Source: Mycolicibacterium gadium
Lineage (GTDB): Bacteria; Actinomycetota; Actinomycetes; Mycobacteriales; Mycobacteriaceae
DNA length: 64,000 nucleotides
Assembly (NCBI RefSeq): GCF_010728925.1
Contig: NZ_AP022608.1
Location: forward strand, 3,720,001 to 3,784,000
Direction of reading: 5' to 3'
How positions within the stretch are numbered: the stretch's first letter is position 1; every line of letters starts with the position of its first letter. The position numbers and the translations under genes were made by a program. Shown here one piece after another: positions 1 through 64,000 of the stretch. Below the pieces are notes generated by a model. That model saw only the letters and a list, made by a program, of their open reading frames with translations. It ran no database searches and was not told the origin of the DNA.

Positions 1-402
1 CGACATGTTCTCGCGCTCGTCCTTGCTCAGCTTGTGCAGCGAGGTGTCGTCGGCGGGTGGCAGGGCGGTGAGACGGACGTCGCGATCGGCCAGCTCGGAG
101 AGCTTCTTGTGCACATCGGGGTCGCTGCTGGAGCACACACTGCCGTCGGGGAAGGTGATCTCGACCTCGGGTGCGTTCCCCGGGCCTGCGTCGGCACCGA
201 CCGGATGCGCGTAGCGGGCCGTTGCACCAAGCAGGGCAGGGATGCGCCTGGCCGTCGCGGTGACGTCGCGTTCGAGGTCGCGAACCGCCCACAACCGGTC
301 GCCGTGCACACCGCGGGCGCCGATGTCGATCTGCTCGAGCTGCTCGCCGCCGAGGGACTTCACGGGGTAGCGCCACAGCGCCGTGACCTGACCGAACGAC
401 AT
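1..402 (-). CDS. MOSC domain protein, N-terminal part (runs off the window)
   Basis: The reading frame is open from an ATG at 402 to the window edge, 134 codons, with no stop, so the C-terminus is missing. The N-terminus reads MSFGQVTALWRYPVKSLGGE, typical of the MOSC N-terminal beta-barrel, followed by a GVHGDRLWAV segment usual in this family. MOSC proteins act in molybdenum-cofactor sulfur transfer or as Moco-dependent reductases; the cysteine-bearing catalytic part lies outside the window, so the role here is open. It starts 16 bp after the carbonic-anhydrase-like gene on the same strand, suggesting co-transcription. Confidence 0.75.
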   Translation of the reverse strand, partial: MSFGQVTALWRYPVKSLGGEQLEQIDIGARGVHGDRLWAVRDLERDVTATARRIPALLGATARYAHPVGADAGPGNAPEVEITFPDGSVCSSSDPDVHKKLSELADRDVRLTALPPADDTSLHKLSKDERENMS

Positions 403-418
403 GCGGCTACGGTACGCG

Positions 419-949
419 CTAATCGGGGATGAGCTGCAGTCCCGCGATGTAGCGACGGGCCAGATCCTGATAAGCGCCCGGATTGGTCTTCACCCACATC
501 TCCGCGCCGGTCCCCGCCACGGGTCCGCGCACCTTCGCCGGTGCACCGGTCACCACCACCTCGTCGGGAATCTTGGTGCCGCCGATGACCAGCGAATGCG
601 CCGCGATCAGGCTGCGTGCGCCGATGACCGCGCCGTCGAGCACCGTGCAGTGGTTGGCCAGCACGGCCTGGGCGCCGATGTGCACGCCATGCACCACGCA
701 CCCGTGCGCGACCGTGGCACCGGGTCCGACGTCGACCGGGATGCCCGGTGGGGCGTGCAGCACACAACAGTCCTGCACGTTCGCGCCCTCGCGGACGACG
801 ATCGGAGCGAAATCGGCCCGGAGCACCGCGTTGAACCACACCGAAGCACCCGCCTCCACATGCACGTCACCGACCAGAGTGGCGGTCGGAGCGACGAACG
901 CACTGGGATCGACGATCGGTGATCGCCCCTCGAACGAGTACAACGGCAT
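419..949 (-). CDS. Gamma-carbonic-anhydrase-family protein (Rv3525c-like)
   Basis: The 176-residue protein is built of left-handed beta-helix hexapeptide repeats through most of its length. The three histidines that bind metal in gamma-carbonic anhydrases are present at about H65 (VLHA), H82 (VAHG) and H87 (VVHG). The family is often labelled ferripyochelin-binding or acyltransferase-like, so activity is not certain. The M. tuberculosis counterpart Rv3525c also lies divergently next to kshA. Its start is 131 bp from the kshA start with a KstR operator between them, but nearer kshA. Confidence 0.85.
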   Translation of the reverse strand: MPLYSFEGRSPIVDPSAFVAPTATLVGDVHVEAGASVWFNAVLRADFAPIVVREGANVQDCCVLHAPPGIPVDVGPGATVAHGCVVHGVHIGAQAVLANHCTVLDGAVIGARSLIAAHSLVIGGTKIPDEVVVTGAPAKVRGPVAGTGAEMWVKTNPGAYQDLARRYIAGLQLIPD

Positions 950-1036
950 TGTCTAGATATACCGCAGTTGCCCCGCGATAGTGCCGGCGCGAAAAAGCAG
1001 GTAGATGCGTTTGATTGCGCGGCCGCGGGGAAAAAC

Positions 1037-1050
1037 TGTAACGTGTTCTA
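1037..1050 (+). promoter_or_regulatory. KstR operator upstream of kshA
   Basis: TGTAACGTGTTCTA matches the KstR pattern TNNAACNNGTTNNA at every fixed position. It ends 29 bp before the kshA GTG and lies in the divergent region with the carbonic-anhydrase-like gene. KstR is the TetR-family repressor of the upper cholesterol pathway. Confidence 0.88.
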
Positions 1051-1079
1051 GTTAGAGCCACAGAAACGGGAGGCCCACC

Positions 1080-2246
1080 GTGACTACCGAAACAGCAGCC
1101 GTCCGCGAAATCGACACCGGCGCGCTCCCGGACAGGTTTGCGCGCGGTTGGCACTGCCTCGGTCCTGTGAAGGACTACCTGGACGGCAAGCCGCACGGCG
1201 TGGAGATCTTCGGCACCATGCTGGTGGTCTTCGCCGACTCCAACGGCGACCTCAAGGTCCTGGACGGCTACTGCCGGCACATGGGCGGCAACCTGGCGCA
1301 GGGCACGATCAAGGGCGACGAGGTCGCCTGCCCGTTCCACGACTGGCGCTGGGGTGGCGACGGAAAGTGCAAGCTGGTGCCCTACGCCAAGCGCACTCCC
1401 CGGCTGGCCCGCACCAAGGCCTGGCACACCGACGTCCGCGGTGGTCTGCTGTTCGTCTGGCACGACCACGAGGGCAACCCGCCTCAAGAAGAGGTCCGTA
1501 TCCCCGACATCCCGGAGTTCGCCGACGACGGGTGGACCGACTGGCGGTGGAACACCATGCTCATCGAGGGCAGCAACTGCCGCGAGATCATCGACAACGT
1601 CACCGACATGGCGCACTTCTTCTACATCCACTTCGGCCTACCGACGTATTTCAAGAACGTCTTCGAGGGCCACATCGCGTCGCAGTACCTGCACAATGTG
1701 GGCAGGCCCGACGTCAGCGATCTGGGCACCTCCTACGGTGAGGCGCATCTCGATTCGGAGGCGTCGTACTTCGGGCCGTCATTCATGATCAACTGGCTGC
1801 ACAACAACTACGGCGGATTCAAGGCCGAGTCGATCCTGATCAACTGCCATTACCCGGTCACCCAGGACTCGTTCGTGCTGCAGTGGGGTGTCATCGTCGA
1901 GAAGCCCAAGGGCCTGGACGAGGCCACGACCGACAAGCTCGCACGGGTGTTCACCGAGGGCGTCAGCAAGGGCTTTCTGCAGGACGTCGAGATCTGGAAG
2001 CACAAGACGCGCATCGACAACCCGCTGCTCGTCGAGGAGGACGGCGCGGTCTACCAGATGCGCCGCTGGTACCAGCAGTTCTACGTCGACGTCGCCGACG
2101 TGACTCCCGACATGACCGACCGCTTCGAGATCGAGGTCGACACCACGGTGGCCAACGAGAAGTGGCACGTCGAGGTCGAGGAGAACCTCAAGACTCAGGC
2201 CAAAGAGCAGGACGAGAACGAAAAGGCAGAGCACGCGAGCTCATGA
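1080..2246 (+). CDS. kshA: 3-ketosteroid 9-alpha-hydroxylase, oxygenase subunit KshA
   Basis: Rieske non-haem iron oxygenase of 388 residues. With reductase KshB it 9-alpha-hydroxylates 3-ketosteroids, after which ring B opens. The Rieske [2Fe-2S] ligands are visible as C65, H67, C84 and H87. The mononuclear iron site is H179 and H184 in NVTDMAHFFYIHFGLP plus D302 in QDVEIWKHK. The GTG start at 1080 has a GGGAGG ribosome site six bases upstream. The gene follows a KstR operator and overlaps the next gene by ATGA, so the two are translationally coupled. It is the Rv3526 counterpart with the same neighbours. Confidence 0.97.
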   Translation: MTTETAAVREIDTGALPDRFARGWHCLGPVKDYLDGKPHGVEIFGTMLVVFADSNGDLKVLDGYCRHMGGNLAQGTIKGDEVACPFHDWRWGGDGKCKLVPYAKRTPRLARTKAWHTDVRGGLLFVWHDHEGNPPQEEVRIPDIPEFADDGWTDWRWNTMLIEGSNCREIIDNVTDMAHFFYIHFGLPTYFKNVFEGHIASQYLHNVGRPDVSDLGTSYGEAHLDSEASYFGPSFMINWLHNNYGGFKAESILINCHYPVTQDSFVLQWGVIVEKPKGLDEATTDKLARVFTEGVSKGFLQDVEIWKHKTRIDNPLLVEEDGAVYQMRRWYQQFYVDVADVTPDMTDRFEIEVDTTVANEKWHVEVEENLKTQAKEQDENEKAEHASS

Positions 2247-2746
2247 CCCCGCGTAAGGACGCCCCTGACTCCGGTCAGATTGTCGGCCCCGCCGACGTCG
2301 ACCAGCTGGCGAGGTCGATGCTGCTTCTGCACGGCGTTCATGACGACGACGACCACAGCCACGGCGACAGTGAGACAGGGGATTCCAGGGAAGCCGGGGC
2401 TCGGTCTTGGTCCAAGGCACCGACTTTCGGCGACGACCGAGCCGAGGCGCTTCGGGAGGCCACCGTGCGCGACCGTGAGCGTTACCTGCGATCGGGGCTG
2501 GTTTCGGTCGACTGCAGGTTCTGCCACGTGGCGGTCGAGGTGAAGAAGCTCGGTCCCGCGCAGACGTCGGTGCAGTGGAACTCCGAGGCAACCCGCCGTT
2601 GCGCGTACTTCAACGAGATCCGCGAGGCCGGCGGTGATCCGGCACGGGCCCGCTCCTGCCCGAAGCTCGCGGGCAGCATCAAACACGCTGTGGTTGAAGG
2701 CTGCCTGGAGGAGACGTCCTCAGCGCCATCCCCGGGGGACGGCTAG
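2243..2746 (+). CDS. Conserved protein of the KstR regulon (Rv3527-like)
   Basis: A 167-residue protein whose ATG overlaps the kshA stop (ATGA). It has an acidic, histidine-bearing stretch around residues 30-41 and five cysteines (C91, C94, C120, C139, C154), the first two as a CxxC pair, which suggests metal or Fe-S binding without proving it. No catalytic fold is recognised. The same position in M. tuberculosis holds Rv3527, of unknown function. Tight coupling to kshA suggests a role tied to the hydroxylase, for example assembly or electron transfer; this is inference. Confidence 0.8.
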   Translation: MTPRKDAPDSGQIVGPADVDQLARSMLLLHGVHDDDDHSHGDSETGDSREAGARSWSKAPTFGDDRAEALREATVRDRERYLRSGLVSVDCRFCHVAVEVKKLGPAQTSVQWNSEATRRCAYFNEIREAGGDPARARSCPKLAGSIKHAVVEGCLEETSSAPSPGDG

Positions 2747-2754
2747 CTTCCACC

Positions 2755-3405
2755 ATGGCGGCCATGGTGGCGCGGCGGTCGGTGCTTCTGCTTGCGCTCG
2801 TCCTCGTTCCGGGCTGCACCGAAGTCGTCGACGCCCCTCCGAGGGCCGCTCCGCCGGTGGCGCCTATCACCGCCGGACAGGTCAAGGACCTGCTGAGCCC
2901 CAAAGTCGAGAAGTACGACGGGAATCTGTTCGCCACCGTCGAACCCGACGAGTGCAGCGGCGTCGCCAGAGAGGTGGATCCGCCGTTCATCTTCGACCAC
3001 GATCCGGCTGCGACCGACGGCGGGCACTGGATGGTCGACGACGCCGGACGCCAGGTGTACATCGAGGAGATGGTCGGCGTCTATCGGGCGGACTACGACG
3101 CGAAGAATGCACTGGCGCAAGCGAAGCGGACGCTGCAGTCGTGCGCGGATACTCCGTTCACTGTCACCGATATGAAGGGCCGCGTCTACGACTTCACGCT
3201 GCAGCCGCTGACGTCATCCAGCTCGCCCAACATCCTGCTGTGGTCCTTCACAGCCAGCGACTGGGCATGCGACAGTACGTTCGTCGCCGCCCACAATGCG
3301 GCGATCGAGATTTCCACGTGTGGCGCGGCCGGCGGCTATCCGGTGCGCACGCTGGCTGCAGAAGCGTTGGATCGCATTGAGAGGCTGGCCAATACGACGG
3401 CCTGA
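2755..3405 (+). CDS. Putative lipoprotein with PknH-like sensor domain
   Basis: 216 residues. The N-terminus MAAMVARRSVLLLALVLVPGC is a lipoprotein signal with the acylated cysteine at position 21. The rest carries four further cysteines and resembles the extracellular PknH/LppH-type sensor domain of mycobacterial lipoproteins. A second start four codons in is possible. It begins 8 bp after the previous gene and ends 3 bp from the convergent sulfotransferase stop. The ligand is unknown. Confidence 0.75.
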   Translation: MAAMVARRSVLLLALVLVPGCTEVVDAPPRAAPPVAPITAGQVKDLLSPKVEKYDGNLFATVEPDECSGVAREVDPPFIFDHDPAATDGGHWMVDDAGRQVYIEEMVGVYRADYDAKNALAQAKRTLQSCADTPFTVTDMKGRVYDFTLQPLTSSSSPNILLWSFTASDWACDSTFVAAHNAAIEISTCGAAGGYPVRTLAAEALDRIERLANTTA

Positions 3406-3408
3406 CCG

Positions 3409-4551
3409 TCACAGCCCCTTGAACTGCTCCTTGACCTGCTCGTCGGTCAGCCCGTAGTCGGCAAGTGAGTACGTGTGCTTCGGCGCGCGGGGGCCCTGCT
3501 GACTCTCGGCGTGGCTCTCGGCTATCGCCGTGCGGGCCTCGCCGGTGAACTCGATGTCGAAGTGCGAATAGATGCCCTCGACCGCCGACACCGGATCCTT
3601 GACGAACTCGAAGTAGTCGACATCGCAGAACTGCGCCTGGTCATGGTCGGCCCGAACCTCGTTGAACCGCCTGAGACCTCGCGTCCACGTCTCCATCGCG
3701 TCCGCACCGATCTGCGCGCCGACGAACGAGTTCGACCATCCTTCGGTCGTGTGCTGCGCCAGCGAACACATCGACGCCATGATGGTCTCCGCGGGCCGGT
3801 GGCACTGCACGATGAGCGCATCCGGGTACGTCTTGAAGATCGCGTCGAGCGCGAACAGATGGCTCGGATTCTTGAGCACCCAGCGCTTCTCGGCATCGTT
3901 CAGACCGATCAACTGCAGGTTCTTGCGATGCCGCTGATATGGCTTGGTCCAGTCCTGCTTGGCCAGCCACTGTGAGTACGTCGGCAGATGGGACAGCGTC
4001 TCGTACGACACCGAATGCAGCGACTGGCGCAGCAGCTGCCAGCACTCCTCCACCTCGTCGGCCGTCATGTAGTGCAGACCGGTGTAGTCCGGATTCTCCG
4101 CGTGCGCCTTGGCGAACTGGGCGTCGATCTGCGCGAAAACCGGGTTCTCCGACCATGTCTCGCGTGGCGGACGGGGTTGTGGGAACTCGGCCAGCCAGAG
4201 TTCCAGTCCTTGATGCCGCGGGTCGGCGGTGAGCAGTCGGTGAATGACGGTCGTGCCCGTGCGCGGCAGCCCGGTGACGAAGATGGGGCGCTCGACCGTC
4301 ACGTCGGCGTGCTCGGGGTACTGCTTCCACGCCGCCTCCGACACCAGTCGCGCCACCAGTGCGTTGCGGACGAAGAACCGGTTCATCTTGCTACCGAGTT
4401 CGGTGAGATCGGCGTCGCGCCGGAACGACTCCAGCAGGACGCTCAGCGCCTCCCGGTAGTTGTCATCGTCGGCACCGAAGTCGTCGAGTCCGCACGCCTT
4501 CGTCGCCGAAGCGTGCAGATCGTCGACGGTGCCAACGTCCGTCCTGGTCAT
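3409..4551 (-). CDS. Sulfotransferase-family protein (Rv3529c-like)
   Basis: 380 residues with a PAPS-binding P-loop-like motif GLPRTGTT near residue 95, and LKNPSHLFALDAI further on, typical of the sulfotransferase_3 family. The acceptor is unknown; its place in a sterol operon would fit a steroid or lipid substrate, but this is inference. Its ATG shares one base with the stop of the upstream SDR gene (TGATG). It is the last gene of a three-gene operon led by the Rv3531c-like gene behind a KstR operator. Confidence 0.85.
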   Translation of the reverse strand: MTRTDVGTVDDLHASATKACGLDDFGADDDNYREALSVLLESFRRDADLTELGSKMNRFFVRNALVARLVSEAAWKQYPEHADVTVERPIFVTGLPRTGTTVIHRLLTADPRHQGLELWLAEFPQPRPPRETWSENPVFAQIDAQFAKAHAENPDYTGLHYMTADEVEECWQLLRQSLHSVSYETLSHLPTYSQWLAKQDWTKPYQRHRKNLQLIGLNDAEKRWVLKNPSHLFALDAIFKTYPDALIVQCHRPAETIMASMCSLAQHTTEGWSNSFVGAQIGADAMETWTRGLRRFNEVRADHDQAQFCDVDYFEFVKDPVSAVEGIYSHFDIEFTGEARTAIAESHAESQQGPRAPKHTYSLADYGLTDEQVKEQFKGL

Positions 4552-5336
4552 CAGGCCTTGTACTCCCCGCAGTTGACGTCCAGGGCCTGCCCGGTAATGC
4601 CGCTGGACAGATCGCTGGCCATGAACAGGATCGCCGATGCGACCTCGTCCTCGGTCGGCAGCCGCTTCAGGTCGGATCCGGCGGCGGCCGCGTTGTAGAT
4701 GTCTTCGACACTGGTGCCGTATTTGCCGGCCTGGTGCTCGAAGTAGCCCTTCAGGGTTCCACCCCAGATATAGCCCGGCAGAACGGAGTTGACGCGGATG
4801 CCCTGCTCGCCGAGTTCGGTCGCCAATGTCTGCGACATCGCCAGCAACGCCGACTTCGCCATCTTGTAGGCGCCGTACTTGGCCTGCGAGTGACGTACGA
4901 CCATGGAGTTCACGTTGACGACCGAACCCTTGGACTCGGCCAGCGCAGGCGTGAAGCCCTGGATCATCCGCAGCGCGCCGAACACCGTCAGCTCGATGGC
5001 GTCTTTCATGTGCTCGAACGTCGTGTTGGCGAACGGCTTCATCGACGGCACCCGGAAAGCGTTGTTGATCAGCACGTCGACCTTGCCGTACGCCGCCAGC
5101 GTCTGGTCGACGAGGTTACTCACCTGCGCTTCGTCGGTGATGTCGGTACCCACCGTGACCGCACGCCTGCCGATGTCGGTGATCTGCTTGGCGACGTCCT
5201 CGAGCCGCTCGACGGTGCGGGCGGCCAGCACCAGATCCGCACCCGCTTCGGCACAGCGCCTGGCGAGCGTGGTGCCCAGCGCCGGGCCGACACCACTGAT
5301 GACGACAACCTTGTCCTTCAAGAGTTCCGTGGACAC
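4551..5336 (-). CDS. Short-chain dehydrogenase/reductase (Rv3530c-like)
   Basis: A 261-residue classical SDR. The Rossmann motif is slightly divergent (ISGVGPALG), followed by NNA (LINNAF) and an active-site block with YGAYKMAKSALL; the C-terminus ends ITGQALDVNCGEY. I chose the GTG at 5336 (VSTELLKDK) rather than an upstream in-frame start that would overlap the preceding gene by about 70 bp. It follows the Rv3531c-like stop by one base and is coupled to the sulfotransferase by TGATG. Probably an NAD(P)-dependent steroid or acyl-CoA alcohol dehydrogenase; substrate unknown. Confidence 0.85.
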   Translation of the reverse strand: MSTELLKDKVVVISGVGPALGTTLARRCAEAGADLVLAARTVERLEDVAKQITDIGRRAVTVGTDITDEAQVSNLVDQTLAAYGKVDVLINNAFRVPSMKPFANTTFEHMKDAIELTVFGALRMIQGFTPALAESKGSVVNVNSMVVRHSQAKYGAYKMAKSALLAMSQTLATELGEQGIRVNSVLPGYIWGGTLKGYFEHQAGKYGTSVEDIYNAAAAGSDLKRLPTEDEVASAILFMASDLSSGITGQALDVNCGEYKA

Positions 5337-5337
5337 C

Positions 5338-6465
5338 CTAACCCACCATTCTTTCGCCGATTTGCTTCTGGCGCAGCGCGATCCGCGCCTGCCAGTCCGC
5401 GTCACTGATCTTGTTGGAGTCGTAGTACGGCAGCGCGGCGGCCACCTTGTCGATGTCGACGATCTCGAGGGTGGGGCCGTCGGCTTCGGTCAGTTCTCGG
5501 GATACCCGTTGCCACCGGAACTGCAGGTACCCCTTGCTGTGACCCAGTGTTTCCATCCAGTTCGTCACACCGGGGTTGGCATCGGACACGACGTAACGGA
5601 TCTTGCCGTCCGGATCAGCCTGTGCCTGAGTGCCGTTCAGCGACGTCTGATGGTTGATGTAGTCCAGCGAGATGTACCACAGGCTGCCCAACTGAAAGCC
5701 GAGGTACGGCGCGTCGGTGACGGGCAGCGTGATCACCATCGCCTGGTCGGGCGTCAGATCGTAATGTCCGACCGACGAGTACTGCGTAGCGAGACCACCG
5801 GGGGTGAGCCTCGGCGCCGTCAGCGTGTTCACGGGCAGATCGTCGTAGAACCATTTCGGGAATTGCAACCACGTCTTGACCCGCTGCACGAGCTGCTTAC
5901 CCGCCACCGCATAGCGTTTTTCGATCAGCGCCGTGGTGAGCGGCGGCGGTGCGGTGCCCGCGGTGTCGGTGCGCGCGATGGCGAAGGTGCCGCGCTGAGC
6001 GGACCAGTCGTTGTACACCTCGCGAATGACCAACTGCGAAGGGCTGTCCGGGGTGAACCGCCACTCGAAGGTGCCATCCGAGGCGATGTCGAGCTTGCGG
6101 TCGTCGAAAGCGGTCTCGCTATCCGGTACGACCTCGTCGGTGTACTCACCACCGAGGAGCTGAAAGCTGACATCTGTGGTGGTGCCGCGCGTTCCGGTGA
6201 CGACGTACTCGTTGCCGGGCTGCACGCGGGTGCCGAAGTACATGGTGTCGGGATTGTCGAGGCCCATTTTGGTGAACGGTCCGGTCCCGCTGTGCAGGAA
6301 CGGGTGGTCGCGGTCGTAGTCGAAGGCCACGTGCGTGCAGGCTGCGATACACCCGGCGAGGTATTGCAGGCCCTCGAGCAGGTCGGCTTCGGATTCGATG
6401 AAGTGGGCCGTCGCGACGAGGTGTTCGGCCTCTGCGATCGCGTCGATCAGCGGCTGCGAATACAT
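5338..6465 (-). CDS. Conserved protein of the KstR regulon (Rv3531c-like)
   Basis: 375 residues from the ATG at 6465 (MYSQPLIDAIAEAEH). No signal peptide, membrane segment or textbook catalytic motif is seen; the middle is rich in beta-type sequence. It corresponds in position and neighbours to Rv3531c, of unknown function. Its start lies 11 bp from a perfect KstR operator, and an in-frame upstream start would place the operator inside the coding region, which is why I reject it. It heads an operon with the SDR and sulfotransferase. Confidence 0.82.
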   Translation of the reverse strand: MYSQPLIDAIAEAEHLVATAHFIESEADLLEGLQYLAGCIAACTHVAFDYDRDHPFLHSGTGPFTKMGLDNPDTMYFGTRVQPGNEYVVTGTRGTTTDVSFQLLGGEYTDEVVPDSETAFDDRKLDIASDGTFEWRFTPDSPSQLVIREVYNDWSAQRGTFAIARTDTAGTAPPPLTTALIEKRYAVAGKQLVQRVKTWLQFPKWFYDDLPVNTLTAPRLTPGGLATQYSSVGHYDLTPDQAMVITLPVTDAPYLGFQLGSLWYISLDYINHQTSLNGTQAQADPDGKIRYVVSDANPGVTNWMETLGHSKGYLQFRWQRVSRELTEADGPTLEIVDIDKVAAALPYYDSNKISDADWQARIALRQKQIGERMVG

Positions 6466-6476
6466 GCCTACGAAAC

Positions 6477-6490
6477 TAGAACGCGTTCTA
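6477..6490 (-). promoter_or_regulatory. KstR operator between the Rv3531c-like gene and iclR
   Basis: TAGAACGCGTTCTA is a perfect 14-bp palindrome and matches TNNAACNNGTTNNA. It lies 11 bp from the Rv3531c-like start and 45 bp from the divergent IclR-type regulator start, so it may control both. Confidence 0.9.
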
Positions 6491-6535
6491 ACAAGAGTCA
6501 ATATATCGACCGTTCCGGTACATATATGGAACGAG

Positions 6536-7477
6536 ATGTACGCTGCTGGGGTGTCCGCCCCCGAACCTTCCGGCCGTGCATCGCCACCGACCGACAGGGT
6601 CGTGCGGATCCTCGACTACCTCGCGGGCCGCCCCACGGAACGCTTCGGGGTGTCCGATCTGGCCCGTCGGGTCGGACTGAGCAAGCCGACGTGCCTCGGC
6701 ATCGTCACGTCCCTCGCCGATGCTGGATACCTGGTGCGCGACGCCGCGGACAAGACGTACCGCCTTGGCCCGGCACTGATCACTCTCGGCCAGAAGGCCC
6801 AGGAGTCGATGCGGGTCAGCCCGGCGGCACGCGAAGAACTGCGGAGACTGTCGGCTCGCTTCGGTGTCACCGCGGCGCTGTCCGGTGTCATCGACGACCG
6901 GATTACGCTACTGGACCTGGTGGCTCCCGCCGGTACCAGACCGGGCGTCGAGGTGGGGCAGAGTTATCCGTTCGCTCCGCCCGTCGGTTTGATGTTCGTG
7001 CTGTGGGATGAAGAGGCCGAACGCAAGTGGCTCGCCAAGGAGCCGACGATCCCGCTGCGCACTCATTCGGACCGGCTCAACAGGGTGATCGCCAGGTGCC
7101 GCGAGGACGGCTATCTGGTCGAGCGGCTGACGCCGGGTGGCCGACGGCTGTATTCCCTGATGGCGGGGATGTCGAGCAACCTGCCCGACGAATTGCGGGC
7201 GCTACTCGGCGAATTGGTCTCCGACATCGGTGAGCGCGTGTATCTGCGCGACGAGAACGGGCAGGCGGGCCGGAGGCGGCATGACATCAGCGTGATCTCG
7301 GCGCCGGTCTACGACCACGACCAGCGACAGGTGATGGTCGCCTCGATGCACATCGGAACGTCGTTGACGGACAACGAGATCGTCGAGCGGGCCCGCGCCG
7401 TGGTGGCGACCGCCGACGCGGTCAGCGCTCAGCTGGGAAACACTCAATCGCGCCGGCGGGACAGCCGACGCGATTGA
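6536..7477 (+). CDS. IclR-family transcriptional regulator
   Basis: 313 residues. The N-terminal winged helix (about 20-80) reads DRVVRILDYLAGR ... RVGLSKPTCLGIVTSL, and an IclR-type effector domain follows (about 90-300). The start is either ATG 6536 (weak GGAACGAG just upstream) or GTG 6551; I chose the ATG. It is divergent from the Rv3531c-like operon across a KstR operator. M. tuberculosis has PPE61/PPE62 at this junction, so this regulator is an accessory gene relative to that species. The effector could be a steroid intermediate, but nothing in the sequence shows it. Confidence 0.85.
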   Translation: MYAAGVSAPEPSGRASPPTDRVVRILDYLAGRPTERFGVSDLARRVGLSKPTCLGIVTSLADAGYLVRDAADKTYRLGPALITLGQKAQESMRVSPAAREELRRLSARFGVTAALSGVIDDRITLLDLVAPAGTRPGVEVGQSYPFAPPVGLMFVLWDEEAERKWLAKEPTIPLRTHSDRLNRVIARCREDGYLVERLTPGGRRLYSLMAGMSSNLPDELRALLGELVSDIGERVYLRDENGQAGRRRHDISVISAPVYDHDQRQVMVASMHIGTSLTDNEIVERARAVVATADAVSAQLGNTQSRRRDSRRD

Positions 7478-7478
7478 G
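7443..7478 (+). terminator. Terminator-like hairpin over the iclR stop
   Basis: A 15-bp stem (arms 7443-7457 and 7464-7478, one mismatch) closes a GGGACA loop. It covers the last codons and the TGA of iclR and lies in the 21-bp gap to the convergent haemophore gene. There is no long U tract, common in mycobacteria. It could act in both directions. Confidence 0.55.
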
Positions 7479-7498
7479 CGGTGGAGATTCATTTGGCT

Positions 7499-7912
7499 TT
7501 AGAGGTCAGTCAGCGCCTCGGTGATCGGTGTGGGTGCCACCTCGACACCACACTGGCTGGCCAGATCGATCGCCGGCTGATTGATCGTCATCAACTCGGT
7601 CTCGACCTTCGGATTCTCCGCAAAGTAGGTGCGGAACGCCTGGGTCACATCGGCAGGCGACTGCTCGACGATGGTGGTCAGCGCGTCATTGGCTGCAGGA
7701 TTGCCGGCCAGATACGTGCTGGTGGACTCCGCCACAGTGCGTGAGGTGTCGGCAATCGTGCTGACGCTGCAGTTCTGGGGCTCCGTGCCCGGACCCGGCG
7801 CAGGCTGGGCATTCACGACCGGAATCACGATGGCCGCGGAACCGAAAGCAAGCAGACCCCCGGCGAACATGCCGTACAGGCCGCGTCGCACGGTCTTCTC
7901 GGACATCTTCAT
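7499..7912 (-). CDS. Secreted haem-binding (haemophore-like) protein
   Basis: 137 residues. A Sec signal peptide ends near VVNAQPAPG, leaving a mature domain of about 105 residues with two cysteines (NCSVSTIADT ... ASQCGVEV) and a helical pattern typical of the Rv0203-type mycobacterial haemophore family. I chose ATG 7912 (MKMSEKTVRRG) because GAGGAG lies eight bases upstream; a longer in-frame start lacks this. Likely role is binding haem outside the membrane, by family resemblance only. Confidence 0.75.
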   Translation of the reverse strand: MKMSEKTVRRGLYGMFAGGLLAFGSAAIVIPVVNAQPAPGPGTEPQNCSVSTIADTSRTVAESTSTYLAGNPAANDALTTIVEQSPADVTQAFRTYFAENPKVETELMTINQPAIDLASQCGVEVAPTPITEALTDL

Positions 7913-8009
7913 CAAAATCACTCCTCTAGTCGGCGACCTCGTGGTCGCTGCCAAAAGGCGTAACCGATGTGGGGTCTGACTTAAACAATCTCCTGGCCAG
8001 CCCGGCGTG

Positions 8010-10094
8010 TCAGCTGGTGGTGGCCAGCGTGAACGGAAGGACGGCCACGGCGCCCGCCGCGCGCACGACCCTGGCTGCCATGGTCAGCGTCCACCCAGTG
8101 TCGGAGAGGTCGTCGACGAGCAGCACCGGTCCGCCGACGGAGGCGAAAAGGTCAGGATCCGGCGGCGTCCATGCCCCATCGAGTGCAGCGACGCGGTAGG
8201 CGGAGTTCGCCGCGGTCACCGGCCGCCGCGTCGGCGAGTACTGCAGGGTGCCGAGGTCGGTCAGCCTTCCGAGTCGGGCAAGCTCGCGGCTCAGGGAGGA
8301 AACGAGCAGCGGGTGACGTTCGGAATCCAATGCCATCACCGCCGCCGGCCGCTGCGCCCAGTCCCAGGACGCCAGCACCTTCACCGCCGCGGCAACGAGG
8401 TCGTCGGACACCTCGGCGTCGGGTTCGTCGAGCACGCGCCGCAACCGCGCACCCCACCCCAGATCCGTCAGCCTGCCGATGGCGCGTCCTGGTTCCGGGC
8501 CGTCGGCGATCCTGCCGCTCAGCTCGACGCCGAGCTTGGCCAGCCCGGACGGCCATTGTTTGCGTGGCGCGAGTTCCACGCCGGGACGCATCAGCCGTTG
8601 CCTCGTCTCCTCGGTGGTACCGGGATCGACATCGGCGCTGACGTGCTCGCCCGTGCAGTTGTCGCAGCGCCCGCACCGCTCCCCCGCCGCGAGTGACGGG
8701 TCGTCGAGTTGCCCACGCAGAAACGCCATCCGGCACCCGTCGGTCGCCTGGTAGTCCAGCATCGCCTGCTGTTCGCGCTTGCGGGCATCATCGAGCTTGC
8801 GGTACCGCGGCTCGTCGTACTCCCACGCCGCTCCCGTGCCGATCCAGCCACCCTTGACGCGGCGCACGGCACCGTCGACGTCGAGCACCTTGAGCACCAT
8901 CTCCAACCTCGACCGCCCCAGGTCCACGAGGGGCTCGAGCGCGGGTGTCGACTGCGGCCGCTCTGGGTCCAGCACGCCAATCACGTTGCGCACCATGGAC
9001 TCCGACGGGAACGCCACCGAGGCGAAATACCGCCAGACGTCCTGGTCCTCGTGGCCGGGCAACAAGATGACCTGTGCGCTCTCCGTGGCTCGTCCTGCAC
9101 GGCCGACCTGCTGGTAGTAGGCGATCGGCGAGGACGGGGCACCGAGATGGACGACGAAGCCGAGGTCGGGTTTGTCGAACCCCATGCCCAGCGCCGACGT
9201 GGCCACCAGCGCCTTGACCCGGTTGGCCAGCAGATCCGCCTCGAGCTGTTCGCGTTCGGCGGCTTCGGTGGACCCGGTGTAGGCGGCGACGTCGTGGCCC
9301 TGCTCACGCAACAACGACGCGACGTCATGCGCCTGAGCGACGGTCAGGGTGTAGACGATCCCCGATCCTGGAAGCGAATCGATATGTGCCGCAAGCCAAG
9401 CCGCGCGTTGCGCCGGATTGCCCGCCTTGACCACGGATAGTCGCAGCGACTCCCGATCCAGGCCGCCGCGCAGCACCAGCGTGTCCTTGCCCCCGACGCC
9501 GAGTTGAGCGGCGACGTCCTCGACGACCCTGTCATTGGCGGTCGCGGTGGTGGCCAGCACGGGAACGTCGGCGCCGAGTTCACCGATCAGGGTGCGGATG
9601 CGTCGGTAGTCGGGTCGGAAATCGTGGCCCCAGTCCGACACACAGTGCGCCTCGTCGACGACGACGAGACCCGCGTCGTGCGCCAGCGCTGGCAGCACCT
9701 GATCGCGAAAGTCGGGATTGTTCAACCGTTCTGGGCTCACGAGCAGGACATCGAGCTCGCGGCGGTGCACGCGCTCGTTGATCTCGTCCCAGTCGGCGAC
9801 GTTGCTGGAGTTGATGGTCGCGGCGTGCACCCCGGCCCGCTCGGCGGCGGCCACCTGGTTGCGCATCAGCGCCAACAGTGGCGACACGATCACCGTCGGG
9901 CCGCGGCCCGCTTCGCGCAGCAATTTGGCGGCGATGAAGTACACCGCCGACTTACCCCAACCCGTGCGCTGGACGACAAGTGCCCGCCGACGTGCGACGA
10001 CGAGCGCTTCGATCGCGGTCCATTGGTCGTCGCGCAGGACGGCGGTCTGCCCCGCCAGCTGTTCCAGTAGCGCCTGTGCGGCCTGGCGTGTCAG
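8010..10094 (-). CDS. recQ: RecQ-family DNA helicase with C-terminal phosphoribosyltransferase-like domain
   Basis: About 694 residues. Helicase motifs in order: LRDDQ (20-24), Walker A TGWGKS (44-49, W where G is usual), DEAH (147-150) and arginine-finger motif QVGRAGR. A zinc-binding region with [10 protein letters not shown] and CGRCDNC follows. The last part ends in [13 protein letters not shown] (about 657-669), a PRPP-binding motif of type I phosphoribosyltransferases, so a PRT-like domain is fused behind the helicase. No ATG, GTG or TTG fits the N-terminus; the best start is CTG 10094 in a CTGA overlap with the hsaF stop. It therefore seems co-translated with the hsaEGF operon. Confidence 0.85.
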
Positions 10095-11146
10095 GAGGCC
10101 GGTGCCGCTTCTTGTTCGCGCTTGATCTCCAGCGCAATGTCGATCAGCTGGTCCTCCTGGCCGCCGATCAGCTTGCGCTGGCCCGCGCGGTGCAGCAGTT
10201 GGTGCGCGGGCACGCCGTAGCGCTCGGACTGGCGGATGGCGTGCTTGAGGAAGCTCGAGTACACGCCGGAGTAGCCCATGATCAGCGCGTTGCGGTCCAG
10301 CAGGCACTCGGCCGGCATGGCGGGTGCGACGACCTCTTCCGCGGCGTCGGCGATGTCGAAGAAGTCGATGCCGGTCTTGACGCCGATCTTGTCGAACACG
10401 CCGATCAGCGCCTCGACCGGTGCGTTGCCCGCACCGGCGCCGAACCGGCGACACGACCCGTCGATCTGCTTGGCGCCCGCCCGCACGGCCTCGATGGAGT
10501 TGGCGACGCCGAGGCCGAGGTTCTCGTGGCCATGAAAACCGACCTGAGCGTCATCGCCGAGCTCGGCGACCAGCGCCGAAACTCGGTCGGCCACGCCCTC
10601 GAGCACCAGCGCACCCGCCGAGTCGACGACGTAGACGCACTGGCAGCCGGCGTCTGCCATGATGCGTGCCTGCGCCGCGAGTTTCTCGGGCGGAATCGTG
10701 TGGCTCATCATCAGGAAGCCGACCGTCTCCAAGCCCAGCTCGCGGGCCAGGCCGAAGTGCTGGATCGACACGTCGGCCTCGGTGCAGTGGGTGGCGATCC
10801 GGCAGATCACCCCGCCGTTGTTCTGCGCCTCCTTGATGTCCTCTTTGGTGCCGACGCCGGGCAGCATGAGGAAGGCGATCTTGGATTCCTTGGCCGTCTC
10901 GGCGGCCAGCTTGATCAGCTCCTGCTCCGGGGTCTTGGAGAACCCGTAGTTGAAGCTGGACCCGCCGAGCCCGTCGCCGTGGGTCACCTCGATGACCGGA
11001 ACGCCCGCAGTGTCCAGCGCCGCGACGATCGCCTGCACCTCGTCCTTGGTGAACTGATGACGCTTGTGGTGGCTGCCGTCGCGCAGCGACGTGTCCGTCA
11101 TCCGGATGTCCCACATGGGATTGAAGTAGATCTCGTCAGTGCTCAT
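10091..11146 (-). CDS. hsaF: 4-hydroxy-2-oxovalerate/oxohexanoate aldolase HsaF
   Basis: 351-residue DRE-TIM aldolase. It cleaves 4-hydroxy-2-oxoacids from the steroid A/B-ring fragment to pyruvate and propanal, passed to HsaG. R22-D23 in DTSLRDG and the metal histidines H205 and H207 ([10 protein letters not shown]) are visible. Length and sequence fit the DmpG/HsaF family. The start overlaps the hsaG stop (ATGA). Position equals Rv3534c. Confidence 0.96.
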
Positions 11147-12069
11147 GCTTGCGCTCCAGTTCCCGCGGAGGCGCGATCCTTCGCGATCTCTTCCCCGACC
11201 TTGGTGGCCGCAGCGGTCATGATGTCCAGGTTTCCAGCGTAGGGCGGCAGATAGTCGCCCGCACCCTCCACTTCCACGAAGGTCGTGACCAGGTGGTTTC
11301 CGCCGTTGAACACCGTCGGCTCGTCGAACTGCGGCTCGTTGAGCAGCCGGTAGCCCGGCACGTAGGTCTGCACCTCGGCGACGACGTCCTTGATCGACTG
11401 CGTGATCGCATCGTGGTCGGCGTCCTCGGGGATCGCGCAGAAAATGGTGTCGCGCATGATCATCGGCGGATCGGCCGGGTTGAGGATGATGATCGCCTTG
11501 CCGCGCTTGGCACCACCGATGACCTCGACGCCCGCACTCGTGGTCTTGGTGAACTCGTCGATGTTGGCCCGCGTTCCCGGCCCGGCCGACGCCGACGACA
11601 CCGACGCGACGATCTCGGCGTACGGCACGTCGACGACGCGACTCACCGCGTAGACCATCGGGATGGTGGCCTGACCGCCGCAGGTGACCATGTTTACGTT
11701 GGGCGCCTCCAGGTGTTCACGCAGGTTCGCCGGCGGGATCACGCCGGGGCCGACGGCGGCTGGAGTCAGGTCGATGGCGCGGATGCCCGCCTCGGCATAG
11801 CGCGGTGCGGCGTCGCGGTGCACGTAGGCGCTGGTGGCCTCGAACACCAGATCCGGTTTCTCGCTCTGCGCCAGCAGCCAGTCCACGCCCTCGTGCGACG
11901 TCTCCAGCCCGAGCTTGCGCGCCCGCGCAAGGCCCTCGCTCTCGGGATCGATCCCGATCATCCAGCGCGGCTCGAGCCACTCCGAGCGCAGCAGTTTGTA
12001 CAGCAGGTCGGTGCTGATGTTGCCCGACCCGACGATGGCGACTGTGCTTTTCCTGGACGTTCCGGCCAT
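11143..12069 (-). CDS. hsaG: Acylating propanal/acetaldehyde dehydrogenase HsaG
   Basis: 308 residues. The N-terminal NAD-binding motif [12 protein letters not shown] (12-23) and catalytic cysteine C130 in [10 protein letters not shown] mark the acylating aldehyde dehydrogenases that channel product from the aldolase. It makes propionyl-CoA from propanal. It overlaps hsaF by four bases and follows hsaE by 13 bp. Counterpart of Rv3535c. Confidence 0.96.
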
Positions 12070-12082
12070 TGTGACTTCCCTA

Positions 12083-12868
12083 CTATTCGAAACTCAGGTG
12101 GACTGAACCTAACCCGGCGAAGTCGGCGACGAAATTGCTGCCAGGCGGTGCATCTATCGCACGCGTGCACGACCCCGGCAGCACGATGTCACCGGCCTTC
12201 AACCGGACCCCGAAGCCCTCTACTTTGCGCGCCAGCCACGCCACCGCGGTGACCGGGTTGCCGAGCACCGCATCGCTGCGGCCCTCCGCGACGACCTCGC
12301 CGTTGTTGGTGAGCACGGCGTCGATGTTGCGAATGTCGATGTCCTTCGGCGACACCCTGGCCTCGCCGAGCACCCAGCCCGCCGACGACGCGTTATCGGC
12401 GATCGTGTCGCAGAGCTTGATCTTCCAGTCGGTGATGCGGGTGTCGATCAACTCGATCGCGGGGGCGAACGCCGCCGTCGCCGCCAGGACGTCGTCCTCG
12501 GTGCATCCGGCACCGGGCAGGTCGTCGGCGAGGATGAAGCCGACCTCGACCTCGACCCGCGGGTACAGGTAGTTCGCCGAGACGACCGGCTTGTCTTCGT
12601 AGACCTGCATCTCGTCGAGCAGGTGCCCGTAGTCGGGTTCGTCGACGTTCATCATCTTCTGCATGGCCTCCGACGAGAGGCCGACCTTGTGCCCGATCAC
12701 GCGGGCGCCCTCGGCGACCCGCTGGCGGATGTTGATCAGCTGAATCTCGTAGGCATCCACCACGTCGATATCGGCGTGCGCGTCGGTCAACGGGGCGATG
12801 GGCACGCGGCTGCGCTCCGCCTCGGCCAGATCGGCGGCGAGCTGTTCACGCACCTGAGCGCTGAGCAT
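12083..12868 (-). CDS. hsaE: 2-hydroxypenta/hexadienoate hydratase HsaE
   Basis: 261 residues of the fumarylacetoacetase-like hydratase family ([24 protein letters not shown]). It hydrates 2-hydroxyhexa-2,4-dienoate, released by HsaD from the opened steroid rings, to the substrate of HsaF. It is first in the hsaE-hsaG-hsaF operon. The ATG lies 58 bp from the KstR operator shared with kstD. Counterpart of Rv3536c. Confidence 0.95.
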
Positions 12869-12926
12869 GTTTGCGAAGTCCCCTCGTTTGTTCGACCGGC
12901 GCAGTTGTTGTAAGGCCGGGCAATTC

Positions 12927-12940
12927 TATAACGTGTTCTA
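12927..12940 (+). promoter_or_regulatory. KstR operator between hsaE and kstD
   Basis: TATAACGTGTTCTA matches TNNAACNNGTTNNA. It ends one base before the kstD ATG and lies 58 bp upstream of hsaE on the other strand. TATAAC at its left edge could serve as a -10 element for a leaderless kstD mRNA. Confidence 0.9.
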
Positions 12941-12941
12941 C

Positions 12942-14624
12942 ATGACTGGTCAGGAGTATGACGTCGTCGTGGTAGGAAGCGGCGCCGCCGGCATGGTCGC
13001 CGCCCTCACCGCCGCCCACCAGGGACTTTCCACAGTAGTCGTCGAGAAGGCTGCACACTATGGCGGTTCCACTGCGCGGTCCGGTGGCGGCGTGTGGATC
13101 CCGAACAACGAGATTCTCAAGCGAGACGGGGTCCAAGACAGCCCCGAGGCGGCGCGCACCTACCTACACGCGATCATCGGCGATGTCGTGCCCGCGGAGA
13201 AGGTCGACACCTACCTGGAGCGCGGACCCGAGATGTTGTCGTTCGTGCTGAAGAACTCGCCGCTGAAGATGTGCTGGGTGCCCGGCTACTCCGACTACTA
13301 CCCCGAAACACCCGGCGGGCGTCCCGCTGGACGCTCGATCGAGCCGAAGCCGTTCAACGCCCGCAAGCTCGGCCCCGACGAGAAGGGCCTCGAACCGCCG
13401 TACGGCAAGGTGCCGCTGAACATGGTGGTGATGCAGCAGGACTATGTGCGTCTCAACCAGCTCAAGCGCCATCCGCGCGGGGTGCTGCGCAGCATCAAGG
13501 TCGGCGTGCGCTCCGTGTGGGCCAACGCCACCCGCAAGAACCTCGTCGGCATGGGCCGCGCCCTGATCGCGCCGCTGCGCATCGGGCTGCAGAAGGCGGG
13601 CGTGCCGGTCCAGCTGAACACCGCGCTGACCGATCTCTACGTGGAGGACGGCAGGGTCAGCGGGATTTATGTTGTTGATGCCCGTGACTCCGCTGGTGCT
13701 GAGCCGCAACTCATCCGGGCACGCCGCGCGGTGATCCTCGGGTCGGGTGGTTTCGAGCACAACGAGCAGATGCGGGTGAAGTACCAGCGCGCCCCGATCA
13801 CCACCGAGTGGACGGTCGGCGCGAAGGCGAACACCGGCGACGGCATTCTGGCCGCCGAGAAGCTGGGCGCCGCACTAGAGATCATGGAAGACGCCTGGTG
13901 GGGTCCGACGGTTCCGCTGGTGGATGCACCGTGGTTCGCGCTGTCCGAACGCAACTCCCCGGGCTCCATCATCGTGAACATGGCCGGTAAGCGGTTCATG
14001 AACGAGTCGATGCCGTACGTCGAGGCGTGCCACCACATGTACGGCGGTCAATACGGCCAGGGCCCGGGTCCCGGCGAGAACATCCCGGCGTGGCTGGTGT
14101 TCGACCAGACCTATCGCGATCGCTACATCTTCGCGGGATTGCAGCCAGGACAACGGATTCCGACAAAGTGGATGGAATCCGGGGTAATCGTCAAGGCCGA
14201 CACCATTGGCGAACTGGCCGAGCAGACGGGGGTGTCCGCAGAAGCCCTAACCGCGACGATCGAGCGCTTCAACGGCTTCGCCCGCTCGGGTGTCGACGAG
14301 GACTTCAAACGCGGCGAGAGCGCGTACGACCGCTACTACGGCGATCCGACGGTCAAACCGAACCCGAACCTCGGTGAGATCGCCAAACCGCCCTTCTACG
14401 CGGCGAAGATGGTGCCGGGTGACCTGGGCACCAAGGGTGGCGTCCGCACCGACATTCACGGGCGCGCGCTGCGCGACGACGGGTCGATCATCGAAGGCCT
14501 CTACGCCGCGGGTAACGTCAGCTCACCGGTGATGGGCCACACCTATCCCGGTCCCGGCGGCACCATCGGGCCCGCCATGACGTTCGGATACCTGGCAGCA
14601 CTACACATCGCGGGGAAGAACTGA
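12942..14624 (+). CDS. kstD: 3-ketosteroid delta1-dehydrogenase KstD
   Basis: 560 residues. An FAD dinucleotide motif GSGAAG (12-17) and GGSTARSGGGVWIP mark the flavoprotein family that introduces the C1-C2 double bond into ring A. The C-terminus keeps HTYPGPGGTIGPAMTFG, the substrate/FAD block. I chose ATG 12942 (MTGQEYDVVVVGSG); longer in-frame starts add 25 residues unlike the family and read through the operator. There is no room for a ribosome-binding site. The stop TGA shares its last base with the next ATG (TGATG type). Confidence 0.97.
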   Translation: MTGQEYDVVVVGSGAAGMVAALTAAHQGLSTVVVEKAAHYGGSTARSGGGVWIPNNEILKRDGVQDSPEAARTYLHAIIGDVVPAEKVDTYLERGPEMLSFVLKNSPLKMCWVPGYSDYYPETPGGRPAGRSIEPKPFNARKLGPDEKGLEPPYGKVPLNMVVMQQDYVRLNQLKRHPRGVLRSIKVGVRSVWANATRKNLVGMGRALIAPLRIGLQKAGVPVQLNTALTDLYVEDGRVSGIYVVDARDSAGAEPQLIRARRAVILGSGGFEHNEQMRVKYQRAPITTEWTVGAKANTGDGILAAEKLGAALEIMEDAWWGPTVPLVDAPWFALSERNSPGSIIVNMAGKRFMNESMPYVEACHHMYGGQYGQGPGPGENIPAWLVFDQTYRDRYIFAGLQPGQRIPTKWMESGVIVKADTIGELAEQTGVSAEALTATIERFNGFARSGVDEDFKRGESAYDRYYGDPTVKPNPNLGEIAKPPFYAAKMVPGDLGTKGGVRTDIHGRALRDDGSIIEGLYAAGNVSSPVMGHTYPGPGGTIGPAMTFGYLAALHIAGKN

Positions 14625-15484
14625 TGCCCATCAATCTCGACGAGGCGCTGGGCGCCGAGCTTCCACCCGCTGAATTCTCCTGGACCAGTAGCGATGTCCA
14701 GCTGTACCACCTCGGCCTCGGCGCGGGCGGCGACCCGATGAACAAGCGCGAACTCCGCTACCTGACCGATGACACTCCGCAGGTCTTGCCGACGTTCGGC
14801 AACGTCGCTGCGACGTTCCACGACACCAAGCCACCTGCGGTCAAGTTCCCCGGTATCGACATCGAGCTGTCGAAGGTGCTACACGCCAGCGAAGCGGTGT
14901 CCGTGCCAGGGCCGATCCCGCCGTCGGGCACCGGCGTAGCTGTCACCCGGTTCACCGACATCTGGGACAAGGGCAAGGCCGCGGTGATCTGGTCGGAGAC
15001 CACGGTCTCCTCACCGGACGGCACGGTTCTGTGGAAGCAGAAGCGGTCGATCTTCGCTCGCGGCGAGGGCGGCTTCGGGGGCGAACGCGGCCCGTCGACA
15101 TCGTCGGAACCGCCGCAGCGCGCCGCGGATTTCGAGATATCGATCGCGGTGTCGCCACAGCAGGCCCTGCTGTACCGGATGTGCGGTGACCGCAATCCGC
15201 TACATTCGGATCCCGAATTCGCGGCCGCCGCAGGCTTTCCGAGGCCGATCCTGCATGGTCTGTGCACCTACGGCATGACCTGCAAGGCGATGGTCGACAC
15301 CTTGCTCGACGGCGACACCGCCCGGGTCGGTAGCTACGGCGCCCGGTTCGCTGGTGTGGTGTTCCCCGGCGAGACGCTGCTGGCCAGCATCTGGAAAGAG
15401 GGCGAGGGTTTCACCGGCGTCGTGACCGCGCCCGAGCGTGACAACGCGGTGGCACTGGCGGGCGTGGAGCTCGTCCCCGCTTAG
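14624..15484 (+). CDS. hsd4B: MaoC-type enoyl-CoA hydratase (Rv3538-like, Hsd4B)
   Basis: 286-residue double hot-dog protein. The C-terminal half has the hydratase-2 motif DRNPLHSDPEFAAAAG followed by PILHGLCTYG, with catalytic Asp and His. The N-terminal half resembles the substrate-binding half of 2-enoyl-CoA hydratase 2. It likely hydrates a sterol side-chain enoyl-CoA during beta-oxidation. It is coupled to kstD and ends tail-to-tail with the first gene of the glycan island, the stops overlapping by four bases. Confidence 0.88.
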   Translation: MPINLDEALGAELPPAEFSWTSSDVQLYHLGLGAGGDPMNKRELRYLTDDTPQVLPTFGNVAATFHDTKPPAVKFPGIDIELSKVLHASEAVSVPGPIPPSGTGVAVTRFTDIWDKGKAAVIWSETTVSSPDGTVLWKQKRSIFARGEGGFGGERGPSTSSEPPQRAADFEISIAVSPQQALLYRMCGDRNPLHSDPEFAAAAGFPRPILHGLCTYGMTCKAMVDTLLDGDTARVGSYGARFAGVVFPGETLLASIWKEGEGFTGVVTAPERDNAVALAGVELVPA

Positions 15485-16743
15485 CAGCTGCCGCCGAGCC
15501 AGCGTCGCTTGAGGTCCCACGCCCCAAAGCCACCGAGCAGGGCAGAGCCGATGGCGAGGCCGACTGCGGCGCCGATGGCCCCCCAGTAGTGGGTCAGACA
15601 CCCGATGGTCGGCAACGAGACGACGAACGCCGCCGCGTTGACTCGCAAGATCGTGCGGGTCTCCAGCGATGCCCGCAGCACCGACATCCAGATCGAGTAC
15701 GGCACGCGCAGAACCGAACCCACTGCGACCACGATCAAGCAAGCGCGGAAATCGGCGCCGTTGTAGCCGTCCCCGAACAGCCGACCTATCCAGGGCGAGC
15801 CGATTGCCAGAACCACCGCGCCGGTGCTGACCAGCACCGTGGAGATCAGCCAGATTCGTCGCACGTGAAAGGTCGCCGCCGCGGGTTCGCGGGCCATGTG
15901 AGAGGTCAGTGCCGCGCCGGCCCCGTCTGGAACGAAGTCCAATGCCTGCGCGACGGCCATCGCGATCGCCAACGTCGCACCCGCAACCGGCCCCGCCAGC
16001 CAGGTGGTGACAAACGGCAGCACCAGGATGAGGCCGAACGACGTCGAGCTGGCGACGCCGTCACGAAAGACGAACGCGCCCATCGCCCGACGGCTGAGCC
16101 GGGGATCCGGCACGTCTTGCGACGGGACACCGCCGCGATGCTTGACCAACGCGGGAATGAGAAATGCGAAGGCAAACAATGCCGTCGCGGCGGCCGGGAT
16201 GACGGTCGCCCACACTGCGGGCAGGTCCAGCCACCCCGCAAGTAACAGTACGAGACCGACCTTGACCAAAACCGAAACCAGGTTGAGGACCGGCAGCCAC
16301 CGAGTGGCGTGCAGGCCGATCAGCGCCGCGTCCTTGAGGACGAACAATGCCAGCACCAGCGCGCCGGCAGGCACCAACAGCGCGGTTATGGAATCGCCGG
16401 CCACAGCTTCGCCGGCGAACTGGCCTGCCAGCGCCCCGACGGTCAGCGACACCACAACCGTGATGATCAGACCGTCGACGAGGCGCTGACGGCGGACGCA
16501 CCCGGGCGCGGACAGCATGGCTTTGTAGGCACTGCCGACGCCGTAGGCGGTGACGGTCCCGATGGTCGTGATCAGGGAGATGAGCGCTGTCTGCACACCG
16601 AGTTCGTGAGCAGGTATCGTCCTGGCCGCCACGATCCAGAACAGCATGCCCGCCGCGGCGGTGAGAAAGTACGTCAGTACGATCGCGATCGAATCCCCGG
16701 CCAGCCCACTGCGCGGCTGCGGGCCCGACACAGTGATCGACAT
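15481..16743 (-). CDS. Polysaccharide flippase-like membrane protein (MATE/Wzx type)
   Basis: 420 residues with about twelve hydrophobic helices throughout, starting SIAIVLTYFLTAAAGMLFWIVAAR, a pattern typical of O-antigen/teichoic-acid flippases of the MOP superfamily. Such proteins carry lipid-linked sugars across the membrane. It is last in the ten-gene glycan operon and follows a glycosyltransferase with a one-base overlap. Family assignment rests on the helix pattern and context. Confidence 0.78.
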   Translation of the reverse strand: MSITVSGPQPRSGLAGDSIAIVLTYFLTAAAGMLFWIVAARTIPAHELGVQTALISLITTIGTVTAYGVGSAYKAMLSAPGCVRRQRLVDGLIITVVVSLTVGALAGQFAGEAVAGDSITALLVPAGALVLALFVLKDAALIGLHATRWLPVLNLVSVLVKVGLVLLLAGWLDLPAVWATVIPAAATALFAFAFLIPALVKHRGGVPSQDVPDPRLSRRAMGAFVFRDGVASSTSFGLILVLPFVTTWLAGPVAGATLAIAMAVAQALDFVPDGAGAALTSHMAREPAAATFHVRRIWLISTVLVSTGAVVLAIGSPWIGRLFGDGYNGADFRACLIVVAVGSVLRVPYSIWMSVLRASLETRTILRVNAAAFVVSLPTIGCLTHYWGAIGAAVGLAIGSALLGGFGAWDLKRRWLGGSC

Positions 16744-17723
16744 CAGTGCCGTCTCTCCTGCGCTGCGGCGTACACGTAACCGGCGCCGGCCGCCGCCACG
16801 CCAAGGACCAGTGCCGCCGATCGGGCCAGACCGCCGGGCGCGAAGCGACGAGTCCTCGGCGACAGGCCTTCCCGCACACCGCGCAGCAGCGCCCGCGGCA
16901 CCGTGCTGGTCAGGTAGCTTCGCTCCGCGCTGGTGGCATCACGCGAGCCGACGAGCCGTGATATCTGTCGCTTCGATATGCCTTCGCCGAAGCACCGCCG
17001 CAGTGCGTACCGAAGTTTGGTGCGGTCGGCCGATACATAATGTGAAACGCGGAGATCGGGATCGAACAGGATCTTCTTCGACGGCCACCGCTGCGATATC
17101 CGGATACAGAATTCGGTCTCCTCGCAACCGACCGGGTGTCGTCCCACTCGCCCGAGATCGGTATTGAAACCGCCTACCGAGCCGAGGATTTCACGACGAA
17201 ACGACATGTTGCAGCCCATGACGTTGCGTACCGGCAGCACCGTCGTCGGCAGCCCGACGTAGGCGCATCCGACGATCCAGTCGTACTCACCGGGCAGCCA
17301 TCGCGGTCGTTCATCGGGCCACACCGGTTGGGCGGAGCCTCCCACGACTGCCACCGCGGCGTCGGCATAGTGGCCGGTGAGGGCGTCACGCCAGCCGGGA
17401 TGCACCGCGGCGTCGTCGTCGACGAATGCAACGATGTCACCGGTGGCACAAGCGATCCCGCTGTTACGAGCACCGGACAGACCTTTCTTGTCCGTACTCG
17501 CGATGATCTGTAGCGCCGGTCGCCCGACGTCGCCGATCTCCCGTTGTGCGCGAGCCAACAGCGCAGCGTTGTGGTCGACGACGACGATCAACTCGTCCTC
17601 GTCGAGGAGTGTCTCGGCGGCGTTGCTCACTGAGCGCACCAGGTCGTCCCAGCGCTCGTCGGTGTATGCGCAGATGATCACGCTGACCCGGTGTGTCGCG
17701 GTGGCCGTCACGGCAGTCTCCAT
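16743..17723 (-). CDS. Family 2 glycosyltransferase
   Basis: 326 residues. GT-A fold signs are VSVIICAYTDERW at the start, GLSGARNSGIA, the metal-binding FVDDDAAVHP and the acceptor/base region GCEETEFCIRISQR. A hydrophobic segment near the C-terminus (SAALVLGVAAAGAGYVYAAA) suggests membrane attachment. It adds a sugar to a lipid-linked or other acceptor; donor and acceptor are unknown. It lies between the GH16-like gene and the flippase. Confidence 0.85.
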   Translation of the reverse strand: METAVTATATHRVSVIICAYTDERWDDLVRSVSNAAETLLDEDELIVVVDHNAALLARAQREIGDVGRPALQIIASTDKKGLSGARNSGIACATGDIVAFVDDDAAVHPGWRDALTGHYADAAVAVVGGSAQPVWPDERPRWLPGEYDWIVGCAYVGLPTTVLPVRNVMGCNMSFRREILGSVGGFNTDLGRVGRHPVGCEETEFCIRISQRWPSKKILFDPDLRVSHYVSADRTKLRYALRRCFGEGISKRQISRLVGSRDATSAERSYLTSTVPRALLRGVREGLSPRTRRFAPGGLARSAALVLGVAAAGAGYVYAAAQERRH

Positions 17724-17729
17724 AGTTCG

Positions 17730-18554
17730 CTATCCGCTGTAGGACCAGACGGAGACCCAATCGACGAGCAGCCGTCCACTGTTGTTTCCGTTTCCGCGAG
17801 TTTCGGTTTGCAGCTGCCAACGCATCGGAGTGTCCGGCACCGATTCGCTGCTGTCGAGAACCACCACATCGTCCAGTAGGTAGCGCACCCGCCCCGGTGA
17901 CCACTCAATGGTGTAGGTGTGCCAATCGGAGAACCGCGCACCGATGTCCCGGGAAGGAATCTTGCAGCCGTCGCATGAGGCGGGGCCTGCGAAGTGCTGG
18001 AAGCCACCGACCGGACCCGCCAACCCGCCTTCTGGAAAGTCCAATTCGCCGTCGTACGGCCAGTTTTCGGATTGCGGCCACAATAGCCAGGCGACGTAGT
18101 ACTCGGTGAGATTGGGATTGTCGACGCGCATCCGTGCGGAGTACCGGCCGTAACGCTGGTACTGACTGCCGCTGCTTAGTATCGGGGAAGGGTTGGCGCC
18201 CGCAGGCTGACCGTCCACGCTCTGCAGGTTGAAGATGAGCATCCCGTCGGCCACCTGCAGCACTTGGTCCGACCGGTAGGGTCGGCGATCGATCGTGTCG
18301 TTGAAGCAGCGCGGATAGCTGAGCCACTGTTGGCCCTGCTGGCCCTGGTACACCACCTTCCGGGGATCGCAATCGTTGGCCCAACTTCCGATCGGAGCGT
18401 CCCGATCGAAGTCGTCGTAGAACACCGGCGTCCAGCCTGGCAATTCCATCCGCGGCGCTTGCCCCGAAGCCGGTGTCGGACAGGTAGCCACGACCACGGC
18501 CGTCAGCAATATCGCCGCCGAAACGGCACGTCTTGGCAACGTCAAGCCTTTCAC
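17730..18554 (-). CDS. Secreted glycoside hydrolase family 16-like protein
   Basis: 274 residues. A signal peptide covers about 1-31 (AVSAAILLTAVVVATCPTPASG). The catalytic ExDxxE motif of clan GH-B is present as E170-L-D172-F-P-E175 within YDGELDFPEGG, and FSDWHTYTIEWSPGRVRYLLD is the usual later block. GH16 enzymes cut or transfer beta-1,3/1,4-linked glycans. Export plus its place in a glycan operon suggests trimming or remodelling of the same polymer. The ATG overlaps the upstream small membrane gene (ATGA). Confidence 0.88.
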   Translation of the reverse strand: MKGLTLPRRAVSAAILLTAVVVATCPTPASGQAPRMELPGWTPVFYDDFDRDAPIGSWANDCDPRKVVYQGQQGQQWLSYPRCFNDTIDRRPYRSDQVLQVADGMLIFNLQSVDGQPAGANPSPILSSGSQYQRYGRYSARMRVDNPNLTEYYVAWLLWPQSENWPYDGELDFPEGGLAGPVGGFQHFAGPASCDGCKIPSRDIGARFSDWHTYTIEWSPGRVRYLLDDVVVLDSSESVPDTPMRWQLQTETRGNGNNSGRLLVDWVSVWSYSG

Positions 18555-18742
18555 GTCTGTAGCACCATTGAGAGGGCTGCGATTGCCACCGCGAAAACAG
18601 AGACGGTCACAGCAGCGAAGGTGAGCACGGTCTTCATGTCGTCATGGCCCAGATCGCCGGAATAGGACACCAGCCACTCACGGCGCAGGGTCGCCAAAAC
18701 ATACAGCAGTCCCGCAAGGGCAAAGAGCGCGATGACCGTCAT
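18551..18742 (-). CDS. Small two-helix membrane protein
   Basis: 63 residues, MTVIALFALAGLLYVLATLR then a polar loop SYSGDLGHDDM and a second helix VLTFAAVTVSVFAVAIAALS. No family recognised. It overlaps the genes on both sides by ATGA junctions (747-residue membrane protein upstream, GH16 downstream), so it is almost certainly translated. It may be a subunit or helper of the large membrane protein; this is inference. Confidence 0.72.
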   Translation of the reverse strand: MTVIALFALAGLLYVLATLRREWLVSYSGDLGHDDMKTVLTFAAVTVSVFAVAIAALSMVLQT

Positions 18743-20982
18743 TGCGGTATCCCGAGCAAAACGGGCTTGGCACCGGCGCGCTCGAGCACCGTGACGAGCT
18801 CGCTGCCGTAAACCGGGGTGAAGGCGTAGTAGGACACCAGCAACTCGATCGCCCGCGCCACCGCATCGTGGTCGACACGATAGCGGTATTCGAGAAGCTT
18901 CTCGTCCTGCCGAGTGACGATGAGATACGACGCGTCTGTTTCGGCGGTGCACTCGGCGAGATCGCGTCCCGCCTCGATGCAGGCGGCACCGACGTCGTGA
19001 CCCCTGGGCAGGCCGAGCAACGTGCCTTGACCCCAGAAGGCGACCGACCCCGGAGCAACCTGCCTTGCCAATTGCTCCGAGATCGCCAGCTCGGCTGGGT
19101 CGGTGTGCTCGAACGACGTGTTCAACCCCCGATTGGTCAGGCCCCACAGCCCCAGGATGAGCAACAGCACACCTGTCACCAGGATGATGCCCGATCGCCG
19201 TCGGCGCCCTCTCGTTCCCAGCCGCAGCACTGACCGGAGTGCGATCGCCGCCAGCGGCGCCAATACCGGGGACGCGTAGAGGAAGCAGCGGATCACGACC
19301 TCCCCGCCATAGCTCTGCACCACGACCAACATGAAGGGCTGCAACGCGAGCGCCGCCGCAATGAGCCAGAACTTGGTCCGCCGTATCCGGTAAAGGCCGA
19401 CCGCGGCCATGGCGAACAGCAGGACGCCGGCGCCGATCCGCAGCAGCTGCATATTGCTGTAGACAGGATCCCCAGCGATACGATTCGACACGCCGACGCC
19501 CAAGCTACTGCGCACGCTACCGAGTTCGTGAAGCAGTTCGCCGAGGTGGCCATGCCAGTATGCGCTGGCGCCGTAGGTGAACCACGCCGCGAAGATGAGA
19601 AGCGCTGCAAGCCAAAGCAGTTTGAGTCGTGTGACGCCGAGCACCGACATCGCCAGCAGTGCACCGATGGTCACCAGCGGTGTCAATTGATGCGACACCA
19701 CCATGGCCGCGATCAGCACGACCAGCGCAACCTCCATCGCAAGTGACCATCGATAATCGGCGCCGGGAACCAGTCCGGGCAGGCGACTCCAGGGTTTCGT
19801 CAGTCCCGCGAATCGACCTCCGTGCAGTGCCGGCAGCCGTGCTGCCCGCAGCTGCCAGATCAATACCGCCAGAATGGTGGCGTAGAGCTGCATCGCGACC
19901 GCTTGCGGCGCAAAGTAATCCTGCTGATACCAGTTGAAAAGGACGAAGACGGTGACACCGAGCCAGGCCGTCCGGGCATTCCCGCTCAGCGCCAGGGCGA
20001 TGGCATAAACCGGGAAGATCAGCAGTACACCGAAGAAGAAGGATGCACTGGTGACGAACACTGCGCTGTCGTTCAGCGACCCGATGCTCATCAGGTGCGC
20101 GGCGCCGGAAAAGAACCCGCCCCAACTGATTCTGGCGTCGACAGGTGGTGGCATGGCGCCGATGTCGAAGATCCAGTCGGCGATGTATCGGTGAACGTAT
20201 GCCGTCGAGAATGGCGCTGTACGGTCCGCCCACGCCACCGGCATGGTCATGTACATCACCAACATCACGTTCGACAACGCGAGCGTCGCCTTGTCGATGA
20301 CGGTCCTGCTGTACTCCACGGCGAGGACCACGCACAAAAGCGCAAACCCGGCAATGTATTTGATGCCCAGAATCCCGATCAGCCCGGTGGCGCCGCTACG
20401 ACCGGTATCGAGGTCGGACACTCCGGCGACGAAGAGCGCCAGGGCGATGGCCAGCATCGCGATGCTGTATCCGCTGACTCTCCCGAGCGTTGCGCGAACA
20501 CCGACAAGGAAGCTGTGGCCGGGCGACGCGCGAGGCACACTCGGGTGCGTGCGCCATCGGTTCGCGAGAAGCACGGTGGGCACCGTAGCCATGCCGAGAA
20601 TCAGAAGCTGAACAGCAAAGGGGTGATGTAAGCCCGCGACATTGCTCAGCTGTGACAACAACAGGGTCGACGCGAGTGACAGCGCAACCGCCACACTGGC
20701 GAATATCCCGTTACGCGGCAGGCATAACCACGACGCAATCGGCAGGCCGGGCAGCGTCACGGAGGTGAGGACGACCAGCGCAACTCGGACTGCCGTGGGC
20801 ACCAACTCACTCAGACCGATGATCGACAGAATCGTCAATATGGCTGAGGCACAGATCAATACGGACGACAGCACCAGGATCGTCGGCGTCTCGAAATCGC
20901 TCGGGGGCGCCGGACCGACCGTGCCACGCCGGTGCCGCCCGTTCGCGTGGCCTATGCGTATGGTGTCCAGGGAGCTAACCAC
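18739..20982 (-). CDS. Large polytopic membrane protein of the glycan operon (GT-C or polymerase-like candidate)
   Basis: 747 residues with well over ten hydrophobic helices and a soluble C-terminal portion of about 120 residues beginning near GLNTSFEHTDPAELAIS. Exported loops contain AWADRTAPFSTAYVHRYIADW. The layout fits a membrane glycosyltransferase (GT-C) or a Wzy-like polymerase, but I see no diagnostic motif. It sits between the aminotransferase and the small membrane protein, 6 bp after the former. Confidence 0.7.
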   Translation of the reverse strand: MVSSLDTIRIGHANGRHRRGTVGPAPPSDFETPTILVLSSVLICASAILTILSIIGLSELVPTAVRVALVVLTSVTLPGLPIASWLCLPRNGIFASVAVALSLASTLLLSQLSNVAGLHHPFAVQLLILGMATVPTVLLANRWRTHPSVPRASPGHSFLVGVRATLGRVSGYSIAMLAIALALFVAGVSDLDTGRSGATGLIGILGIKYIAGFALLCVVLAVEYSRTVIDKATLALSNVMLVMYMTMPVAWADRTAPFSTAYVHRYIADWIFDIGAMPPPVDARISWGGFFSGAAHLMSIGSLNDSAVFVTSASFFFGVLLIFPVYAIALALSGNARTAWLGVTVFVLFNWYQQDYFAPQAVAMQLYATILAVLIWQLRAARLPALHGGRFAGLTKPWSRLPGLVPGADYRWSLAMEVALVVLIAAMVVSHQLTPLVTIGALLAMSVLGVTRLKLLWLAALLIFAAWFTYGASAYWHGHLGELLHELGSVRSSLGVGVSNRIAGDPVYSNMQLLRIGAGVLLFAMAAVGLYRIRRTKFWLIAAALALQPFMLVVVQSYGGEVVIRCFLYASPVLAPLAAIALRSVLRLGTRGRRRRSGIILVTGVLLLILGLWGLTNRGLNTSFEHTDPAELAISEQLARQVAPGSVAFWGQGTLLGLPRGHDVGAACIEAGRDLAECTAETDASYLIVTRQDEKLLEYRYRVDHDAVARAIELLVSYYAFTPVYGSELVTVLERAGAKPVLLGIPQ

Positions 20983-20988
20983 CCGTGG

Positions 20989-22167
20989 CTACGCCTTCCG
21001 CATGTGCATCGTCATGAAGTCGCGAACACCGTCGATCACCCTGTCCAGGGTGCTTTTACTCATGTAGGGATGCAGCGGTAGCGTCAACACACTGTCGGCA
21101 GCGGCCTCGGTGACCTCGAGACTGCCGCGACGGCAATCGCGGTAGTAGCTGAAATGGTGCGCACCCAGGAAGTGGATGCCGGTGGCGATGCCGAGGCGTT
21201 TGAGGTGGTCGATCAGGGCTCCGCGCACACCGGCGTCGGGCAGCCTGATGACGTAAATGTATGGGGCGACGTCGGTCCAGTCGGTATCGAACAGCGTCAC
21301 GCCGTCGAGATCGGCGAAAGCCTCGTCGTAGTAACGGCAGTACAGCTGCCGGTTGTCGATGAACTCATCGACGCGGGCCAGCTGCGAGAGGCCGATCGCG
21401 GCAGGGACCGAACCCAGGTGACAGCGGTAGCCCTGCCGGACCACGTCGAAATCCCAATTGCGTTGATTGCGGTATCGGGCGTCGGTATCTGAGTCGATAC
21501 CGAGATGCCTTAGCTCGTGCAATGCCTGGACATCGTTGACATCAGAGGTGATCACCGCGCCGCCCTCCAGGCTGGTGATCGTCTTGACGGGCCCGAAGCT
21601 GAAGCAGGTGATGTCTCCGAACGAGCCGATCGCTCTGCCCTTACTGACGCTGCCGAAGGCGTGTGCCGCATCCTCGATGACCCTCAGGCCATGCTCGCGT
21701 GCGATCACCATCAGCTCGTCGAGATAGCAAGGGAGACCGAGGTAATCGACCGCCAGAATGGCCTTGGTCCGCGGACCGATCAGCTTGCGGACCTCGGCGG
21801 GGTCGATGCTCAGATACGTTGGCTCGATGTCACAGAACACGATCTCGGCGCCGGTACGGCTGATCGCCTGGTGGCCGGCGACATAGGTGAAGGAGGGGCA
21901 GATCACCTCGTCACCGAGTCCAAGACCGATCAGGCGGCCGGCCAGGTGCAGTGCCTCGGTGCACGAGTTCGTGGAGACCACCCGACGATCCTCCAGGCCG
22001 AGATAGCGCTCGATGGAGATCTCGAACTCCTGGCTCAGCTTTCCCATGCCCAGCCAACCCGCCGCGAGCGCGTCGGTCGCTGCTTTCTGCACATCGTCAC
22101 CGAGATAAGGCCGATAGACCGGCACCGGTCCCTCGCTCTTGTCGACGACGTCGGTCGCGTCGCGCAC
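20989..22167 (-). CDS. DegT/DnrJ/EryC1/StrS-family sugar aminotransferase
   Basis: 392 residues from GTG 22167, which overlaps the upstream stop as TAGTG; a longer in-frame start would overlap by 43 bp. Family blocks are VPVYRPYLGDD, STNSCTEALHLA, EDAAHAFGS and the PLP lysine K195 in FGPVKTITSLEGG. Such enzymes aminate keto-sugar nucleotides. Its partners here are a glucose-1-phosphate cytidylyltransferase and an epimerase, pointing to a CDP- or other NDP-linked amino sugar. Confidence 0.87.
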   Translation of the reverse strand: MRDATDVVDKSEGPVPVYRPYLGDDVQKAATDALAAGWLGMGKLSQEFEISIERYLGLEDRRVVSTNSCTEALHLAGRLIGLGLGDEVICPSFTYVAGHQAISRTGAEIVFCDIEPTYLSIDPAEVRKLIGPRTKAILAVDYLGLPCYLDELMVIAREHGLRVIEDAAHAFGSVSKGRAIGSFGDITCFSFGPVKTITSLEGGAVITSDVNDVQALHELRHLGIDSDTDARYRNQRNWDFDVVRQGYRCHLGSVPAAIGLSQLARVDEFIDNRQLYCRYYDEAFADLDGVTLFDTDWTDVAPYIYVIRLPDAGVRGALIDHLKRLGIATGIHFLGAHHFSYYRDCRRGSLEVTEAAADSVLTLPLHPYMSKSTLDRVIDGVRDFMTMHMRKA

Positions 22168-22937
22168 TAGTCGTCCCAACCCTTCCACGGCGGGTTGCCC
22201 TGATTCCACAAATCGTTGAGGTAGATCTTGTCCCAGATGGTGTCCATCCCGCGCCAGAAGCCATGGTGCTTGTATGCGGCGAGTTGTCCTTCGGCAGAAA
22301 GTCTTTCAAGCGGCTCGCGTTCCAGAAGCGTGCTGTCACTGTCGATGTAGTCGAGAATCTTCGGCGAGGACACGAAGAATCCGCCATTGATCCAGCCACT
22401 GCTGCCCTTCGGCTTCTCCCTGAACTCTGCGTGCACGTCATCGATCTCGAGGGTCCCGAATCGGCCTGGCGGCTGCACCGCGGTCACGGTGGTGATCGAG
22501 CCCGCGTTCTTGTGAAAGTCGACGACCTTCGCGACGTCGATGTTCCCAACGCCGTCGCCGTAGGTGAACGCGAAGTCCTCGTTGCCGATGTGCTCTCGGG
22601 CGCGCAACAGTCGGCCACCGGTCATCGTTTCTAACCCGGTGTCCAGCAACGTGACACGCCAGGGTTCACTGGTGGACTTCAAGGTCCTGATCGTGTTGTT
22701 CTCGAGATCAATCGTCACATCGCTGGTGTGCAGGAAGTAGTTCGCGAAATACTCCTTGATCATGTAGCCCTTGTATCCGAGCAGCACGATGAAGTCGGTG
22801 ATGCCGGCCGAGGCGTAGATCTTCATGATGTGCCAGATGATCGGGCGTCCGCCGATTTCGACCATCGGTTTCGGACGGTCCTGCGACTCCTCACTGATGC
22901 GGGTGCCTCGACCGCCCGCCAAGATGACTGCTTTCAT
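22167..22937 (-). CDS. rfbF: Glucose-1-phosphate cytidylyltransferase (RfbF-like)
   Basis: 256 residues, the normal family length. The N-terminal nucleotide-binding signature VILAGGRGTRISEES and KPMVEIGGRPIIWHIM, later GGRLLRAREHI, INGGFFV and WRGMDTIWDK, are those of RfbF, which makes CDP-glucose from CTP and glucose-1-phosphate, the entry to CDP-dideoxy or related sugars. It overlaps the upstream epimerase gene by ATGA. Confidence 0.92.
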   Translation of the reverse strand: MKAVILAGGRGTRISEESQDRPKPMVEIGGRPIIWHIMKIYASAGITDFIVLLGYKGYMIKEYFANYFLHTSDVTIDLENNTIRTLKSTSEPWRVTLLDTGLETMTGGRLLRAREHIGNEDFAFTYGDGVGNIDVAKVVDFHKNAGSITTVTAVQPPGRFGTLEIDDVHAEFREKPKGSSGWINGGFFVSSPKILDYIDSDSTLLEREPLERLSAEGQLAAYKHHGFWRGMDTIWDKIYLNDLWNQGNPPWKGWDD

Positions 22938-23980
22938 TCGGGTGTCTCCTCATCTCTGCGATTCCATCTCAATTCGTCGTCCAGCAGACGTTTCTCGATG
23001 AGTTGCTGAAGGGTGCGCAACCGCACATAGTCCGGCCCGTCGAACAGTTCGGCCGTCATGTTTCCGGCGGCGAAAGCGTCGCGGAGCTGTGCGATACCCG
23101 CCGGCACAGTCCACGTCGGACGGTAACCGGGTAGCTGGGTCTCGATCTTCGTGAAATCGACCAGGTAGTTTCTGATATCCGGGACGGCGTGTTCACCACA
23201 AGTGACGACGCAGTCGGGGACCAGTTCGGCGACGAGCTTTGCCACGTCGGCGATCCGATAGTTCTCGGCCGACCTGCCCACGTTGAAGGCTTCGTCGTGA
23301 ACGGTTTCACGTGGTGCGGAGAGTGTTTGGGCGAATGCGTGCGCTATGTCGAGAACGTGGACCAGCGGGCGCCACGATTGGCCATCGCTGAGCAACAGCA
23401 CACGGCCACTGGTCATCGCATGTCCGACCAGGTTGTTGACAACCACATCCTCACGCAACCGCCTCGACAGCCCGTATGCCGTCGCGTTCCTCAGATAGGT
23501 CGGCGAGAAGGTGTCGTCGGCGAGCGCCGAGAGCGCGCGCTCGACCTGGATTTTAGACTCACCGTATGGTGTCACCGGATTGAGCGGGGCCAGTTCGGAA
23601 AGTGCCTTGTCACCGCCGCGACCGTAGAGGCTGCACGACGACGAGAACACGAAGCGGCTGACGCCAGCGGCCTTGGCCGCCTCAGCCAAGCTGACGCTGG
23701 CGTGCAGGTTGATGTCGTAGGTCAGCTGTGGATTCAGTGCCGATACCGGATCGTTCGACAGCGCGGCCAGGTGCACCACGGCGTCGAACCCTCGCAGCTC
23801 GCGGGCGCTCACGTCGCGGATATCCATCGCGAGCATCGGAATCGGATCGGGAGAGCGCAGGAAGTCGCGCCCGGCATAGTAATCCGTATCGAGCCCGACG
23901 ACGTCGTGCCCCAGTTGTCTCAAGACTGGGACCATCTCTGCGCCGAGGTAGCCGCGATGGCCGGTCATCAAGACTCGCAT
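22934..23980 (-). CDS. NAD-dependent nucleotide-sugar epimerase/reductase (extended SDR)
   Basis: 348 residues. Rossmann motif TGHRGYLG near the N-terminus, LAALSNDPVSALNP, and the active-site tyrosine-lysine pair in TPYGESK. The block before it reads SSSCSLYGRGG rather than the TDE form of 4,6-dehydratases, so epimerisation or reduction is more likely than dehydration. It overlaps the GT4 gene by 13 bp and the cytidylyltransferase by four. Confidence 0.82.
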   Translation of the reverse strand: MRVLMTGHRGYLGAEMVPVLRQLGHDVVGLDTDYYAGRDFLRSPDPIPMLAMDIRDVSARELRGFDAVVHLAALSNDPVSALNPQLTYDINLHASVSLAEAAKAAGVSRFVFSSSCSLYGRGGDKALSELAPLNPVTPYGESKIQVERALSALADDTFSPTYLRNATAYGLSRRLREDVVVNNLVGHAMTSGRVLLLSDGQSWRPLVHVLDIAHAFAQTLSAPRETVHDEAFNVGRSAENYRIADVAKLVAELVPDCVVTCGEHAVPDIRNYLVDFTKIETQLPGYRPTWTVPAGIAQLRDAFAAGNMTAELFDGPDYVRLRTLQQLIEKRLLDDELRWNRRDEETPE

Positions 23981-25071
23981 AACACCCCTCCTTCGCTTGG
24001 CACCCGATCAGGAACATCGGGCCACACGTTCGGCTGCACCGATCTGTAGGTGCGTTCGACCATGGCCGTCATGCCGTCCTCGGAGAAATCGTCGGCGACC
24101 GAGAATGCGTTGGCAGAGTTGCTTTCCCAGAGCGAGCGGTCGCAGGTCAGCGATACCAGTGTTGACGTCCCTGCGTCGAGATCGGAGTCCAACACCGCCC
24201 CACAGCCGCCGTTCCCGATGATGTCGGCGATCTCACCGCAGGGTGTCGTCACCACGGGGGTGCCACTGGCGAGCGCCTCGAGAGCCGCGAGTGGCAGGCC
24301 CTCCCACTTCGACGTCATCAGGAACACCTTTGACTGTGCGATCAGGTCCCGAGTGGCCTCATGCGTGCCGCCCTGCGATACCGTCACGACGTCGTTCAGG
24401 CCCAGCAGGCGTTGATGATCAATGAACTGCTGCTGCAGCGATCCCGCGCCGGGCGCGATCCACACGGCTCTCAGGCCGGCGTTGTGCCGGTGCAGGCGCG
24501 CCACCAAGTCGAGGAAGGCGAGGGGATCCTTCTGCTCCTCAAACCGGCCGACACCGACGATGTCGTAGCACCGGCGTCCGAACGGCAGGGGATCACCGGG
24601 ACGTTTGCGCGCGCCGTTGGACACTACGCTCAAATGGCGATTCGCCAACCGCGGATAATGTGACTGCAGACCGCTCCGTACGTGATTCGACACCGCGACG
24701 ATGGTCGAGGCGCGAAACGAAAGCAATCGGTGGCCCGACATGACGTTGTGGACGTGTTCGATGGTGCGGGCACGCGCGCCGAGAAGGACGGCAAGCAGAC
24801 CGAGAATCCTTTGTTGACAATGGATCACGTCAGCCGAACGGATCAGCTCGACGACCTTGCGACTCGGCACTGTATGGACGTCGACGCCGGATTCGACCAG
24901 CCGGTGATCCCACTCTCCGGGGCGCAGTGACACGACGTCGACCTGGCACCCCCGAGCGCGGAAGTGGTTCGCCAGCTGTAGGACGAAGTGTGAGACTCCC
25001 CCCGGACTCAACCGGTCGGTCGCCAGGACGATGCGCGGCGGCCGAACCAACGTGGTCGACGCCTGGCTCAC
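23968..25071 (-). CDS. Family 4 glycosyltransferase
   Basis: 367 residues of GT-B fold. The N-terminal domain has LSPGGVSHFVLQLANHFRARG; the C-terminal domain has VGRFEEQKDPLAFLDLVA and the EX7E-type donor site EGLPLAALEALASGTPVV. No membrane helix. It transfers a sugar, probably retaining, onto a lipid-linked intermediate on the cytoplasmic side; specificity unknown. Coupled to the upstream GT2 gene by ATGA. Confidence 0.87.
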   Translation of the reverse strand: MSQASTTLVRPPRIVLATDRLSPGGVSHFVLQLANHFRARGCQVDVVSLRPGEWDHRLVESGVDVHTVPSRKVVELIRSADVIHCQQRILGLLAVLLGARARTIEHVHNVMSGHRLLSFRASTIVAVSNHVRSGLQSHYPRLANRHLSVVSNGARKRPGDPLPFGRRCYDIVGVGRFEEQKDPLAFLDLVARLHRHNAGLRAVWIAPGAGSLQQQFIDHQRLLGLNDVVTVSQGGTHEATRDLIAQSKVFLMTSKWEGLPLAALEALASGTPVVTTPCGEIADIIGNGGCGAVLDSDLDAGTSTLVSLTCDRSLWESNSANAFSVADDFSEDGMTAMVERTYRSVQPNVWPDVPDRVPSEGGVLCES

Positions 25072-25910
25072 GATCCCGACCCGGCTGCTGCTTCCGACGC
25101 GAGCGAACTGGTCCCGAGCTCGTTAATGAACTGGCCCGCATTGCGCTGACGTGGCGCGCGCCGTCCGCGCAGGGTGGTCTCCAATACCCGTCGGCCGTCG
25201 CGTATGGCACGCAGGTTCGACTTGCCCGCTCGGCGCGGCATTTCGAGGCTGGGGACCTCGGCGATGCGGAGACCGGATTGCACTGCCCGAACTGTCATCT
25301 CCGCCTCGATCTCGAATCCGGTCGCGGTGAGATCGAGAAGGTCGAGATAGCGGCGGTGGAATGCGCAGAAGCCGTAGCACAGATCGGTGAGTTCCGTCCC
25401 GTACAGGTTGTTGAAGACGGACAGCAGGAATCGGTTGCCGAGCCGCCGGAACGGCGTGATGTCCAGTGACCCCCCGCCACCCATGAACCGCGAGCCCTTG
25501 ACGAAGTCATAGCCATTGGCCAAGAAGTGCACGTAGTGCCGGATCTCCTGGGGCGACATGCTGCCGTCCGCGTCCATCATGACAATCACGTCGCCGGTCG
25601 CCGCGAGGAAGCCGGTTCGCAATGCGCTGCCCTTGCCGGTGCCCTCCTGTGCCACGACCTTGACGTCCGGTCGGTAACTGCGGGCGGTGATCAACGTGGC
25701 GTCTGTCGATTCGCCGTCGACGAGGATGATTTCGTCGACATCGTCGGCGATCTGCTCCAGAACCCACGCGATGTTGCGGGCCTCGTTACGTACCGGGATG
25801 ACGAGACTGACCGAAGACGTTTGGGCGCCACCGGATGGTTTGGGTAACGAGCTGAGTAACGGCTTTGCGTGTTCGGCAGATCCGTTGCCGTTGGTCACCG
25901 CACTGGTCAT
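25068..25910 (-). CDS. Family 2 glycosyltransferase (dolichyl-phosphate-mannose-synthase-like)
   Basis: 280 residues, first gene of the glycan operon. SLVIPVRNEARNIAWVLEQI, ILVDGESTDAT, GKGSALRTGF and MMDADGSMSP are the GT-A blocks of polyprenyl-phosphate glycosyltransferases; FNNLYGTELTDLCYGFCAF follows. No C-terminal membrane helices, unlike GtrB. It likely charges a polyprenyl phosphate or starts glycan assembly. The 670-bp non-coding region upstream should hold the operon promoter. Confidence 0.85.
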   Translation of the reverse strand: MTSAVTNGNGSAEHAKPLLSSLPKPSGGAQTSSVSLVIPVRNEARNIAWVLEQIADDVDEIILVDGESTDATLITARSYRPDVKVVAQEGTGKGSALRTGFLAATGDVIVMMDADGSMSPQEIRHYVHFLANGYDFVKGSRFMGGGGSLDITPFRRLGNRFLLSVFNNLYGTELTDLCYGFCAFHRRYLDLLDLTATGFEIEAEMTVRAVQSGLRIAEVPSLEMPRRAGKSNLRAIRDGRRVLETTLRGRRAPRQRNAGQFINELGTSSLASEAAAGSGS

Positions 25911-26579
25911 TTGTGTACTCCGATCAGAGATGGGCGTGATGGGGCAGCAACGAGGTGCCTCGATGAACCAGTTCTTGTCTCGCGTGCGTCCGGCGCGGGG
26001 CCCCTGCGGCCTGCCAAGGTCAAAACTCCTGACTTGTTTTCGTCGCCCCCGCGAACGTGATTTCAGCCGGGCTCGATCGCCGTCCCGACGGCCGATGGAC
26101 TCTCGTTGTCCGTGAGCTGGCCACCGTGACTGCTCTTACCTAGATCAGCTTTCCGACTGCGTCATGAACAGAGTAGGAGTTTGCCAGATCTGCAGCAACT
26201 CGAGAGTTTGCATGAACTGGGCAAAGCTTGCGTTTTCAATCAAATAGCCCGGCGGCGACTCTTCGCGTACTGGCTACCGCCGCAGCGTCTTCCCTGCTGC
26301 AGACGCGTATTGCCGGGAGAACCTCTGCTTTTCCCGGCGATCGACTCGAATTTACTTACGTTCTCGTTAGTGACGAATCCCACACGCCGGCACTGTCTCT
26401 CGACTCCCAGATCTGGGACAGCAATGGCGCTACGAGTCGGATATCGGGCGCAGATTTGTTTGTTAGATTTGCACTTATATGCACGCAAAGCCTAAACCTG
26501 CTGGCCGATGGGCGGATCACCGAGATCGCCGAGTAGCCCGACCGCATCGCGCGGTCGGGCATCGTGTCGACAGCGGGCG
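25911..26579. other. Non-coding, comparatively AT-rich stretch upstream of the glycan operon
   Basis: About 670 bp without a convincing gene. GC drops from roughly 26,140 to 26,510 compared with the flanks. Plus-strand open frames (for example 26228-26536) have poor third-position GC and no good ribosome site, though the last ends in LLADGRITEIAE, reminiscent of an NTF2-like C-terminus, so a decayed gene is possible. The region should carry the minus-strand promoter for the glycan operon. I see no KstR or KstR2 operator in it. Confidence 0.6.
26536..26560. terminator. Perfect 10-bp hairpin terminator after ltp2
   Basis: Arms 26536-26545 and 26551-26560 (GCCCGACCGC / GCGGTCGGGC) pair perfectly around an ATCGC loop. 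It begins 20 bp past the ltp2 stop on the minus strand. No U tract follows, usual for mycobacterial terminators. It probably ends the cyp125-ltp2 operon before the glycan promoter region. Confidence 0.7.
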
Positions 26580-27746
26580 TCAGCCCAGAATCAACCCGGA
26601 GGTGGGGACACCGGTGCCTGCGGTCACCAACACGTGCTCGACGTCGTCCACCGGGTTCACCGACGTCCCGCGAAGCTGCCGGACACCTTCGGCGATGCCG
26701 TTCATGCCATGGATGTACGCCTCACCGAGCTGACCACCGTGGGTGTTGATCGGCAACCTGCCGCCGATCTCTATCGCGCCGTCCTTGATGTAGTCCTTGG
26801 CCTCACCCGGAGCGCAGAACCCCAGCTCCTCCAGCTGGATGAGCGTGAACGGCGTGAAGTGGTCGTACAGGATCGCGGTCTGGATGTCGGCGGGCGTCAG
26901 CCCGGACTGCTCCCAGAGCTGCCTACCGACCAAGCCCATCTCCGGCAGCCCCAATTCCGACCGGTAGTAGCTTGTCATCGAATACTGATCGGGGCTGGAA
27001 CCCTGCGAGGCCGCCTCGATGACGGCGGGCCGGTGCTTGAGATCCTTGGCCCGCTCAGCAGACGTAATCACAAGCGCCACACCACCATCGGTCTCCTGAC
27101 AGCAGTCAAGCAGCCGCAGCGGCTCGGCAATCCACCGCGAGTTCTGGTGATCCTCGATAGTGATCGGCTTCTCGTAGAAGTACGCCTTCGGATTGTTGGC
27201 GGCGTGCTTACGGTCGGCCACCGAGACGGCGCCGAAGTCCGCGCTGGTCGCACCGGAGTAGTGCATGTAGCGCTGGGCGATCATCGCCACCTGAGCGGCA
27301 GGCGTGGACAGACCGTGCGGATACGAGAACGAATTGTCCACACCGGTGGAGTCGGCGTTCTCCACGAGTCGCATCTGAACCTGGCCGAAGCGCATGCCCG
27401 ACCGCTCGTTGAAGGCCCGGTATGCCACAACGCAATCCGCGACCCCGGTGGCCACCGCGATCGCTGCCTGCTGGACCGTGGCGCACGCCGCGCCACCACC
27501 GTGATGGATCTTGGAGAAGAATTTCAACTCACCGATTCCGGTGGCGCGCGCAATCGACACCTCGGTGTTGGAGTCCATGGTGAAGGTGACCATGCCGTCC
27601 ACATCGGCCGGTGTCAGGCCGGCGTCGTCGAGCGCGTCCAGCACGGCTTCGGACGCCAGCCGCAATTCGCTGCGACCGGAGTTCTTGGAGAAGTCGGTGG
27701 CGCCGATCCCGACGATCGCCGCCTTTCCGGAAAGCTCACCCGGCAT
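26580..27746 (-). CDS. ltp2: Thiolase-fold steroid side-chain aldolase Ltp2
   Basis: 388 residues. A thiolase-superfamily lipid-transfer protein (KIHHGGGAACATVQQAAIAVATG; C-terminal PINTHGGQLGEAYIHGMNG). In M. tuberculosis Ltp2 with the DUF35 part of ChsH2 performs the last retro-aldol cleavage of the cholesterol side chain, releasing propionyl-CoA. Last gene of the operon, sharing one base with the chsH1 stop. Counterpart of Rv3540c. Confidence 0.95.
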   Translation of the reverse strand: MPGELSGKAAIVGIGATDFSKNSGRSELRLASEAVLDALDDAGLTPADVDGMVTFTMDSNTEVSIARATGIGELKFFSKIHHGGGAACATVQQAAIAVATGVADCVVAYRAFNERSGMRFGQVQMRLVENADSTGVDNSFSYPHGLSTPAAQVAMIAQRYMHYSGATSADFGAVSVADRKHAANNPKAYFYEKPITIEDHQNSRWIAEPLRLLDCCQETDGGVALVITSAERAKDLKHRPAVIEAASQGSSPDQYSMTSYYRSELGLPEMGLVGRQLWEQSGLTPADIQTAILYDHFTPFTLIQLEELGFCAPGEAKDYIKDGAIEIGGRLPINTHGGQLGEAYIHGMNGIAEGVRQLRGTSVNPVDDVEHVLVTAGTGVPTSGLILG

Positions 27747-28177
27747 CAGGCATCTCCGATCGTCAACGTCGCGGTGGCGATCACATGATCGCCAAGGCTG
27801 TTGCTACCAGTCACTTTCAGTGAGATCAGGCCGTCCTCGACGGCGGTGACCTCACCTCTGAACGTGACGGTGTCATACGCGTACCACGGCACACCGAGCC
27901 GCAGCCCGATCGTCTTGATGATCGCGTTCGGTCCGGCCCAGTCGGTGATGTAGCGCTGCACGAGGCCGGTATCGGTCAGGATGTTGACGAAGATGTCTTT
28001 GGAACCCTTGGCCTGTGCCTTGTCCCGGTCGTGGTGCACATCCTGATAGTCGCGCGTGGCAATCGCCGTCGACACGATGAACGTCGGATCGCCGTAGAGT
28101 GCGAGCTCGGGCAGCTTCGTGCCCACCTGGATTTCCGGAGCCGCTCCGGCGGCGACATCAGACCCTGTGGCGCTCAC
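27746..28177 (-). CDS. chsH1: MaoC-like enoyl-CoA hydratase subunit ChsH1
   Basis: 143 residues from a GTG that overlaps the chsH2 stop (GTGA); a start ten codons earlier is possible but uncoupled. Hot-dog fold with the catalytic-type block ATRDYQDVHHDRDKAQ. It pairs with the MaoC domain of ChsH2 to hydrate the C22 propenoyl-CoA side chain before Ltp2 cleavage. Counterpart of Rv3541c. Confidence 0.93.
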   Translation of the reverse strand: MSATGSDVAAGAAPEIQVGTKLPELALYGDPTFIVSTAIATRDYQDVHHDRDKAQAKGSKDIFVNILTDTGLVQRYITDWAGPNAIIKTIGLRLGVPWYAYDTVTFRGEVTAVEDGLISLKVTGSNSLGDHVIATATLTIGDA

Positions 28178-29136
28178 TTTGCGGGCTCCCATGCGTAGTT
28201 GGTCCAAGCAGGCCCGGAATCCCCTTCGGGAAAGTCGATATACATTGCGCGGACCGGCAATCCGATCTCCACCTCCGCGGGGTCGACGTTTCGGAGCTCG
28301 CCGAGCATCCGCACACCCTCTTCGAGTTCGACCAATGCGATGACGAAGGGCAGCGTGCGGCCGGGCACCTTCGGGGCGTGGTGCACCACGAAGCTGAACA
28401 CCGTCCCTTTACCGGAGGCGACGACGTGGTCGGTCTCCAGCTCCTTGTCCTGCCAGAGTGCCGGCACGGGTGGATGCTGCAGCGTGCCGTCGCCGCGCTT
28501 CTGGATACGCAACTCGTGCGCGTTGACGCCGTCCCAGAAGAACTTCGTGTCCCGCGACGATGCCGGCCGCATCATCGAGTCGGCGTCCAAGTCATCGGGC
28601 ACCGCGCCGGTCGCAGCGTCCTGATCGGCGGGCCTGAACTTCATGATGCGCCACATCATCTCGGCGACGTCTTCGTCGCCGACCTGCCAGGAGATCCGCT
28701 GGGTGATGAAGAAACCCTCGCCGAGCGCGGTCCGCTTGGGGCCGACGACGTCGGTGAGCTCCGCGGCGACGCTGACCTGCTCACCGGGGCGCAGGTAGCG
28801 GTGATAGGTCTGCTCGCAGTTCGTCGCGACGACGCCGATATACCCTGCGTCGTCGAACAATCCGAGGATCTTGCCCAGCGGATCGTCGTCGGCGCGGTTG
28901 CCGCCCAGCCCCATCATGGTCCAGACCTGGATCATCGCGGGAGGTGCGACGGTGCCCGGATGACCCGCCGCCTTGGCGGCTGCCTCGTCGACGTAGATGG
29001 GGTTGGTGTCCCCCATTGCGTCGAGCCAGTGGTCGATCATCGGCTGGTTCACCGGGTGACGGGCAACCCGCGGCTTGCTCTTGCCCTCGGCCTTGACCCG
29101 CTCGGCGGCCTTCTGGATGTCCTCGACCGCGCTCAC
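28174..29136 (-). CDS. chsH2: ChsH2: MaoC-like hydratase domain fused to DUF35 OB-fold domain
   Basis: 320 residues from GTG 29136, overlapping the fadE29 stop (GTGA). The N-terminal MaoC-like half (about 15-180) pairs with ChsH1. The C-terminal DUF35 half (about 200-315, AHELRIQKRGDG ... FVVHHAPKVPGR) docks Ltp2. The usual zinc cysteines of DUF35 are absent in the rubredoxin-like part. Hydration and aldol cleavage are thus joined in one complex. Counterpart of Rv3542c. Confidence 0.94.
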   Translation of the reverse strand: MSAVEDIQKAAERVKAEGKSKPRVARHPVNQPMIDHWLDAMGDTNPIYVDEAAAKAAGHPGTVAPPAMIQVWTMMGLGGNRADDDPLGKILGLFDDAGYIGVVATNCEQTYHRYLRPGEQVSVAAELTDVVGPKRTALGEGFFITQRISWQVGDEDVAEMMWRIMKFRPADQDAATGAVPDDLDADSMMRPASSRDTKFFWDGVNAHELRIQKRGDGTLQHPPVPALWQDKELETDHVVASGKGTVFSFVVHHAPKVPGRTLPFVIALVELEEGVRMLGELRNVDPAEVEIGLPVRAMYIDFPEGDSGPAWTNYAWEPAK

Positions 29137-30296
29137 CGGGGAACCCTCGGCACCTTCAGTCCGGCCGCCGCGATCATTTCTCGCATCACTTCGTTGACAC
29201 CTCCGCCGAACGTGATCACCAAATTGCGTTTGGTCTGCGAGTCCAGCCACTCGAGCAGTTCTGCGGTTTCCGCATCCGCCGGGTTGCCGTACTTACCGAC
29301 GATCTCCTCGGCGAGCCGGCCGGCATATTGGATCCGCTCGGTGCCGAACACCTTGGTGGCGGCGGCATCTGCGACGTCGATGGTCTCGCCGGAGGCGGCC
29401 ACCTGCCAGTTCAGCAGCTCGTTGATCCGCCACATCGCCTTGAGTTCGCCGAGCGACCGCTTCACGTCGTCGTGATCGAGAGGGGTGTCGCCGTTGGAAC
29501 CGGGCTTCGCGGCCCAGTCGTGTACCCGGTCGTACAGCGAGGCGAATCGCCCTGCCGGACCGAGCATCACGCGTTCGTTGTTCAGCTGCGTCGTGATCAG
29601 GCGCCAGCCGCCGTTCTCCTCGCCGACCAGCATCTCGGCGGGTACCCGGACGTCGTTGTAGTACGTCGCGTTCGTATGGTGAGCGCCGTCGGACAGAATC
29701 ATCGGCGTCCAGCTGTAGCCGGGATCGGTTGTGTCGACGATCAGCATCGAAATGCCCTTGTGCTTGGCGGCTTCCGGGTCGGTACGGCACGCCAGCCATA
29801 CGTAGTCGGCGTCATGTCCACCGGTGGTGAACACCTTCTGGCCGTTGACGATGTATTCGTCGCCCTGCTTGACCGCGGTGGTGCGCAGCGATGCGAGGTC
29901 GGTGCCGGCCTCGGGCTCGGTGTAGCCGATCGCGAAATGGATTTCACCGGCGAGGATGCCGGGAAGGAACTTCTTCTTCTGGAGATCGGTGCCGTACTGC
30001 TGCAGCGTCGGTCCCACGGTCTGCAGGGTGACGGCGGGCAGGGGCACGTCGGCGCGGTGTGCCTCGTTGACGAAGATCGACTGCTCGATGGGGCCGAAGC
30101 CCAGGCCGCCGAATTCCTTGGGCCAGCCGACACCCAGCTTGCCGTCGGAGCCCATCCGCTTGATGATCGCGCGGTAGGCCTTGCCGTGGCGGTCGCTCTC
30201 CATCTCCTTGTGCTCTTCGGGCGAGATGAGGTTCAAAAAGTACTGCCGCAGTTCGGCTTGGAGCTGCTTTTGCTCAGGGGTCAGTTCGATGTACAT
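29133..30296 (-). CDS. fadE29: Acyl-CoA dehydrogenase FadE29 (ChsE2 subunit)
   Basis: 387 residues, full ACAD length: FAIGYTEPEAGTDLASLRT for the FAD region, FTTGGHDADYVWLACRT, and C-terminal FGGGVNEVMREMIA. It works as a heterotetramer with FadE28 to dehydrogenate the three-carbon C22 side-chain CoA ester. I chose ATG 30296 (MYIELTPEQ); an upstream in-frame start lies deep in fadE28. Overlaps fadE28 by 16 bp. Counterpart of Rv3543c. Confidence 0.95.
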   Translation of the reverse strand: MYIELTPEQKQLQAELRQYFLNLISPEEHKEMESDRHGKAYRAIIKRMGSDGKLGVGWPKEFGGLGFGPIEQSIFVNEAHRADVPLPAVTLQTVGPTLQQYGTDLQKKKFLPGILAGEIHFAIGYTEPEAGTDLASLRTTAVKQGDEYIVNGQKVFTTGGHDADYVWLACRTDPEAAKHKGISMLIVDTTDPGYSWTPMILSDGAHHTNATYYNDVRVPAEMLVGEENGGWRLITTQLNNERVMLGPAGRFASLYDRVHDWAAKPGSNGDTPLDHDDVKRSLGELKAMWRINELLNWQVAASGETIDVADAAATKVFGTERIQYAGRLAEEIVGKYGNPADAETAELLEWLDSQTKRNLVITFGGGVNEVMREMIAAAGLKVPRVPR

Positions 30297-31294
30297 TGCG
30301 CTCCCACCAGATCGAGTCGGTGCGACGGGCCGCCAACCAGCCGGGTCAGGTCCTTGACGCCGGAGTAGTAGCGGTCCATCGGATAGTCGATGTCCATTCC
30401 CATCCCACCGTGCAGATGGTGGCACAACTGCATCGCCGGCGGCGCCTCTGAGGCCAGCCAGTAGCCGAGGATGTCGGTGTCGTCGTCGGCGTCCAGCCCT
30501 TCAGAGAGCCGCCACAACACGGAGGTCGCGGCCAAGGTCAGTGTGCGAGAGGCGATGTATACCTCAGCGAGCTGTGCGGCGACGGTTTGGAACGTCGACA
30601 GCGGCTTGCCGAACTGCTCACGGTTGGCCACGTAGTCCGCGGTCAGCCGTAGGGCGCCCGCGACCAGACCCGACGCGAACGCGCCGATGCCCGCCAGCGC
30701 CAGCTGGTTCACCCGCCGCGGCTGCGCACCGTCGAGCACCCCGTCGACCTCGGCATCGGAGAAAGTCACCGAGTACTCGTCGCCGTGGTTGGCGGTCGGC
30801 GTCTTGACCACCTGTACGCCCGCGGCCTTCGGGGAGATCACCGCAACAGCGCCGCCGGCGGTCACGATCAGCCAATCCGCCTGTTCCGCATAGGGAACCG
30901 CGACCTTGACCCCGTTCAGCCTCCCGCCGGAAAGCGAGGTCGCGGGCCGGTCCGGCAGCGGTGCGCCGGGCTCGTTGAGCGCCGCGGAGAGCACGGAGCC
31001 CTTCGGCACCCCAGCGAGGTAGCGATCCTGCTGCTCGTCGGACGCCAGCTCCAGCAGCGGGATCAACCCGAGACCCAGTGTCGCCAGCGCGGGACTCACG
31101 GTGCCGTGTCTGCCGATCTCGATGAGTGCGGTGCCGACCTCGGCGAGGCCCAGGCCGTCGCCACCGAGGCGGTCGGGTACGCCGAAGGCCGTGATGCCGC
31201 CGGACACCAGCGCGTCCCAGCTGTTGTCCCTGCCGAGCGCCGACGTCACCACATCGGCGACAGCCTGCTGTCCTTCGTCCGGACTGAAATCCAC
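30281..31294 (-). CDS. fadE28: Acyl-CoA dehydrogenase FadE28 (ChsE1 subunit)
   Basis: 337 residues, shorter than a classical ACAD, as expected for this subunit of the alpha2beta2 enzyme. The C-terminal half (QFGKPLSTFQTVAAQLAEVYIA; HHLHGGMGMDIDYPMDRYY) is conserved, while the middle FAD block is weak, fitting a complex with one FAD per heterodimer. Lies 24 bp after cyp125. Counterpart of Rv3544c. Confidence 0.94.
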   Translation of the reverse strand: MDFSPDEGQQAVADVVTSALGRDNSWDALVSGGITAFGVPDRLGGDGLGLAEVGTALIEIGRHGTVSPALATLGLGLIPLLELASDEQQDRYLAGVPKGSVLSAALNEPGAPLPDRPATSLSGGRLNGVKVAVPYAEQADWLIVTAGGAVAVISPKAAGVQVVKTPTANHGDEYSVTFSDAEVDGVLDGAQPRRVNQLALAGIGAFASGLVAGALRLTADYVANREQFGKPLSTFQTVAAQLAEVYIASRTLTLAATSVLWRLSEGLDADDDTDILGYWLASEAPPAMQLCHHLHGGMGMDIDYPMDRYYSGVKDLTRLVGGPSHRLDLVGAQCTSN

Positions 31295-31318
31295 CGAATC
31301 CTCCTTGATCCGCGAAAG

Positions 31319-32572
31319 CTACTGTGCGACGGCTGCGCTCTTGCCGGAGTAGTCAACCTGCCAGTGCTTGATGCCGTTCAGCCACCCCGACATCAACCGC
31401 TCGGGCTCCCCGATCGGCTTGAGATCGGGCATTGCGTCGGCCACTGCGTTGAAGATCAGGTTGATGGTCATGCGGGCCAGGTTCGCCCCGATGCAGTAGT
31501 GCGCACCGGTGCCGCCGAAGCCGACGTGCGGGTTCGGATCCCGAAGGATATTGAATTGATGAGGACCTTCGAAGACCTCGTCGTCGAAGTTGGCCGAGCG
31601 GTAGGACATCACCACACGCTCGCCCTTCTTGATCTTCACGCCCGCGAGCTCGGTGTCCTCGAGCGCTGTGCGCTGGAAAGCGGATACCGGTGTGGCCCAG
31701 CGGATGATCTCGTCCGCCGCGGTGGCGGGGCGCTCCTTCTTGTACAGCTCCCACTGATCGGGATGCTGCGAGAACGCGATCATGCCGTGGGTGATCGAGT
31801 TGCGCGTGGTCTCGTTGCCCGCGACCGCGAGCATCACGACGAAGAAGCCGAACTCGTCGTCGGACAGCTTCTCGCCCTCGATGTCGGCCTCGATGAGCTT
31901 GGTGACGATGTCCTCGGTCGGGTTCTTGGCCCTCTCCTCGGCCATCTTCATCGCGTATTGGATCAGCTCGAACGAGGAAATCGCCGGATCGACATCGGCG
32001 TACTCCGGGTCCTCACCGGCGGTCATCTCGTTGGACCAGCGGAACAGCTTGTCGCGGTCGTCCTGCGGTACACCGAGCAGTTCGGCGATCGCCTGCAGCG
32101 GCAGTTCGCACGAGACCTGTTCGACGAAGTCTCCTGAGCCCTCGGCCGCGGCGGTCTCGGCGATCTTCTGGGCACGCGCGCGCAGTTCGTCCTCGAGCCG
32201 ACCGATCGCCCTTGGCGTGAAGCCGCGGGAGATGATCTTGCGCAGCCGGGTGTGCTGTGGCGCGTCCATGTTCAGCAGCACGGCCTTCTGCAGGTCGATG
32301 GCGTCGCGGGTCATGTCCTGCGGCCAGGTCGGGATGGCGCCGTCGGGCGAACTGCCAAAGATGTCGCTGCGCTTCGACACCTCTTTGACGTCGGCGTGCT
32401 TGGTGACAAGCCAGTAGCCCTTGTCTCCGAATCCGCCGGTTCCGCCCGGAACGTCCACCCAGTGGACGGGCTCCGAGGCCCGCAGCTCGGCGAGCTCCTC
32501 CACGGGTAGACGCTCGAGGTTCAGACTCGCGTCGAGGAAGTCGAAGTCTGCGGGAATGTTGTGGGGTGCCAT
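31319..32572 (-). CDS. cyp125: Cytochrome P450 CYP125, sterol C26/27-hydroxylase
   Basis: 417 residues. I-helix motif AGNETTR, ExxR as EIIR, and haem-ligand loop FGGTGAHYCIG with C360. CYP125 oxidises the terminal methyl of cholest-4-en-3-one to the carboxylic acid, starting side-chain breakdown. First gene of the operon leading to ltp2, with a KstR operator 27 bp upstream. Counterpart of Rv3545c. Confidence 0.96.
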   Translation of the reverse strand: MAPHNIPADFDFLDASLNLERLPVEELAELRASEPVHWVDVPGGTGGFGDKGYWLVTKHADVKEVSKRSDIFGSSPDGAIPTWPQDMTRDAIDLQKAVLLNMDAPQHTRLRKIISRGFTPRAIGRLEDELRARAQKIAETAAAEGSGDFVEQVSCELPLQAIAELLGVPQDDRDKLFRWSNEMTAGEDPEYADVDPAISSFELIQYAMKMAEERAKNPTEDIVTKLIEADIEGEKLSDDEFGFFVVMLAVAGNETTRNSITHGMIAFSQHPDQWELYKKERPATAADEIIRWATPVSAFQRTALEDTELAGVKIKKGERVVMSYRSANFDDEVFEGPHQFNILRDPNPHVGFGGTGAHYCIGANLARMTINLIFNAVADAMPDLKPIGEPERLMSGWLNGIKHWQVDYSGKSAAVAQ

Positions 32573-32599
32573 GACCGTGCGCTCCTTTTCAACACAAAT

Positions 32600-32613
32600 T
32601 GCAACGTGTTCTA
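32600..32613 (-). promoter_or_regulatory. KstR operator upstream of cyp125
   Basis: TGCAACGTGTTCTA matches TNNAACNNGTTNNA, 27 bp before the cyp125 ATG on the minus strand. A second site lies 79 bp further along for fadA5. Confidence 0.88.
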
Positions 32614-32678
32614 GTGCCAGTAAAACATGCCTTCTCCGCAGATAAAAGGCAGGTCACCATCCTCGCTTGTCAGAGTAA

Positions 32679-32692
32679 TGAAACGTGTTCTA
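32679..32692 (+). promoter_or_regulatory. KstR operator upstream of fadA5
   Basis: TGAAACGTGTTCTA matches TNNAACNNGTTNNA and ends ten bases before the fadA5 ATG. Little room remains for a ribosome-binding site, as with kstD. Confidence 0.88.
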
Positions 32693-32693
32693 G

Positions 32694-33877
<1,184 letters not shown>

Positions 33878-33878
<1 letters not shown>

Positions 33879-34267
33879 TGTCTGCGGCCCCATCGTCCAC
33901 GGAAGCCCAGCGCATCGCGGCCGCCCAGGCGTACATCGACGCGCTGGTCTCTCACGACGCGGACAAGGTGCCGTTCGCGCCCGGGTGCACGCGTATCGAG
34001 GTGGGGCTCAAGACCGGGTTCTCGGGAGATCACCTGCGCCGCAGCCTGAATCGCGGGTTGCAGTACCGGGTGATCCAGGCGACGACCGTGCCCGAGTTCA
34101 CCGTCGTCGACGGCAACACCATCCGGGCGAAGTTCGATCTCGTGACCAAGCCTTCGCTGTTGGGGCGCAAGGTCGGCGCGCACATCGACGAGACGTTCCA
34201 GATCCCGGCCGACGGCCTGATCCACCACATCCGCGCAGGGATCCGCCCGTTCCTCACCGAGTCCTAA
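33878..34267 (+). CDS. Small NTF2-like protein coupled to fadA5
   Basis: 129 residues. The N-terminal helix (EAQRIAAAQAYIDALVSHDADKV) and following strands are those of SnoaL/NTF2-like alpha+beta barrels; the similarity I see is to DUF8021-type proteins. Catalytic role unknown. It is translationally coupled to fadA5 and 9 bp before ddn, so it belongs to the KstR-controlled operon. M. tuberculosis has no gene here in my recollection. Confidence 0.75.
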
Positions 34268-34735
<468 letters not shown>

Positions 34736-34742
34736 CGACGAT

Positions 34743-34847
34743 GAGCGAAAGCGCTACTGGCCCAGCCTGATCAAGATGTACCCGCCGTATCGGGGATATC
34801 GAGAGGCTGCCGATCGGGTGATTCCGATGGTCGTCTGCGAGCCATGA
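34743..34847 (+). pseudogene. 3' fragment of a second ddn-like gene
   Basis: Read in this frame the DNA encodes ERKRYWPSLIKMYPPYRGYR then EAADRVIPMVVCEP and a stop, aligning with the end of the adjacent ddn product ([18 protein letters not shown] ... [11 protein letters not shown]). Only about 34 codons remain, with no start. It is a degraded tandem duplicate. The C-terminal codons and stop of the TRAP permease gene lie within it on the opposite strand. Confidence 0.75.
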
Positions 34848-36831
34848 CGACGTTCACCGCCGCGGCCACCGCCAACAGGCCCGCACCGACGGCGATCGTC
34901 ACCGGGTTCAGATAGAGCAGCAGCGCGGACGCCGGTACGCACAGCACGCGCTCAGGCCAGCCCGCCCGCCGGATCATCCAGCCGCCGGTGACGACAGCCA
35001 GCGCGGCCACCGCCAGCGCGGCCACCGCGCCCGTCCACACCATGTCGACGAACGATCGCAGCCCGAGCAGACCTTCACCGTTGTCGGTCAAGACGAACGC
35101 GAATGGTACAAGGAATGCGGGCAGGGTGTACTTCCACGTCTGCATCATCGTGGGGATGACGCGACCGCCGGTGATCGCCGACGCCGCCACCGATGCCAGC
35201 GCCGTCGGCGGTGTCACTTCGGAGAGCACCGCGAAGTAGAAGACGAACATCGCCACCGCGGGCGCGGCGACACCGAGGTCCTGCAGCGCGGGCCCGACGA
35301 TCACCCAGCTGATCACGAACGACGCGGTGACCGGCACCGCCAGCCCCAGCACCGAGACCGCCAACGCGGCGAATATCGCCGTGAAAATCAATACGACCGT
35401 TGGGTTTTCAGATATGACGCGGGCGGTGTTGACCAGGATGGAGTTCAGCTGCAGACCGAGTCCCGTGCGCGTGATCATCGCGGCGACAACGCCCGCAGCC
35501 GCGCACACCGCCGCCACCGAGAGCACCCCGCGCACCCCGGTGGCCAGCGCCCGGTAGAGCCGCACCGGGGTCAGCCGGTGTTCGCGGTCGAAATACGACA
35601 GCACGATCTGGACTGCGATGGCGTAGACGACCGCGCGCATCGCCGACACATCCAGCGCGAGGAACACAACGATCATCACCAGCGAGATCAGGTGGTAACC
35701 GAACCTGCCGAGCAGACGCCAGAACGACCCGGCGTCGACATCGACCTCGCGCGTGCCGTACCGCCGCGCGTCGATCTCGACGGCCAGCAGAATGCCCAGG
35801 TAGTACAGAATCGTCGGCACCACCGCCCAGACCAGGACGGTCAGGTACGGCACCCCGAGGTACTCGGCGATGATGAACGCCGCAGCACCGAGCGTCGGCG
35901 GCGACAGGATCGCACCGATGCCCGCGGCGGCCAGCATTCCGCCCGCGTTTTCGCGCGGATACCCGGCGCGGCGCAACACCGGCCACGTCACCGAACCCAA
36001 GCTGACCGTCGTCGCAGTCCCGGATCCGGACACACTGCCCATGAGGAACCCGGCCAGTGTCACCGTCCGTCCCGGGGCCGCCCGCGACCGGCGGAACGCG
36101 GCGAACGAAAGGTCGATGAAGAACTTGCTCGCACCGGACCCCTCGAGCACCGCGCCGTAGATGGTGAACAACACGATGTAGGTCGCCGCGACATCGAGTG
36201 GCACGCCGTACAGTCCCGTCGACTGCATGAACGACGCACTGACGATCTGCACCCAATCCACGCCGGCGTGGGCGATCGCCGCCCCCTGCGGCAGGTACCC
36301 GCCGTAGTAGGCGTAACCCAGAGCAAGCAGGCACACGATGGGCAGCGCCACACCAGTGGTCCGGCGGCACGCCTCCAGGACGAGTAGGACGACGATCGTT
36401 CCGACGACGACGTCGACCATCGCCGGCGTGCTCTGCCTGCTGAGGAACTCGTCGAATCCCCCTCCGCCGTCACCGATTTGGAACGGCAACACGGGGTACA
36501 GGCAGGCCACCAGCGCGGTCACCGCCAGCAGCCAGTCGAACCACGTCGGATTCTGCCGCGGCGCCTCGTCGGTGTTCTCCGACTTGTCCGTCCGGCGGCG
36601 CAACCGCACACCGGATCGGTAACACAACAGCGTGAGCGGAAGGACTGCCGCCAGGAACAGGATCAGCGAAACCTGATTGCCCTGCGCCAGCGGGAAGAAC
36701 ACCTGATACAGCGCGAACAGCCCGATCAGGACACAGCCCACGGTCACCAGGTGGTGTACCCAGCCGGTCAACTGCCGGGCCGGCTTCTCGTCCTCGTAGC
36801 CGGCCGACGCAGCCGCTTCGGTGGAGGTCAG
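34771..36831 (-). CDS. TRAP transporter fused permease (4TM/12TM, TAXI type)
   Basis: About 686 residues. The N-terminal small (DctQ-like) part is followed by a DctM-like large part with GSVSGSGTATTVSLGSVTWPVL and SEVTPPTALASVAASAI, typical of fused TAXI-associated permeases. TTG 36771 is the first conventional start, but the frame continues up to CTG 36831, and the extra residues (TSTEAASAGYEDEKPARQ) look like a genuine N-terminus; CTGA overlaps the stop of the binding-protein gene. The end (stop 34771) runs into the ddn fragment. It imports an organic acid, here perhaps steroid-derived. Confidence 0.85.
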   Translation of the reverse strand: MTSTEAAASAGYEDEKPARQLTGWVHHLVTVGCVLIGLFALYQVFFPLAQGNQVSLILFLAAVLPLTLLCYRSGVRLRRRTDKSENTDEAPRQNPTWFDWLLAVTALVACLYPVLPFQIGDGGGGFDEFLSRQSTPAMVDVVVGTIVVLLVLEACRRTTGVALPIVCLLALGYAYYGGYLPQGAAIAHAGVDWVQIVSASFMQSTGLYGVPLDVAATYIVLFTIYGAVLEGSGASKFFIDLSFAAFRRSRAAPGRTVTLAGFLMGSVSGSGTATTVSLGSVTWPVLRRAGYPRENAGGMLAAAGIGAILSPPTLGAAAFIIAEYLGVPYLTVLVWAVVPTILYYLGILLAVEIDARRYGTREVDVDAGSFWRLLGRFGYHLISLVMIVVFLALDVSAMRAVVYAIAVQIVLSYFDREHRLTPVRLYRALATGVRGVLSVAAVCAAAGVVAAMITRTGLGLQLNSILVNTARVISENPTVVLIFTAIFAALAVSVLGLAVPVTASFVISWVIVGPALQDLGVAAPAVAMFVFYFAVLSEVTPPTALASVAASAITGGRVIPTMMQTWKYTLPAFLVPFAFVLTDNGEGLLGLRSFVDMVWTGAVAALAVAALAVVTGGWMIRRAGWPERVLCVPASALLLYLNPVTIAVGAGLLAVAAAVNVVMARRRPSESPDRQPLDIPDTAGTS

Positions 36832-37850
36832 TTCGCCGCGCCGAGGTCGTCGAGGGCGCGCTTGGCGCCGGGATGCAGCGGCACGGGCATGGTCTCGCGT
36901 GCGGTGTCCAGCGAGATGCCTTCGGCCGCCTTGTTGACCTTGACCAATTCGGGCTTGTGGTCGAACAGCGCCTTGGTCAGCACGCAGGCGGTGTCGCCGT
37001 CCATATCGTTCTTGACCAGAAGCAGATTGGGCACCAAGACGGTCGCGACGTCCGTGGGCGTCTGATAAGTGTCCGCCGGGATGACGCCCTCTTCGTAGAT
37101 CGGGTTGATGTTCTGCAACTTCGGCAGCGTGTCGGTCACGTCGATGAACTTGACGTTGTCGCGCTGGCTGACGAACAGGTCGGTGATGCCGCCGGTCGGC
37201 AGCCCGCCCGACCAGAACATCGCATCGATCGAACCGTCTTTCATGCCTTCGACCGTCTTGCCGAGTTCGGTGCGCTGGGCCTGCACATCGGTCTTCGGGT
37301 CGAGACCGGCGGCCTCCAGCATGCGGTTGGCGATCACCTCGGTGCCCGAGTTCGGCGATCCGGTGGATACCCGCTTGCCACGCATGTCGAGGATCGAATT
37401 GATGCCTGCGTCGCTGCGGACGATCACCTGGGTGTAGTTGGGGTACAGCCGGCTCAGCGCGGCGATCGGCTGGTCGTCGTCGAACGCCGCCATGCCGTTG
37501 ACCGCGTCGGCCGCGGTGTCGGCCAGCGAGAACGCCACCTGATGGGTGCCGGCCACGAGTTGCTGGATGTTCTGGAGCGAGGCCGACGTCTCGGCGGCGG
37601 TGGCCTTCAGCTTGCCGTCGGTCTGCTGATTGATGGCTTCGGCGTAGGCGCCGCCGAGGGCGTAGTACACCCCGGTGGTGTTGCCCGTCGCGATGCTCAG
37701 CCTGGCGTCGGACGTGACCTCACACGACGTCGGATCGGTCGCCGCCGCCCCGTTCTCGCCGCCACGTTGACCGCCACAACCGGCCACCACCAACAGGATT
37801 GCGCCGAGAACAACGCCGGCCGAGCCGGCTATCCGGGCAACGCCGCCCAC
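36828..37850 (-). CDS. TAXI-family TRAP transporter solute-binding lipoprotein
   Basis: About 340 residues. Signal peptide with lipobox VVAGC (C25 counting from GTG 37850). Family blocks are LSIATGNTTGVYYALGGAYAEAIN, VSTGSPNSGTEVIANRML and the conserved middle AMFWSGGLPTGGITDL. GTG 37850 is preferred because GAGAGG lies about seven bases before; GTG 37865 is possible. It delivers a carboxylate-type ligand to the fused permease. It follows SDR and KstR2-controlled genes on the same strand, 73 bp after the last. Confidence 0.87.
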   Translation of the reverse strand: MGGVARIAGSAGVVLGAILLVVAGCGGQRGGENGAAATDPTSCEVTSDARLSIATGNTTGVYYALGGAYAEAINQQTDGKLKATAAETSASLQNIQQLVAGTHQVAFSLADTAADAVNGMAAFDDDQPIAALSRLYPNYTQVIVRSDAGINSILDMRGKRVSTGSPNSGTEVIANRMLEAAGLDPKTDVQAQRTELGKTVEGMKDGSIDAMFWSGGLPTGGITDLFVSQRDNVKFIDVTDTLPKLQNINPIYEEGVIPADTYQTPTDVATVLVPNLLLVKNDMDGDTACVLTKALFDHKPELVKVNKAAEGISLDTARETMPVPLHPGAKRALDDLGAAN

Positions 37851-37923
37851 TGCATAACCTCTCACCTCTCCATCATGGAAGGCGGCGCGCTATCGCACGG
37901 CGTTTCGGCGCAATCGGCGGCGA

Positions 37924-38829
37924 TCAGGCCCCGTAGACCGGCACAGGCGGGCGCGCCTCGGCCAGCAGTTTGGCGACGACGGGACCGAGCTCCGCCGGAT
38001 CCCAGCGCGCGCCCTTGTCGACCTGCGGGCCGTGGGCCCAGCCCTCGGCGACGCGGATGATGCCGCCCTCGACCTCGAACATCTTGCCGGTGACGTCCTT
38101 GGACTCGACACTGCCAAGCCAAACCACAAGTGGGGAAACGTTTTCCGGTGCCATCGCGTCGAAGTCCTTGTCCTGGGTGGACATCATCTCCGCGAACACC
38201 GTCTCGGTCATCCGGGTCCTGGCCGACGGCGCAATGGCGTTGACGGTGACTCCGTAGCGGCCCATCTCCGCGGACGCGACGAGCGTCATCGCCGCGATTC
38301 CCGCCTTGGCCGCACTGTAATTGGCTTGTCCCACACTGCCTTGCAGGCCGGCGCCGGAGCTGGTGTTGATGATGCGCGCGTCTACGGTGTGGCCCGCCTT
38401 CGACTGCGCGCGCCAGTAGGCGCCGGCATGGCGCATGGTCGCGAAGTGCCCCTTGAGGTGCACCGCGATGACGGCGTCGAACTCTTCCTCACTGGTGTTG
38501 GCGAACATCCGGTCGCGGACGATGCCGGCGTTGTTCACCAGTACGTCGAGCCCGCCGAACGAGTCGACGGCAGTCTTAATCAAGCCCTCGGCCTGCGCCC
38601 AGTCCGCGACATTGGCGCCGCTGGTCACGGCTTCGCCTCCGGCAGCGGTGATTTCGTCGACCACGCCCTGTGCGGCGCTACCGCCGCCCGCGGGCGAGCC
38701 GTCCAGCCCGACACCGATGTCGTTGACCACCACTCGCGCACCCTCGGCGGCGAACGCCAGCGCATGTGCGCGCCCAATGCCGCCGCCTGCACCCGTCACG
38801 ATGACCACGCGGCCGTCGAGCAGTCCCAT
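37924..38829 (-). CDS. Short-chain dehydrogenase/reductase (Rv3548c-like)
   Basis: 301 residues. Cofactor motif VTGAGGGIGRAHA, NNAGIVRDRMF, active site S..Y..K in INTSSGAGLQGSVGQANYSAAKAG. The sequence is of the 17-beta-hydroxysteroid dehydrogenase type 4/multifunctional class. It probably oxidises a hydroxyl on a sterol acyl-CoA. It lies 33 bp after the next SDR in a KstR2-led operon. Confidence 0.87.
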   Translation of the reverse strand: MGLLDGRVVIVTGAGGGIGRAHALAFAAEGARVVVNDIGVGLDGSPAGGGSAAQGVVDEITAAGGEAVTSGANVADWAQAEGLIKTAVDSFGGLDVLVNNAGIVRDRMFANTSEEEFDAVIAVHLKGHFATMRHAGAYWRAQSKAGHTVDARIINTSSGAGLQGSVGQANYSAAKAGIAAMTLVASAEMGRYGVTVNAIAPSARTRMTETVFAEMMSTQDKDFDAMAPENVSPLVVWLGSVESKDVTGKMFEVEGGIIRVAEGWAHGPQVDKGARWDPAELGPVVAKLLAEARPPVPVYGA

Positions 38830-38862
38830 ATCTCAAATCTCCTCGGTTGTTTGAAGAATGTG

Positions 38863-39636
38863 TCACTTGATGTCTGCAGAGGTGGTTGCCAGGTAGTGCG
38901 GAGGTTCGCCGCCACCGTGCACCTCGAGGGAGGCGCCGCTGATGTAGGACGCCGCGTCGGAGGCCAAGAACGCGGCGGCCCAGCCGACGTCGTCCGGTTT
39001 GGCGAGCCGTCCCAGCGGGACGTTTTTGGAGATGGCCGCGATGGAATCGGCGTCGCCGTAGAACAATTCGGACTGCTCGGTCTCCACCATCCCGACGACC
39101 ACCGAGTTCACCCGCACCTTCGGCGCCCATTCGACGGCCAGCGTGGCGGTGATGCTCTCCATGCCCGCCTTGGCCGCGCCGTACGGTGCGGTTCCGGGCG
39201 TCGGCCTGCGCCCACTGACGCTGGCGATGTTGATGATCGAACCGCCCTGGGCCTGCTCCTGCATCACGGCGTTCGCGTGGATCGACACCGAAAGGGGTCC
39301 GAGCAGGTTGAGCTCGACGATCTTCGTGTTGAACTTCGCCGACGACTCCGCGGCCAGCACATAGGGCGATCCGCCCGCATTGTTGACGACGACGTCCAGG
39401 CGCCCGTGGCGACTCGTGATCGCGTCGATCAACGCCGCCACCGACTCGTCGTCGCGCACGTCGCAGCTGTGGAATTCGTACGGCGATCCGTCTACCGGCC
39501 TACGTGCACACGTCACCACGGTCGCACCTTGAGCGGCGAACACAGAGCTGATGCCGGCGCCGACGCCGCGTACTCCTCCGGTCACCAGGACGACCCTGTC
39601 ATTGAGTCCGAGGACTATCTCTGGGCGGTCGGTCAC
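38863..39636 (-). CDS. Short-chain dehydrogenase/reductase (Rv3549c-like)
   Basis: 257 residues from GTG 39636 (VTDRPEIVLGLNDRVVLVTGG). Motifs VTGGVRGVGAGIS, NNAGGSPY, IASVSGRRPTPGTAPYGAAKAG; C-terminal ISGASLEVHGGG. The upstream in-frame start would run through the KstR2 operator and was rejected. First gene of a minus-strand operon, 15 bp from the operator, divergent from echA20. Substrate not known; likely a HIP-pathway or side-chain CoA ester. Confidence 0.86.
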   Translation of the reverse strand: MTDRPEIVLGLNDRVVLVTGGVRGVGAGISSVFAAQGATVVTCARRPVDGSPYEFHSCDVRDDESVAALIDAITSRHGRLDVVVNNAGGSPYVLAAESSAKFNTKIVELNLLGPLSVSIHANAVMQEQAQGGSIINIASVSGRRPTPGTAPYGAAKAGMESITATLAVEWAPKVRVNSVVVGMVETEQSELFYGDADSIAAISKNVPLGRLAKPDDVGWAAAFLASDAASYISGASLEVHGGGEPPHYLATTSADIK

Positions 39637-39651
39637 TGTGCTAGCGTACCA

Positions 39652-39665
39652 AGCAAGTGCTTGCT
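39652..39665 (+). promoter_or_regulatory. KstR2 operator between the SDR operon and echA20
   Basis: AGCAAGTGCTTGCT is a perfect 14-bp palindrome matching the KstR2 pattern ANCAAGNNCTTGNT, with flanking ACC/GGT extending the symmetry. KstR2 represses genes for degradation of the C/D rings and responds to HIP-CoA. It can serve both the SDR/TRAP operon and echA20-ipdABC. Confidence 0.9.
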
Positions 39666-39700
39666 TAGGTAGAGACCCCCAGAGTAACCGAGGTATCCGC

Positions 39701-40456
39701 ATGACGATCACCACCAATACGGTCGAACCGGGCATCGTCTCGGTCACCGTGGACTATCCGAAGGTCAACGCGATTCCATCGCGCGGCTGGTTCGAACTCG
39801 GCGACGCGATCACCGCAGCCGGCCGCGACCGCAGCACCCACGTCGTGATCCTGCGCGCCGAGGGCCGCGGCTTCAACGCGGGTGTTGACATCAAGGAGAT
39901 GCAGAACACCGAGGGCTTCACCGCGCTCATCGACGCCAACCGCGGTTGCTTTCACGCGTTCCGCGCCGTGTACGAGTGCGAGGTGCCCGTGGTCGCGGCG
40001 GTCAACGGCTTCTGCGTCGGCGGCGGCATCGGGCTGGTCGGCAATGCGGACGTCATCGTCGCGTCCGACGACGCGACCTTCGGCCTGCCCGAGGTCGAGC
40101 GCGGTGCCCTGGGTGCGGCGACGCACCTGTCGCGACTGGTGCCGCAGCACATGATGCGCCGACTGTTCTTCACCGCGGCCACCGTCGACGCCGCGACCCT
40201 GCACCACTTCGGTTCGGTGCACGAGGTCGTGCCGCGCGACGAGCTCGACGAGGCCGCATTGCGGGTGGCGCGCGACATCGCCGCCAAGGACACCCGCGTC
40301 ATCCGCGCGGCCAAGGAAGCGCTGAACCTCATCGATGTGCAGAGGGTGAACTCGAGTTACCGCATGGAACAGGGCTTCACGTTCGAGCTCAACCTCGCAG
40401 GCGTGGCCGACGAGCACCGCGACGCGTTCGCGGGGACCGATAAGAGAGGCAAATGA
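39701..40456 (+). CDS. echA20: EchA20, crotonase-fold ring-opening hydrolase of HIP pathway
   Basis: 251 residues. Crotonase fold with FNAGVDIKEMQ and the oxyanion-hole segment NGFCVGGGIGLVGNAD. EchA20 opens the last cyclopentanone-bearing ring in the C/D-ring pathway. ATG 39701 follows the KstR2 operator by 35 bp. It overlaps ipdA by ATGA. Counterpart of Rv3550. Confidence 0.94.
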   Translation: MTITTNTVEPGIVSVTVDYPKVNAIPSRGWFELGDAITAAGRDRSTHVVILRAEGRGFNAGVDIKEMQNTEGFTALIDANRGCFHAFRAVYECEVPVVAAVNGFCVGGGIGLVGNADVIVASDDATFGLPEVERGALGAATHLSRLVPQHMMRRLFFTAATVDAATLHHFGSVHEVVPRDELDEAALRVARDIAAKDTRVIRAAKEALNLIDVQRVNSSYRMEQGFTFELNLAGVADEHRDAFAGTDKRGK

Positions 40457-41328
40457 GCGACAAGAGAACAACTTTGGACGAGGCCGTCTCGTCCATCGAG
40501 AGCGGCATGACCATCGGTATCGGCGGCTGGGGGTCGCGGCGCAAGCCGATGGCGTTCGTGCGCGCGCTGCTGCGCACCGACGTGAAGGACCTGACGGTCG
40601 TCACCTACGGCGGTCCCGACCTGGGTCTGCTGTGCTCGGCGGGCAAGGTCAAGCGCGTCTACTACGGCTTCGTGTCTTTGGACTCACCGCCGTTCTATGA
40701 CCCGTGGTTCGCCAAGGCCCGCACCAGCGGCGCCATCGAGGCCCGCGAGATGGACGAGGGTATGGTGCGCTGCGGTCTGCAGGCCGCCGCACAGCGCCTG
40801 CCGTTCCTGCCGATCCGCGCCGGGCTGGGCAGCGACGTCCGCGCGTTCTGGGGCGACGAGCTGAAGACGGTGAAGTCGCCCTACCCCACCGGAGATGGCT
40901 TCGAGGAACTGATCGCCATGCCCGCGTTGAACCTCGACGCCGCATTGGTCCACCTGAATCTCGGTGATGCCCAGGGCAATGCCGCATACACCGGCATCGA
41001 CCCGTATTTCGACGACCTGTTCCTGATGGCAGCGAAGAAGCGGCTGCTGTCCGTCGAGCGGGTGGTGCCGACGGAGGAGTTGGTCAAGGCGGTGCCCCCG
41101 CAGGCCCTGCTGATCAATCGGATGATGGTCGACACCGTGGTCGAGGCACCGGGCGGTGCTCACTTCACCACGGCCGAACCCGACTACCGCCGCGACGAGA
41201 AGTTCCAGCGGCACTACGCCGAGGCCGCGGGTTCCGACGAAACGTGGCAAGACTTCGTCACGACGTATCTGTCCGGCAGTGAGGCCGACTATCAGGCCGC
41301 CGTGCGGAAGTTTGGAGAGAGCCAGTGA
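40453..41328 (+). CDS. ipdA: COCHEA-CoA hydrolase alpha subunit IpdA
   Basis: 291 residues of the class I CoA-transferase alpha fold (SGMTIGIGGWGSRRKPMAFVRALL). IpdAB is not a transferase but hydrolyses the final steroid ring in COCHEA-CoA, the product of EchA20. It overlaps echA20 (ATGA) and shares a base with the ipdB ATG (TGATG). Counterpart of Rv3551. Confidence 0.95.
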   Translation: MSDKRTTLDEAVSSIESGMTIGIGGWGSRRKPMAFVRALLRTDVKDLTVVTYGGPDLGLLCSAGKVKRVYYGFVSLDSPPFYDPWFAKARTSGAIEAREMDEGMVRCGLQAAAQRLPFLPIRAGLGSDVRAFWGDELKTVKSPYPTGDGFEELIAMPALNLDAALVHLNLGDAQGNAAYTGIDPYFDDLFLMAAKKRLLSVERVVPTEELVKAVPPQALLINRMMVDTVVEAPGGAHFTTAEPDYRRDEKFQRHYAEAAGSDETWQDFVTTYLSGSEADYQAAVRKFGESQ

Positions 41329-42071
41329 TGTCAGTGACCCGCGCCGAGGTGTGTGCCGTGGCGTGCGCCGAATTGTTCCGCGACGCAGGCGAGATCATGG
41401 TCAGCCCGATGGCGAACATGGTGTCGATCGGGGCCCGGCTGGCCCGCCTGACCTTCTCCCCCGACATACTGCTGACCGACGGGGAGGCCCGGCTGCTAGC
41501 CGATACCCCCGCGCTCGGTGCGGCTGGGGCGATCGAGGGCTGGATGCCGTTCGGCCGTGTCTTCGAGACGCTGGCCTGGGGTAGGCGCCATGTCGTCATG
41601 GGTGCCAATCAGGTTGACCGCTACGGCAATCAGAACCTGTCGGCGTTTGGCCCGCTGCAGCATCCAACCCGCCAGATGTTCGGCGTGCGCGGCGCCCCCG
41701 GGAACACCATCAACCATGCGACGAGCTACTGGGTGGGCAATCACTCCAAGCGGGTGTTCGGCGATTTCGTCGACGTGGTATCCGGAATCGGCTGGGACAA
41801 AGTTGATCCCGACAATCCCGCCTACCGGTTCGTCAACGTGTTCCGCGTGGTGTCCAACCTCGGCGTCTTCGATTTCAACGGACCCGACCACCAGATGCGC
41901 GCGCTGTCGCTGCACCCCGGCGTCGAGGCCGAGCAGGTCGCCGAGAACACCTCTTTCGAGGTGCACGGCCTCGAGGCGGCCGACACGACACGGCTGCCCA
42001 CCGACGAGGAGCAGAAACTGATCCGCGAAGTCATTGATCCGAAGTCACTACGGGACAAGGAAATACGATAA
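41328..42071 (+). CDS. ipdB: COCHEA-CoA hydrolase beta subunit IpdB
   Basis: 247 residues from ATG 41328; GTG 41325 is possible. CoA-transferase beta fold with MANMVSIGARLARLTF, SPDILLTDGEARL and NQVDRYGNQNLSAFGP. It forms the active site with IpdA. The stop TAA shares a base with the ipdC ATG (TAATG). Counterpart of Rv3552. Confidence 0.95.
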   Translation: MSVTRAEVCAVACAELFRDAGEIMVSPMANMVSIGARLARLTFSPDILLTDGEARLLADTPALGAAGAIEGWMPFGRVFETLAWGRRHVVMGANQVDRYGNQNLSAFGPLQHPTRQMFGVRGAPGNTINHATSYWVGNHSKRVFGDFVDVVSGIGWDKVDPDNPAYRFVNVFRVVSNLGVFDFNGPDHQMRALSLHPGVEAEQVAENTSFEVHGLEAADTTRLPTDEEQKLIREVIDPKSLRDKEIR

Positions 42072-43132
42072 TGGTCAAGCTGCGCACTCCGCTGACCGAG
42101 CTGGTCGGCGTCGAGCATCCGGTGGTGCAGACCGGCATGGGCTGGGTGGCGGGTGCGCGGCTGGTGGCGGCGACCTCCAATGCCGGTGGACTCGGCATCC
42201 TGGCATCGGCGACCATGACGCTCGAGGAGCTGGCGACCGCCGTCACGAAAGTCAAGGCAACCACCGACAAGCCGTTCGGCATCAACATCAGGGCCGACGC
42301 CGGAGACGCGAACGAGCGAATCGACCTGCTGATTCGCGAAGGCGTGCGGGTGGCATCGTTCGCGCTGGCGCCCAAACCCGACCTGATCGCGAAGCTGAAA
42401 GACGCCGGAGTGGTGGTGATTCCGTCGGTCGGCCTCGCCAAGCACGCCAAGAAGGTGGCCGGGTGGGGTGCCGACGCGGTGATCGTCCAGGGCGGCGAGG
42501 GTGGCGGCCACACCGGGCCGATCGCCACCACGCTGCTGCTGCCCTCGGTGTTGAATGCGGTCGACATTCCCGTCGTCGCGGCGGGCGGATTCTTCGACGG
42601 CCGCGGGCTCGCCGCAGCGCTGTCCTACGGAGCGGCCGGCGTCGCGATGGGAACCCGGTTCCTGTTGACCTCCGATTCGACCGTGCCCGAAGCGGTCAAG
42701 CGGCGATACCTCGAGGCCGCATTGGACGGCACGGTCGTGTCGACCCGCGTCGACGGTATGCCGCATCGAGTGCTGCGCACCGGGCTCGTGGAGAAACTCG
42801 AGAGCGGTTCGCGCCTGCGTGGTTTTTCCGCCGCGATCCGCAACGCCCAGAAGTTCAAGAAGATGTCCGGCATGACATGGCGTTCGATGATCAGCGACGG
42901 CCTGGAGATGCGGCACGGTAAAGAACTCACCTGGTCGCAGGTCGTCATGGCGGCCAACACCCCGATGCTGCTGAAGGCCGGTTTGGTCGAGGGCAACACC
43001 GACGCGGGGGTGCTGGCTTCAGGCCAGGTGGCGGGCATCCTGAGCGACCTGCCGTCGTGCGCCGAACTGGTCGAATCAATCGTGGCCGATGCGGTCAAAC
43101 ACCTGCAGGCGGCTGCCGCGCTGGTCGAATAG
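42071..43132 (+). CDS. ipdC: IpdC, flavin-dependent reductase of the HIP pathway
   Basis: 353 residues of the nitronate-monooxygenase/2-nitropropane-dioxygenase TIM-barrel family: HPVVQTGMGWVAGARLVAATSNAGG, GGEGGGHTG and PVVAAGGFFDGRGLAAAL for FMN phosphate binding. It acts on a hydroxy-HIP-CoA derivative together with IpdF. End of the echA20-ipdABC operon. Counterpart of Rv3553. Confidence 0.93.
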   Translation: MVKLRTPLTELVGVEHPVVQTGMGWVAGARLVAATSNAGGLGILASATMTLEELATAVTKVKATTDKPFGINIRADAGDANERIDLLIREGVRVASFALAPKPDLIAKLKDAGVVVIPSVGLAKHAKKVAGWGADAVIVQGGEGGGHTGPIATTLLLPSVLNAVDIPVVAAGGFFDGRGLAAALSYGAAGVAMGTRFLLTSDSTVPEAVKRRYLEAALDGTVVSTRVDGMPHRVLRTGLVEKLESGSRLRGFSAAIRNAQKFKKMSGMTWRSMISDGLEMRHGKELTWSQVVMAANTPMLLKAGLVEGNTDAGVLASGQVAGILSDLPSCAELVESIVADAVKHLQAAAALVE

Positions 43133-43137
43133 CCATC

Positions 43138-43210
43138 TGAAGTCTGAAGCTTCATTTCTTCAAAATGAAGCTATAATCTTCATATGTCCGATATGAAGTA
43201 CCAGACTTCA
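43138..43210 (+). repeat. Three palindromic sites TGAAG-N7-CTTCA at exact 28-bp spacing
   Basis: Copies lie at 43138-43154, 43166-43182 and 43194-43210, each followed by T. Spacer sequences differ, so only the arms are conserved. The first overlaps an additional inverted repeat (43148-43157 with 43163-43172), the second contains TATAAT, the third lies inside the satD coding start. The layout looks like a cooperative operator array. SatD carries a C-terminal helix-turn-helix and is the natural candidate to bind it. Confidence 0.85.
43172..43177 (+). promoter_or_regulatory. TATAAT -10 element of satD, leaderless start
   Basis: A consensus TATAAT ends six bases before the satD ATG, so transcription would begin at or next to the start codon, giving a leaderless mRNA. 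No ribosome-binding site is seen. It lies in the spacer of the middle palindrome, so a bound repressor would block it. Confidence 0.75.
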
Positions 43211-43837
43211 TCAGGCGTACGCGCTGCGCTGATCGGAGACGTCGTCGGCTCACGTCACCTCGCCGATCGCGGCGCCGTTCACGTCGCGCTGAAAGACGCG
43301 TTGCGCGACGTCGGCGCGGGCGCGATCGATCCGCCGGCGTTCACGGTCGGCGACGAATTTCAGGGCAGCTACCGCAGCGTCGGCGCGGCGATCGACGCCG
43401 CACTGTCCATCAGGCTCGCCGTCGCAACCCACATCGATGTCCGATTCGGCATCGGCTGGGGCGCGGTGTCGGTGCTCGATCCCGAGCGCGGTATCCAGGA
43501 CGGTCCGGGTTGGTGGGCGGCACGTGAAGCGATCGAGTGGACGGCCGCCGCGCAACGGCAACCCGGGCTGGCCTTGGTTCGCACGTCGTTCCGGGTCAAC
43601 GGCGTTGACCGCGCAGACGCCGACGCCATCAACGCCGCCCTGCTGTGTCGGGACCATCTGCTTGGATCGCTGGACGACCGATCGGTACGGATAGTGAAGG
43701 GCCTGTTGACCAACCAGACGAAGAAGGACATCGCCGCCGCCGAGGGCATCAGCGCATCGGCGGTGTCCCAGCGCGCCGGGCGCGACGGCCTTGACTTGAT
43801 CGTCGTCGCATCGCAATACCTGCGTGGTGTCCCGTGA
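43184..43837 (+). CDS. SatD-family protein with C-terminal helix-turn-helix
   Basis: 217 residues. ALIGDVVGSRHLADR, FTVGDEFQGSYRSVGAAIDAAL and FGIGWGAVSVLD are SatD-family blocks, a fold with nucleotide-cyclase-like flavour but no established activity. The last 40 residues (KKDIAAAEGISASAVSQRA) form a helix-turn-helix. It overlaps the next gene by GTGA. The pair is placed between ipdC and an alcohol dehydrogenase, where M. tuberculosis has fdxB and Rv3555c. Likely autoregulated through the palindrome array. Confidence 0.82.
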   Translation: MSDMKYQTSSGVRAALIGDVVGSRHLADRGAVHVALKDALRDVGAGAIDPPAFTVGDEFQGSYRSVGAAIDAALSIRLAVATHIDVRFGIGWGAVSVLDPERGIQDGPGWWAAREAIEWTAAAQRQPGLALVRTSFRVNGVDRADADAINAALLCRDHLLGSLDDRSVRIVKGLLTNQTKKDIAAAEGISASAVSQRAGRDGLDLIVVASQYLRGVP

Positions 43838-44571
43838 GCGCGCTCGCGGTGATGCTGATCGCGATGGGCATCGCCGATCTGACGCGGCGGTTGACCGACC
43901 GGTCCTGGGTGCCGCCCGTCGTCGCGGTGGCTGTGGTGATTGCGTCAGCGGCGCTCGCGGGGCTGTGGCACCCCCGCGACATCGTGCTGCTGGAGATCGC
44001 CATCGCGGCGAGCGTCACGTGGGTCGTGCTGTGCGCGCGCTCCGAGCGAACCGGCGACAGCCAGCTGGCTCCGCTGGTTGTGTTCGCCACGGCGGTCGGT
44101 CTGCTGATTCTGTTGTCGGGCTTGGGGTCTGAAGCAGGCGGCCTGGTGCGGCGATGGTCGACGTGGGTCGACCTGCCAGGCATCGCAGACTTGGATCCCG
44201 ACCGGATACTCATGGTCGTCGCGGTGGTACTCCTGCAAATCGTGACCGGTAACCAGTTGGTGCGGCTGGTCCTCGCCTCGGTCGGTGCGGTGAAGCCCGC
44301 CGGCCAACCGCAGGCATCGGATCGACTCAAGGGCGGTCGTCTGCTTGGCCCGATGGAACGGCTGCTGATTCTCGGGCTCGGACTGGCCGGTCAGCTCGCG
44401 GCCGCCACCGCGGTGGTCGCGGCCAAGAGCATCATCCGGTTCCCGGAAATCAATGCGCAGAAGGCCCGTGAGAACGGGCACATCGGGATCGATGACGTCA
44501 CGGAGTACTTCTTGGTCGGCAGCTTCGCCAGCTGGATCGTGGCACTGGGCGGGCTGGTTCTCGCGCAGTGA
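43834..44571 (+). CDS. DUF3307-like polytopic membrane protein, partner of SatD
   Basis: 245 residues with six or more hydrophobic segments, a polar region KGGRLLGPMERLLILGLG typical of proteins paired with SatD, and a conserved cytoplasmic RFPEINAQKAR stretch before ITEYF-like DVTEYFLVGSFASW. Function unknown. GTG start overlaps the satD stop, so the two are co-translated. The pairing of SatD with a membrane protein of this kind recurs in other bacteria. Confidence 0.8.
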   Translation: MSALAVMLIAMGIADLTRRLTDRSWVPPVVAVAVVIASAALAGLWHPRDIVLLEIAIAASVTWVVLCARSERTGDSQLAPLVVFATAVGLLILLSGLGSEAGGLVRRWSTWVDLPGIADLDPDRILMVVAVVLLQIVTGNQLVRLVLASVGAVKPAGQPQASDRLKGGRLLGPMERLLILGLGLAGQLAAATAVVAAKSIIRFPEINAQKARENGHIGIDDVTEYFLVGSFASWIVALGGLVLAQ

Positions 44572-44626
44572 ACAGTAAGCCTTTCGATCCAGCCCAATCC
44601 GCGTCGCAGTTTCCTAAACTCGGCCC

Positions 44627-45742
44627 ATGAAGACGAACGCCGCCATGCTGTGGGGACTCAACGAACCGTGGAGCGTCGAAGAGATCGATCTCGATGGTCC
44701 GCAGGAGGGCGAGGTTCTCGTCGCGTTCGAGGCCACCGGGTTGTGCCATTCCGACCACCACGTCCAGACCGGTGATCTGGCCGGCGTGACACTGCCGATG
44801 ATCGGCGGACACGAGGGTGCCGGCGTCGTGCAGGAGGTCGGCCCCGGCGTGAAGGACCTGAAGCCGGGAGACCACGTGGTGGCGTCCTTCCTGCCCGCGT
44901 GTGGCCGCTGCCGCTGGTGTGCCAGCGGACACCAGAACCTGTGCGATATGGGCGCAATCATCCTGTTGGGCCTGCAGGCCGACGGCACGTACCGGCGCCG
45001 GGTAAAGGGCAAGGACGTCGGCGTGATGGTCGGCGTCGGAAGTTTTTCCGAACTGAGCACGGTGTCGGAGACCTCGTTGGTCAAGGTCGACGACGACCTG
45101 CCGCTGTCGCGCGCGTGCCTGCTGGGCTGCGGGGTGATGACGGGCTGGGGGTCAGCCGTCAACACCGCCGACGTGACCCCGGGTGACACCGTCGTGGTGA
45201 TCGGGTGCGGCGGTATCGGCAGCGGTGCGATCCAGGGCGCCAGGCTGGCGGGTGCCGAGCACATCGTCGTCGTCGACATCGTGGAGTCCAAGCGCGACAA
45301 GGCATTCGAGTTCGGTGCCACCCACTTCGTGACGTCCATGCCGGAAGCGACGGAGTTGGTGGCCGAAATCACCCGCGGGGTGATGGCGGATTCCGCACTG
45401 CTGACCGTCGGCCTGCTCAAGGGCCCGATGATCAACGAGGCGATGGACATCGTCCGCAAGGGCGGCGCGGTGGTGATGACCGCCATCGCCTCGATGGCCG
45501 ACGTGACGCCGACCCTCCCGATGGCGATGGTGACGCTGTACCAGAAGCGGCTGCTCGGCAGCCTTTACGGCGAGGCGAATCCCCGCGCGGACATTCCGCG
45601 GCTACTCAACCTCTACCGCGACGGCAAGCTACTGCTCGACGAGACGGTCACCGCGGAGTACAAGCTGGCCGACATCAACGAGGCCTACGACGACATGCTC
45701 GCCGGCCGCAACATCCGCGGTGTGATCGTCCACAACCACTAG
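44627..45742 (+). CDS. NDMA-dependent-type zinc alcohol dehydrogenase
   Basis: 371 residues. Catalytic zinc ligands C40 and H62 (GHEGAG), structural-zinc cysteines C92, C95, C98 and C106, and NAD motif VIGCGGIGSGAIQG. The sequence is of the actinobacterial NDMA-dependent alcohol dehydrogenase group, where NAD(H) stays bound and is recycled by another acceptor, often in mycofactocin systems. Substrate unknown; it sits between satD and fadA6. Its stop TAG shares CTAG with the convergent fadA6 stop. Confidence 0.87.
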   Translation: MKTNAAMLWGLNEPWSVEEIDLDGPQEGEVLVAFEATGLCHSDHHVQTGDLAGVTLPMIGGHEGAGVVQEVGPGVKDLKPGDHVVASFLPACGRCRWCASGHQNLCDMGAIILLGLQADGTYRRRVKGKDVGVMVGVGSFSELSTVSETSLVKVDDDLPLSRACLLGCGVMTGWGSAVNTADVTPGDTVVVIGCGGIGSGAIQGARLAGAEHIVVVDIVESKRDKAFEFGATHFVTSMPEATELVAEITRGVMADSALLTVGLLKGPMINEAMDIVRKGGAVVMTAIASMADVTPTLPMAMVTLYQKRLLGSLYGEANPRADIPRLLNLYRDGKLLLDETVTAEYKLADINEAYDDMLAGRNIRGVIVHNH

Positions 45743-46887
45743 AGCCTTTCGATGATCGTGACGTTGGCGGTGCCGCCGCCCTCGCACATCGTCTGCAGAC
45801 CGTAGCGACCGCCGGTGCGCTCCAACGTGTTCAGCATCGTGGTGAACAGCTTGGCGCCCGTCGCACCGAGCGGGTGACCGAGCGCGATCGCGCCGCCGTT
45901 GGGGTTGACCTTCGCGTGGTCGACGTCGAGCTCCTTCATCCACGCCATCACGACGGGTGCGAACGCCTCGTTGATCTCGACGGTGTCGATGTCATCCATC
46001 GTCAGGCCGGTCTTCTTCAGCGCGTACTGGGTGGCGGGAATCGGCCCCGTCAGCATGAACACCGGGTCGGCCCCGCGGGCGCTGATGTGGTGGATGCGGG
46101 CGCGCGGCTTAAGATTATGAGCCTGAACTGCGTTCTCCGATGCGAGCAGCACCGCGCTCGCACCGTCCGAGATCTGGCTGGCCATCGCGGCGGTCAGCCG
46201 GCCGCCCTCGACAAGGGTCTTGAGGCCGGCCATCTTCTCCAGCGACGTGTCGCGTGGACCTTCGTCGATGGCGAAACCGTCGACGCCGATGATCTCGTTC
46301 TCGAAGTGTCCGGCCCGGATCGCCTCCTGCGCGCGCTGATGGCTGATCAGTGAGAACTCCTCCATCTCTTCACGCGAGAGGTTCCACTTCTCGGCGATCA
46401 GCTCCGAACCGCGGAACTGCGAGATCTCCTGGTCGCCGTAGCGGTGCAGCCAGCTCTTGGATTCGTTGGTCGGCGAGGTGAACCCGAACTGCTCGGCGAC
46501 GGTCATGGCCGACGAGATCGGAATCTGGCTCATGTTCTGCATTCCGCCCGCCACGATCAGGTCGGCGGTGCCGGACATGATGGCCTGTGCGCCAAAGGAA
46601 ATGGCCTGCTGGCTCGACCCGCACTGGCGGTCAACCGTGACGCCTGGCACCTCTTCGGGATATCCGGCGGCCAGCCATGACAGCCTGGCGATGTTGCCTG
46701 CCTGGGGTCCGATGGCGTCAACGCAGCCGGCGATGACGTCATCGACGGCGCCCGGGTCGACGTCGACGCGGTCGAACAGTCCGCGCCACCCGGCGGCGCC
46801 CAGATCGACGGGATGCACGCCGGACAGACCGCCGTTGCGCTTGCCCACTGCGGTGCGGACAGCTTCGATGACATATGCCTCAGCCAT
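45739..46887 (-). CDS. fadA6: Thiolase FadA6 of the C/D-ring pathway
   Basis: 382 residues. Nucleophile C89 in VDRQCGSSQQA, His in [11 protein letters not shown], second Cys in TMCEGGGTAN. It performs the last thiolysis in HIP breakdown. I chose ATG 46887, which shares a base with the kstR2 stop (TAATG). Counterpart of Rv3556c. Confidence 0.94.
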   Translation of the reverse strand: MAEAYVIEAVRTAVGKRNGGLSGVHPVDLGAAGWRGLFDRVDVDPGAVDDVIAGCVDAIGPQAGNIARLSWLAAGYPEEVPGVTVDRQCGSSQQAISFGAQAIMSGTADLIVAGGMQNMSQIPISSAMTVAEQFGFTSPTNESKSWLHRYGDQEISQFRGSELIAEKWNLSREEMEEFSLISHQRAQEAIRAGHFENEIIGVDGFAIDEGPRDTSLEKMAGLKTLVEGGRLTAAMASQISDGASAVLLASENAVQAHNLKPRARIHHISARGADPVFMLTGPIPATQYALKKTGLTMDDIDTVEINEAFAPVVMAWMKELDVDHAKVNPNGGAIALGHPLGATGAKLFTTMLNTLERTGGRYGLQTMCEGGGTANVTIIERL

Positions 46888-47492
46888 TACTCGACTCCTT
46901 CTTTGGTGATACCACCGAGAACTATGGATAGGTACTGTCGGCCGACCTCTTCGGCCGTGAGCGGTCCACCCGGCTGATACCAGCGGACCGAAACCCAGGT
47001 GGTGTCGCGGATGAACCGGTAGACCAGGTCGACGTCGATGTCGGGCCGGAAGTACCCGTCTTGGACGCCCTGGTCGAGCAGGTCCAGCCACATCTTGCGC
47101 TGCTCTTGATTGCGTTTCTCGACATAGGAGAACCGCTCCTGGCCCGCGAGCCGCTTGGCCTCGTCCTGGTAGATGACGACCTGCGCGTGCCGATGCTCGA
47201 TCGCCTCGAACGACGCCATGAAAAGGCCCTTGAGCCGCTCCAGCGGATTGGGTTCCTCCGCGACGATCTGCTCGTACCGATCGAACAGCCAGTCCAGGAA
47301 ACCACGCAGCACCTCGTCGACCATCTCCTCCTTCGACGAGAAGTGGTGGTAGAGACTGCCGGACAGGATTCCCGCCGAGTCGGCGATGTCGCGCACCGTC
47401 GTCGCCCGTAGCCCACGCTCGGCGAACATCGTCGCGGCGAGCTCGAGGAGCTCGTCGCGCCGTGTCTGTCCAGCGGGACTTTCGGTACTCAT
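46887..47492 (-). CDS. kstR2: TetR-family repressor KstR2
   Basis: 201 residues, the usual length. The N-terminal helix-turn-helix (about 12-58) reads RRDELLELAATMFAERGLRATTVRDIADSAGI...GSLYHHFSSKEE written here in shortened form; the rest is the ligand domain that binds HIP-CoA in M. tuberculosis KstR2 (Rv3557c). It is coupled to ipdF upstream (ATGA) and fadA6 downstream. Autoregulation is likely through the operator at 49439, which leads its operon. Confidence 0.95.
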   Translation of the reverse strand: MSTESPAGQTRRDELLELAATMFAERGLRATTVRDIADSAGILSGSLYHHFSSKEEMVDEVLRGFLDWLFDRYEQIVAEEPNPLERLKGLFMASFEAIEHRHAQVVIYQDEAKRLAGQERFSYVEKRNQEQRKMWLDLLDQGVQDGYFRPDIDVDLVYRFIRDTTWVSVRWYQPGGPLTAEEVGRQYLSIVLGGITKEGVE

Positions 47493-48277
47493 GCTCGTTG
47501 GCTCGACACCGAAATCACTTCTCCAGTCAGGTAACTGGAGTAGTCGCTGGCCAGGAACGCGATGGTGGCGGCGATCTCCCATGGCTCGGCAGCCCGGCCG
47601 AACGCCTCGCCCTCCGAGAGCCGGTCCAGCAGCTCTGAGCTGCTGACCTTCTCGAGGAACTTGTGCCGGGCAATGCTCGGTGACACCGCATTGATCCGAA
47701 CGCCGTGCTCGACGGCTTCGATTGCGCTGCAGCGTGTCAGCGCCATCACGCCCGCCTTGGCGGCGGCATAGTGCGACTGGGAGTGTTGCGCCCGCCAGCC
47801 GAGGACGCTGGCGTTGTTGACGATCACACCGCCGTGGTCCGCGTCGCGGAAGTACCGCAGCGCGGCGCGCGTCGCACGCATCACCGACGTCAGGGTCACG
47901 TTGAGGACGCGGTCCCACTCCTCGTCGGTCATGTCGACAACGGGCGTCTCGCCGCCCAGCCCCGCGTTGTTGACCAGCACGTCCAGCCGCCCCATCCGAG
48001 CGGTGGTCGACGAGATCAGCGCGTCGACCTGCGCGGTGGACGTCACGTCGCACACGACGCTCTCGACGCGACCGAGGCCGAGTTCGAGGAGCTGGTCGCG
48101 GGTTTCACCGAGGCGCCGCTCGTGGTGGTCGGAGATCACGACGTCAGCCCCCTCGACCAGCGCGCGTCGTGCGACCGACGAGCCGATGCCGGTGCCTGCG
48201 GCTGCGGTCACCACCACGACCTTGTCCGTCAGAAGTCCGTGGCCCTCAATCTCTTTCGGCGCTTCGGCCAGAGTCAT
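47489..48277 (-). CDS. ipdF: IpdF, SDR of the HIP pathway
   Basis: 262 residues. Cofactor block VVVVTAAAGTGIGSSVARRA (unusual Ala-rich variant of TGxxxGIG), NNAGLGGETPV, and NNASVLGWRAQHSQSHYAAAKAG with Tyr and Lys. It oxidises the 5-hydroxyl of a HIP-CoA derivative. In M. tuberculosis PPE64 separates kstR2 from this gene (Rv3559c); here they overlap directly. Confidence 0.92.
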   Translation of the reverse strand: MTLAEAPKEIEGHGLLTDKVVVVTAAAGTGIGSSVARRALVEGADVVISDHHERRLGETRDQLLELGLGRVESVVCDVTSTAQVDALISSTTARMGRLDVLVNNAGLGGETPVVDMTDEEWDRVLNVTLTSVMRATRAALRYFRDADHGGVIVNNASVLGWRAQHSQSHYAAAKAGVMALTRCSAIEAVEHGVRINAVSPSIARHKFLEKVSSSELLDRLSEGEAFGRAAEPWEIAATIAFLASDYSSYLTGEVISVSSQRA

Positions 48278-49422
48278 CCCTTTACCTCACGGGGTAGGCC
48301 GAGCACCCGCTCGGCAATGATGTTGCGCTGGATCTCATTGGAGCCGCCGTAGATCGTGTCCGCCCTGGAGAACAGGTACAGCCGCTGCCATTCGTCGAAG
48401 CCACCGTCGGTCAGCGTCAGGCCGTCGCGCCCCAGCACCTCCATCGCGATCTCGCCTAGCTCACGATGCCAGTTGGCCCACAACAGTTTCGAGACGTTGT
48501 CTTGACCGGGTTGCTCGACATCCATGGTCGCCAGCGCGTAGGACCGCATGGTGCGCAGACCGGCCCACGACCGAGTGAGCCGCTCGCGGATCAGCGGATC
48601 GTCGGCTGCGCCGTTGCGCTTGGCGAGCTCGGCGACGCCGGAGAGCTCACGGGCGTACTCGATCTGCTGGCCGAGCGTCGACACACCACGCTCGAACGTC
48701 AACAGTGCCATGGCGACTCGCCAACCATCGCCCGGCGTCCCAACCACCAGATCGGCCTCGGTGCGCGCGTCGTCGAAAAACACCTCGTTGAACTCAGAGT
48801 CCCCGGTCAACTGCACGATCGGCCGCACCACGACACCCGGCTGATCCAACGGCACCAGAAGGAAGGACAGACCGGCGTGACGCTTGGAACCCTTCTCGGT
48901 GCGGGCGACGACGAAGCACCACTGCGCCCAGTGCGCCAGCGATGTCCACACCTTCTGCCCGTTGATCACCCACTCGTCACCGACGAGCTCGGCAGTCGTC
49001 GACACGTTGGCCAGATCGCTGCCCGCGCCGGGTTCGGAGTAGCCCTGACACCACAGCTCGGTGACATCGAGAATCTTGGGCAGGAAGCGCTGCTGCTGCT
49101 CTGGGGTTCCGAACGCGATCACTGTCGGACCCAGCAGTTCCTCACCGAAGTGGTTCACCTTCGCGGGCGCGTTCGCGAGGGCGTACTCCTCGTAGAAAGC
49201 GACGCGGTGCGCAACGGTCAGGCCGCGGCCGCCGTGCTCCTCCGGCCAGCCGAGACATGTGTAGCCGGCGGCCGCGAGATGCTGGTTCCATGCGCGTCGT
49301 TCCTCGAACGCCTCATCCTCGCGACCCGGGCCTCCGAGGCCTTTGATCGCGGCGAATTCGCCGGTGAGATTCTCGGCGAGCCAGTCGCGGACCTCGGCCC
49401 TGAACTCCTGGACCTCTATCAC
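48274..49422 (-). CDS. fadE30: Acyl-CoA dehydrogenase FadE30
   Basis: 382 residues with full ACAD architecture: CQGYSEPGAGSDLANVST, KVWTSLAHWAQWCFVVART and C-terminal TIYGGSNEIQRNIIAERVLG. It is assigned to dehydrogenation of the propionyl-CoA side chain of HIP-CoA. First gene of the fadE30-ipdF-kstR2-fadA6 operon, 17 bp from the KstR2 operator. Counterpart of Rv3560c. Confidence 0.93.
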   Translation of the reverse strand: MIEVQEFRAEVRDWLAENLTGEFAAIKGLGGPGREDEAFEERRAWNQHLAAAGYTCLGWPEEHGGRGLTVAHRVAFYEEYALANAPAKVNHFGEELLGPTVIAFGTPEQQQRFLPKILDVTELWCQGYSEPGAGSDLANVSTTAELVGDEWVINGQKVWTSLAHWAQWCFVVARTEKGSKRHAGLSFLLVPLDQPGVVVRPIVQLTGDSEFNEVFFDDARTEADLVVGTPGDGWRVAMALLTFERGVSTLGQQIEYARELSGVAELAKRNGAADDPLIRERLTRSWAGLRTMRSYALATMDVEQPGQDNVSKLLWANWHRELGEIAMEVLGRDGLTLTDGGFDEWQRLYLFSRADTIYGGSNEIQRNIIAERVLGLPREVKG

Positions 49423-49438
49423 CCCTGTAGGCTAACCT

Positions 49439-49452
49439 ACCAAGCACTTGCT
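49439..49452 (+). promoter_or_regulatory. KstR2 operator between fadE30 and fadD3
   Basis: ACCAAGCACTTGCT matches ANCAAGNNCTTGNT at every fixed position, in the 47-bp divergent gap. It can control both operons. Confidence 0.9.
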
Positions 49453-49469
49453 TTGTTAGAGGAGCATCG

Positions 49470-51008
49470 ATGACGCCCGATCTGAGGACCATTCCGCAGG
49501 TCCTGGACCGGATTGCTGACCAGTTCTCGGACCACGACGCCCTGGTCACGACCGATCGCCGGCTGACTTACGCGCAATTGCGCACCGAGGTGCGCCAGGC
49601 CGCCGCCGCCATGATCGACCTGGGCGTGCAGGCCGGGGACCGGGTCGCGATCTGGTCGCCGAACACCTGGCATTGGGTGGTCGCGTGCCTGGCCACGCAC
49701 TATGCCGGCGCTGTGGTGGTGCCGCTGAACACCCGCTACACCGCGAGTGAGGCCACCGACATTCTCGCCCGCACCGCCGCTCCGCTGCTGTTCGCCGCGG
49801 GCGAGTTCCTCGGCGCCGACAAGGCCGCGTCCATCGATCGGGGTTCCCTGCCCGACCTACGGCACGTGATTCGCGTCCCGATCGAGCAGGCCGACGGCAC
49901 GTGGGACGAGTTCGTGGCGCGGGGGACAAACCTGGCGGCGGTCGACGCGCGCGTCGCCGCGCTGACCCCCGACGACGTCTCCGACATCCTCTTCACATCC
50001 GGCACCACCGGTCGCAGTAAGGGCGCGCTGTGCGCGCATCGCCAGTCGCTCGACGCGCCCGCGGCGTGGGCCGCCTGCGGACAGCTCACGAGCGCCGACC
50101 GCTACCTGTGCATCAATCCGTTCTTCCACAACTTCGGCTACAAGGCCGGAATCCTGGCGTGCCTGCAGACCGGCGCGACGCTCATCCCGCAGCTGACGTT
50201 CGACCCGGAGAACGCGATGGCCGCGGTGGCCGAACACCGCATCACCGTGCTGCCGGGGCCGCCCACGATCTACCAGACCCTGCTGGACCATCCGAAGCGC
50301 GGCGACTACGACCTGACGTCGCTGCGATTCGCGGTGACCGGCGCGGCGACGATCCCCGTGGTTCTGATCGAACGCATGCAGAGCGAACTCGACATCGACA
50401 TCGTGCTGACGGCGTACGGCCTGACCGAGGCCAGCGGGTTCGGCACGATGTGCCGCGCGGAGGACGACGCGGTCACCGTGGCCGCGACATGCGGGCGCCC
50501 GATCGCCGACTTCGAACTGCGCATCGACGACCCGTCCGAGGACGGGTCGGGTGAGGTGCTGCTGCGCGGGCCCAACGTGATGCTCGGATACCTCGATGAT
50601 CCCGAAGCCACCGCCGCCGCAATCGATTCCGACGGCTGGCTACACACCGGCGACGTCGGCCGATTGGACGAGCGCGGAAACCTGACGATCACCGATCGGC
50701 TCAAGGACATGTACATCTGCGGCGGATTCAATGTGTATCCCGCCGAGATCGAGCAGGTGCTGGCGCGCCTCGACGGCGTCGCCGAGTCGGCCGTCATCGG
50801 GGTGCCCGACGATCGCTTGGGCGAGGTCGGCAAGGCGTTCCTCGTACTCAAGCCAGGCGCGGAACTAGACGAAAAACAGGTAATCACCTATACGCGTGAG
50901 CATCTCGCGAACTTCAAGGCGCCGCGTTTCGTGGAGTTCCTCGACGTGCTGCCGCGTAATCCGGGCGGCAAAGTGGTCAAGCCAGTCCTCCGCGGGATGA
51001 GGAAATAG
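49470..51008 (+). CDS. fadD3: HIP-CoA synthetase FadD3
   Basis: 512 residues, AMP-forming acyl-CoA ligase. ATP-binding motif FTSGTTGRSKG, LTAYGLTEASGFG, hinge WLHTGDVGRLDERG and C-terminal lysine region NPGGKVVKPVL. FadD3 activates 3aalpha-H-4alpha(3'-propanoate)-7abeta-methylhexahydroindanedione (HIP), giving HIP-CoA, the KstR2 effector. A strong AGAGGAG lies seven bases before the ATG. Counterpart of Rv3561. Confidence 0.95.
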   Translation: MTPDLRTIPQVLDRIADQFSDHDALVTTDRRLTYAQLRTEVRQAAAAMIDLGVQAGDRVAIWSPNTWHWVVACLATHYAGAVVVPLNTRYTASEATDILARTAAPLLFAAGEFLGADKAASIDRGSLPDLRHVIRVPIEQADGTWDEFVARGTNLAAVDARVAALTPDDVSDILFTSGTTGRSKGALCAHRQSLDAPAAWAACGQLTSADRYLCINPFFHNFGYKAGILACLQTGATLIPQLTFDPENAMAAVAEHRITVLPGPPTIYQTLLDHPKRGDYDLTSLRFAVTGAATIPVVLIERMQSELDIDIVLTAYGLTEASGFGTMCRAEDDAVTVAATCGRPIADFELRIDDPSEDGSGEVLLRGPNVMLGYLDDPEATAAAIDSDGWLHTGDVGRLDERGNLTITDRLKDMYICGGFNVYPAEIEQVLARLDGVAESAVIGVPDDRLGEVGKAFLVLKPGAELDEKQVITYTREHLANFKAPRFVEFLDVLPRNPGGKVVKPVLRGMRK

Positions 51009-51017
51009 GAAGCACTG

Positions 51018-52142
51018 ATGGATCTCAATTTCGACGACGCGACCTTGGACTTCCAGTCCGAGGTGCGCGAATTCCTCTCGGCGAACAAGGACAAGTTCCC
51101 GACCAAGTCATACGACACGGCCGAGGGCTTCGAACAACACCGGACCTGGGACAAGGTGCTCTTCGACGCCGGCTTGTCGGTGATCACGTGGCCCGAGAAG
51201 TACGGCGGCCGCGACGCGACGCTGCTGCAGTGGGTGGTCTACGAGGAGGAGTACTTCCGCGCGGGCGCGCCCGGCCGAGCGAGCGCGAACGGCACGTCGA
51301 TGCTCGCGCCGACCCTGTTCGCGCACGGCACCCAGGAGCAGCTCGACAGGGCGTTGCCCAAAATGGCCAGTGGCGAGGAGATCTGGGCGCAGGCCTGGTC
51401 GGAGCCCGAGTCGGGCAGCGACCTGGCGTCGCTGCGATCGACCGCCACCAAGACCGACGGTGGCTGGCTGCTCAACGGCCAGAAGATCTGGAGCTCGCGG
51501 GCGCCGTTCGGGGAGCGTGCGTTCGGGTTGTTCCGCTCGGATCCCGAGGCGCAGCGCCACAAAGGGCTGACGTACGTCATGTTCGACCTGAAGGCCGACG
51601 GGGTCACGGTGCGCCCGATTGCCCAGCTGGGCGGCGACACCGGTTTCGGGGAGATCTTCCTCGACGACGTGTTCGTGCCTGACAACGACGTGATCGGTGA
51701 GGTGAACGACGGCTGGCGCGCCGCAATGAGTACGTCGAGCAATGAGCGCGGGATGTCACTTCGCAGCCCGGCCCGCTTCATCGCGCCCGCCGAAAGACTG
51801 GTGTCCCAGTGGAAGGCCAACCCCGACCCCGTTTTCGTCGACCGGGTAGCCGACGCCTGGATCAAGGCGCAGGCCTACCGGCTGCACACGTTCGGCACCG
51901 TGACCAGAGTGAGTGGCGGCGGTGAACTGGGCGCCGAGTCGTCGGTGACCAAGGTGTTCTGGTCGGACCTCGACGTGGCGATCCATCAGACCGCGCTGGA
52001 CATGCGCGGCGCCGACGCCGAGCTGGTCGACTCGTGGACCGAAGGTCTGCTTTTCGCACTGGGCGGCCCGATCTACGCGGGCACCAACGAGATTCAGCGC
52101 AACATCATCGCCGAGCGCCTACTGGGCCTGCCGCGGAAGTAG
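51018..52142 (+). CDS. fadE31: Acyl-CoA dehydrogenase FadE31
   Basis: 374 residues: AQAWSEPESGSDLASLRS for FAD binding, KIWSSRAPFGERAFGLFRS and C-terminal PIYAGTNEIQRNIIAERLLG. Full-length ACAD, probably the FAD-rich partner of a heteromer with a shorter subunit encoded downstream. Starts 9 bp after fadD3. Counterpart of Rv3562. Confidence 0.92.
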   Translation: MDLNFDDATLDFQSEVREFLSANKDKFPTKSYDTAEGFEQHRTWDKVLFDAGLSVITWPEKYGGRDATLLQWVVYEEEYFRAGAPGRASANGTSMLAPTLFAHGTQEQLDRALPKMASGEEIWAQAWSEPESGSDLASLRSTATKTDGGWLLNGQKIWSSRAPFGERAFGLFRSDPEAQRHKGLTYVMFDLKADGVTVRPIAQLGGDTGFGEIFLDDVFVPDNDVIGEVNDGWRAAMSTSSNERGMSLRSPARFIAPAERLVSQWKANPDPVFVDRVADAWIKAQAYRLHTFGTVTRVSGGGELGAESSVTKVFWSDLDVAIHQTALDMRGADAELVDSWTEGLLFALGGPIYAGTNEIQRNIIAERLLGLPRK

Positions 52143-52146
52143 ACAG

Positions 52147-53112
52147 ATGAACTTCGAGATTGACGAACAGCAGCGCGACTTCGCCGCCAGCATCGACGCC
52201 GCACTCGGCGCGGCCGACATGCCCGCCGCGGTGCGCGCGTGGGCCGCGGGCGACCCCGCGCCTGGCCGCAAGGTGTGGGCACAGCTGGCCGACCTGGGTG
52301 TGACCGCCCTGATGGTGCCCGAGAAGTTCGACGGGATCGACGCGCACCCCGTCGATCTGGTGGTCGCCGCCGAGCGGTTGGGTCGGTGGTGCGTTCCCGG
52401 CCCGGTGACCGAATCGATCGCGGTGGCACCGGTTCTCCTCGCCAGCCACGATGACGGGGCCGAACGGAGCGCGGCGCTGGCGGCCGGTAAGTTGATCGCC
52501 ACCGTGGCGATGCCCCCACAGGTACCGCGGGCGGTGGACGCCGACACCGCCGGCCTGATTCTGGTGGCGGCCGATGGAAAAGTCAGCGACGGCACCGCGG
52601 GCGAGCAGGCGCAATCCGTCGACCCGAGTCGAAAGTTGTTCAACGTCAGCGTGTCCGGGGACGGCCAGGCCGCCGATGTGGAACGCGCATACGAGTTCGG
52701 CGTGTTGGCGACTGCGGCGCAGCTGGTCGGGGCAGGGCAGGCGCTGCTCGACATGTCGGTCGAGTACGCCAAGCAGCGCAGCCAGTTCGGCACGGTGATC
52801 GGTACGTATCAGGCAATCAAACACAAACTCGCCGACGTGCACATTGCCCTGGAGCTCGCTCGGCCCCTGGTCTACGGGGCGGCGCTGTCGGTGGCCGACC
52901 AGACGCCGGAGACGGCGCGCGACGTCAGTGCCGCCAAGGTCGCCGCGGCGGACGCCGCGCTGCTGGCGGCACGCTCTGCGCTACAGACCCACGGCGCGAT
53001 CGGATTCACGCAAGAGCACGACATGTCGCTGTCGCTGTTGCGGGTGCAGGCACTGCGTTCGGCGTGGGGCGATCCCACGCTGCACCGGCGACGGCTTCTG
53101 GAGGCACTGTGA
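52147..53112 (+). CDS. fadE32: Acyl-CoA dehydrogenase FadE32
   Basis: 321 residues, short ACAD subunit. C-terminal core RSQFGTVIGTYQAIKHKLADVHIA and THGAIGFTQEHDMSLSLLR is conserved, the middle FAD segment is weak, as in subunits of alpha2beta2 steroid ACADs. Four bp after fadE31, overlaps fadE33 by GTGA. Counterpart of Rv3563. Confidence 0.91.
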   Translation: MNFEIDEQQRDFAASIDAALGAADMPAAVRAWAAGDPAPGRKVWAQLADLGVTALMVPEKFDGIDAHPVDLVVAAERLGRWCVPGPVTESIAVAPVLLASHDDGAERSAALAAGKLIATVAMPPQVPRAVDADTAGLILVAADGKVSDGTAGEQAQSVDPSRKLFNVSVSGDGQAADVERAYEFGVLATAAQLVGAGQALLDMSVEYAKQRSQFGTVIGTYQAIKHKLADVHIALELARPLVYGAALSVADQTPETARDVSAAKVAAADAALLAARSALQTHGAIGFTQEHDMSLSLLRVQALRSAWGDPTLHRRRLLEAL

Positions 53113-54050
53113 GCGAAGAACGGGAACTGCTGCGGGGCACGGTAGCCGCCCTGGTCGAAAAGCACGCGTCGCCTGAGGCCGTACGGCAGGCGATGGAGTC
53201 CGAGCGAGGTTTCGACGAGTCGCTGTGGAAGTTGTTGTGCGAGCAGGTGGGCGCCGCCGCTCTGGTGGTACCCGAGGAGCTCGGCGGTGCGGGTGGTGAG
53301 CTCGCCGATGCCGCCGTCGTCCTCGAAGAACTCGGCAAGGGCCTGGTGCCGACGCCTCTGCTCGGCACGACGCTGGCTGAGCTGGCGCTGCTGACCGCCG
53401 AGCAACCCGACGCCTCCGCGCTGGAAGAACTCGCGGCCGGTACCAAGATCGGCACGGTCGCGTTCGATACGAATTTTGTGATCAGCGGCGACGTCGCTGA
53501 CATCGTGATCACCGCGGACGGAGAGCGGCTGACGCTGCTGTCGGAGTTCACCGCGAACCGCGTCGACACCATGGATCCGACGCGTCGGCTGGCCCGCATC
53601 GAATCGCAGGGCGATACCGAGATCGGCGCCGACCCGGGGCTCGCCGATACGGCGGCGATCCTGCTGGCCGCCGAGCAGATCGGAGCGGCCGCACGGTGTC
53701 TCGATCTCACCGTCGCGTACACCAAGGACAGGGTTCAGTTCGGCAGGCCGATCGGCAGCTTCCAGGCGCTCAAGCACCGGATGGCCGACCTGTACGTCGC
53801 AGTGCAGTCGGCGCGCGCGGTGGTCAATGACGCGGTAGCCGAACCATCACCGACATCAGCGGCGCTGGCGCGTTTCTCGGCGAGCGAAGCGTTCTCCGAG
53901 GTGGTGGGCGAGGCAGTCCAGATGCACGGTGGCATCGCCATCACGTGGGAGCACGACATTCAGCTGTACTTCAAGCGAGCGCACGGCAGCGCGCAACTGC
54001 TCGGACCGCCTAGGGAGCATTTGCGTCGGCTCGAATCCGAAGTGTTCTAA
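53109..54050 (+). CDS. fadE33: Acyl-CoA dehydrogenase FadE33
   Basis: 313 residues from GTG 53109 (VSEERELLRG), overlapping the fadE32 stop; a longer start is not supported. Another short ACAD subunit with RVQFGRPIGSFQALKHRMADLYVA and MHGGIAITWEHDIQLYFKRAHG. Works in the HIP pathway with one of the full-length partners. Counterpart of Rv3564. Confidence 0.91.
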   Translation: MSEERELLRGTVAALVEKHASPEAVRQAMESERGFDESLWKLLCEQVGAAALVVPEELGGAGGELADAAVVLEELGKGLVPTPLLGTTLAELALLTAEQPDASALEELAAGTKIGTVAFDTNFVISGDVADIVITADGERLTLLSEFTANRVDTMDPTRRLARIESQGDTEIGADPGLADTAAILLAAEQIGAAARCLDLTVAYTKDRVQFGRPIGSFQALKHRMADLYVAVQSARAVVNDAVAEPSPTSAALARFSASEAFSEVVGEAVQMHGGIAITWEHDIQLYFKRAHGSAQLLGPPREHLRRLESEVF

Positions 54051-54060
54051 CGTTGGCTAC

Positions 54061-54801
54061 GTGACGTCGCTGACCTTCGTCCTGGACCAGAATCTTGGGC
54101 TGCCGACCAGCGATGAGCCGTGGAAGAGCATTCTCACCGCCGCCGACATCGTCGCGAGCCAGACCGCCGATCTCGCCGCGATCGACGAGGCTCTCGACCG
54201 ACACCAGCCGGACATCGCGTATGTGCCGACGGCCGACTTTCACCGGATCTTCCGAAGTGGCGACGACACCTACCGAGGCCTGGCGATCGCCACGTCGAAG
54301 TTCACCGGCGATCCTCGCCAGACCAGCCTGCTCGTCGTCAGGGCCGACGACCCCGCGACGGGGTGGGCCGACTTGCAGGGCGCTGACTACGGATACATCA
54401 ACACGGCCTGTACGTCGAGCTACTTCTCACCGGCGATTCTGTTGGCCAGGCAGGGTAAATCGCGGGATGATTTCCTGCATATGGTCGCAGTCCCGGCGTG
54501 GCAAGGCCAGATCGATGCCGTTGTCTCCAAGCAAGTTCGGGCGACGATGGTCCTGGAGGATGTCTGGCGAGCACGGCCAGACAACGCCAAGGACACGAAA
54601 ATCATCGGACAGTACGACAACTGCAAACCACCCGTGGTGATTGCACGCAAGGGACTGGACGAAGGCACCCGCACAATGCTTCTCGACGCAGTGGTCGCGT
54701 GGGTGCCTGATTGGAGCGGCGTGTACGGCGGGCTCAAGCCCTTCTATTACGCCGACGTGCACGGGTTCTTCCACGACCTCGATCAACTTCCGGCCCGATG
54801 A
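54061..54801 (+). CDS. PhnD-like substrate-binding protein without signal peptide
   Basis: 246 residues from GTG 54061 (VTSLTFVLDQNLGLPT). The fold is that of PhnD/SsuA-type periplasmic binding proteins: DIAYVPTADF, LLVVRADDPATGWADLQGADYGYIN, ACTSSYFSPAILLARQG and AGR-like QIDAVVSKQVRATMVLED. No signal peptide or lipobox is present, and no ABC permease is nearby, so it may act in the cytoplasm. It lies between fadE33 (10 bp) and the aminotransferase (ATGA overlap) in the HIP operon; M. tuberculosis has no such gene at this site in my recollection. Confidence 0.78.
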   Translation: MTSLTFVLDQNLGLPTSDEPWKSILTAADIVASQTADLAAIDEALDRHQPDIAYVPTADFHRIFRSGDDTYRGLAIATSKFTGDPRQTSLLVVRADDPATGWADLQGADYGYINTACTSSYFSPAILLARQGKSRDDFLHMVAVPAWQGQIDAVVSKQVRATMVLEDVWRARPDNAKDTKIIGQYDNCKPPVVIARKGLDEGTRTMLLDAVVAWVPDWSGVYGGLKPFYYADVHGFFHDLDQLPAR

Positions 54802-55952
54802 ACGTCTCGTTGCGTGCCGGCATCCCGCCGTTCTATGTGATGGACGTGTGGCTGGCTGCTGCCGAGCGTCAGCGCAGTCACGGCGATCTGGTGAATCTCT
54901 CGGCGGGTCAGCCGAGTTCCGGCGCACCGCAAGCGGTGCGTGCGGCGGCAAAGGCAGCGCTGGATCATACGGTGCTTGGTTACACTGTGGCGCTTGGCAT
55001 TCCAGAGCTGCGGGCGGCGATCGCAGCGTCGTATCAGACTCGGCGCGGGCTAACGGTCGACCCGGCGGACGTGGTGGTGACGACCGGGTCGAGTGGTGGT
55101 TTCCTGCTGGCGTTCCTCGCATGCTTCGACGCGGGCGACCGGGTGGCGATCGCGAGCCCGGGCTATCCGTGCTACCGAAACATTCTGTCGGCGCTGGGAT
55201 GTGAGGTCATCGAGATTCCGTGCGGACCGGAGACGCGGTTCCAGCCGACGACGCAGATGCTGGCCGAACTCGATCCACCGTTGCAGGGCGTCATCGTCGC
55301 GAGCCCTGCCAACCCGACGGGGACGATCATTCCGCCGGAGGAACTGGCGGCGATCGCGTCCTGGTGCGAGTCGACTGGTGTTCGGCTGATCAGTGATGAG
55401 GTCTACCACGGGCTGGTCTATGAGGGTGCGCCCGAGACGAGTTGCGCATGGTCCACGTCGCGGCAAGCCGTTGTGGTGAACAGCTTTTCGAAGTACTACG
55501 CGATGACCGGGTGGCGGCTGGGCTGGCTACTGGTCCCGCAGGAATTGCAGCGGGCAGTCGACTGCCTCACCGGTAATTTCACCATCTGCCCGCCGACGCT
55601 GGCACAGGTCGCCGCGGTCGCGGCGTTCACGCCGGAGTCGATCGCCGAGGCAGACGCGCTGCTGCATCACTACTCGAGCAACCGGACACTTCTGCTCGAC
55701 GGACTTCGCGGCATCGGCATCGACAAACTCGCGCCGACAGATGGTGCTTTCTACGTGTACGCCGACGTATCGCACCTGACGGCCGATTCGCTGTCGTTCT
55801 GCTCGAAGTTACTAGCCGATACCGGTGTCGCGATCGCGCCCGGCGTCGACTTCGACACGGTGCGGGGCGGATCGTTCGTGCGGCTGTCCTTTGCAGGCCC
55901 CGAGGTTGATATCGAGGAGGCTGTTCGCCGTATCGGCGCGTGGCTCGGCTAG
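54798..55952 (+). CDS. aspB: Class I/II PLP aminotransferase (AspB, Rv3565-like)
   Basis: 384 residues. Fold-type I aminotransferase with SPANPTGTIIPPEEL, LISDEVYHGLVYEG and PLP lysine K232 in NSFSKYYAMTGWRLGW. Annotated aspB in M. tuberculosis, although the substrate is unproven. Overlaps the PhnD-like gene by ATGA. Its stop shares CTAG with the convergent DUF222 gene. Confidence 0.88.
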   Translation: MNVSLRAGIPPFYVMDVWLAAAERQRSHGDLVNLSAGQPSSGAPQAVRAAAKAALDHTVLGYTVALGIPELRAAIAASYQTRRGLTVDPADVVVTTGSSGGFLLAFLACFDAGDRVAIASPGYPCYRNILSALGCEVIEIPCGPETRFQPTTQMLAELDPPLQGVIVASPANPTGTIIPPEELAAIASWCESTGVRLISDEVYHGLVYEGAPETSCAWSTSRQAVVVNSFSKYYAMTGWRLGWLLVPQELQRAVDCLTGNFTICPPTLAQVAAVAAFTPESIAEADALLHHYSSNRTLLLDGLRGIGIDKLAPTDGAFYVYADVSHLTADSLSFCSKLLADTGVAIAPGVDFDTVRGGSFVRLSFAGPEVDIEEAVRRIGAWLG

Positions 55953-57403
55953 AAGGTTGGCGGGTCTGAGTTATTTTGTGCGCGTTGGGCTTTGATGTGG
56001 GCGGCGCGGTCCTCGGCTCGGGTGCGTTTACGTTGGGGCATCATCAAACCCCGGTCAGTACTGAACGTGGGCGGCTGTGGTGGGGGTGGCAGGTCTCCGG
56101 TGTTGGTGTCCCAGTCCGGGAAGTACGCCCGTGATCCGGGGTATGTCGTATAGGTGTGCCCGGTCGGCGATGTCCACACCGCCGCGCCATCAGGCCGCAG
56201 TGTCAGGTCCCAATCCCCGGTCCAAAACGTTTTGAGCAAGTGATGTTTTCGGCATAAACACACCAGATTCGACGGATGCGTGGCGCCCAGCGGGTAGGGG
56301 ATCACATGATCGATATCGCAGAACTCCGCGGCCGCAGTGCAGCCGGGAAACCGGCACGTCAGATCCCGCGCCCGCACCCAGCGCGCCAACCCCGCCGACG
56401 GCCGATACCCCCGTTCGGGCTCCTCGGCCGGGGTGCACAGCGGCCGTAGCTTGGCGCCATCACGCAAGAGTTCGGCCAGCAGCGGCGTGGGCATCACCTC
56501 GGTCCCCGACAACAACGCCGTGCCCGCCGTGACGGGAGCCGAGGGGGCAGAGGACTCTGACGGGGCTGCTTGCGCTCCGGATCTCTGCACGTTGTCGACG
56601 GTCGCTTGGTCGGTGTAGACGTTCACCACCACCGAGGACTTCGGTGCCGGCTGGGCGGCCCGGGCCGGGCAGGACGGGCTCTCACACGCACACGGCAGGT
56701 GATCGTTGCCCTGGCTCCACGCCCCCACCGCCGCCGCGCGCCGCTCACCGGCGGTGCGGGGATCGTGCTCACACACCGTGGCCACCATCGCGGCGATCTT
56801 CTTCTTCAACACCGCCGCATCCGCCGCCGACAACCGCCCCCACACCGAGGTCGTCCCGTCCTCATCCTCCAGATCCCCGACCACAAAATCGCGGGCGCGC
56901 GCCACAGCCTTGGCCACGATCACCGCCGACTCGTCGAACTCCAACACCAACGCATCGACGGCCGCGACGAGTTTGTCCTCGCCCAACGGACCCCACCGGC
57001 CCGCCCGCTTCGCGATGGCTTGATCGATTTGCGCCCACACCGACGCCTCGGTGATGAACTGGGTCCGCCAGGTGATCGCGCCGACCACCCGCGCACTCAC
57101 CTCGCCTCGGGCGAACATCGCCGCCACCGCCGGCAGATGATCGCGCAACGCCACCGCGATCCGCATCTGCCCCGAGGCCTTACGCGGACTGATGTTCATC
57201 GCCGCAGCCACCTCCGCGGCCGCGCAATCCCACCAATCACAGGCCCACCGCGCACGCTCGTCATCGTCGAGAACCCGACGACACGTCAATTCAGCGATCG
57301 CCGCCAACCGCCGCGCCGCGCTCGCAGCCTCCGCCCGGGCACTGTCGGCGACGGCCGCAACGACAGCGGCGTCCTCGACACCCACGAACTCTGACTCGAA
57401 CAT
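55949..57403 (-). CDS. DUF222 / HNH endonuclease protein (13E12 repeat family)
   Basis: 484 residues. The N-terminal DUF222 helical domain (about 30-330) includes MNISPRKASGQMRIAVALRDHL; the C-terminal HNH nuclease domain has CRFPGCTAAAEFCDIDHVIPYP and NLVCLCRKHHLLKT with metal cysteines and histidines. These 13E12/REP13E12-type genes occur in many copies in mycobacteria and mark phage- or mobile-element attachment zones. No phage gene is adjacent. A 100-bp gap without features separates it from the IS21 element. Confidence 0.88.
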   Translation of the reverse strand: MFESEFVGVEDAAVVAAVADSARAEAASAARRLAAIAELTCRRVLDDDERARWACDWWDCAAAEVAAAMNISPRKASGQMRIAVALRDHLPAVAAMFARGEVSARVVGAITWRTQFITEASVWAQIDQAIAKRAGRWGPLGEDKLVAAVDALVLEFDESAVIVAKAVARARDFVVGDLEDEDGTTSVWGRLSAADAAVLKKKIAAMVATVCEHDPRTAGERRAAAVGAWSQGNDHLPCACESPSCPARAAQPAPKSSVVVNVYTDQATVDNVQRSGAQAAPSESSAPSAPVTAGTALLSGTEVMPTPLLAELLRDGAKLRPLCTPAEEPERGYRPSAGLARWVRARDLTCRFPGCTAAAEFCDIDHVIPYPLGATHPSNLVCLCRKHHLLKTFWTGDWDLTLRPDGAAVWTSPTGHTYTTYPGSRAYFPDWDTNTGDLPPPPQPPTFSTDRGLMMPQRKRTRAEDRAAHIKAQRAQNNSDPPTF

Positions 57404-57501
57404 GTGTTCGACACTACATCACTCCACTGACATTGATTCCGTTAAACGGGTTCGGGTGAGGATGGTCTTGCTCGTTCGCCGCCGGTGATGACTCGGCCTC
57501 T

Positions 57502-57507
57502 GACTGG
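57502..57507 (+). repeat. Target-site duplication, left (GACTGG)
   Basis: GACTGG directly precedes the TGTC left end of the IS21-family element and is repeated exactly after its right end at 60163-60168. Confidence 0.8.
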
Positions 57508-57664
57508 TGTCGCCCGCCACGGTGATGGGACCGGTTTGAGCTGGGTTTAGCCACGGTCATGGGACCACCCGTTTGCCAGTAATGGGACCACCCGGCGCGT
57601 CGCGCCTGGAGTCGCTCGATTGCTGGGTCGGATTGCTTCACGTCAATCGATGTGGAGGTCCGCT

Positions 57665-59298
57665 GTGTATCGGGAGGTTTCGGTGATCGAGATTCGTGAG
57701 GTGCTGCGGGCATGGCTGTCGGGTTCGGGGTATCGGACGGTGGCTGCCCAGGCTGGGGTGGACCGCAAGACGGCGCGACGCTACGTCGATGCCGCAGTGG
57801 CGGCGGGTTGGATCGTGAGTGTGGTGTCGACCAGCTCAGTGACGAGTTGATCGGCGCGGTGGTAGCCGCGGTCCGCCCGGACCGTCCGCAAGGCCATGGT
57901 GTGGCGTGGGAATCGTTGTGCGCCAACCATGATCAGATCAAAGACTGGGTCAAGGACGGTTTGACGGTGGTCAAGATCGGTGATCTGCTGGCCCGCCGCG
58001 GGGTGGTGGTGCCTCAGCGGACCCTGCACCGCTATTGCGCTGAGCGCACCGACTATCGGGGCCGAGGGGGCACGGTGCCCGTGGTCGACGGGGAACCCGG
58101 CGTGGAGTGCCAGATCGACTTCGCTCGGATGGGCATGCTGTTCGACTCGGTCAGTGGGCGCCGCCGGGTGGTGCACGCATTGATCTTCACCGCGGTGTAT
58201 TCGCGGCACATGTTCGTGTGGCTGACGTTCTCCCAGACGTTGCAAGCGGTCATCGATGGCTGTGAGGCGGCGTGGCGGTTCTTCGGCGGAGTCTTCAAGG
58301 TCCTGATCCCCGATAATATGAGTACTATTGTGGCCCACGCCGATTCGGTGAATCCGAGGTTCACCGTCGGCTGGCTGGAATACAGTCAGGCCCGCGGGTT
58401 CCTCACCGACCCGGCCCGGGTGGCCCACCCGCAGGACAAGCCGCGGGTCGAGCGGATGGTCCAGTACGTGCGGAACAACTTCTTCGCCGGGGAGGACTTC
58501 ACCGATCTGGCCGACGCCCAGGCCCGCGCCCAGGCGTGGTGCGCCGAGAAGGCCGGCAAACGCATCCACGGCACCACCTGTGCCCGCCCGGCGGTGGTGT
58601 TCGCCGAGACCGAAGCCGCACTGCTGGTCGAGGCGCCCGCCGCACCTTACGCGGTACCGATCTACGCCCAAGTCAAAGTGCACCGCGACTACCACGTTCA
58701 AGTCGGCAAAGCACTCTACTCGATACCCGAACAGTATCGGGGACAGACGATTTCAGCCCGAGCCGACGGTGAACTGGTCAAGATGTTCCACCGCGGTCAG
58801 CTGGTCAAGACCCACCCACGACAACCCCCCGGTGGGCGCAGCACAGACCCGGTCGATCTGCCCGCGGCCAAGACCGGCTACGCCATGCGCGACCTGAACC
58901 GGCTGATCGCCACCGCCGCCGGGCACGGAACCAACATCGGCATCTACGCCGAACGGCTGCTGGATCACGACCTGCCGTGGACCCGGATGCGTCAGGTGTA
59001 CCGACTGCTGGGGCTGGTCAAACGCTACGGCCCGGATCCCACCGATACCGCCTGTGGGCGTGCCCTGGACCTCGACGTCGTCTCGGTGACCAAGATCGCG
59101 GCCATGCTGGCCAAAGCCACCGAGAACGCCGAACAGCCGCCACCACGCGCCGCGTCCGGCTTGGCCCCGGCACGGTTCGCCCGCGACCCCGACGAATACC
59201 GCACCAGCCCACCCACGCCGGCCAAGCCGACCAGGCCGGACTGGCTGACCGTCATCGACGGCGGCGTCCTCGACGAGCCCGGACAGGAGCAACTGTGA
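57665..59298 (+). CDS. istA: IS21 transposase IstA, N-terminal frameshift
   Basis: Starting at GTG 57665 the first frame encodes the helix-turn-helix (VIEIREVLRAWLSGSGYRTV, then AGVDRKTARRYVDAAVAAG) and stops at 57848-57850. A -1 shift at 57808 (GGT to TTG) joins LDRECGVDQLSDELIGAVVAAV, and the remaining frame runs to 59298. The DDE triad is visible in QIDFA, IPDNMST and PRVERMVQ. A one-base deletion or a recoding site would explain this; an internal start would lose the DNA-binding domain. The stop shares a base with istB (TGATG). Confidence 0.85.
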
Positions 59299-60074
59299 TG
59301 CCCAGACCCACCAAAGACGTTGTCATTGATCCAGTCTCGGCCGATCTGAAACACGTGATGCGTCAACTCAAACTCGGCCGCATGCTCGACACCCTGCCCG
59401 AGCGGCTCATCCTGGCCGGGCAACGACACATGTCCCATGCCGCGTTCCTCGAACTCGTCCTGGCCGATGAGGCCACCCGCAGAGACACCAGCTCAGCCGC
59501 CCGGCGCGCCCGCGACGCCGGCCTGGACCCGGCCATGCACCTCGAGGCGTGGGACGAGACCGCGGCCGTGCGCTACGACCGCACACTATGGGCCGACTTG
59601 ACCAGCCTGCGGTTCCTCGACGGACCGCACGGGGCGCTACTGCTGGGTGCGGTCGGGGTCGGCAAAACCCATCTGGCAACCGCGCTCGGCCATATCGCGG
59701 TGCGCCGCAAGATCCCCACCCTGATGCTGCGAGCAGACTCGATGTTCAAGCGGCTCAGGGCATCTCGACTCGACAACAGCACCGAAGCCGAGATGCGGCG
59801 GCTCGCTCAAGTCCGGTTGCTGATTGTCGACGACTTCGCCCTGCAGCCCATGGACGCCACCGCGACCGCCGACTTCTACGAGCTGGTCGTGGCCCGCCAC
59901 CAGAAGGCCTCCACCGTGCTGACATCCAACCGAACTCCCGACGAATGGCTGGCCGTCATGACCGACCCACTGCTGGCCCAGTCCGCCGTGGACCGGCTCA
60001 CCTCCACAGCACACGAACTCGTCGTCGAAGGCCAGTCCTACCGCCGACGCCAGAAACCCTCAGTTGACAGCTGA
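59298..60074 (+). CDS. istB: IS21 transposition helper ATPase IstB
   Basis: 258 residues of AAA+ type. Walker A GAVGVGKT at 117-124, Walker B LLIVDDFALQP near 178-188, and the C-terminal STAHELVVEGQSYR usual for IstB. Helps IstA select targets and assemble the transpososome. Frame is intact. Confidence 0.94.
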   Translation: MPRPTKDVVIDPVSADLKHVMRQLKLGRMLDTLPERLILAGQRHMSHAAFLELVLADEATRRDTSSAARRARDAGLDPAMHLEAWDETAAVRYDRTLWADLTSLRFLDGPHGALLLGAVGVGKTHLATALGHIAVRRKIPTLMLRADSMFKRLRASRLDNSTEAEMRRLAQVRLLIVDDFALQPMDATATADFYELVVARHQKASTVLTSNRTPDEWLAVMTDPLLAQSAVDRLTSTAHELVVEGQSYRRRQKPSVDS

Positions 60075-60162
60075 CCCAAGACGAAAGATCATGCCCCTTG
60101 AGCCAAACAGGTGGTCCCTACCCGCTGGCGAACCGGTGGTCCCATCACCGTGGCAAATGACA

Positions 60163-60168
60163 GACTGG
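60163..60168 (+). repeat. Target-site duplication, right (GACTGG)
   Basis: Exact copy of the hexamer at 57502-57507, next to the right end of the IS21-family element. Confidence 0.8.
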
Positions 60169-60238
60169 CGCCCTGCTGGGTTGTCTTCCAATTGATTTGT
60201 CTCACCGGCGACGTGCGGGCAAGTACCACAACAGCCCT

Positions 60239-60308
60239 GGTAGGGCGGACATGACTTAATCAGGAGCCTGTCCGCTGCCTCATCAATGTCTTGTCTGCCC
60301 GCCCTACC
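60239..60308 (+). ncRNA. Structured region before the IS110 transposase, candidate bridge RNA
   Basis: A long-range 10-bp stem (60239-60248 with 60299-60308) encloses a second, alternative hairpin (GCGGACA 60245-60251 with TGTCCGC 60269-60275). It lies 50 bp upstream of the transposase. IS110-group elements encode a structured bridge RNA in the non-coding left end that guides target and donor recognition. Structure is seen; the function is inferred. Confidence 0.4.
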
Positions 60309-60358
60309 GGGTTGTCACTCGGCCGCACGGTTCATTGCACGGAGAGGACACCACCATC

Positions 60359-61577
60359 GTGACATCCCCACGCCGCGTCGTCATCGGCGCTGACACCCAC
60401 CTCGACACCATCCACGTGGCTGCGATCACCGATACCGGCGGACTGCTTGGCGATGCCGAATTCCTAACCAACCCGAGCGGCTACTGGGCCGCGATCTGCT
60501 GGGCGCGTAGTTTCGGCGAGGTCGTCGCTGTCGGTGTTGAGGGCACCAGCTCCTACGGTGCAGGCTTGACACAAGCATTGCAGATCAACGACATTCACGT
60601 CGTCGAGGTCAACCGTCCCGACCGCTCGGCGCGGCGCCGCCAAGGCAAATCCGACCCTCTCGATGCTTATAGCGCTGCTCGTGCGGTGTTGGCCGGCCAC
60701 GGCCTTGCCGTGCCCAAAGACCCCCACACCGGGGCCCTCAAAGCGCTGCTGATCGCTCGTCGCGGCGCGATCAAAGCCCGCACCGCGGCTATCCAGCAGA
60801 TCAAGGACCTGCTCGTGACCGCCCCGGCCGACCTTCGGGAACGCTAGCGCCGTTACCCCACCACCCTGCGTCTGGTCGAAGCGCTGGCCGGCTGCCGCCC
60901 CAGCGCACACGAGAACCCCACAACGGTGTCGGTGCTGATCGCCTGCAAAGCGCTCGCGCAGCGCATCGGGTACCTCGAGCGCCAAGACCGTGAGCTGACC
61001 GCTGAGCTCGACGCCTTGACCGCCGCGCTCAACCCCGCTTTGCGGGCGGCCTACGGAGTGGGCCCCGACACCGCCGCCCAACTGCTCATCACCGCCGGCA
61101 CCAACAGTCACCGACTACGCAGCGAAGCAGCGTTCGCCATGCTGACTGGGGTCGCGCCGATCCCGGCCTCATCGGGAAAAACCAACCGGCATCGGCTTTC
61201 CCGCGGCGGAGACCGCGCCGCCGACAACGCCCTGCACCGCATCGCTTTGGTCCGCTGGTCTCACGACCGACGAACCCGCGACTACGTCGCCCGCCAACTG
61301 GCCGCCGGGCGCAGCAAGAAAGACGTCCTACGTCTACTCAAACGGGCCATCGCTCGCGAGATGTTCCGACACCTCACCCAGCCCTGCCCCATCGACGACT
61401 ACAGCGACCTACGTCCAGCCCGCCAAGCCCGCAACATCACGTTGACCGCCAGCGGCAGCACACTTCAACGTCTGGCCAATCACGATCTCCCGACTCGAAC
61501 GCGGCCTCAAACGCGACGACACCCTCGCAACCAACTACCGCCAATGGCTAAACACCCTGATCATCGACGCTGCTTGA
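60359..61577 (+). pseudogene. IS110-family transposase, broken by an amber codon and a frameshift
   Basis: The DEDD-type N-terminal domain (VVIGADTHLDTIHVAAI; VGVEGTSSYGAGL; KSDPLDAYSAARA) runs to an in-frame TAG at 60845-60847. The same frame continues with RRYPTTLRLVEAL, then the transposase_20 domain (AAYGVGPDTAAQLLI; FAMLTGVAPIPASSGKTNRH). Near 61475 the frame shifts again: the expected tail VWPITISRLERGLKRDD and RQWLNTLIIDAA is in another frame ending at 61577. GTG 60359 has GGAGAGGA upstream. Two lesions make it almost certainly inactive unless recoded. Confidence 0.85.
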
Positions 61578-61683
61578 CCCATAACAGAGATAGGAGCATC
61601 TAATCAGGCCGCCGAACCCAACGCATTAAGGAAACGCCAAGACTGATCCGTCAGCTTGATAACCGGAAGAAAGGAGAACTCAG

Positions 61684-61746
61684 ATGATCGTCACCGTGAC
61701 ACCCACCTACGAAGACGACGACCACATCATTCGATCGGAGAACTAG
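61684..61746 (+). CDS. Possible 20-residue peptide with strong ribosome site
   Basis: ATG 61684 follows AAAGGAG by seven to eight bases and encodes MIVTVTPTYEDDDHIIRSEN, then TAG. Very acidic, no known family. It lies between the IS110 remnant and the convergent acetoacetyl-CoA synthetase gene, with which its stop shares CTAG. It may be a genuine small protein or the 5' end of a gene cut off by the insertion. Confidence 0.35.
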   Translation: MIVTVTPTYEDDDHIIRSEN

Positions 61747-63638
61747 CGTTTCAGATTCGCATACCAGTCGAGCAGGTCCGGATCGTCGACAGCGGTGCGT
61801 TCCACGATTTTCGCTGCGTCAGCGCCTGCGAACAGTTTCTTGATCGGCACCTCGAGCTTCTTCCCGGTGCGCGTATGCGGCACCCCGGGAGCCTCGATGA
61901 TCTCGTCGGGCACATGCCGCGGGGAAACCTCGTCGCGGATGGCCTTCTTGATCCGCTCACGCAGATCATCGGTCAGCTCAGCGCCGTCGGCCAGCACGAC
62001 GAACAACGGCATCCAATACCCGCCGTCCTCCTGCTCACACCCGATCACCAACGCCTCGGCGATTTCCGGCAGGCGCTCCACCGACTGGTAGATGTCAGCG
62101 CTGCCCATCCGGATCCCGTGCCGATTCAGCGTCGAGTCCGACCGCCCGTGCACGATGACGCTGCCGTGCTCGGTGATCGTGATCCAGTCACCATGGCGCC
62201 ACACTCCGGGAAACATCTCGAAATAAGCGCTGCGATAACGCGATCCGTCGTCGTCGTTCCAGAAGTAGATCGGCATCGACGGCATCGGCTTCGTGACGAC
62301 CAACTCGCCGACCTCACCGCGCACAGGGTTACCCGACTCGTCCCACGCGTCCAGCGCGCAACCGAGGAACGGGGCCGACAGCTCCCCAGGCCACACCGGC
62401 ACGGTGCGCACACCGCCGATAAAGGCCGAGACCACGTCCGTGCCACCACTGATCGAAGCGACCTGGACATGTTCACCGACGTTGTCGCGCAACCACAGTG
62501 AGGACGATGGTGGCAACGACGATCCGGTGATGCCCACCGTCCGCAGCGCCGTCAGGTCATGCTCATTGCGCGGAACGGCGCCCGCCTTGGCGCATCCGAG
62601 CACATAGCCGGGACTGGTACCCAAGGCAGTCACTCGCAGCCGCGCCGCGATGTCCCACAGCGCATCCGGCGCGGGCGAGTTCGGACTTCCCGAATAGCAG
62701 ACGATCGTCGCACCCACCAGCAGCCCGGCGATCTGGAAGTTCCACATCATCCAGCTGGGGCTGGTGTACCAGAAGAACGTGTCATTTTGCCCGATATTCG
62801 ACTGCAGAGCAACGGCTTTCAAATGCTCTAGCACGACTCCACCGTGCCCGTGGACTATTCCCTTGGGCTTACCCGTGGTCCCAGACGAATACAGGATCCA
62901 CAGCGGATGGTCGAAGCCGACGGGCACCGTCGTGAGCTCGCCGCCGGTCGCGGTGAGCTCAGAGGCCAGCACAGTCTCTTTCAGCGTCGGCAGTCCCTCG
63001 CGCAGGGCTTCGACATCCTCATTCTTGTCGTAGTGCTTTCCGCCGAAGTCGTATCCGTCGGCCGTCACCAACACCACGGGCTCGAGCTGACCCAGCCGAT
63101 CCAGCGCGGCCTTCGCCGAATAGTCCTGGCCGCAGGCGCTCCAGATCGCCCCTACGCTCGCCGTCGCCAGGAAGGCGATGACGGCTTCGGGGATGTTGGG
63201 CAGGTATCCCGCGACGCGATCGCTCACGCCGACTCCGAGCGAACGCAGCTTTTCCGCGAATGCCGCGGTGCGCCCGAGCAATTCGGTCCAGGAGACTTCG
63301 ATGTCAGGGCCGTCCTCGACGACATGGATGATCGCGGGCCGGTCGGTGCGTGCGTTGCGGATGACCCGGTCGACATAGTTCAGCGTGACACCCGGAAACC
63401 ATTGCGCGCCCGGCATCGTATCGCTCTCGAGGACTTTCTCGCCGCGCTGCCCGAGCTCGAAATAGTCCCACAACGTCGCCCAGAACGCGGCGGGCTCGTC
63501 CACCGACCACTGCCACAGCGATTGGTAGTCGGCGGTCGGCGCGCCGGTGCGATCAGCCGCGAAGCGCGCGAAGTCGGTCACTCGGGCTGCGGCGACGTCC
63601 TCGTCCGTCGGCACCCATTGCGGTGCGGCACCGGTCAT
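61743..63638 (-). CDS. Acetoacetyl-CoA synthetase (acetoacetate-CoA ligase)
   Basis: 631 residues of the AMP-forming family, the length of acetoacetyl-CoA synthetases. ATP motif YSSGTTGKPKGIVHGHGG, MMWNFQIAGLLVGAT, WRHGDWITIT and C-terminal HTRTGKKLEVPIKKL with the catalytic lysine. It activates acetoacetate in the cytoplasm for ketone-body or lipid use. It overlaps the upstream SDR gene by ATGA, and the pair fits 3-hydroxybutyrate use. Confidence 0.9.
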   Translation of the reverse strand: MTGAAPQWVPTDEDVAAARVTDFARFAADRTGAPTADYQSLWQWSVDEPAAFWATLWDYFELGQRGEKVLESDTMPGAQWFPGVTLNYVDRVIRNARTDRPAIIHVVEDGPDIEVSWTELLGRTAAFAEKLRSLGVGVSDRVAGYLPNIPEAVIAFLATASVGAIWSACGQDYSAKAALDRLGQLEPVVLVTADGYDFGGKHYDKNEDVEALREGLPTLKETVLASELTATGGELTTVPVGFDHPLWILYSSGTTGKPKGIVHGHGGVVLEHLKAVALQSNIGQNDTFFWYTSPSWMMWNFQIAGLLVGATIVCYSGSPNSPAPDALWDIAARLRVTALGTSPGYVLGCAKAGAVPRNEHDLTALRTVGITGSSLPPSSSLWLRDNVGEHVQVASISGGTDVVSAFIGGVRTVPVWPGELSAPFLGCALDAWDESGNPVRGEVGELVVTKPMPSMPIYFWNDDDGSRYRSAYFEMFPGVWRHGDWITITEHGSVIVHGRSDSTLNRHGIRMGSADIYQSVERLPEIAEALVIGCEQEDGGYWMPLFVVLADGAELTDDLRERIKKAIRDEVSPRHVPDEIIEAPGVPHTRTGKKLEVPIKKLFAGADAAKIVERTAVDDPDLLDWYANLKR

Positions 63639-64000
63639 CGCGCGCTCCAGCCCCCGTCCATGGTGTACGACGCCCCCGTCACCATTCCCGCGGTCGGCGA
63701 CGCCAGCCAGCCAACCAATGCCGCTACTTCTTCCGGTTCCACCAGACGTTTGATGGCGCTCTCCTTCAGGAGGATGTCGGTGACCACCTTATCCTCCGGG
63801 ATGCCGTGCACCTTGGCCTGATCGGCGATCTGCTTGGTCACCAGCGGGGTTCGCACATATCCCGGGTTCACGCAGTTGCTCGTCACGCCGTACGCCGCGC
63901 CCTCGAGCGCAGTCACTTTCGAAAGGCCCTCGAGACCGTGCTTGGCCGTGACGTAGGCGACCTTGTACTCCGATGCCCTGATCCCGTGCACCGAGGAGAT
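63635..64000 (-). CDS. 3-hydroxybutyrate-dehydrogenase-like SDR, C-terminal part
   Basis: The frame is open at the window edge; 121 residues are visible. ISSVHG and YKVAYVTAKHGLEGL hold the catalytic Ser, Tyr and Lys; the end ASYTMDGGWSAR is usual for D-3-hydroxybutyrate dehydrogenases. It would make acetoacetate for the adjacent synthetase. The N-terminal cofactor motif is outside the window. Confidence 0.8.
   Translation of the reverse strand: MSSVHGIRASEYKVAYVTAKHGLEGLSKVTALEGAAYGVTSNCVNPGYVRTPLVTKQIADQAKVHGIPEDKVVTDILLKESAIKRLVEPEEVAALVGWLASPTAGMVTGASYTMDGGWSAR

Follow-up and report, generated by a model that had tools for sequence, protein, structure and literature searches.

Introduction

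What function is served by three TGAAG-N7-CTTCA palindromes set at a constant step over the start of a satD gene, and which protein would read them? The SatD family (PF16264) takes its name from the sat operon of Streptococcus mutans, and the gene considered here lies in a mycobacterial genome. According to excerpts of one study of Streptococcus pyogenes, satD is essential in the strains tested while being accessory in the species, with 178 of 249 genomes carrying it, and the same excerpts describe the gene as unstudied in streptococci other than S. mutans (PMC11323703). Among the literature matches listed, from a search outside which most subscription journals fall, none dealt with a SatD operator, DNA target, sensor or cyclase-like domain.

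A reading of the sequence alone had proposed that SatD represses its own leaderless transcript cooperatively through these palindromes. We followed this proposal through the window (the whole 64-kb stretch of DNA analysed), through mycobacterial and more distant satD loci and through the predicted structures of the encoded proteins. We consider it probable, at roughly 0.87, that the three palindromes are SatD's own operators and that SatD autorepresses at its promoter, a judgement drawn from comparative sequence evidence.

Results and discussion

A phased array over the satD promoter

The features of the locus on which the argument depends are as follows.

43138..43154, no strand assigned: predicted operator copy 1 (TGAAG-N7-CTTCA), lying 5′ of the -10 box
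43166..43182, no strand assigned: predicted operator copy 2, holding the -10 box and followed by 1 base and the start codon
43172..43177, + strand: -10 promoter element TATAAT, conserved in the 63 thinned loci described below
43184..43186, + strand: satD ATG, at which a leaderless transcript would probably have its +1; the -10 element ends 7 nt ahead of it
43194..43210, no strand assigned: predicted operator copy 3, within satD codons 4-9, rare codons kept
43184..43837, + strand: satD, encoding a 217-aa SatD family protein (PF16264), the proposed autorepressor
43834..44571, + strand: unannotated gene for a polytopic membrane protein, the proposed operon partner, with a 4-bp overlap with satD

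The sequence-only reading described the arms as equal, the spacers as unlike and the centres as 28 bp apart, all of which is exact in the window, where the copies start at 43138, 43166 and 43194 and are centred on 43146, 43174 and 43202. TATAAT does lie within the middle copy, which ends at 43182 and is separated from the ATG at 43184 by the single base 43183, and the third copy is indeed within the coding region, spanning parts of codons 4 to 9. A consensus scan of the satD region detected no match to the -35 consensus and no full sigma-70 promoter. The -10 hexamer 7 nt before the ATG, conserved together with it, fits a probable leaderless start for satD.

A 64-kb stretch of this base composition should contain 0.02 exact sites by chance, and triples with 28-bp spacing should number about 2e-15. 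With one mismatch at most, the window contains four sites, the three of the array and one at 11122 (shuffled sequences: mean 0.91, largest 3). The complete 5.96-Mb genome holds five exact sites, two of them outside satD and both of these inside long ORFs, and two matches to a reversed control pattern. Copy 1 also contains a perfect 10-bp palindrome, TGAAGCTTCA, at 43145-43154, and an additional out-of-phase CTTCA lies just past it at 43158-43162; neither was found in the majority of relatives. Elsewhere in the window, two palindromes of the form CAAG-N2-CTTG, which we take to be a KstR2-like motif, occur at 39654 and 49441 (2 found, shuffled mean 0.49).

Conservation across mycobacterial satD loci

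The mycobacterial comparison used the best 80 of the 184 satD loci found, all of them named. The same arms and the same 28-bp phase, as the sequence-only reading would have them in related mycobacteria, were present in 80 of these 80. Copy 2 matches 8-10 of the 10 arm bases in every one of the best 80 and stands one base before an in-frame start; since the locus anchor demanded an in-frame start codon at a fixed distance from copy 2, the free result here is the match score and not the distance. Copy 3, 28 bp downstream and within the gene, likewise matches 8-10 of 10 arm bases in 80/80, and copy 1 is weaker, with at least 8 of 10 in 46 of the best 80 and 7 or fewer in the other 34.

Conservation per position was computed on 63 of the best 80 loci, thinned at 75 % identity. 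In copies 2 and 3 the arms are near invariant, with one arm position of copy 2 occupied by G or T. Conservation is close to background in the copy 3 spacer and, in the flank, between -80 and -49; the copy 2 spacer owes its conservation to the -10 box it contains. A nitronate monooxygenase homologue is found upstream of satD, 45 to 2196 bp away, in 74 of the best 80 loci, so that the difference between arms and flank holds within largely syntenic DNA. As far as conservation can tell, the array is an operator kept by selection and not a product of chance.

Copy 3 offers a second view of the same constraint, as it has to be accommodated within codons. Codon 9 is TCA for 76 of its 78 serines in the best 80 loci, against 66 of 946 serines elsewhere in the same genes. 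At codon 8, NCT is used in 76 of the best 80 although the residue itself varies (A 29, P 27, S 15, T 8, N 1); elsewhere in these satD genes, NCT codons account for 2-4 % of their codon families. The N-terminal tail encoded at copy 3 is modelled as disordered, with pLDDT below 50 for residues 1-5 and a mean of 54 for residues 1-10. In one genome (G034) the array is placed one unit further upstream so that the last of its three copies directly precedes the start codon, and the SatD protein, beginning MERATLIGD, is without the tail that copy 3 encodes; the coding copy therefore does not exist for the sake of the protein. Judged by these codons, copy 3 is kept within the gene by selection on DNA and not on protein.

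Joint presence of the array and satD

Among 396 genomes of the genus, a SatD match was found in 150 and the double pattern, allowing at most 3 mismatches, in 152. Comparison of the two lists by eye gave 146 genomes with both satD and the array, 4 with SatD only, 6 with the pattern only and 240 with neither; the reversed control pattern was counted in 10 of the 396. The SatD match of one of the four SatD-only genomes is a fragment (G121), two have weak partial matches (G234 and G255) and the remaining one (G195) keeps a single copy with the usual start missing. In one pattern-only genome (G120), which has no SatD match, the monooxygenase gene carries a tandem array at its 3′ end (L216, 1707-1779), possibly a scar of satD loss.

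In genome G000 the double pattern occurs at satD alone. The satD arrays of G221, G275 and G208 have four copies at the 28-bp step in place of three. A wider regulon was sought in eight genomes picked for having three matches to the double pattern (G208, likewise with three, is outside these eight) and was not adopted: the third match is part of the satD array in two of them, G221 and G275, and in the other six it lies at a separate place with 2-3 mismatches. Two of those six weak matches, L260 (G345, 1423-1467) and L277 (G286, about 1425-1469), have no sequence in common and look like chance occurrences at gene starts.

A cyclase-fold domain joined to a helix-turn-helix

The encoded protein belongs to PF16264 by sequence (E 9.8e-15, 55.2 bits against a cut-off of 29), and 3,038 protein clusters match it at E <=0.001, which marks the family as large; the family comparison was made on actinobacterial genes. 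Three parts of the protein are relevant here.

43214..43669, + strand: SatD nucleotide-cyclase-fold domain, about residues 11-162
43676..43825, + strand: SatD C-terminal helical part with the helix-turn-helix, residues 165-214
43754..43783, + strand: recognition helix, residues 191-200, in which Ala191 varies with the operator

The C-terminal helix-turn-helix recognised from the sequence alone has its counterpart in the modelled helices 180-187 and 191-200. This part is alike to sigma region 4 and KorA-like helix-turn-helix proteins by weak matches, namely to SigF region 4 (8jzt, E 0.0064) and, in one relative, to Sigma70_r4 and KORA below the Pfam cut-off, while no match exceeds any curated cut-off. 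Some database entries of the family (P0039, P0070 and P0228) carry the label 'RNA polymerase subunit sigma-70', which the cyclase-fold domain does not bear out.

The N-terminal domain has the fold of a nucleotide cyclase. The catalytic set of class III nucleotidyl cyclases, which we take to include two Asp, an Asn and an Arg, is incomplete in SatD: D19, D57 and Arg114 are kept, and Trp110, invariant in 96 sequences, stands at the presumed place of the Asn. We consequently do not file SatD as a cyclase. It differs from class III enzymes of the Rv1900c and Ma1120 type both in this tryptophan and in having a helix-turn-helix in place of their other partners. The domain may still bind nucleotide, and the fold makes a nucleotide signal plausible.

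A phage or plasmid origin of the gene was considered and ruled out: tblastn with SatD gave zero matches among 50,697 phage records and matches in 3 of 72,556 plasmid records, one of which aligns with the greater part of SatD at 38 % identity, and there was no PHROGs or PADLOC match.

The phase persists while the arms change

A profile of five SatD proteins, searched in genomes of the class and the order, gave matches in 100 of 394 and 44 of 200 genomes respectively, weak ones counted. Forty loci from outside the mycobacteria score at least 100 against the profile. By residue 191, TGAAG-type palindromes are present in 17 of 18 Ala or Pro loci and 2 of 15 Gln loci among them; the 4 whose motif is unreadable have none, and of 3 others 2 have them. 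The distant set was formed from 116 profile-match loci, less 5 duplicates and 15 mycobacterial loci, leaving 96, and 84 once 12 without a readable motif are set aside. The periodicity table covers 78 of the 96 (six with x = E, D or T left out) and the residue-base count 74 of the 96. Near-identical loci stay in this set, and one of the 96 (L233) is a cyclase ORF and not SatD.

Distances between repeated 5-mers were counted with no motif assumed, longer repeats being scored more than once. The top distance is 28 bp in all four groups: 379 pairs against 7.5 shuffled in mycobacteria (best 80 of 184 loci), 90 against 3.6 in the Ala/Pro/Ser/Val group (25 loci), 29 against 2.5 in the Gln group (21 loci) and 104 against 6.8 in the Arg/Lys group (32 loci). 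Control stretches 275-425 bp upstream in the three distant groups gave 2, 4 and 7 pairs at 28. Counted by locus, some 5-mer is repeated at 28 in 79 of the best 80 mycobacterial loci, 8/12 with Ala, 8/9 with Pro, 24/30 with Arg, 2/2 with Lys and 3/10 others; the Gln group is the weakest for phase, at only 8 of 21. The arms change between families, from CTTCA to CTTAT and related words to CTTGC, and the phase stays.

The change in the arms follows the recognition helix. Among 63 called loci, the fourth base of CTTN and the class of residue 191 agree in 55 and disagree in 8, whereas 10,000 shuffles gave a mean of 22.4 and a maximum of 37; a further 11 of the 74 loci were uncalled, 9 of them Gln, relatives are counted many times in these figures and the half-site spacings for base calling were picked after some loci had been viewed. 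By class, Ala or Pro goes with C in 16 of 19 called loci, Gln with A in 11 of 12 and Arg or Lys with G in 28 of 32. Pairings of Arg with G and of Gln with A are classic protein-DNA contacts. In mycobacteria the fourth base is C in 76 of the best 80 loci (of 184), and residue 191 is Ala or Pro wherever readable (14 of 15 loci).

Tree tests, run on trees of the N-terminal domain, contain 1 to 3 well-supported independent pairs each, too few for significance. Opposite-way pairs are almost nil in these few-pair tests for Gln with A and for Arg/Lys with G; for Ala/Pro with C there are 1.0 opposite and 1.7 expected-way among 2.7 informative pairs, and for the pairing of Gln with a lost TGAAG palindrome 1.0 expected-way and 0.5 opposite (two supported pairs, averages). 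That the arm base varies together with the recognition helix of SatD suggests that SatD controls its own gene.

An overlapping gene for a membrane protein

The membrane protein at 43834-44571 is without a match in Pfam, NCBIfam, PADLOC and PHROGs, and its model (mean pLDDT 82) found no PDB match at E <=0.001. A homologue follows satD in 79 of the best 80 mycobacterial loci (of 184) by tblastn. By ORF, a membrane protein is downstream in 78 of the same 80, with the 4-bp overlap in 76, and such an ORF is close by in 82 of the other 96 loci, overlapping by 4 bp in 61. Downstream sequence of 394 to 1467 bases was available in 13 of the 14 misses, so some of these are real absences or products of the simple ORF rule. 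A conserved core is common to twelve aligned sequences of the membrane protein.

A model for autorepression

The C-terminal helix-turn-helix would be the part by which SatD dimers bind TGAAG-N7-CTTCA. At 28-bp intervals, the dimers would extend from about -46 to +27, a stretch that includes both the -35 region and the -10 box as well as the probable start and the initial codons of satD, and by occupying the -10 box and start they are proposed to block RNA polymerase. satD and the overlapping membrane-protein gene would in this way be held at a low level as one operon. The activity of the repressor is probably set by the cyclase-fold domain, perhaps via nucleotide binding, a weaker part of the model. 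We infer binding, repression, dimer geometry, cooperativity and co-transcription from the arrangement of the locus and its conservation. A conserved operator lies at the gene's own promoter and goes with the gene across genomes, as would be looked for in an autorepressor. The 28-bp step corresponds to about 2.67 helical turns, which would leave neighbouring dimers on different faces of the DNA and counts against the model.

The unit resembles toxin-antitoxin operons, whose DNA-binding protein acts as repressor of the operon that encodes it, in that two genes share a promoter overlaid by operators and the first of them encodes the proposed DNA-binding protein. It differs from them in the fold of SatD, in the evenly phased operators that run into the coding region and in its polytopic membrane partner, and a search of the unit with PADLOC gave no match.

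Other readings of the array

That the palindromes are the operator of another, unlinked regulator which controls satD we consider unlikely. The type of regulator that we take to be known for the satD gene neighbourhood, KstR2, is a different protein and in this respect leaves room for such a factor. The arms, however, differ between families in step with SatD's recognition helix, the array is nearly restricted to genomes with satD, with the double pattern of G000 at satD alone, and the presumed KstR2-like pattern is located at 39654 and 49441 and not at the array. KstR2 itself was rejected as the binder of the array since its motif, as we assume it, is absent there. It is also distinctly improbable that SatD acts as an activator when bound to the array, or switches between activation and repression depending on a ligand. 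The upstream extension of some arrays, to four copies in G221, G275 and G208, would suit an activator; the -10 box within copy 2 and the position of copy 3 downstream of the probable start would not. Bacterial operators over the -10 box or downstream of the start are usual for repression.

There is very little likelihood that the palindromes work as RNA or DNA hairpins and not as protein sites. Their arms are complementary and copy 3 would fall within the mRNA, but the second arm position can pair in only 37 of the best 80 loci (of 184) in copy 2 and 44 in copy 1, the arms are conserved as sequence rather than as pairs, copies 1 and 2 precede the probable start and hairpins need no fixed 28-bp step. 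We give next to no credence to chance, or to mere synteny in which the stretch is inherited with the gene without selection. The upstream neighbour common to 74 of the best 80 loci does indicate joint inheritance of a large part of the region; on the other side, the -80 to -49 flank is at background where the arms are near invariant, rare codons are kept, and composition predicts only the 2e-15 triples given above. In our view the contrast between arms and flank and the codon evidence refute this reading.

Significance for the SatD family

Autorepression by SatD through the phased array would give this neglected family a likely and specific molecular job. Beyond what had been read from the sequence alone, the analysis adds the cyclase-fold domain, the overlapping membrane-protein gene and the change of arms between families. 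More tentatively, and with rather more doubt than confidence, actinobacterial SatD proteins might be one-component regulators in which a degenerate cyclase reads a nucleotide, a code of one residue and one base selects the operator, and the array shuts a leaderless promoter so that a membrane partner, costly if unregulated, is made on signal only. If true, signal-gated production of such a partner would explain how satD can be accessory yet essential in streptococci. The essential yet accessory satD of S. pyogenes, as described in the excerpts cited, suggests that the membrane partner may be harmful unless checked (PMC11323703), and the array in this respect offers an idea on why the gene has both properties. 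The findings provide a predicted binding code for SatD across Actinobacteria, raise the question of what the cyclase-like domain senses and point to a family of unannotated membrane proteins as the likely object of SatD control.
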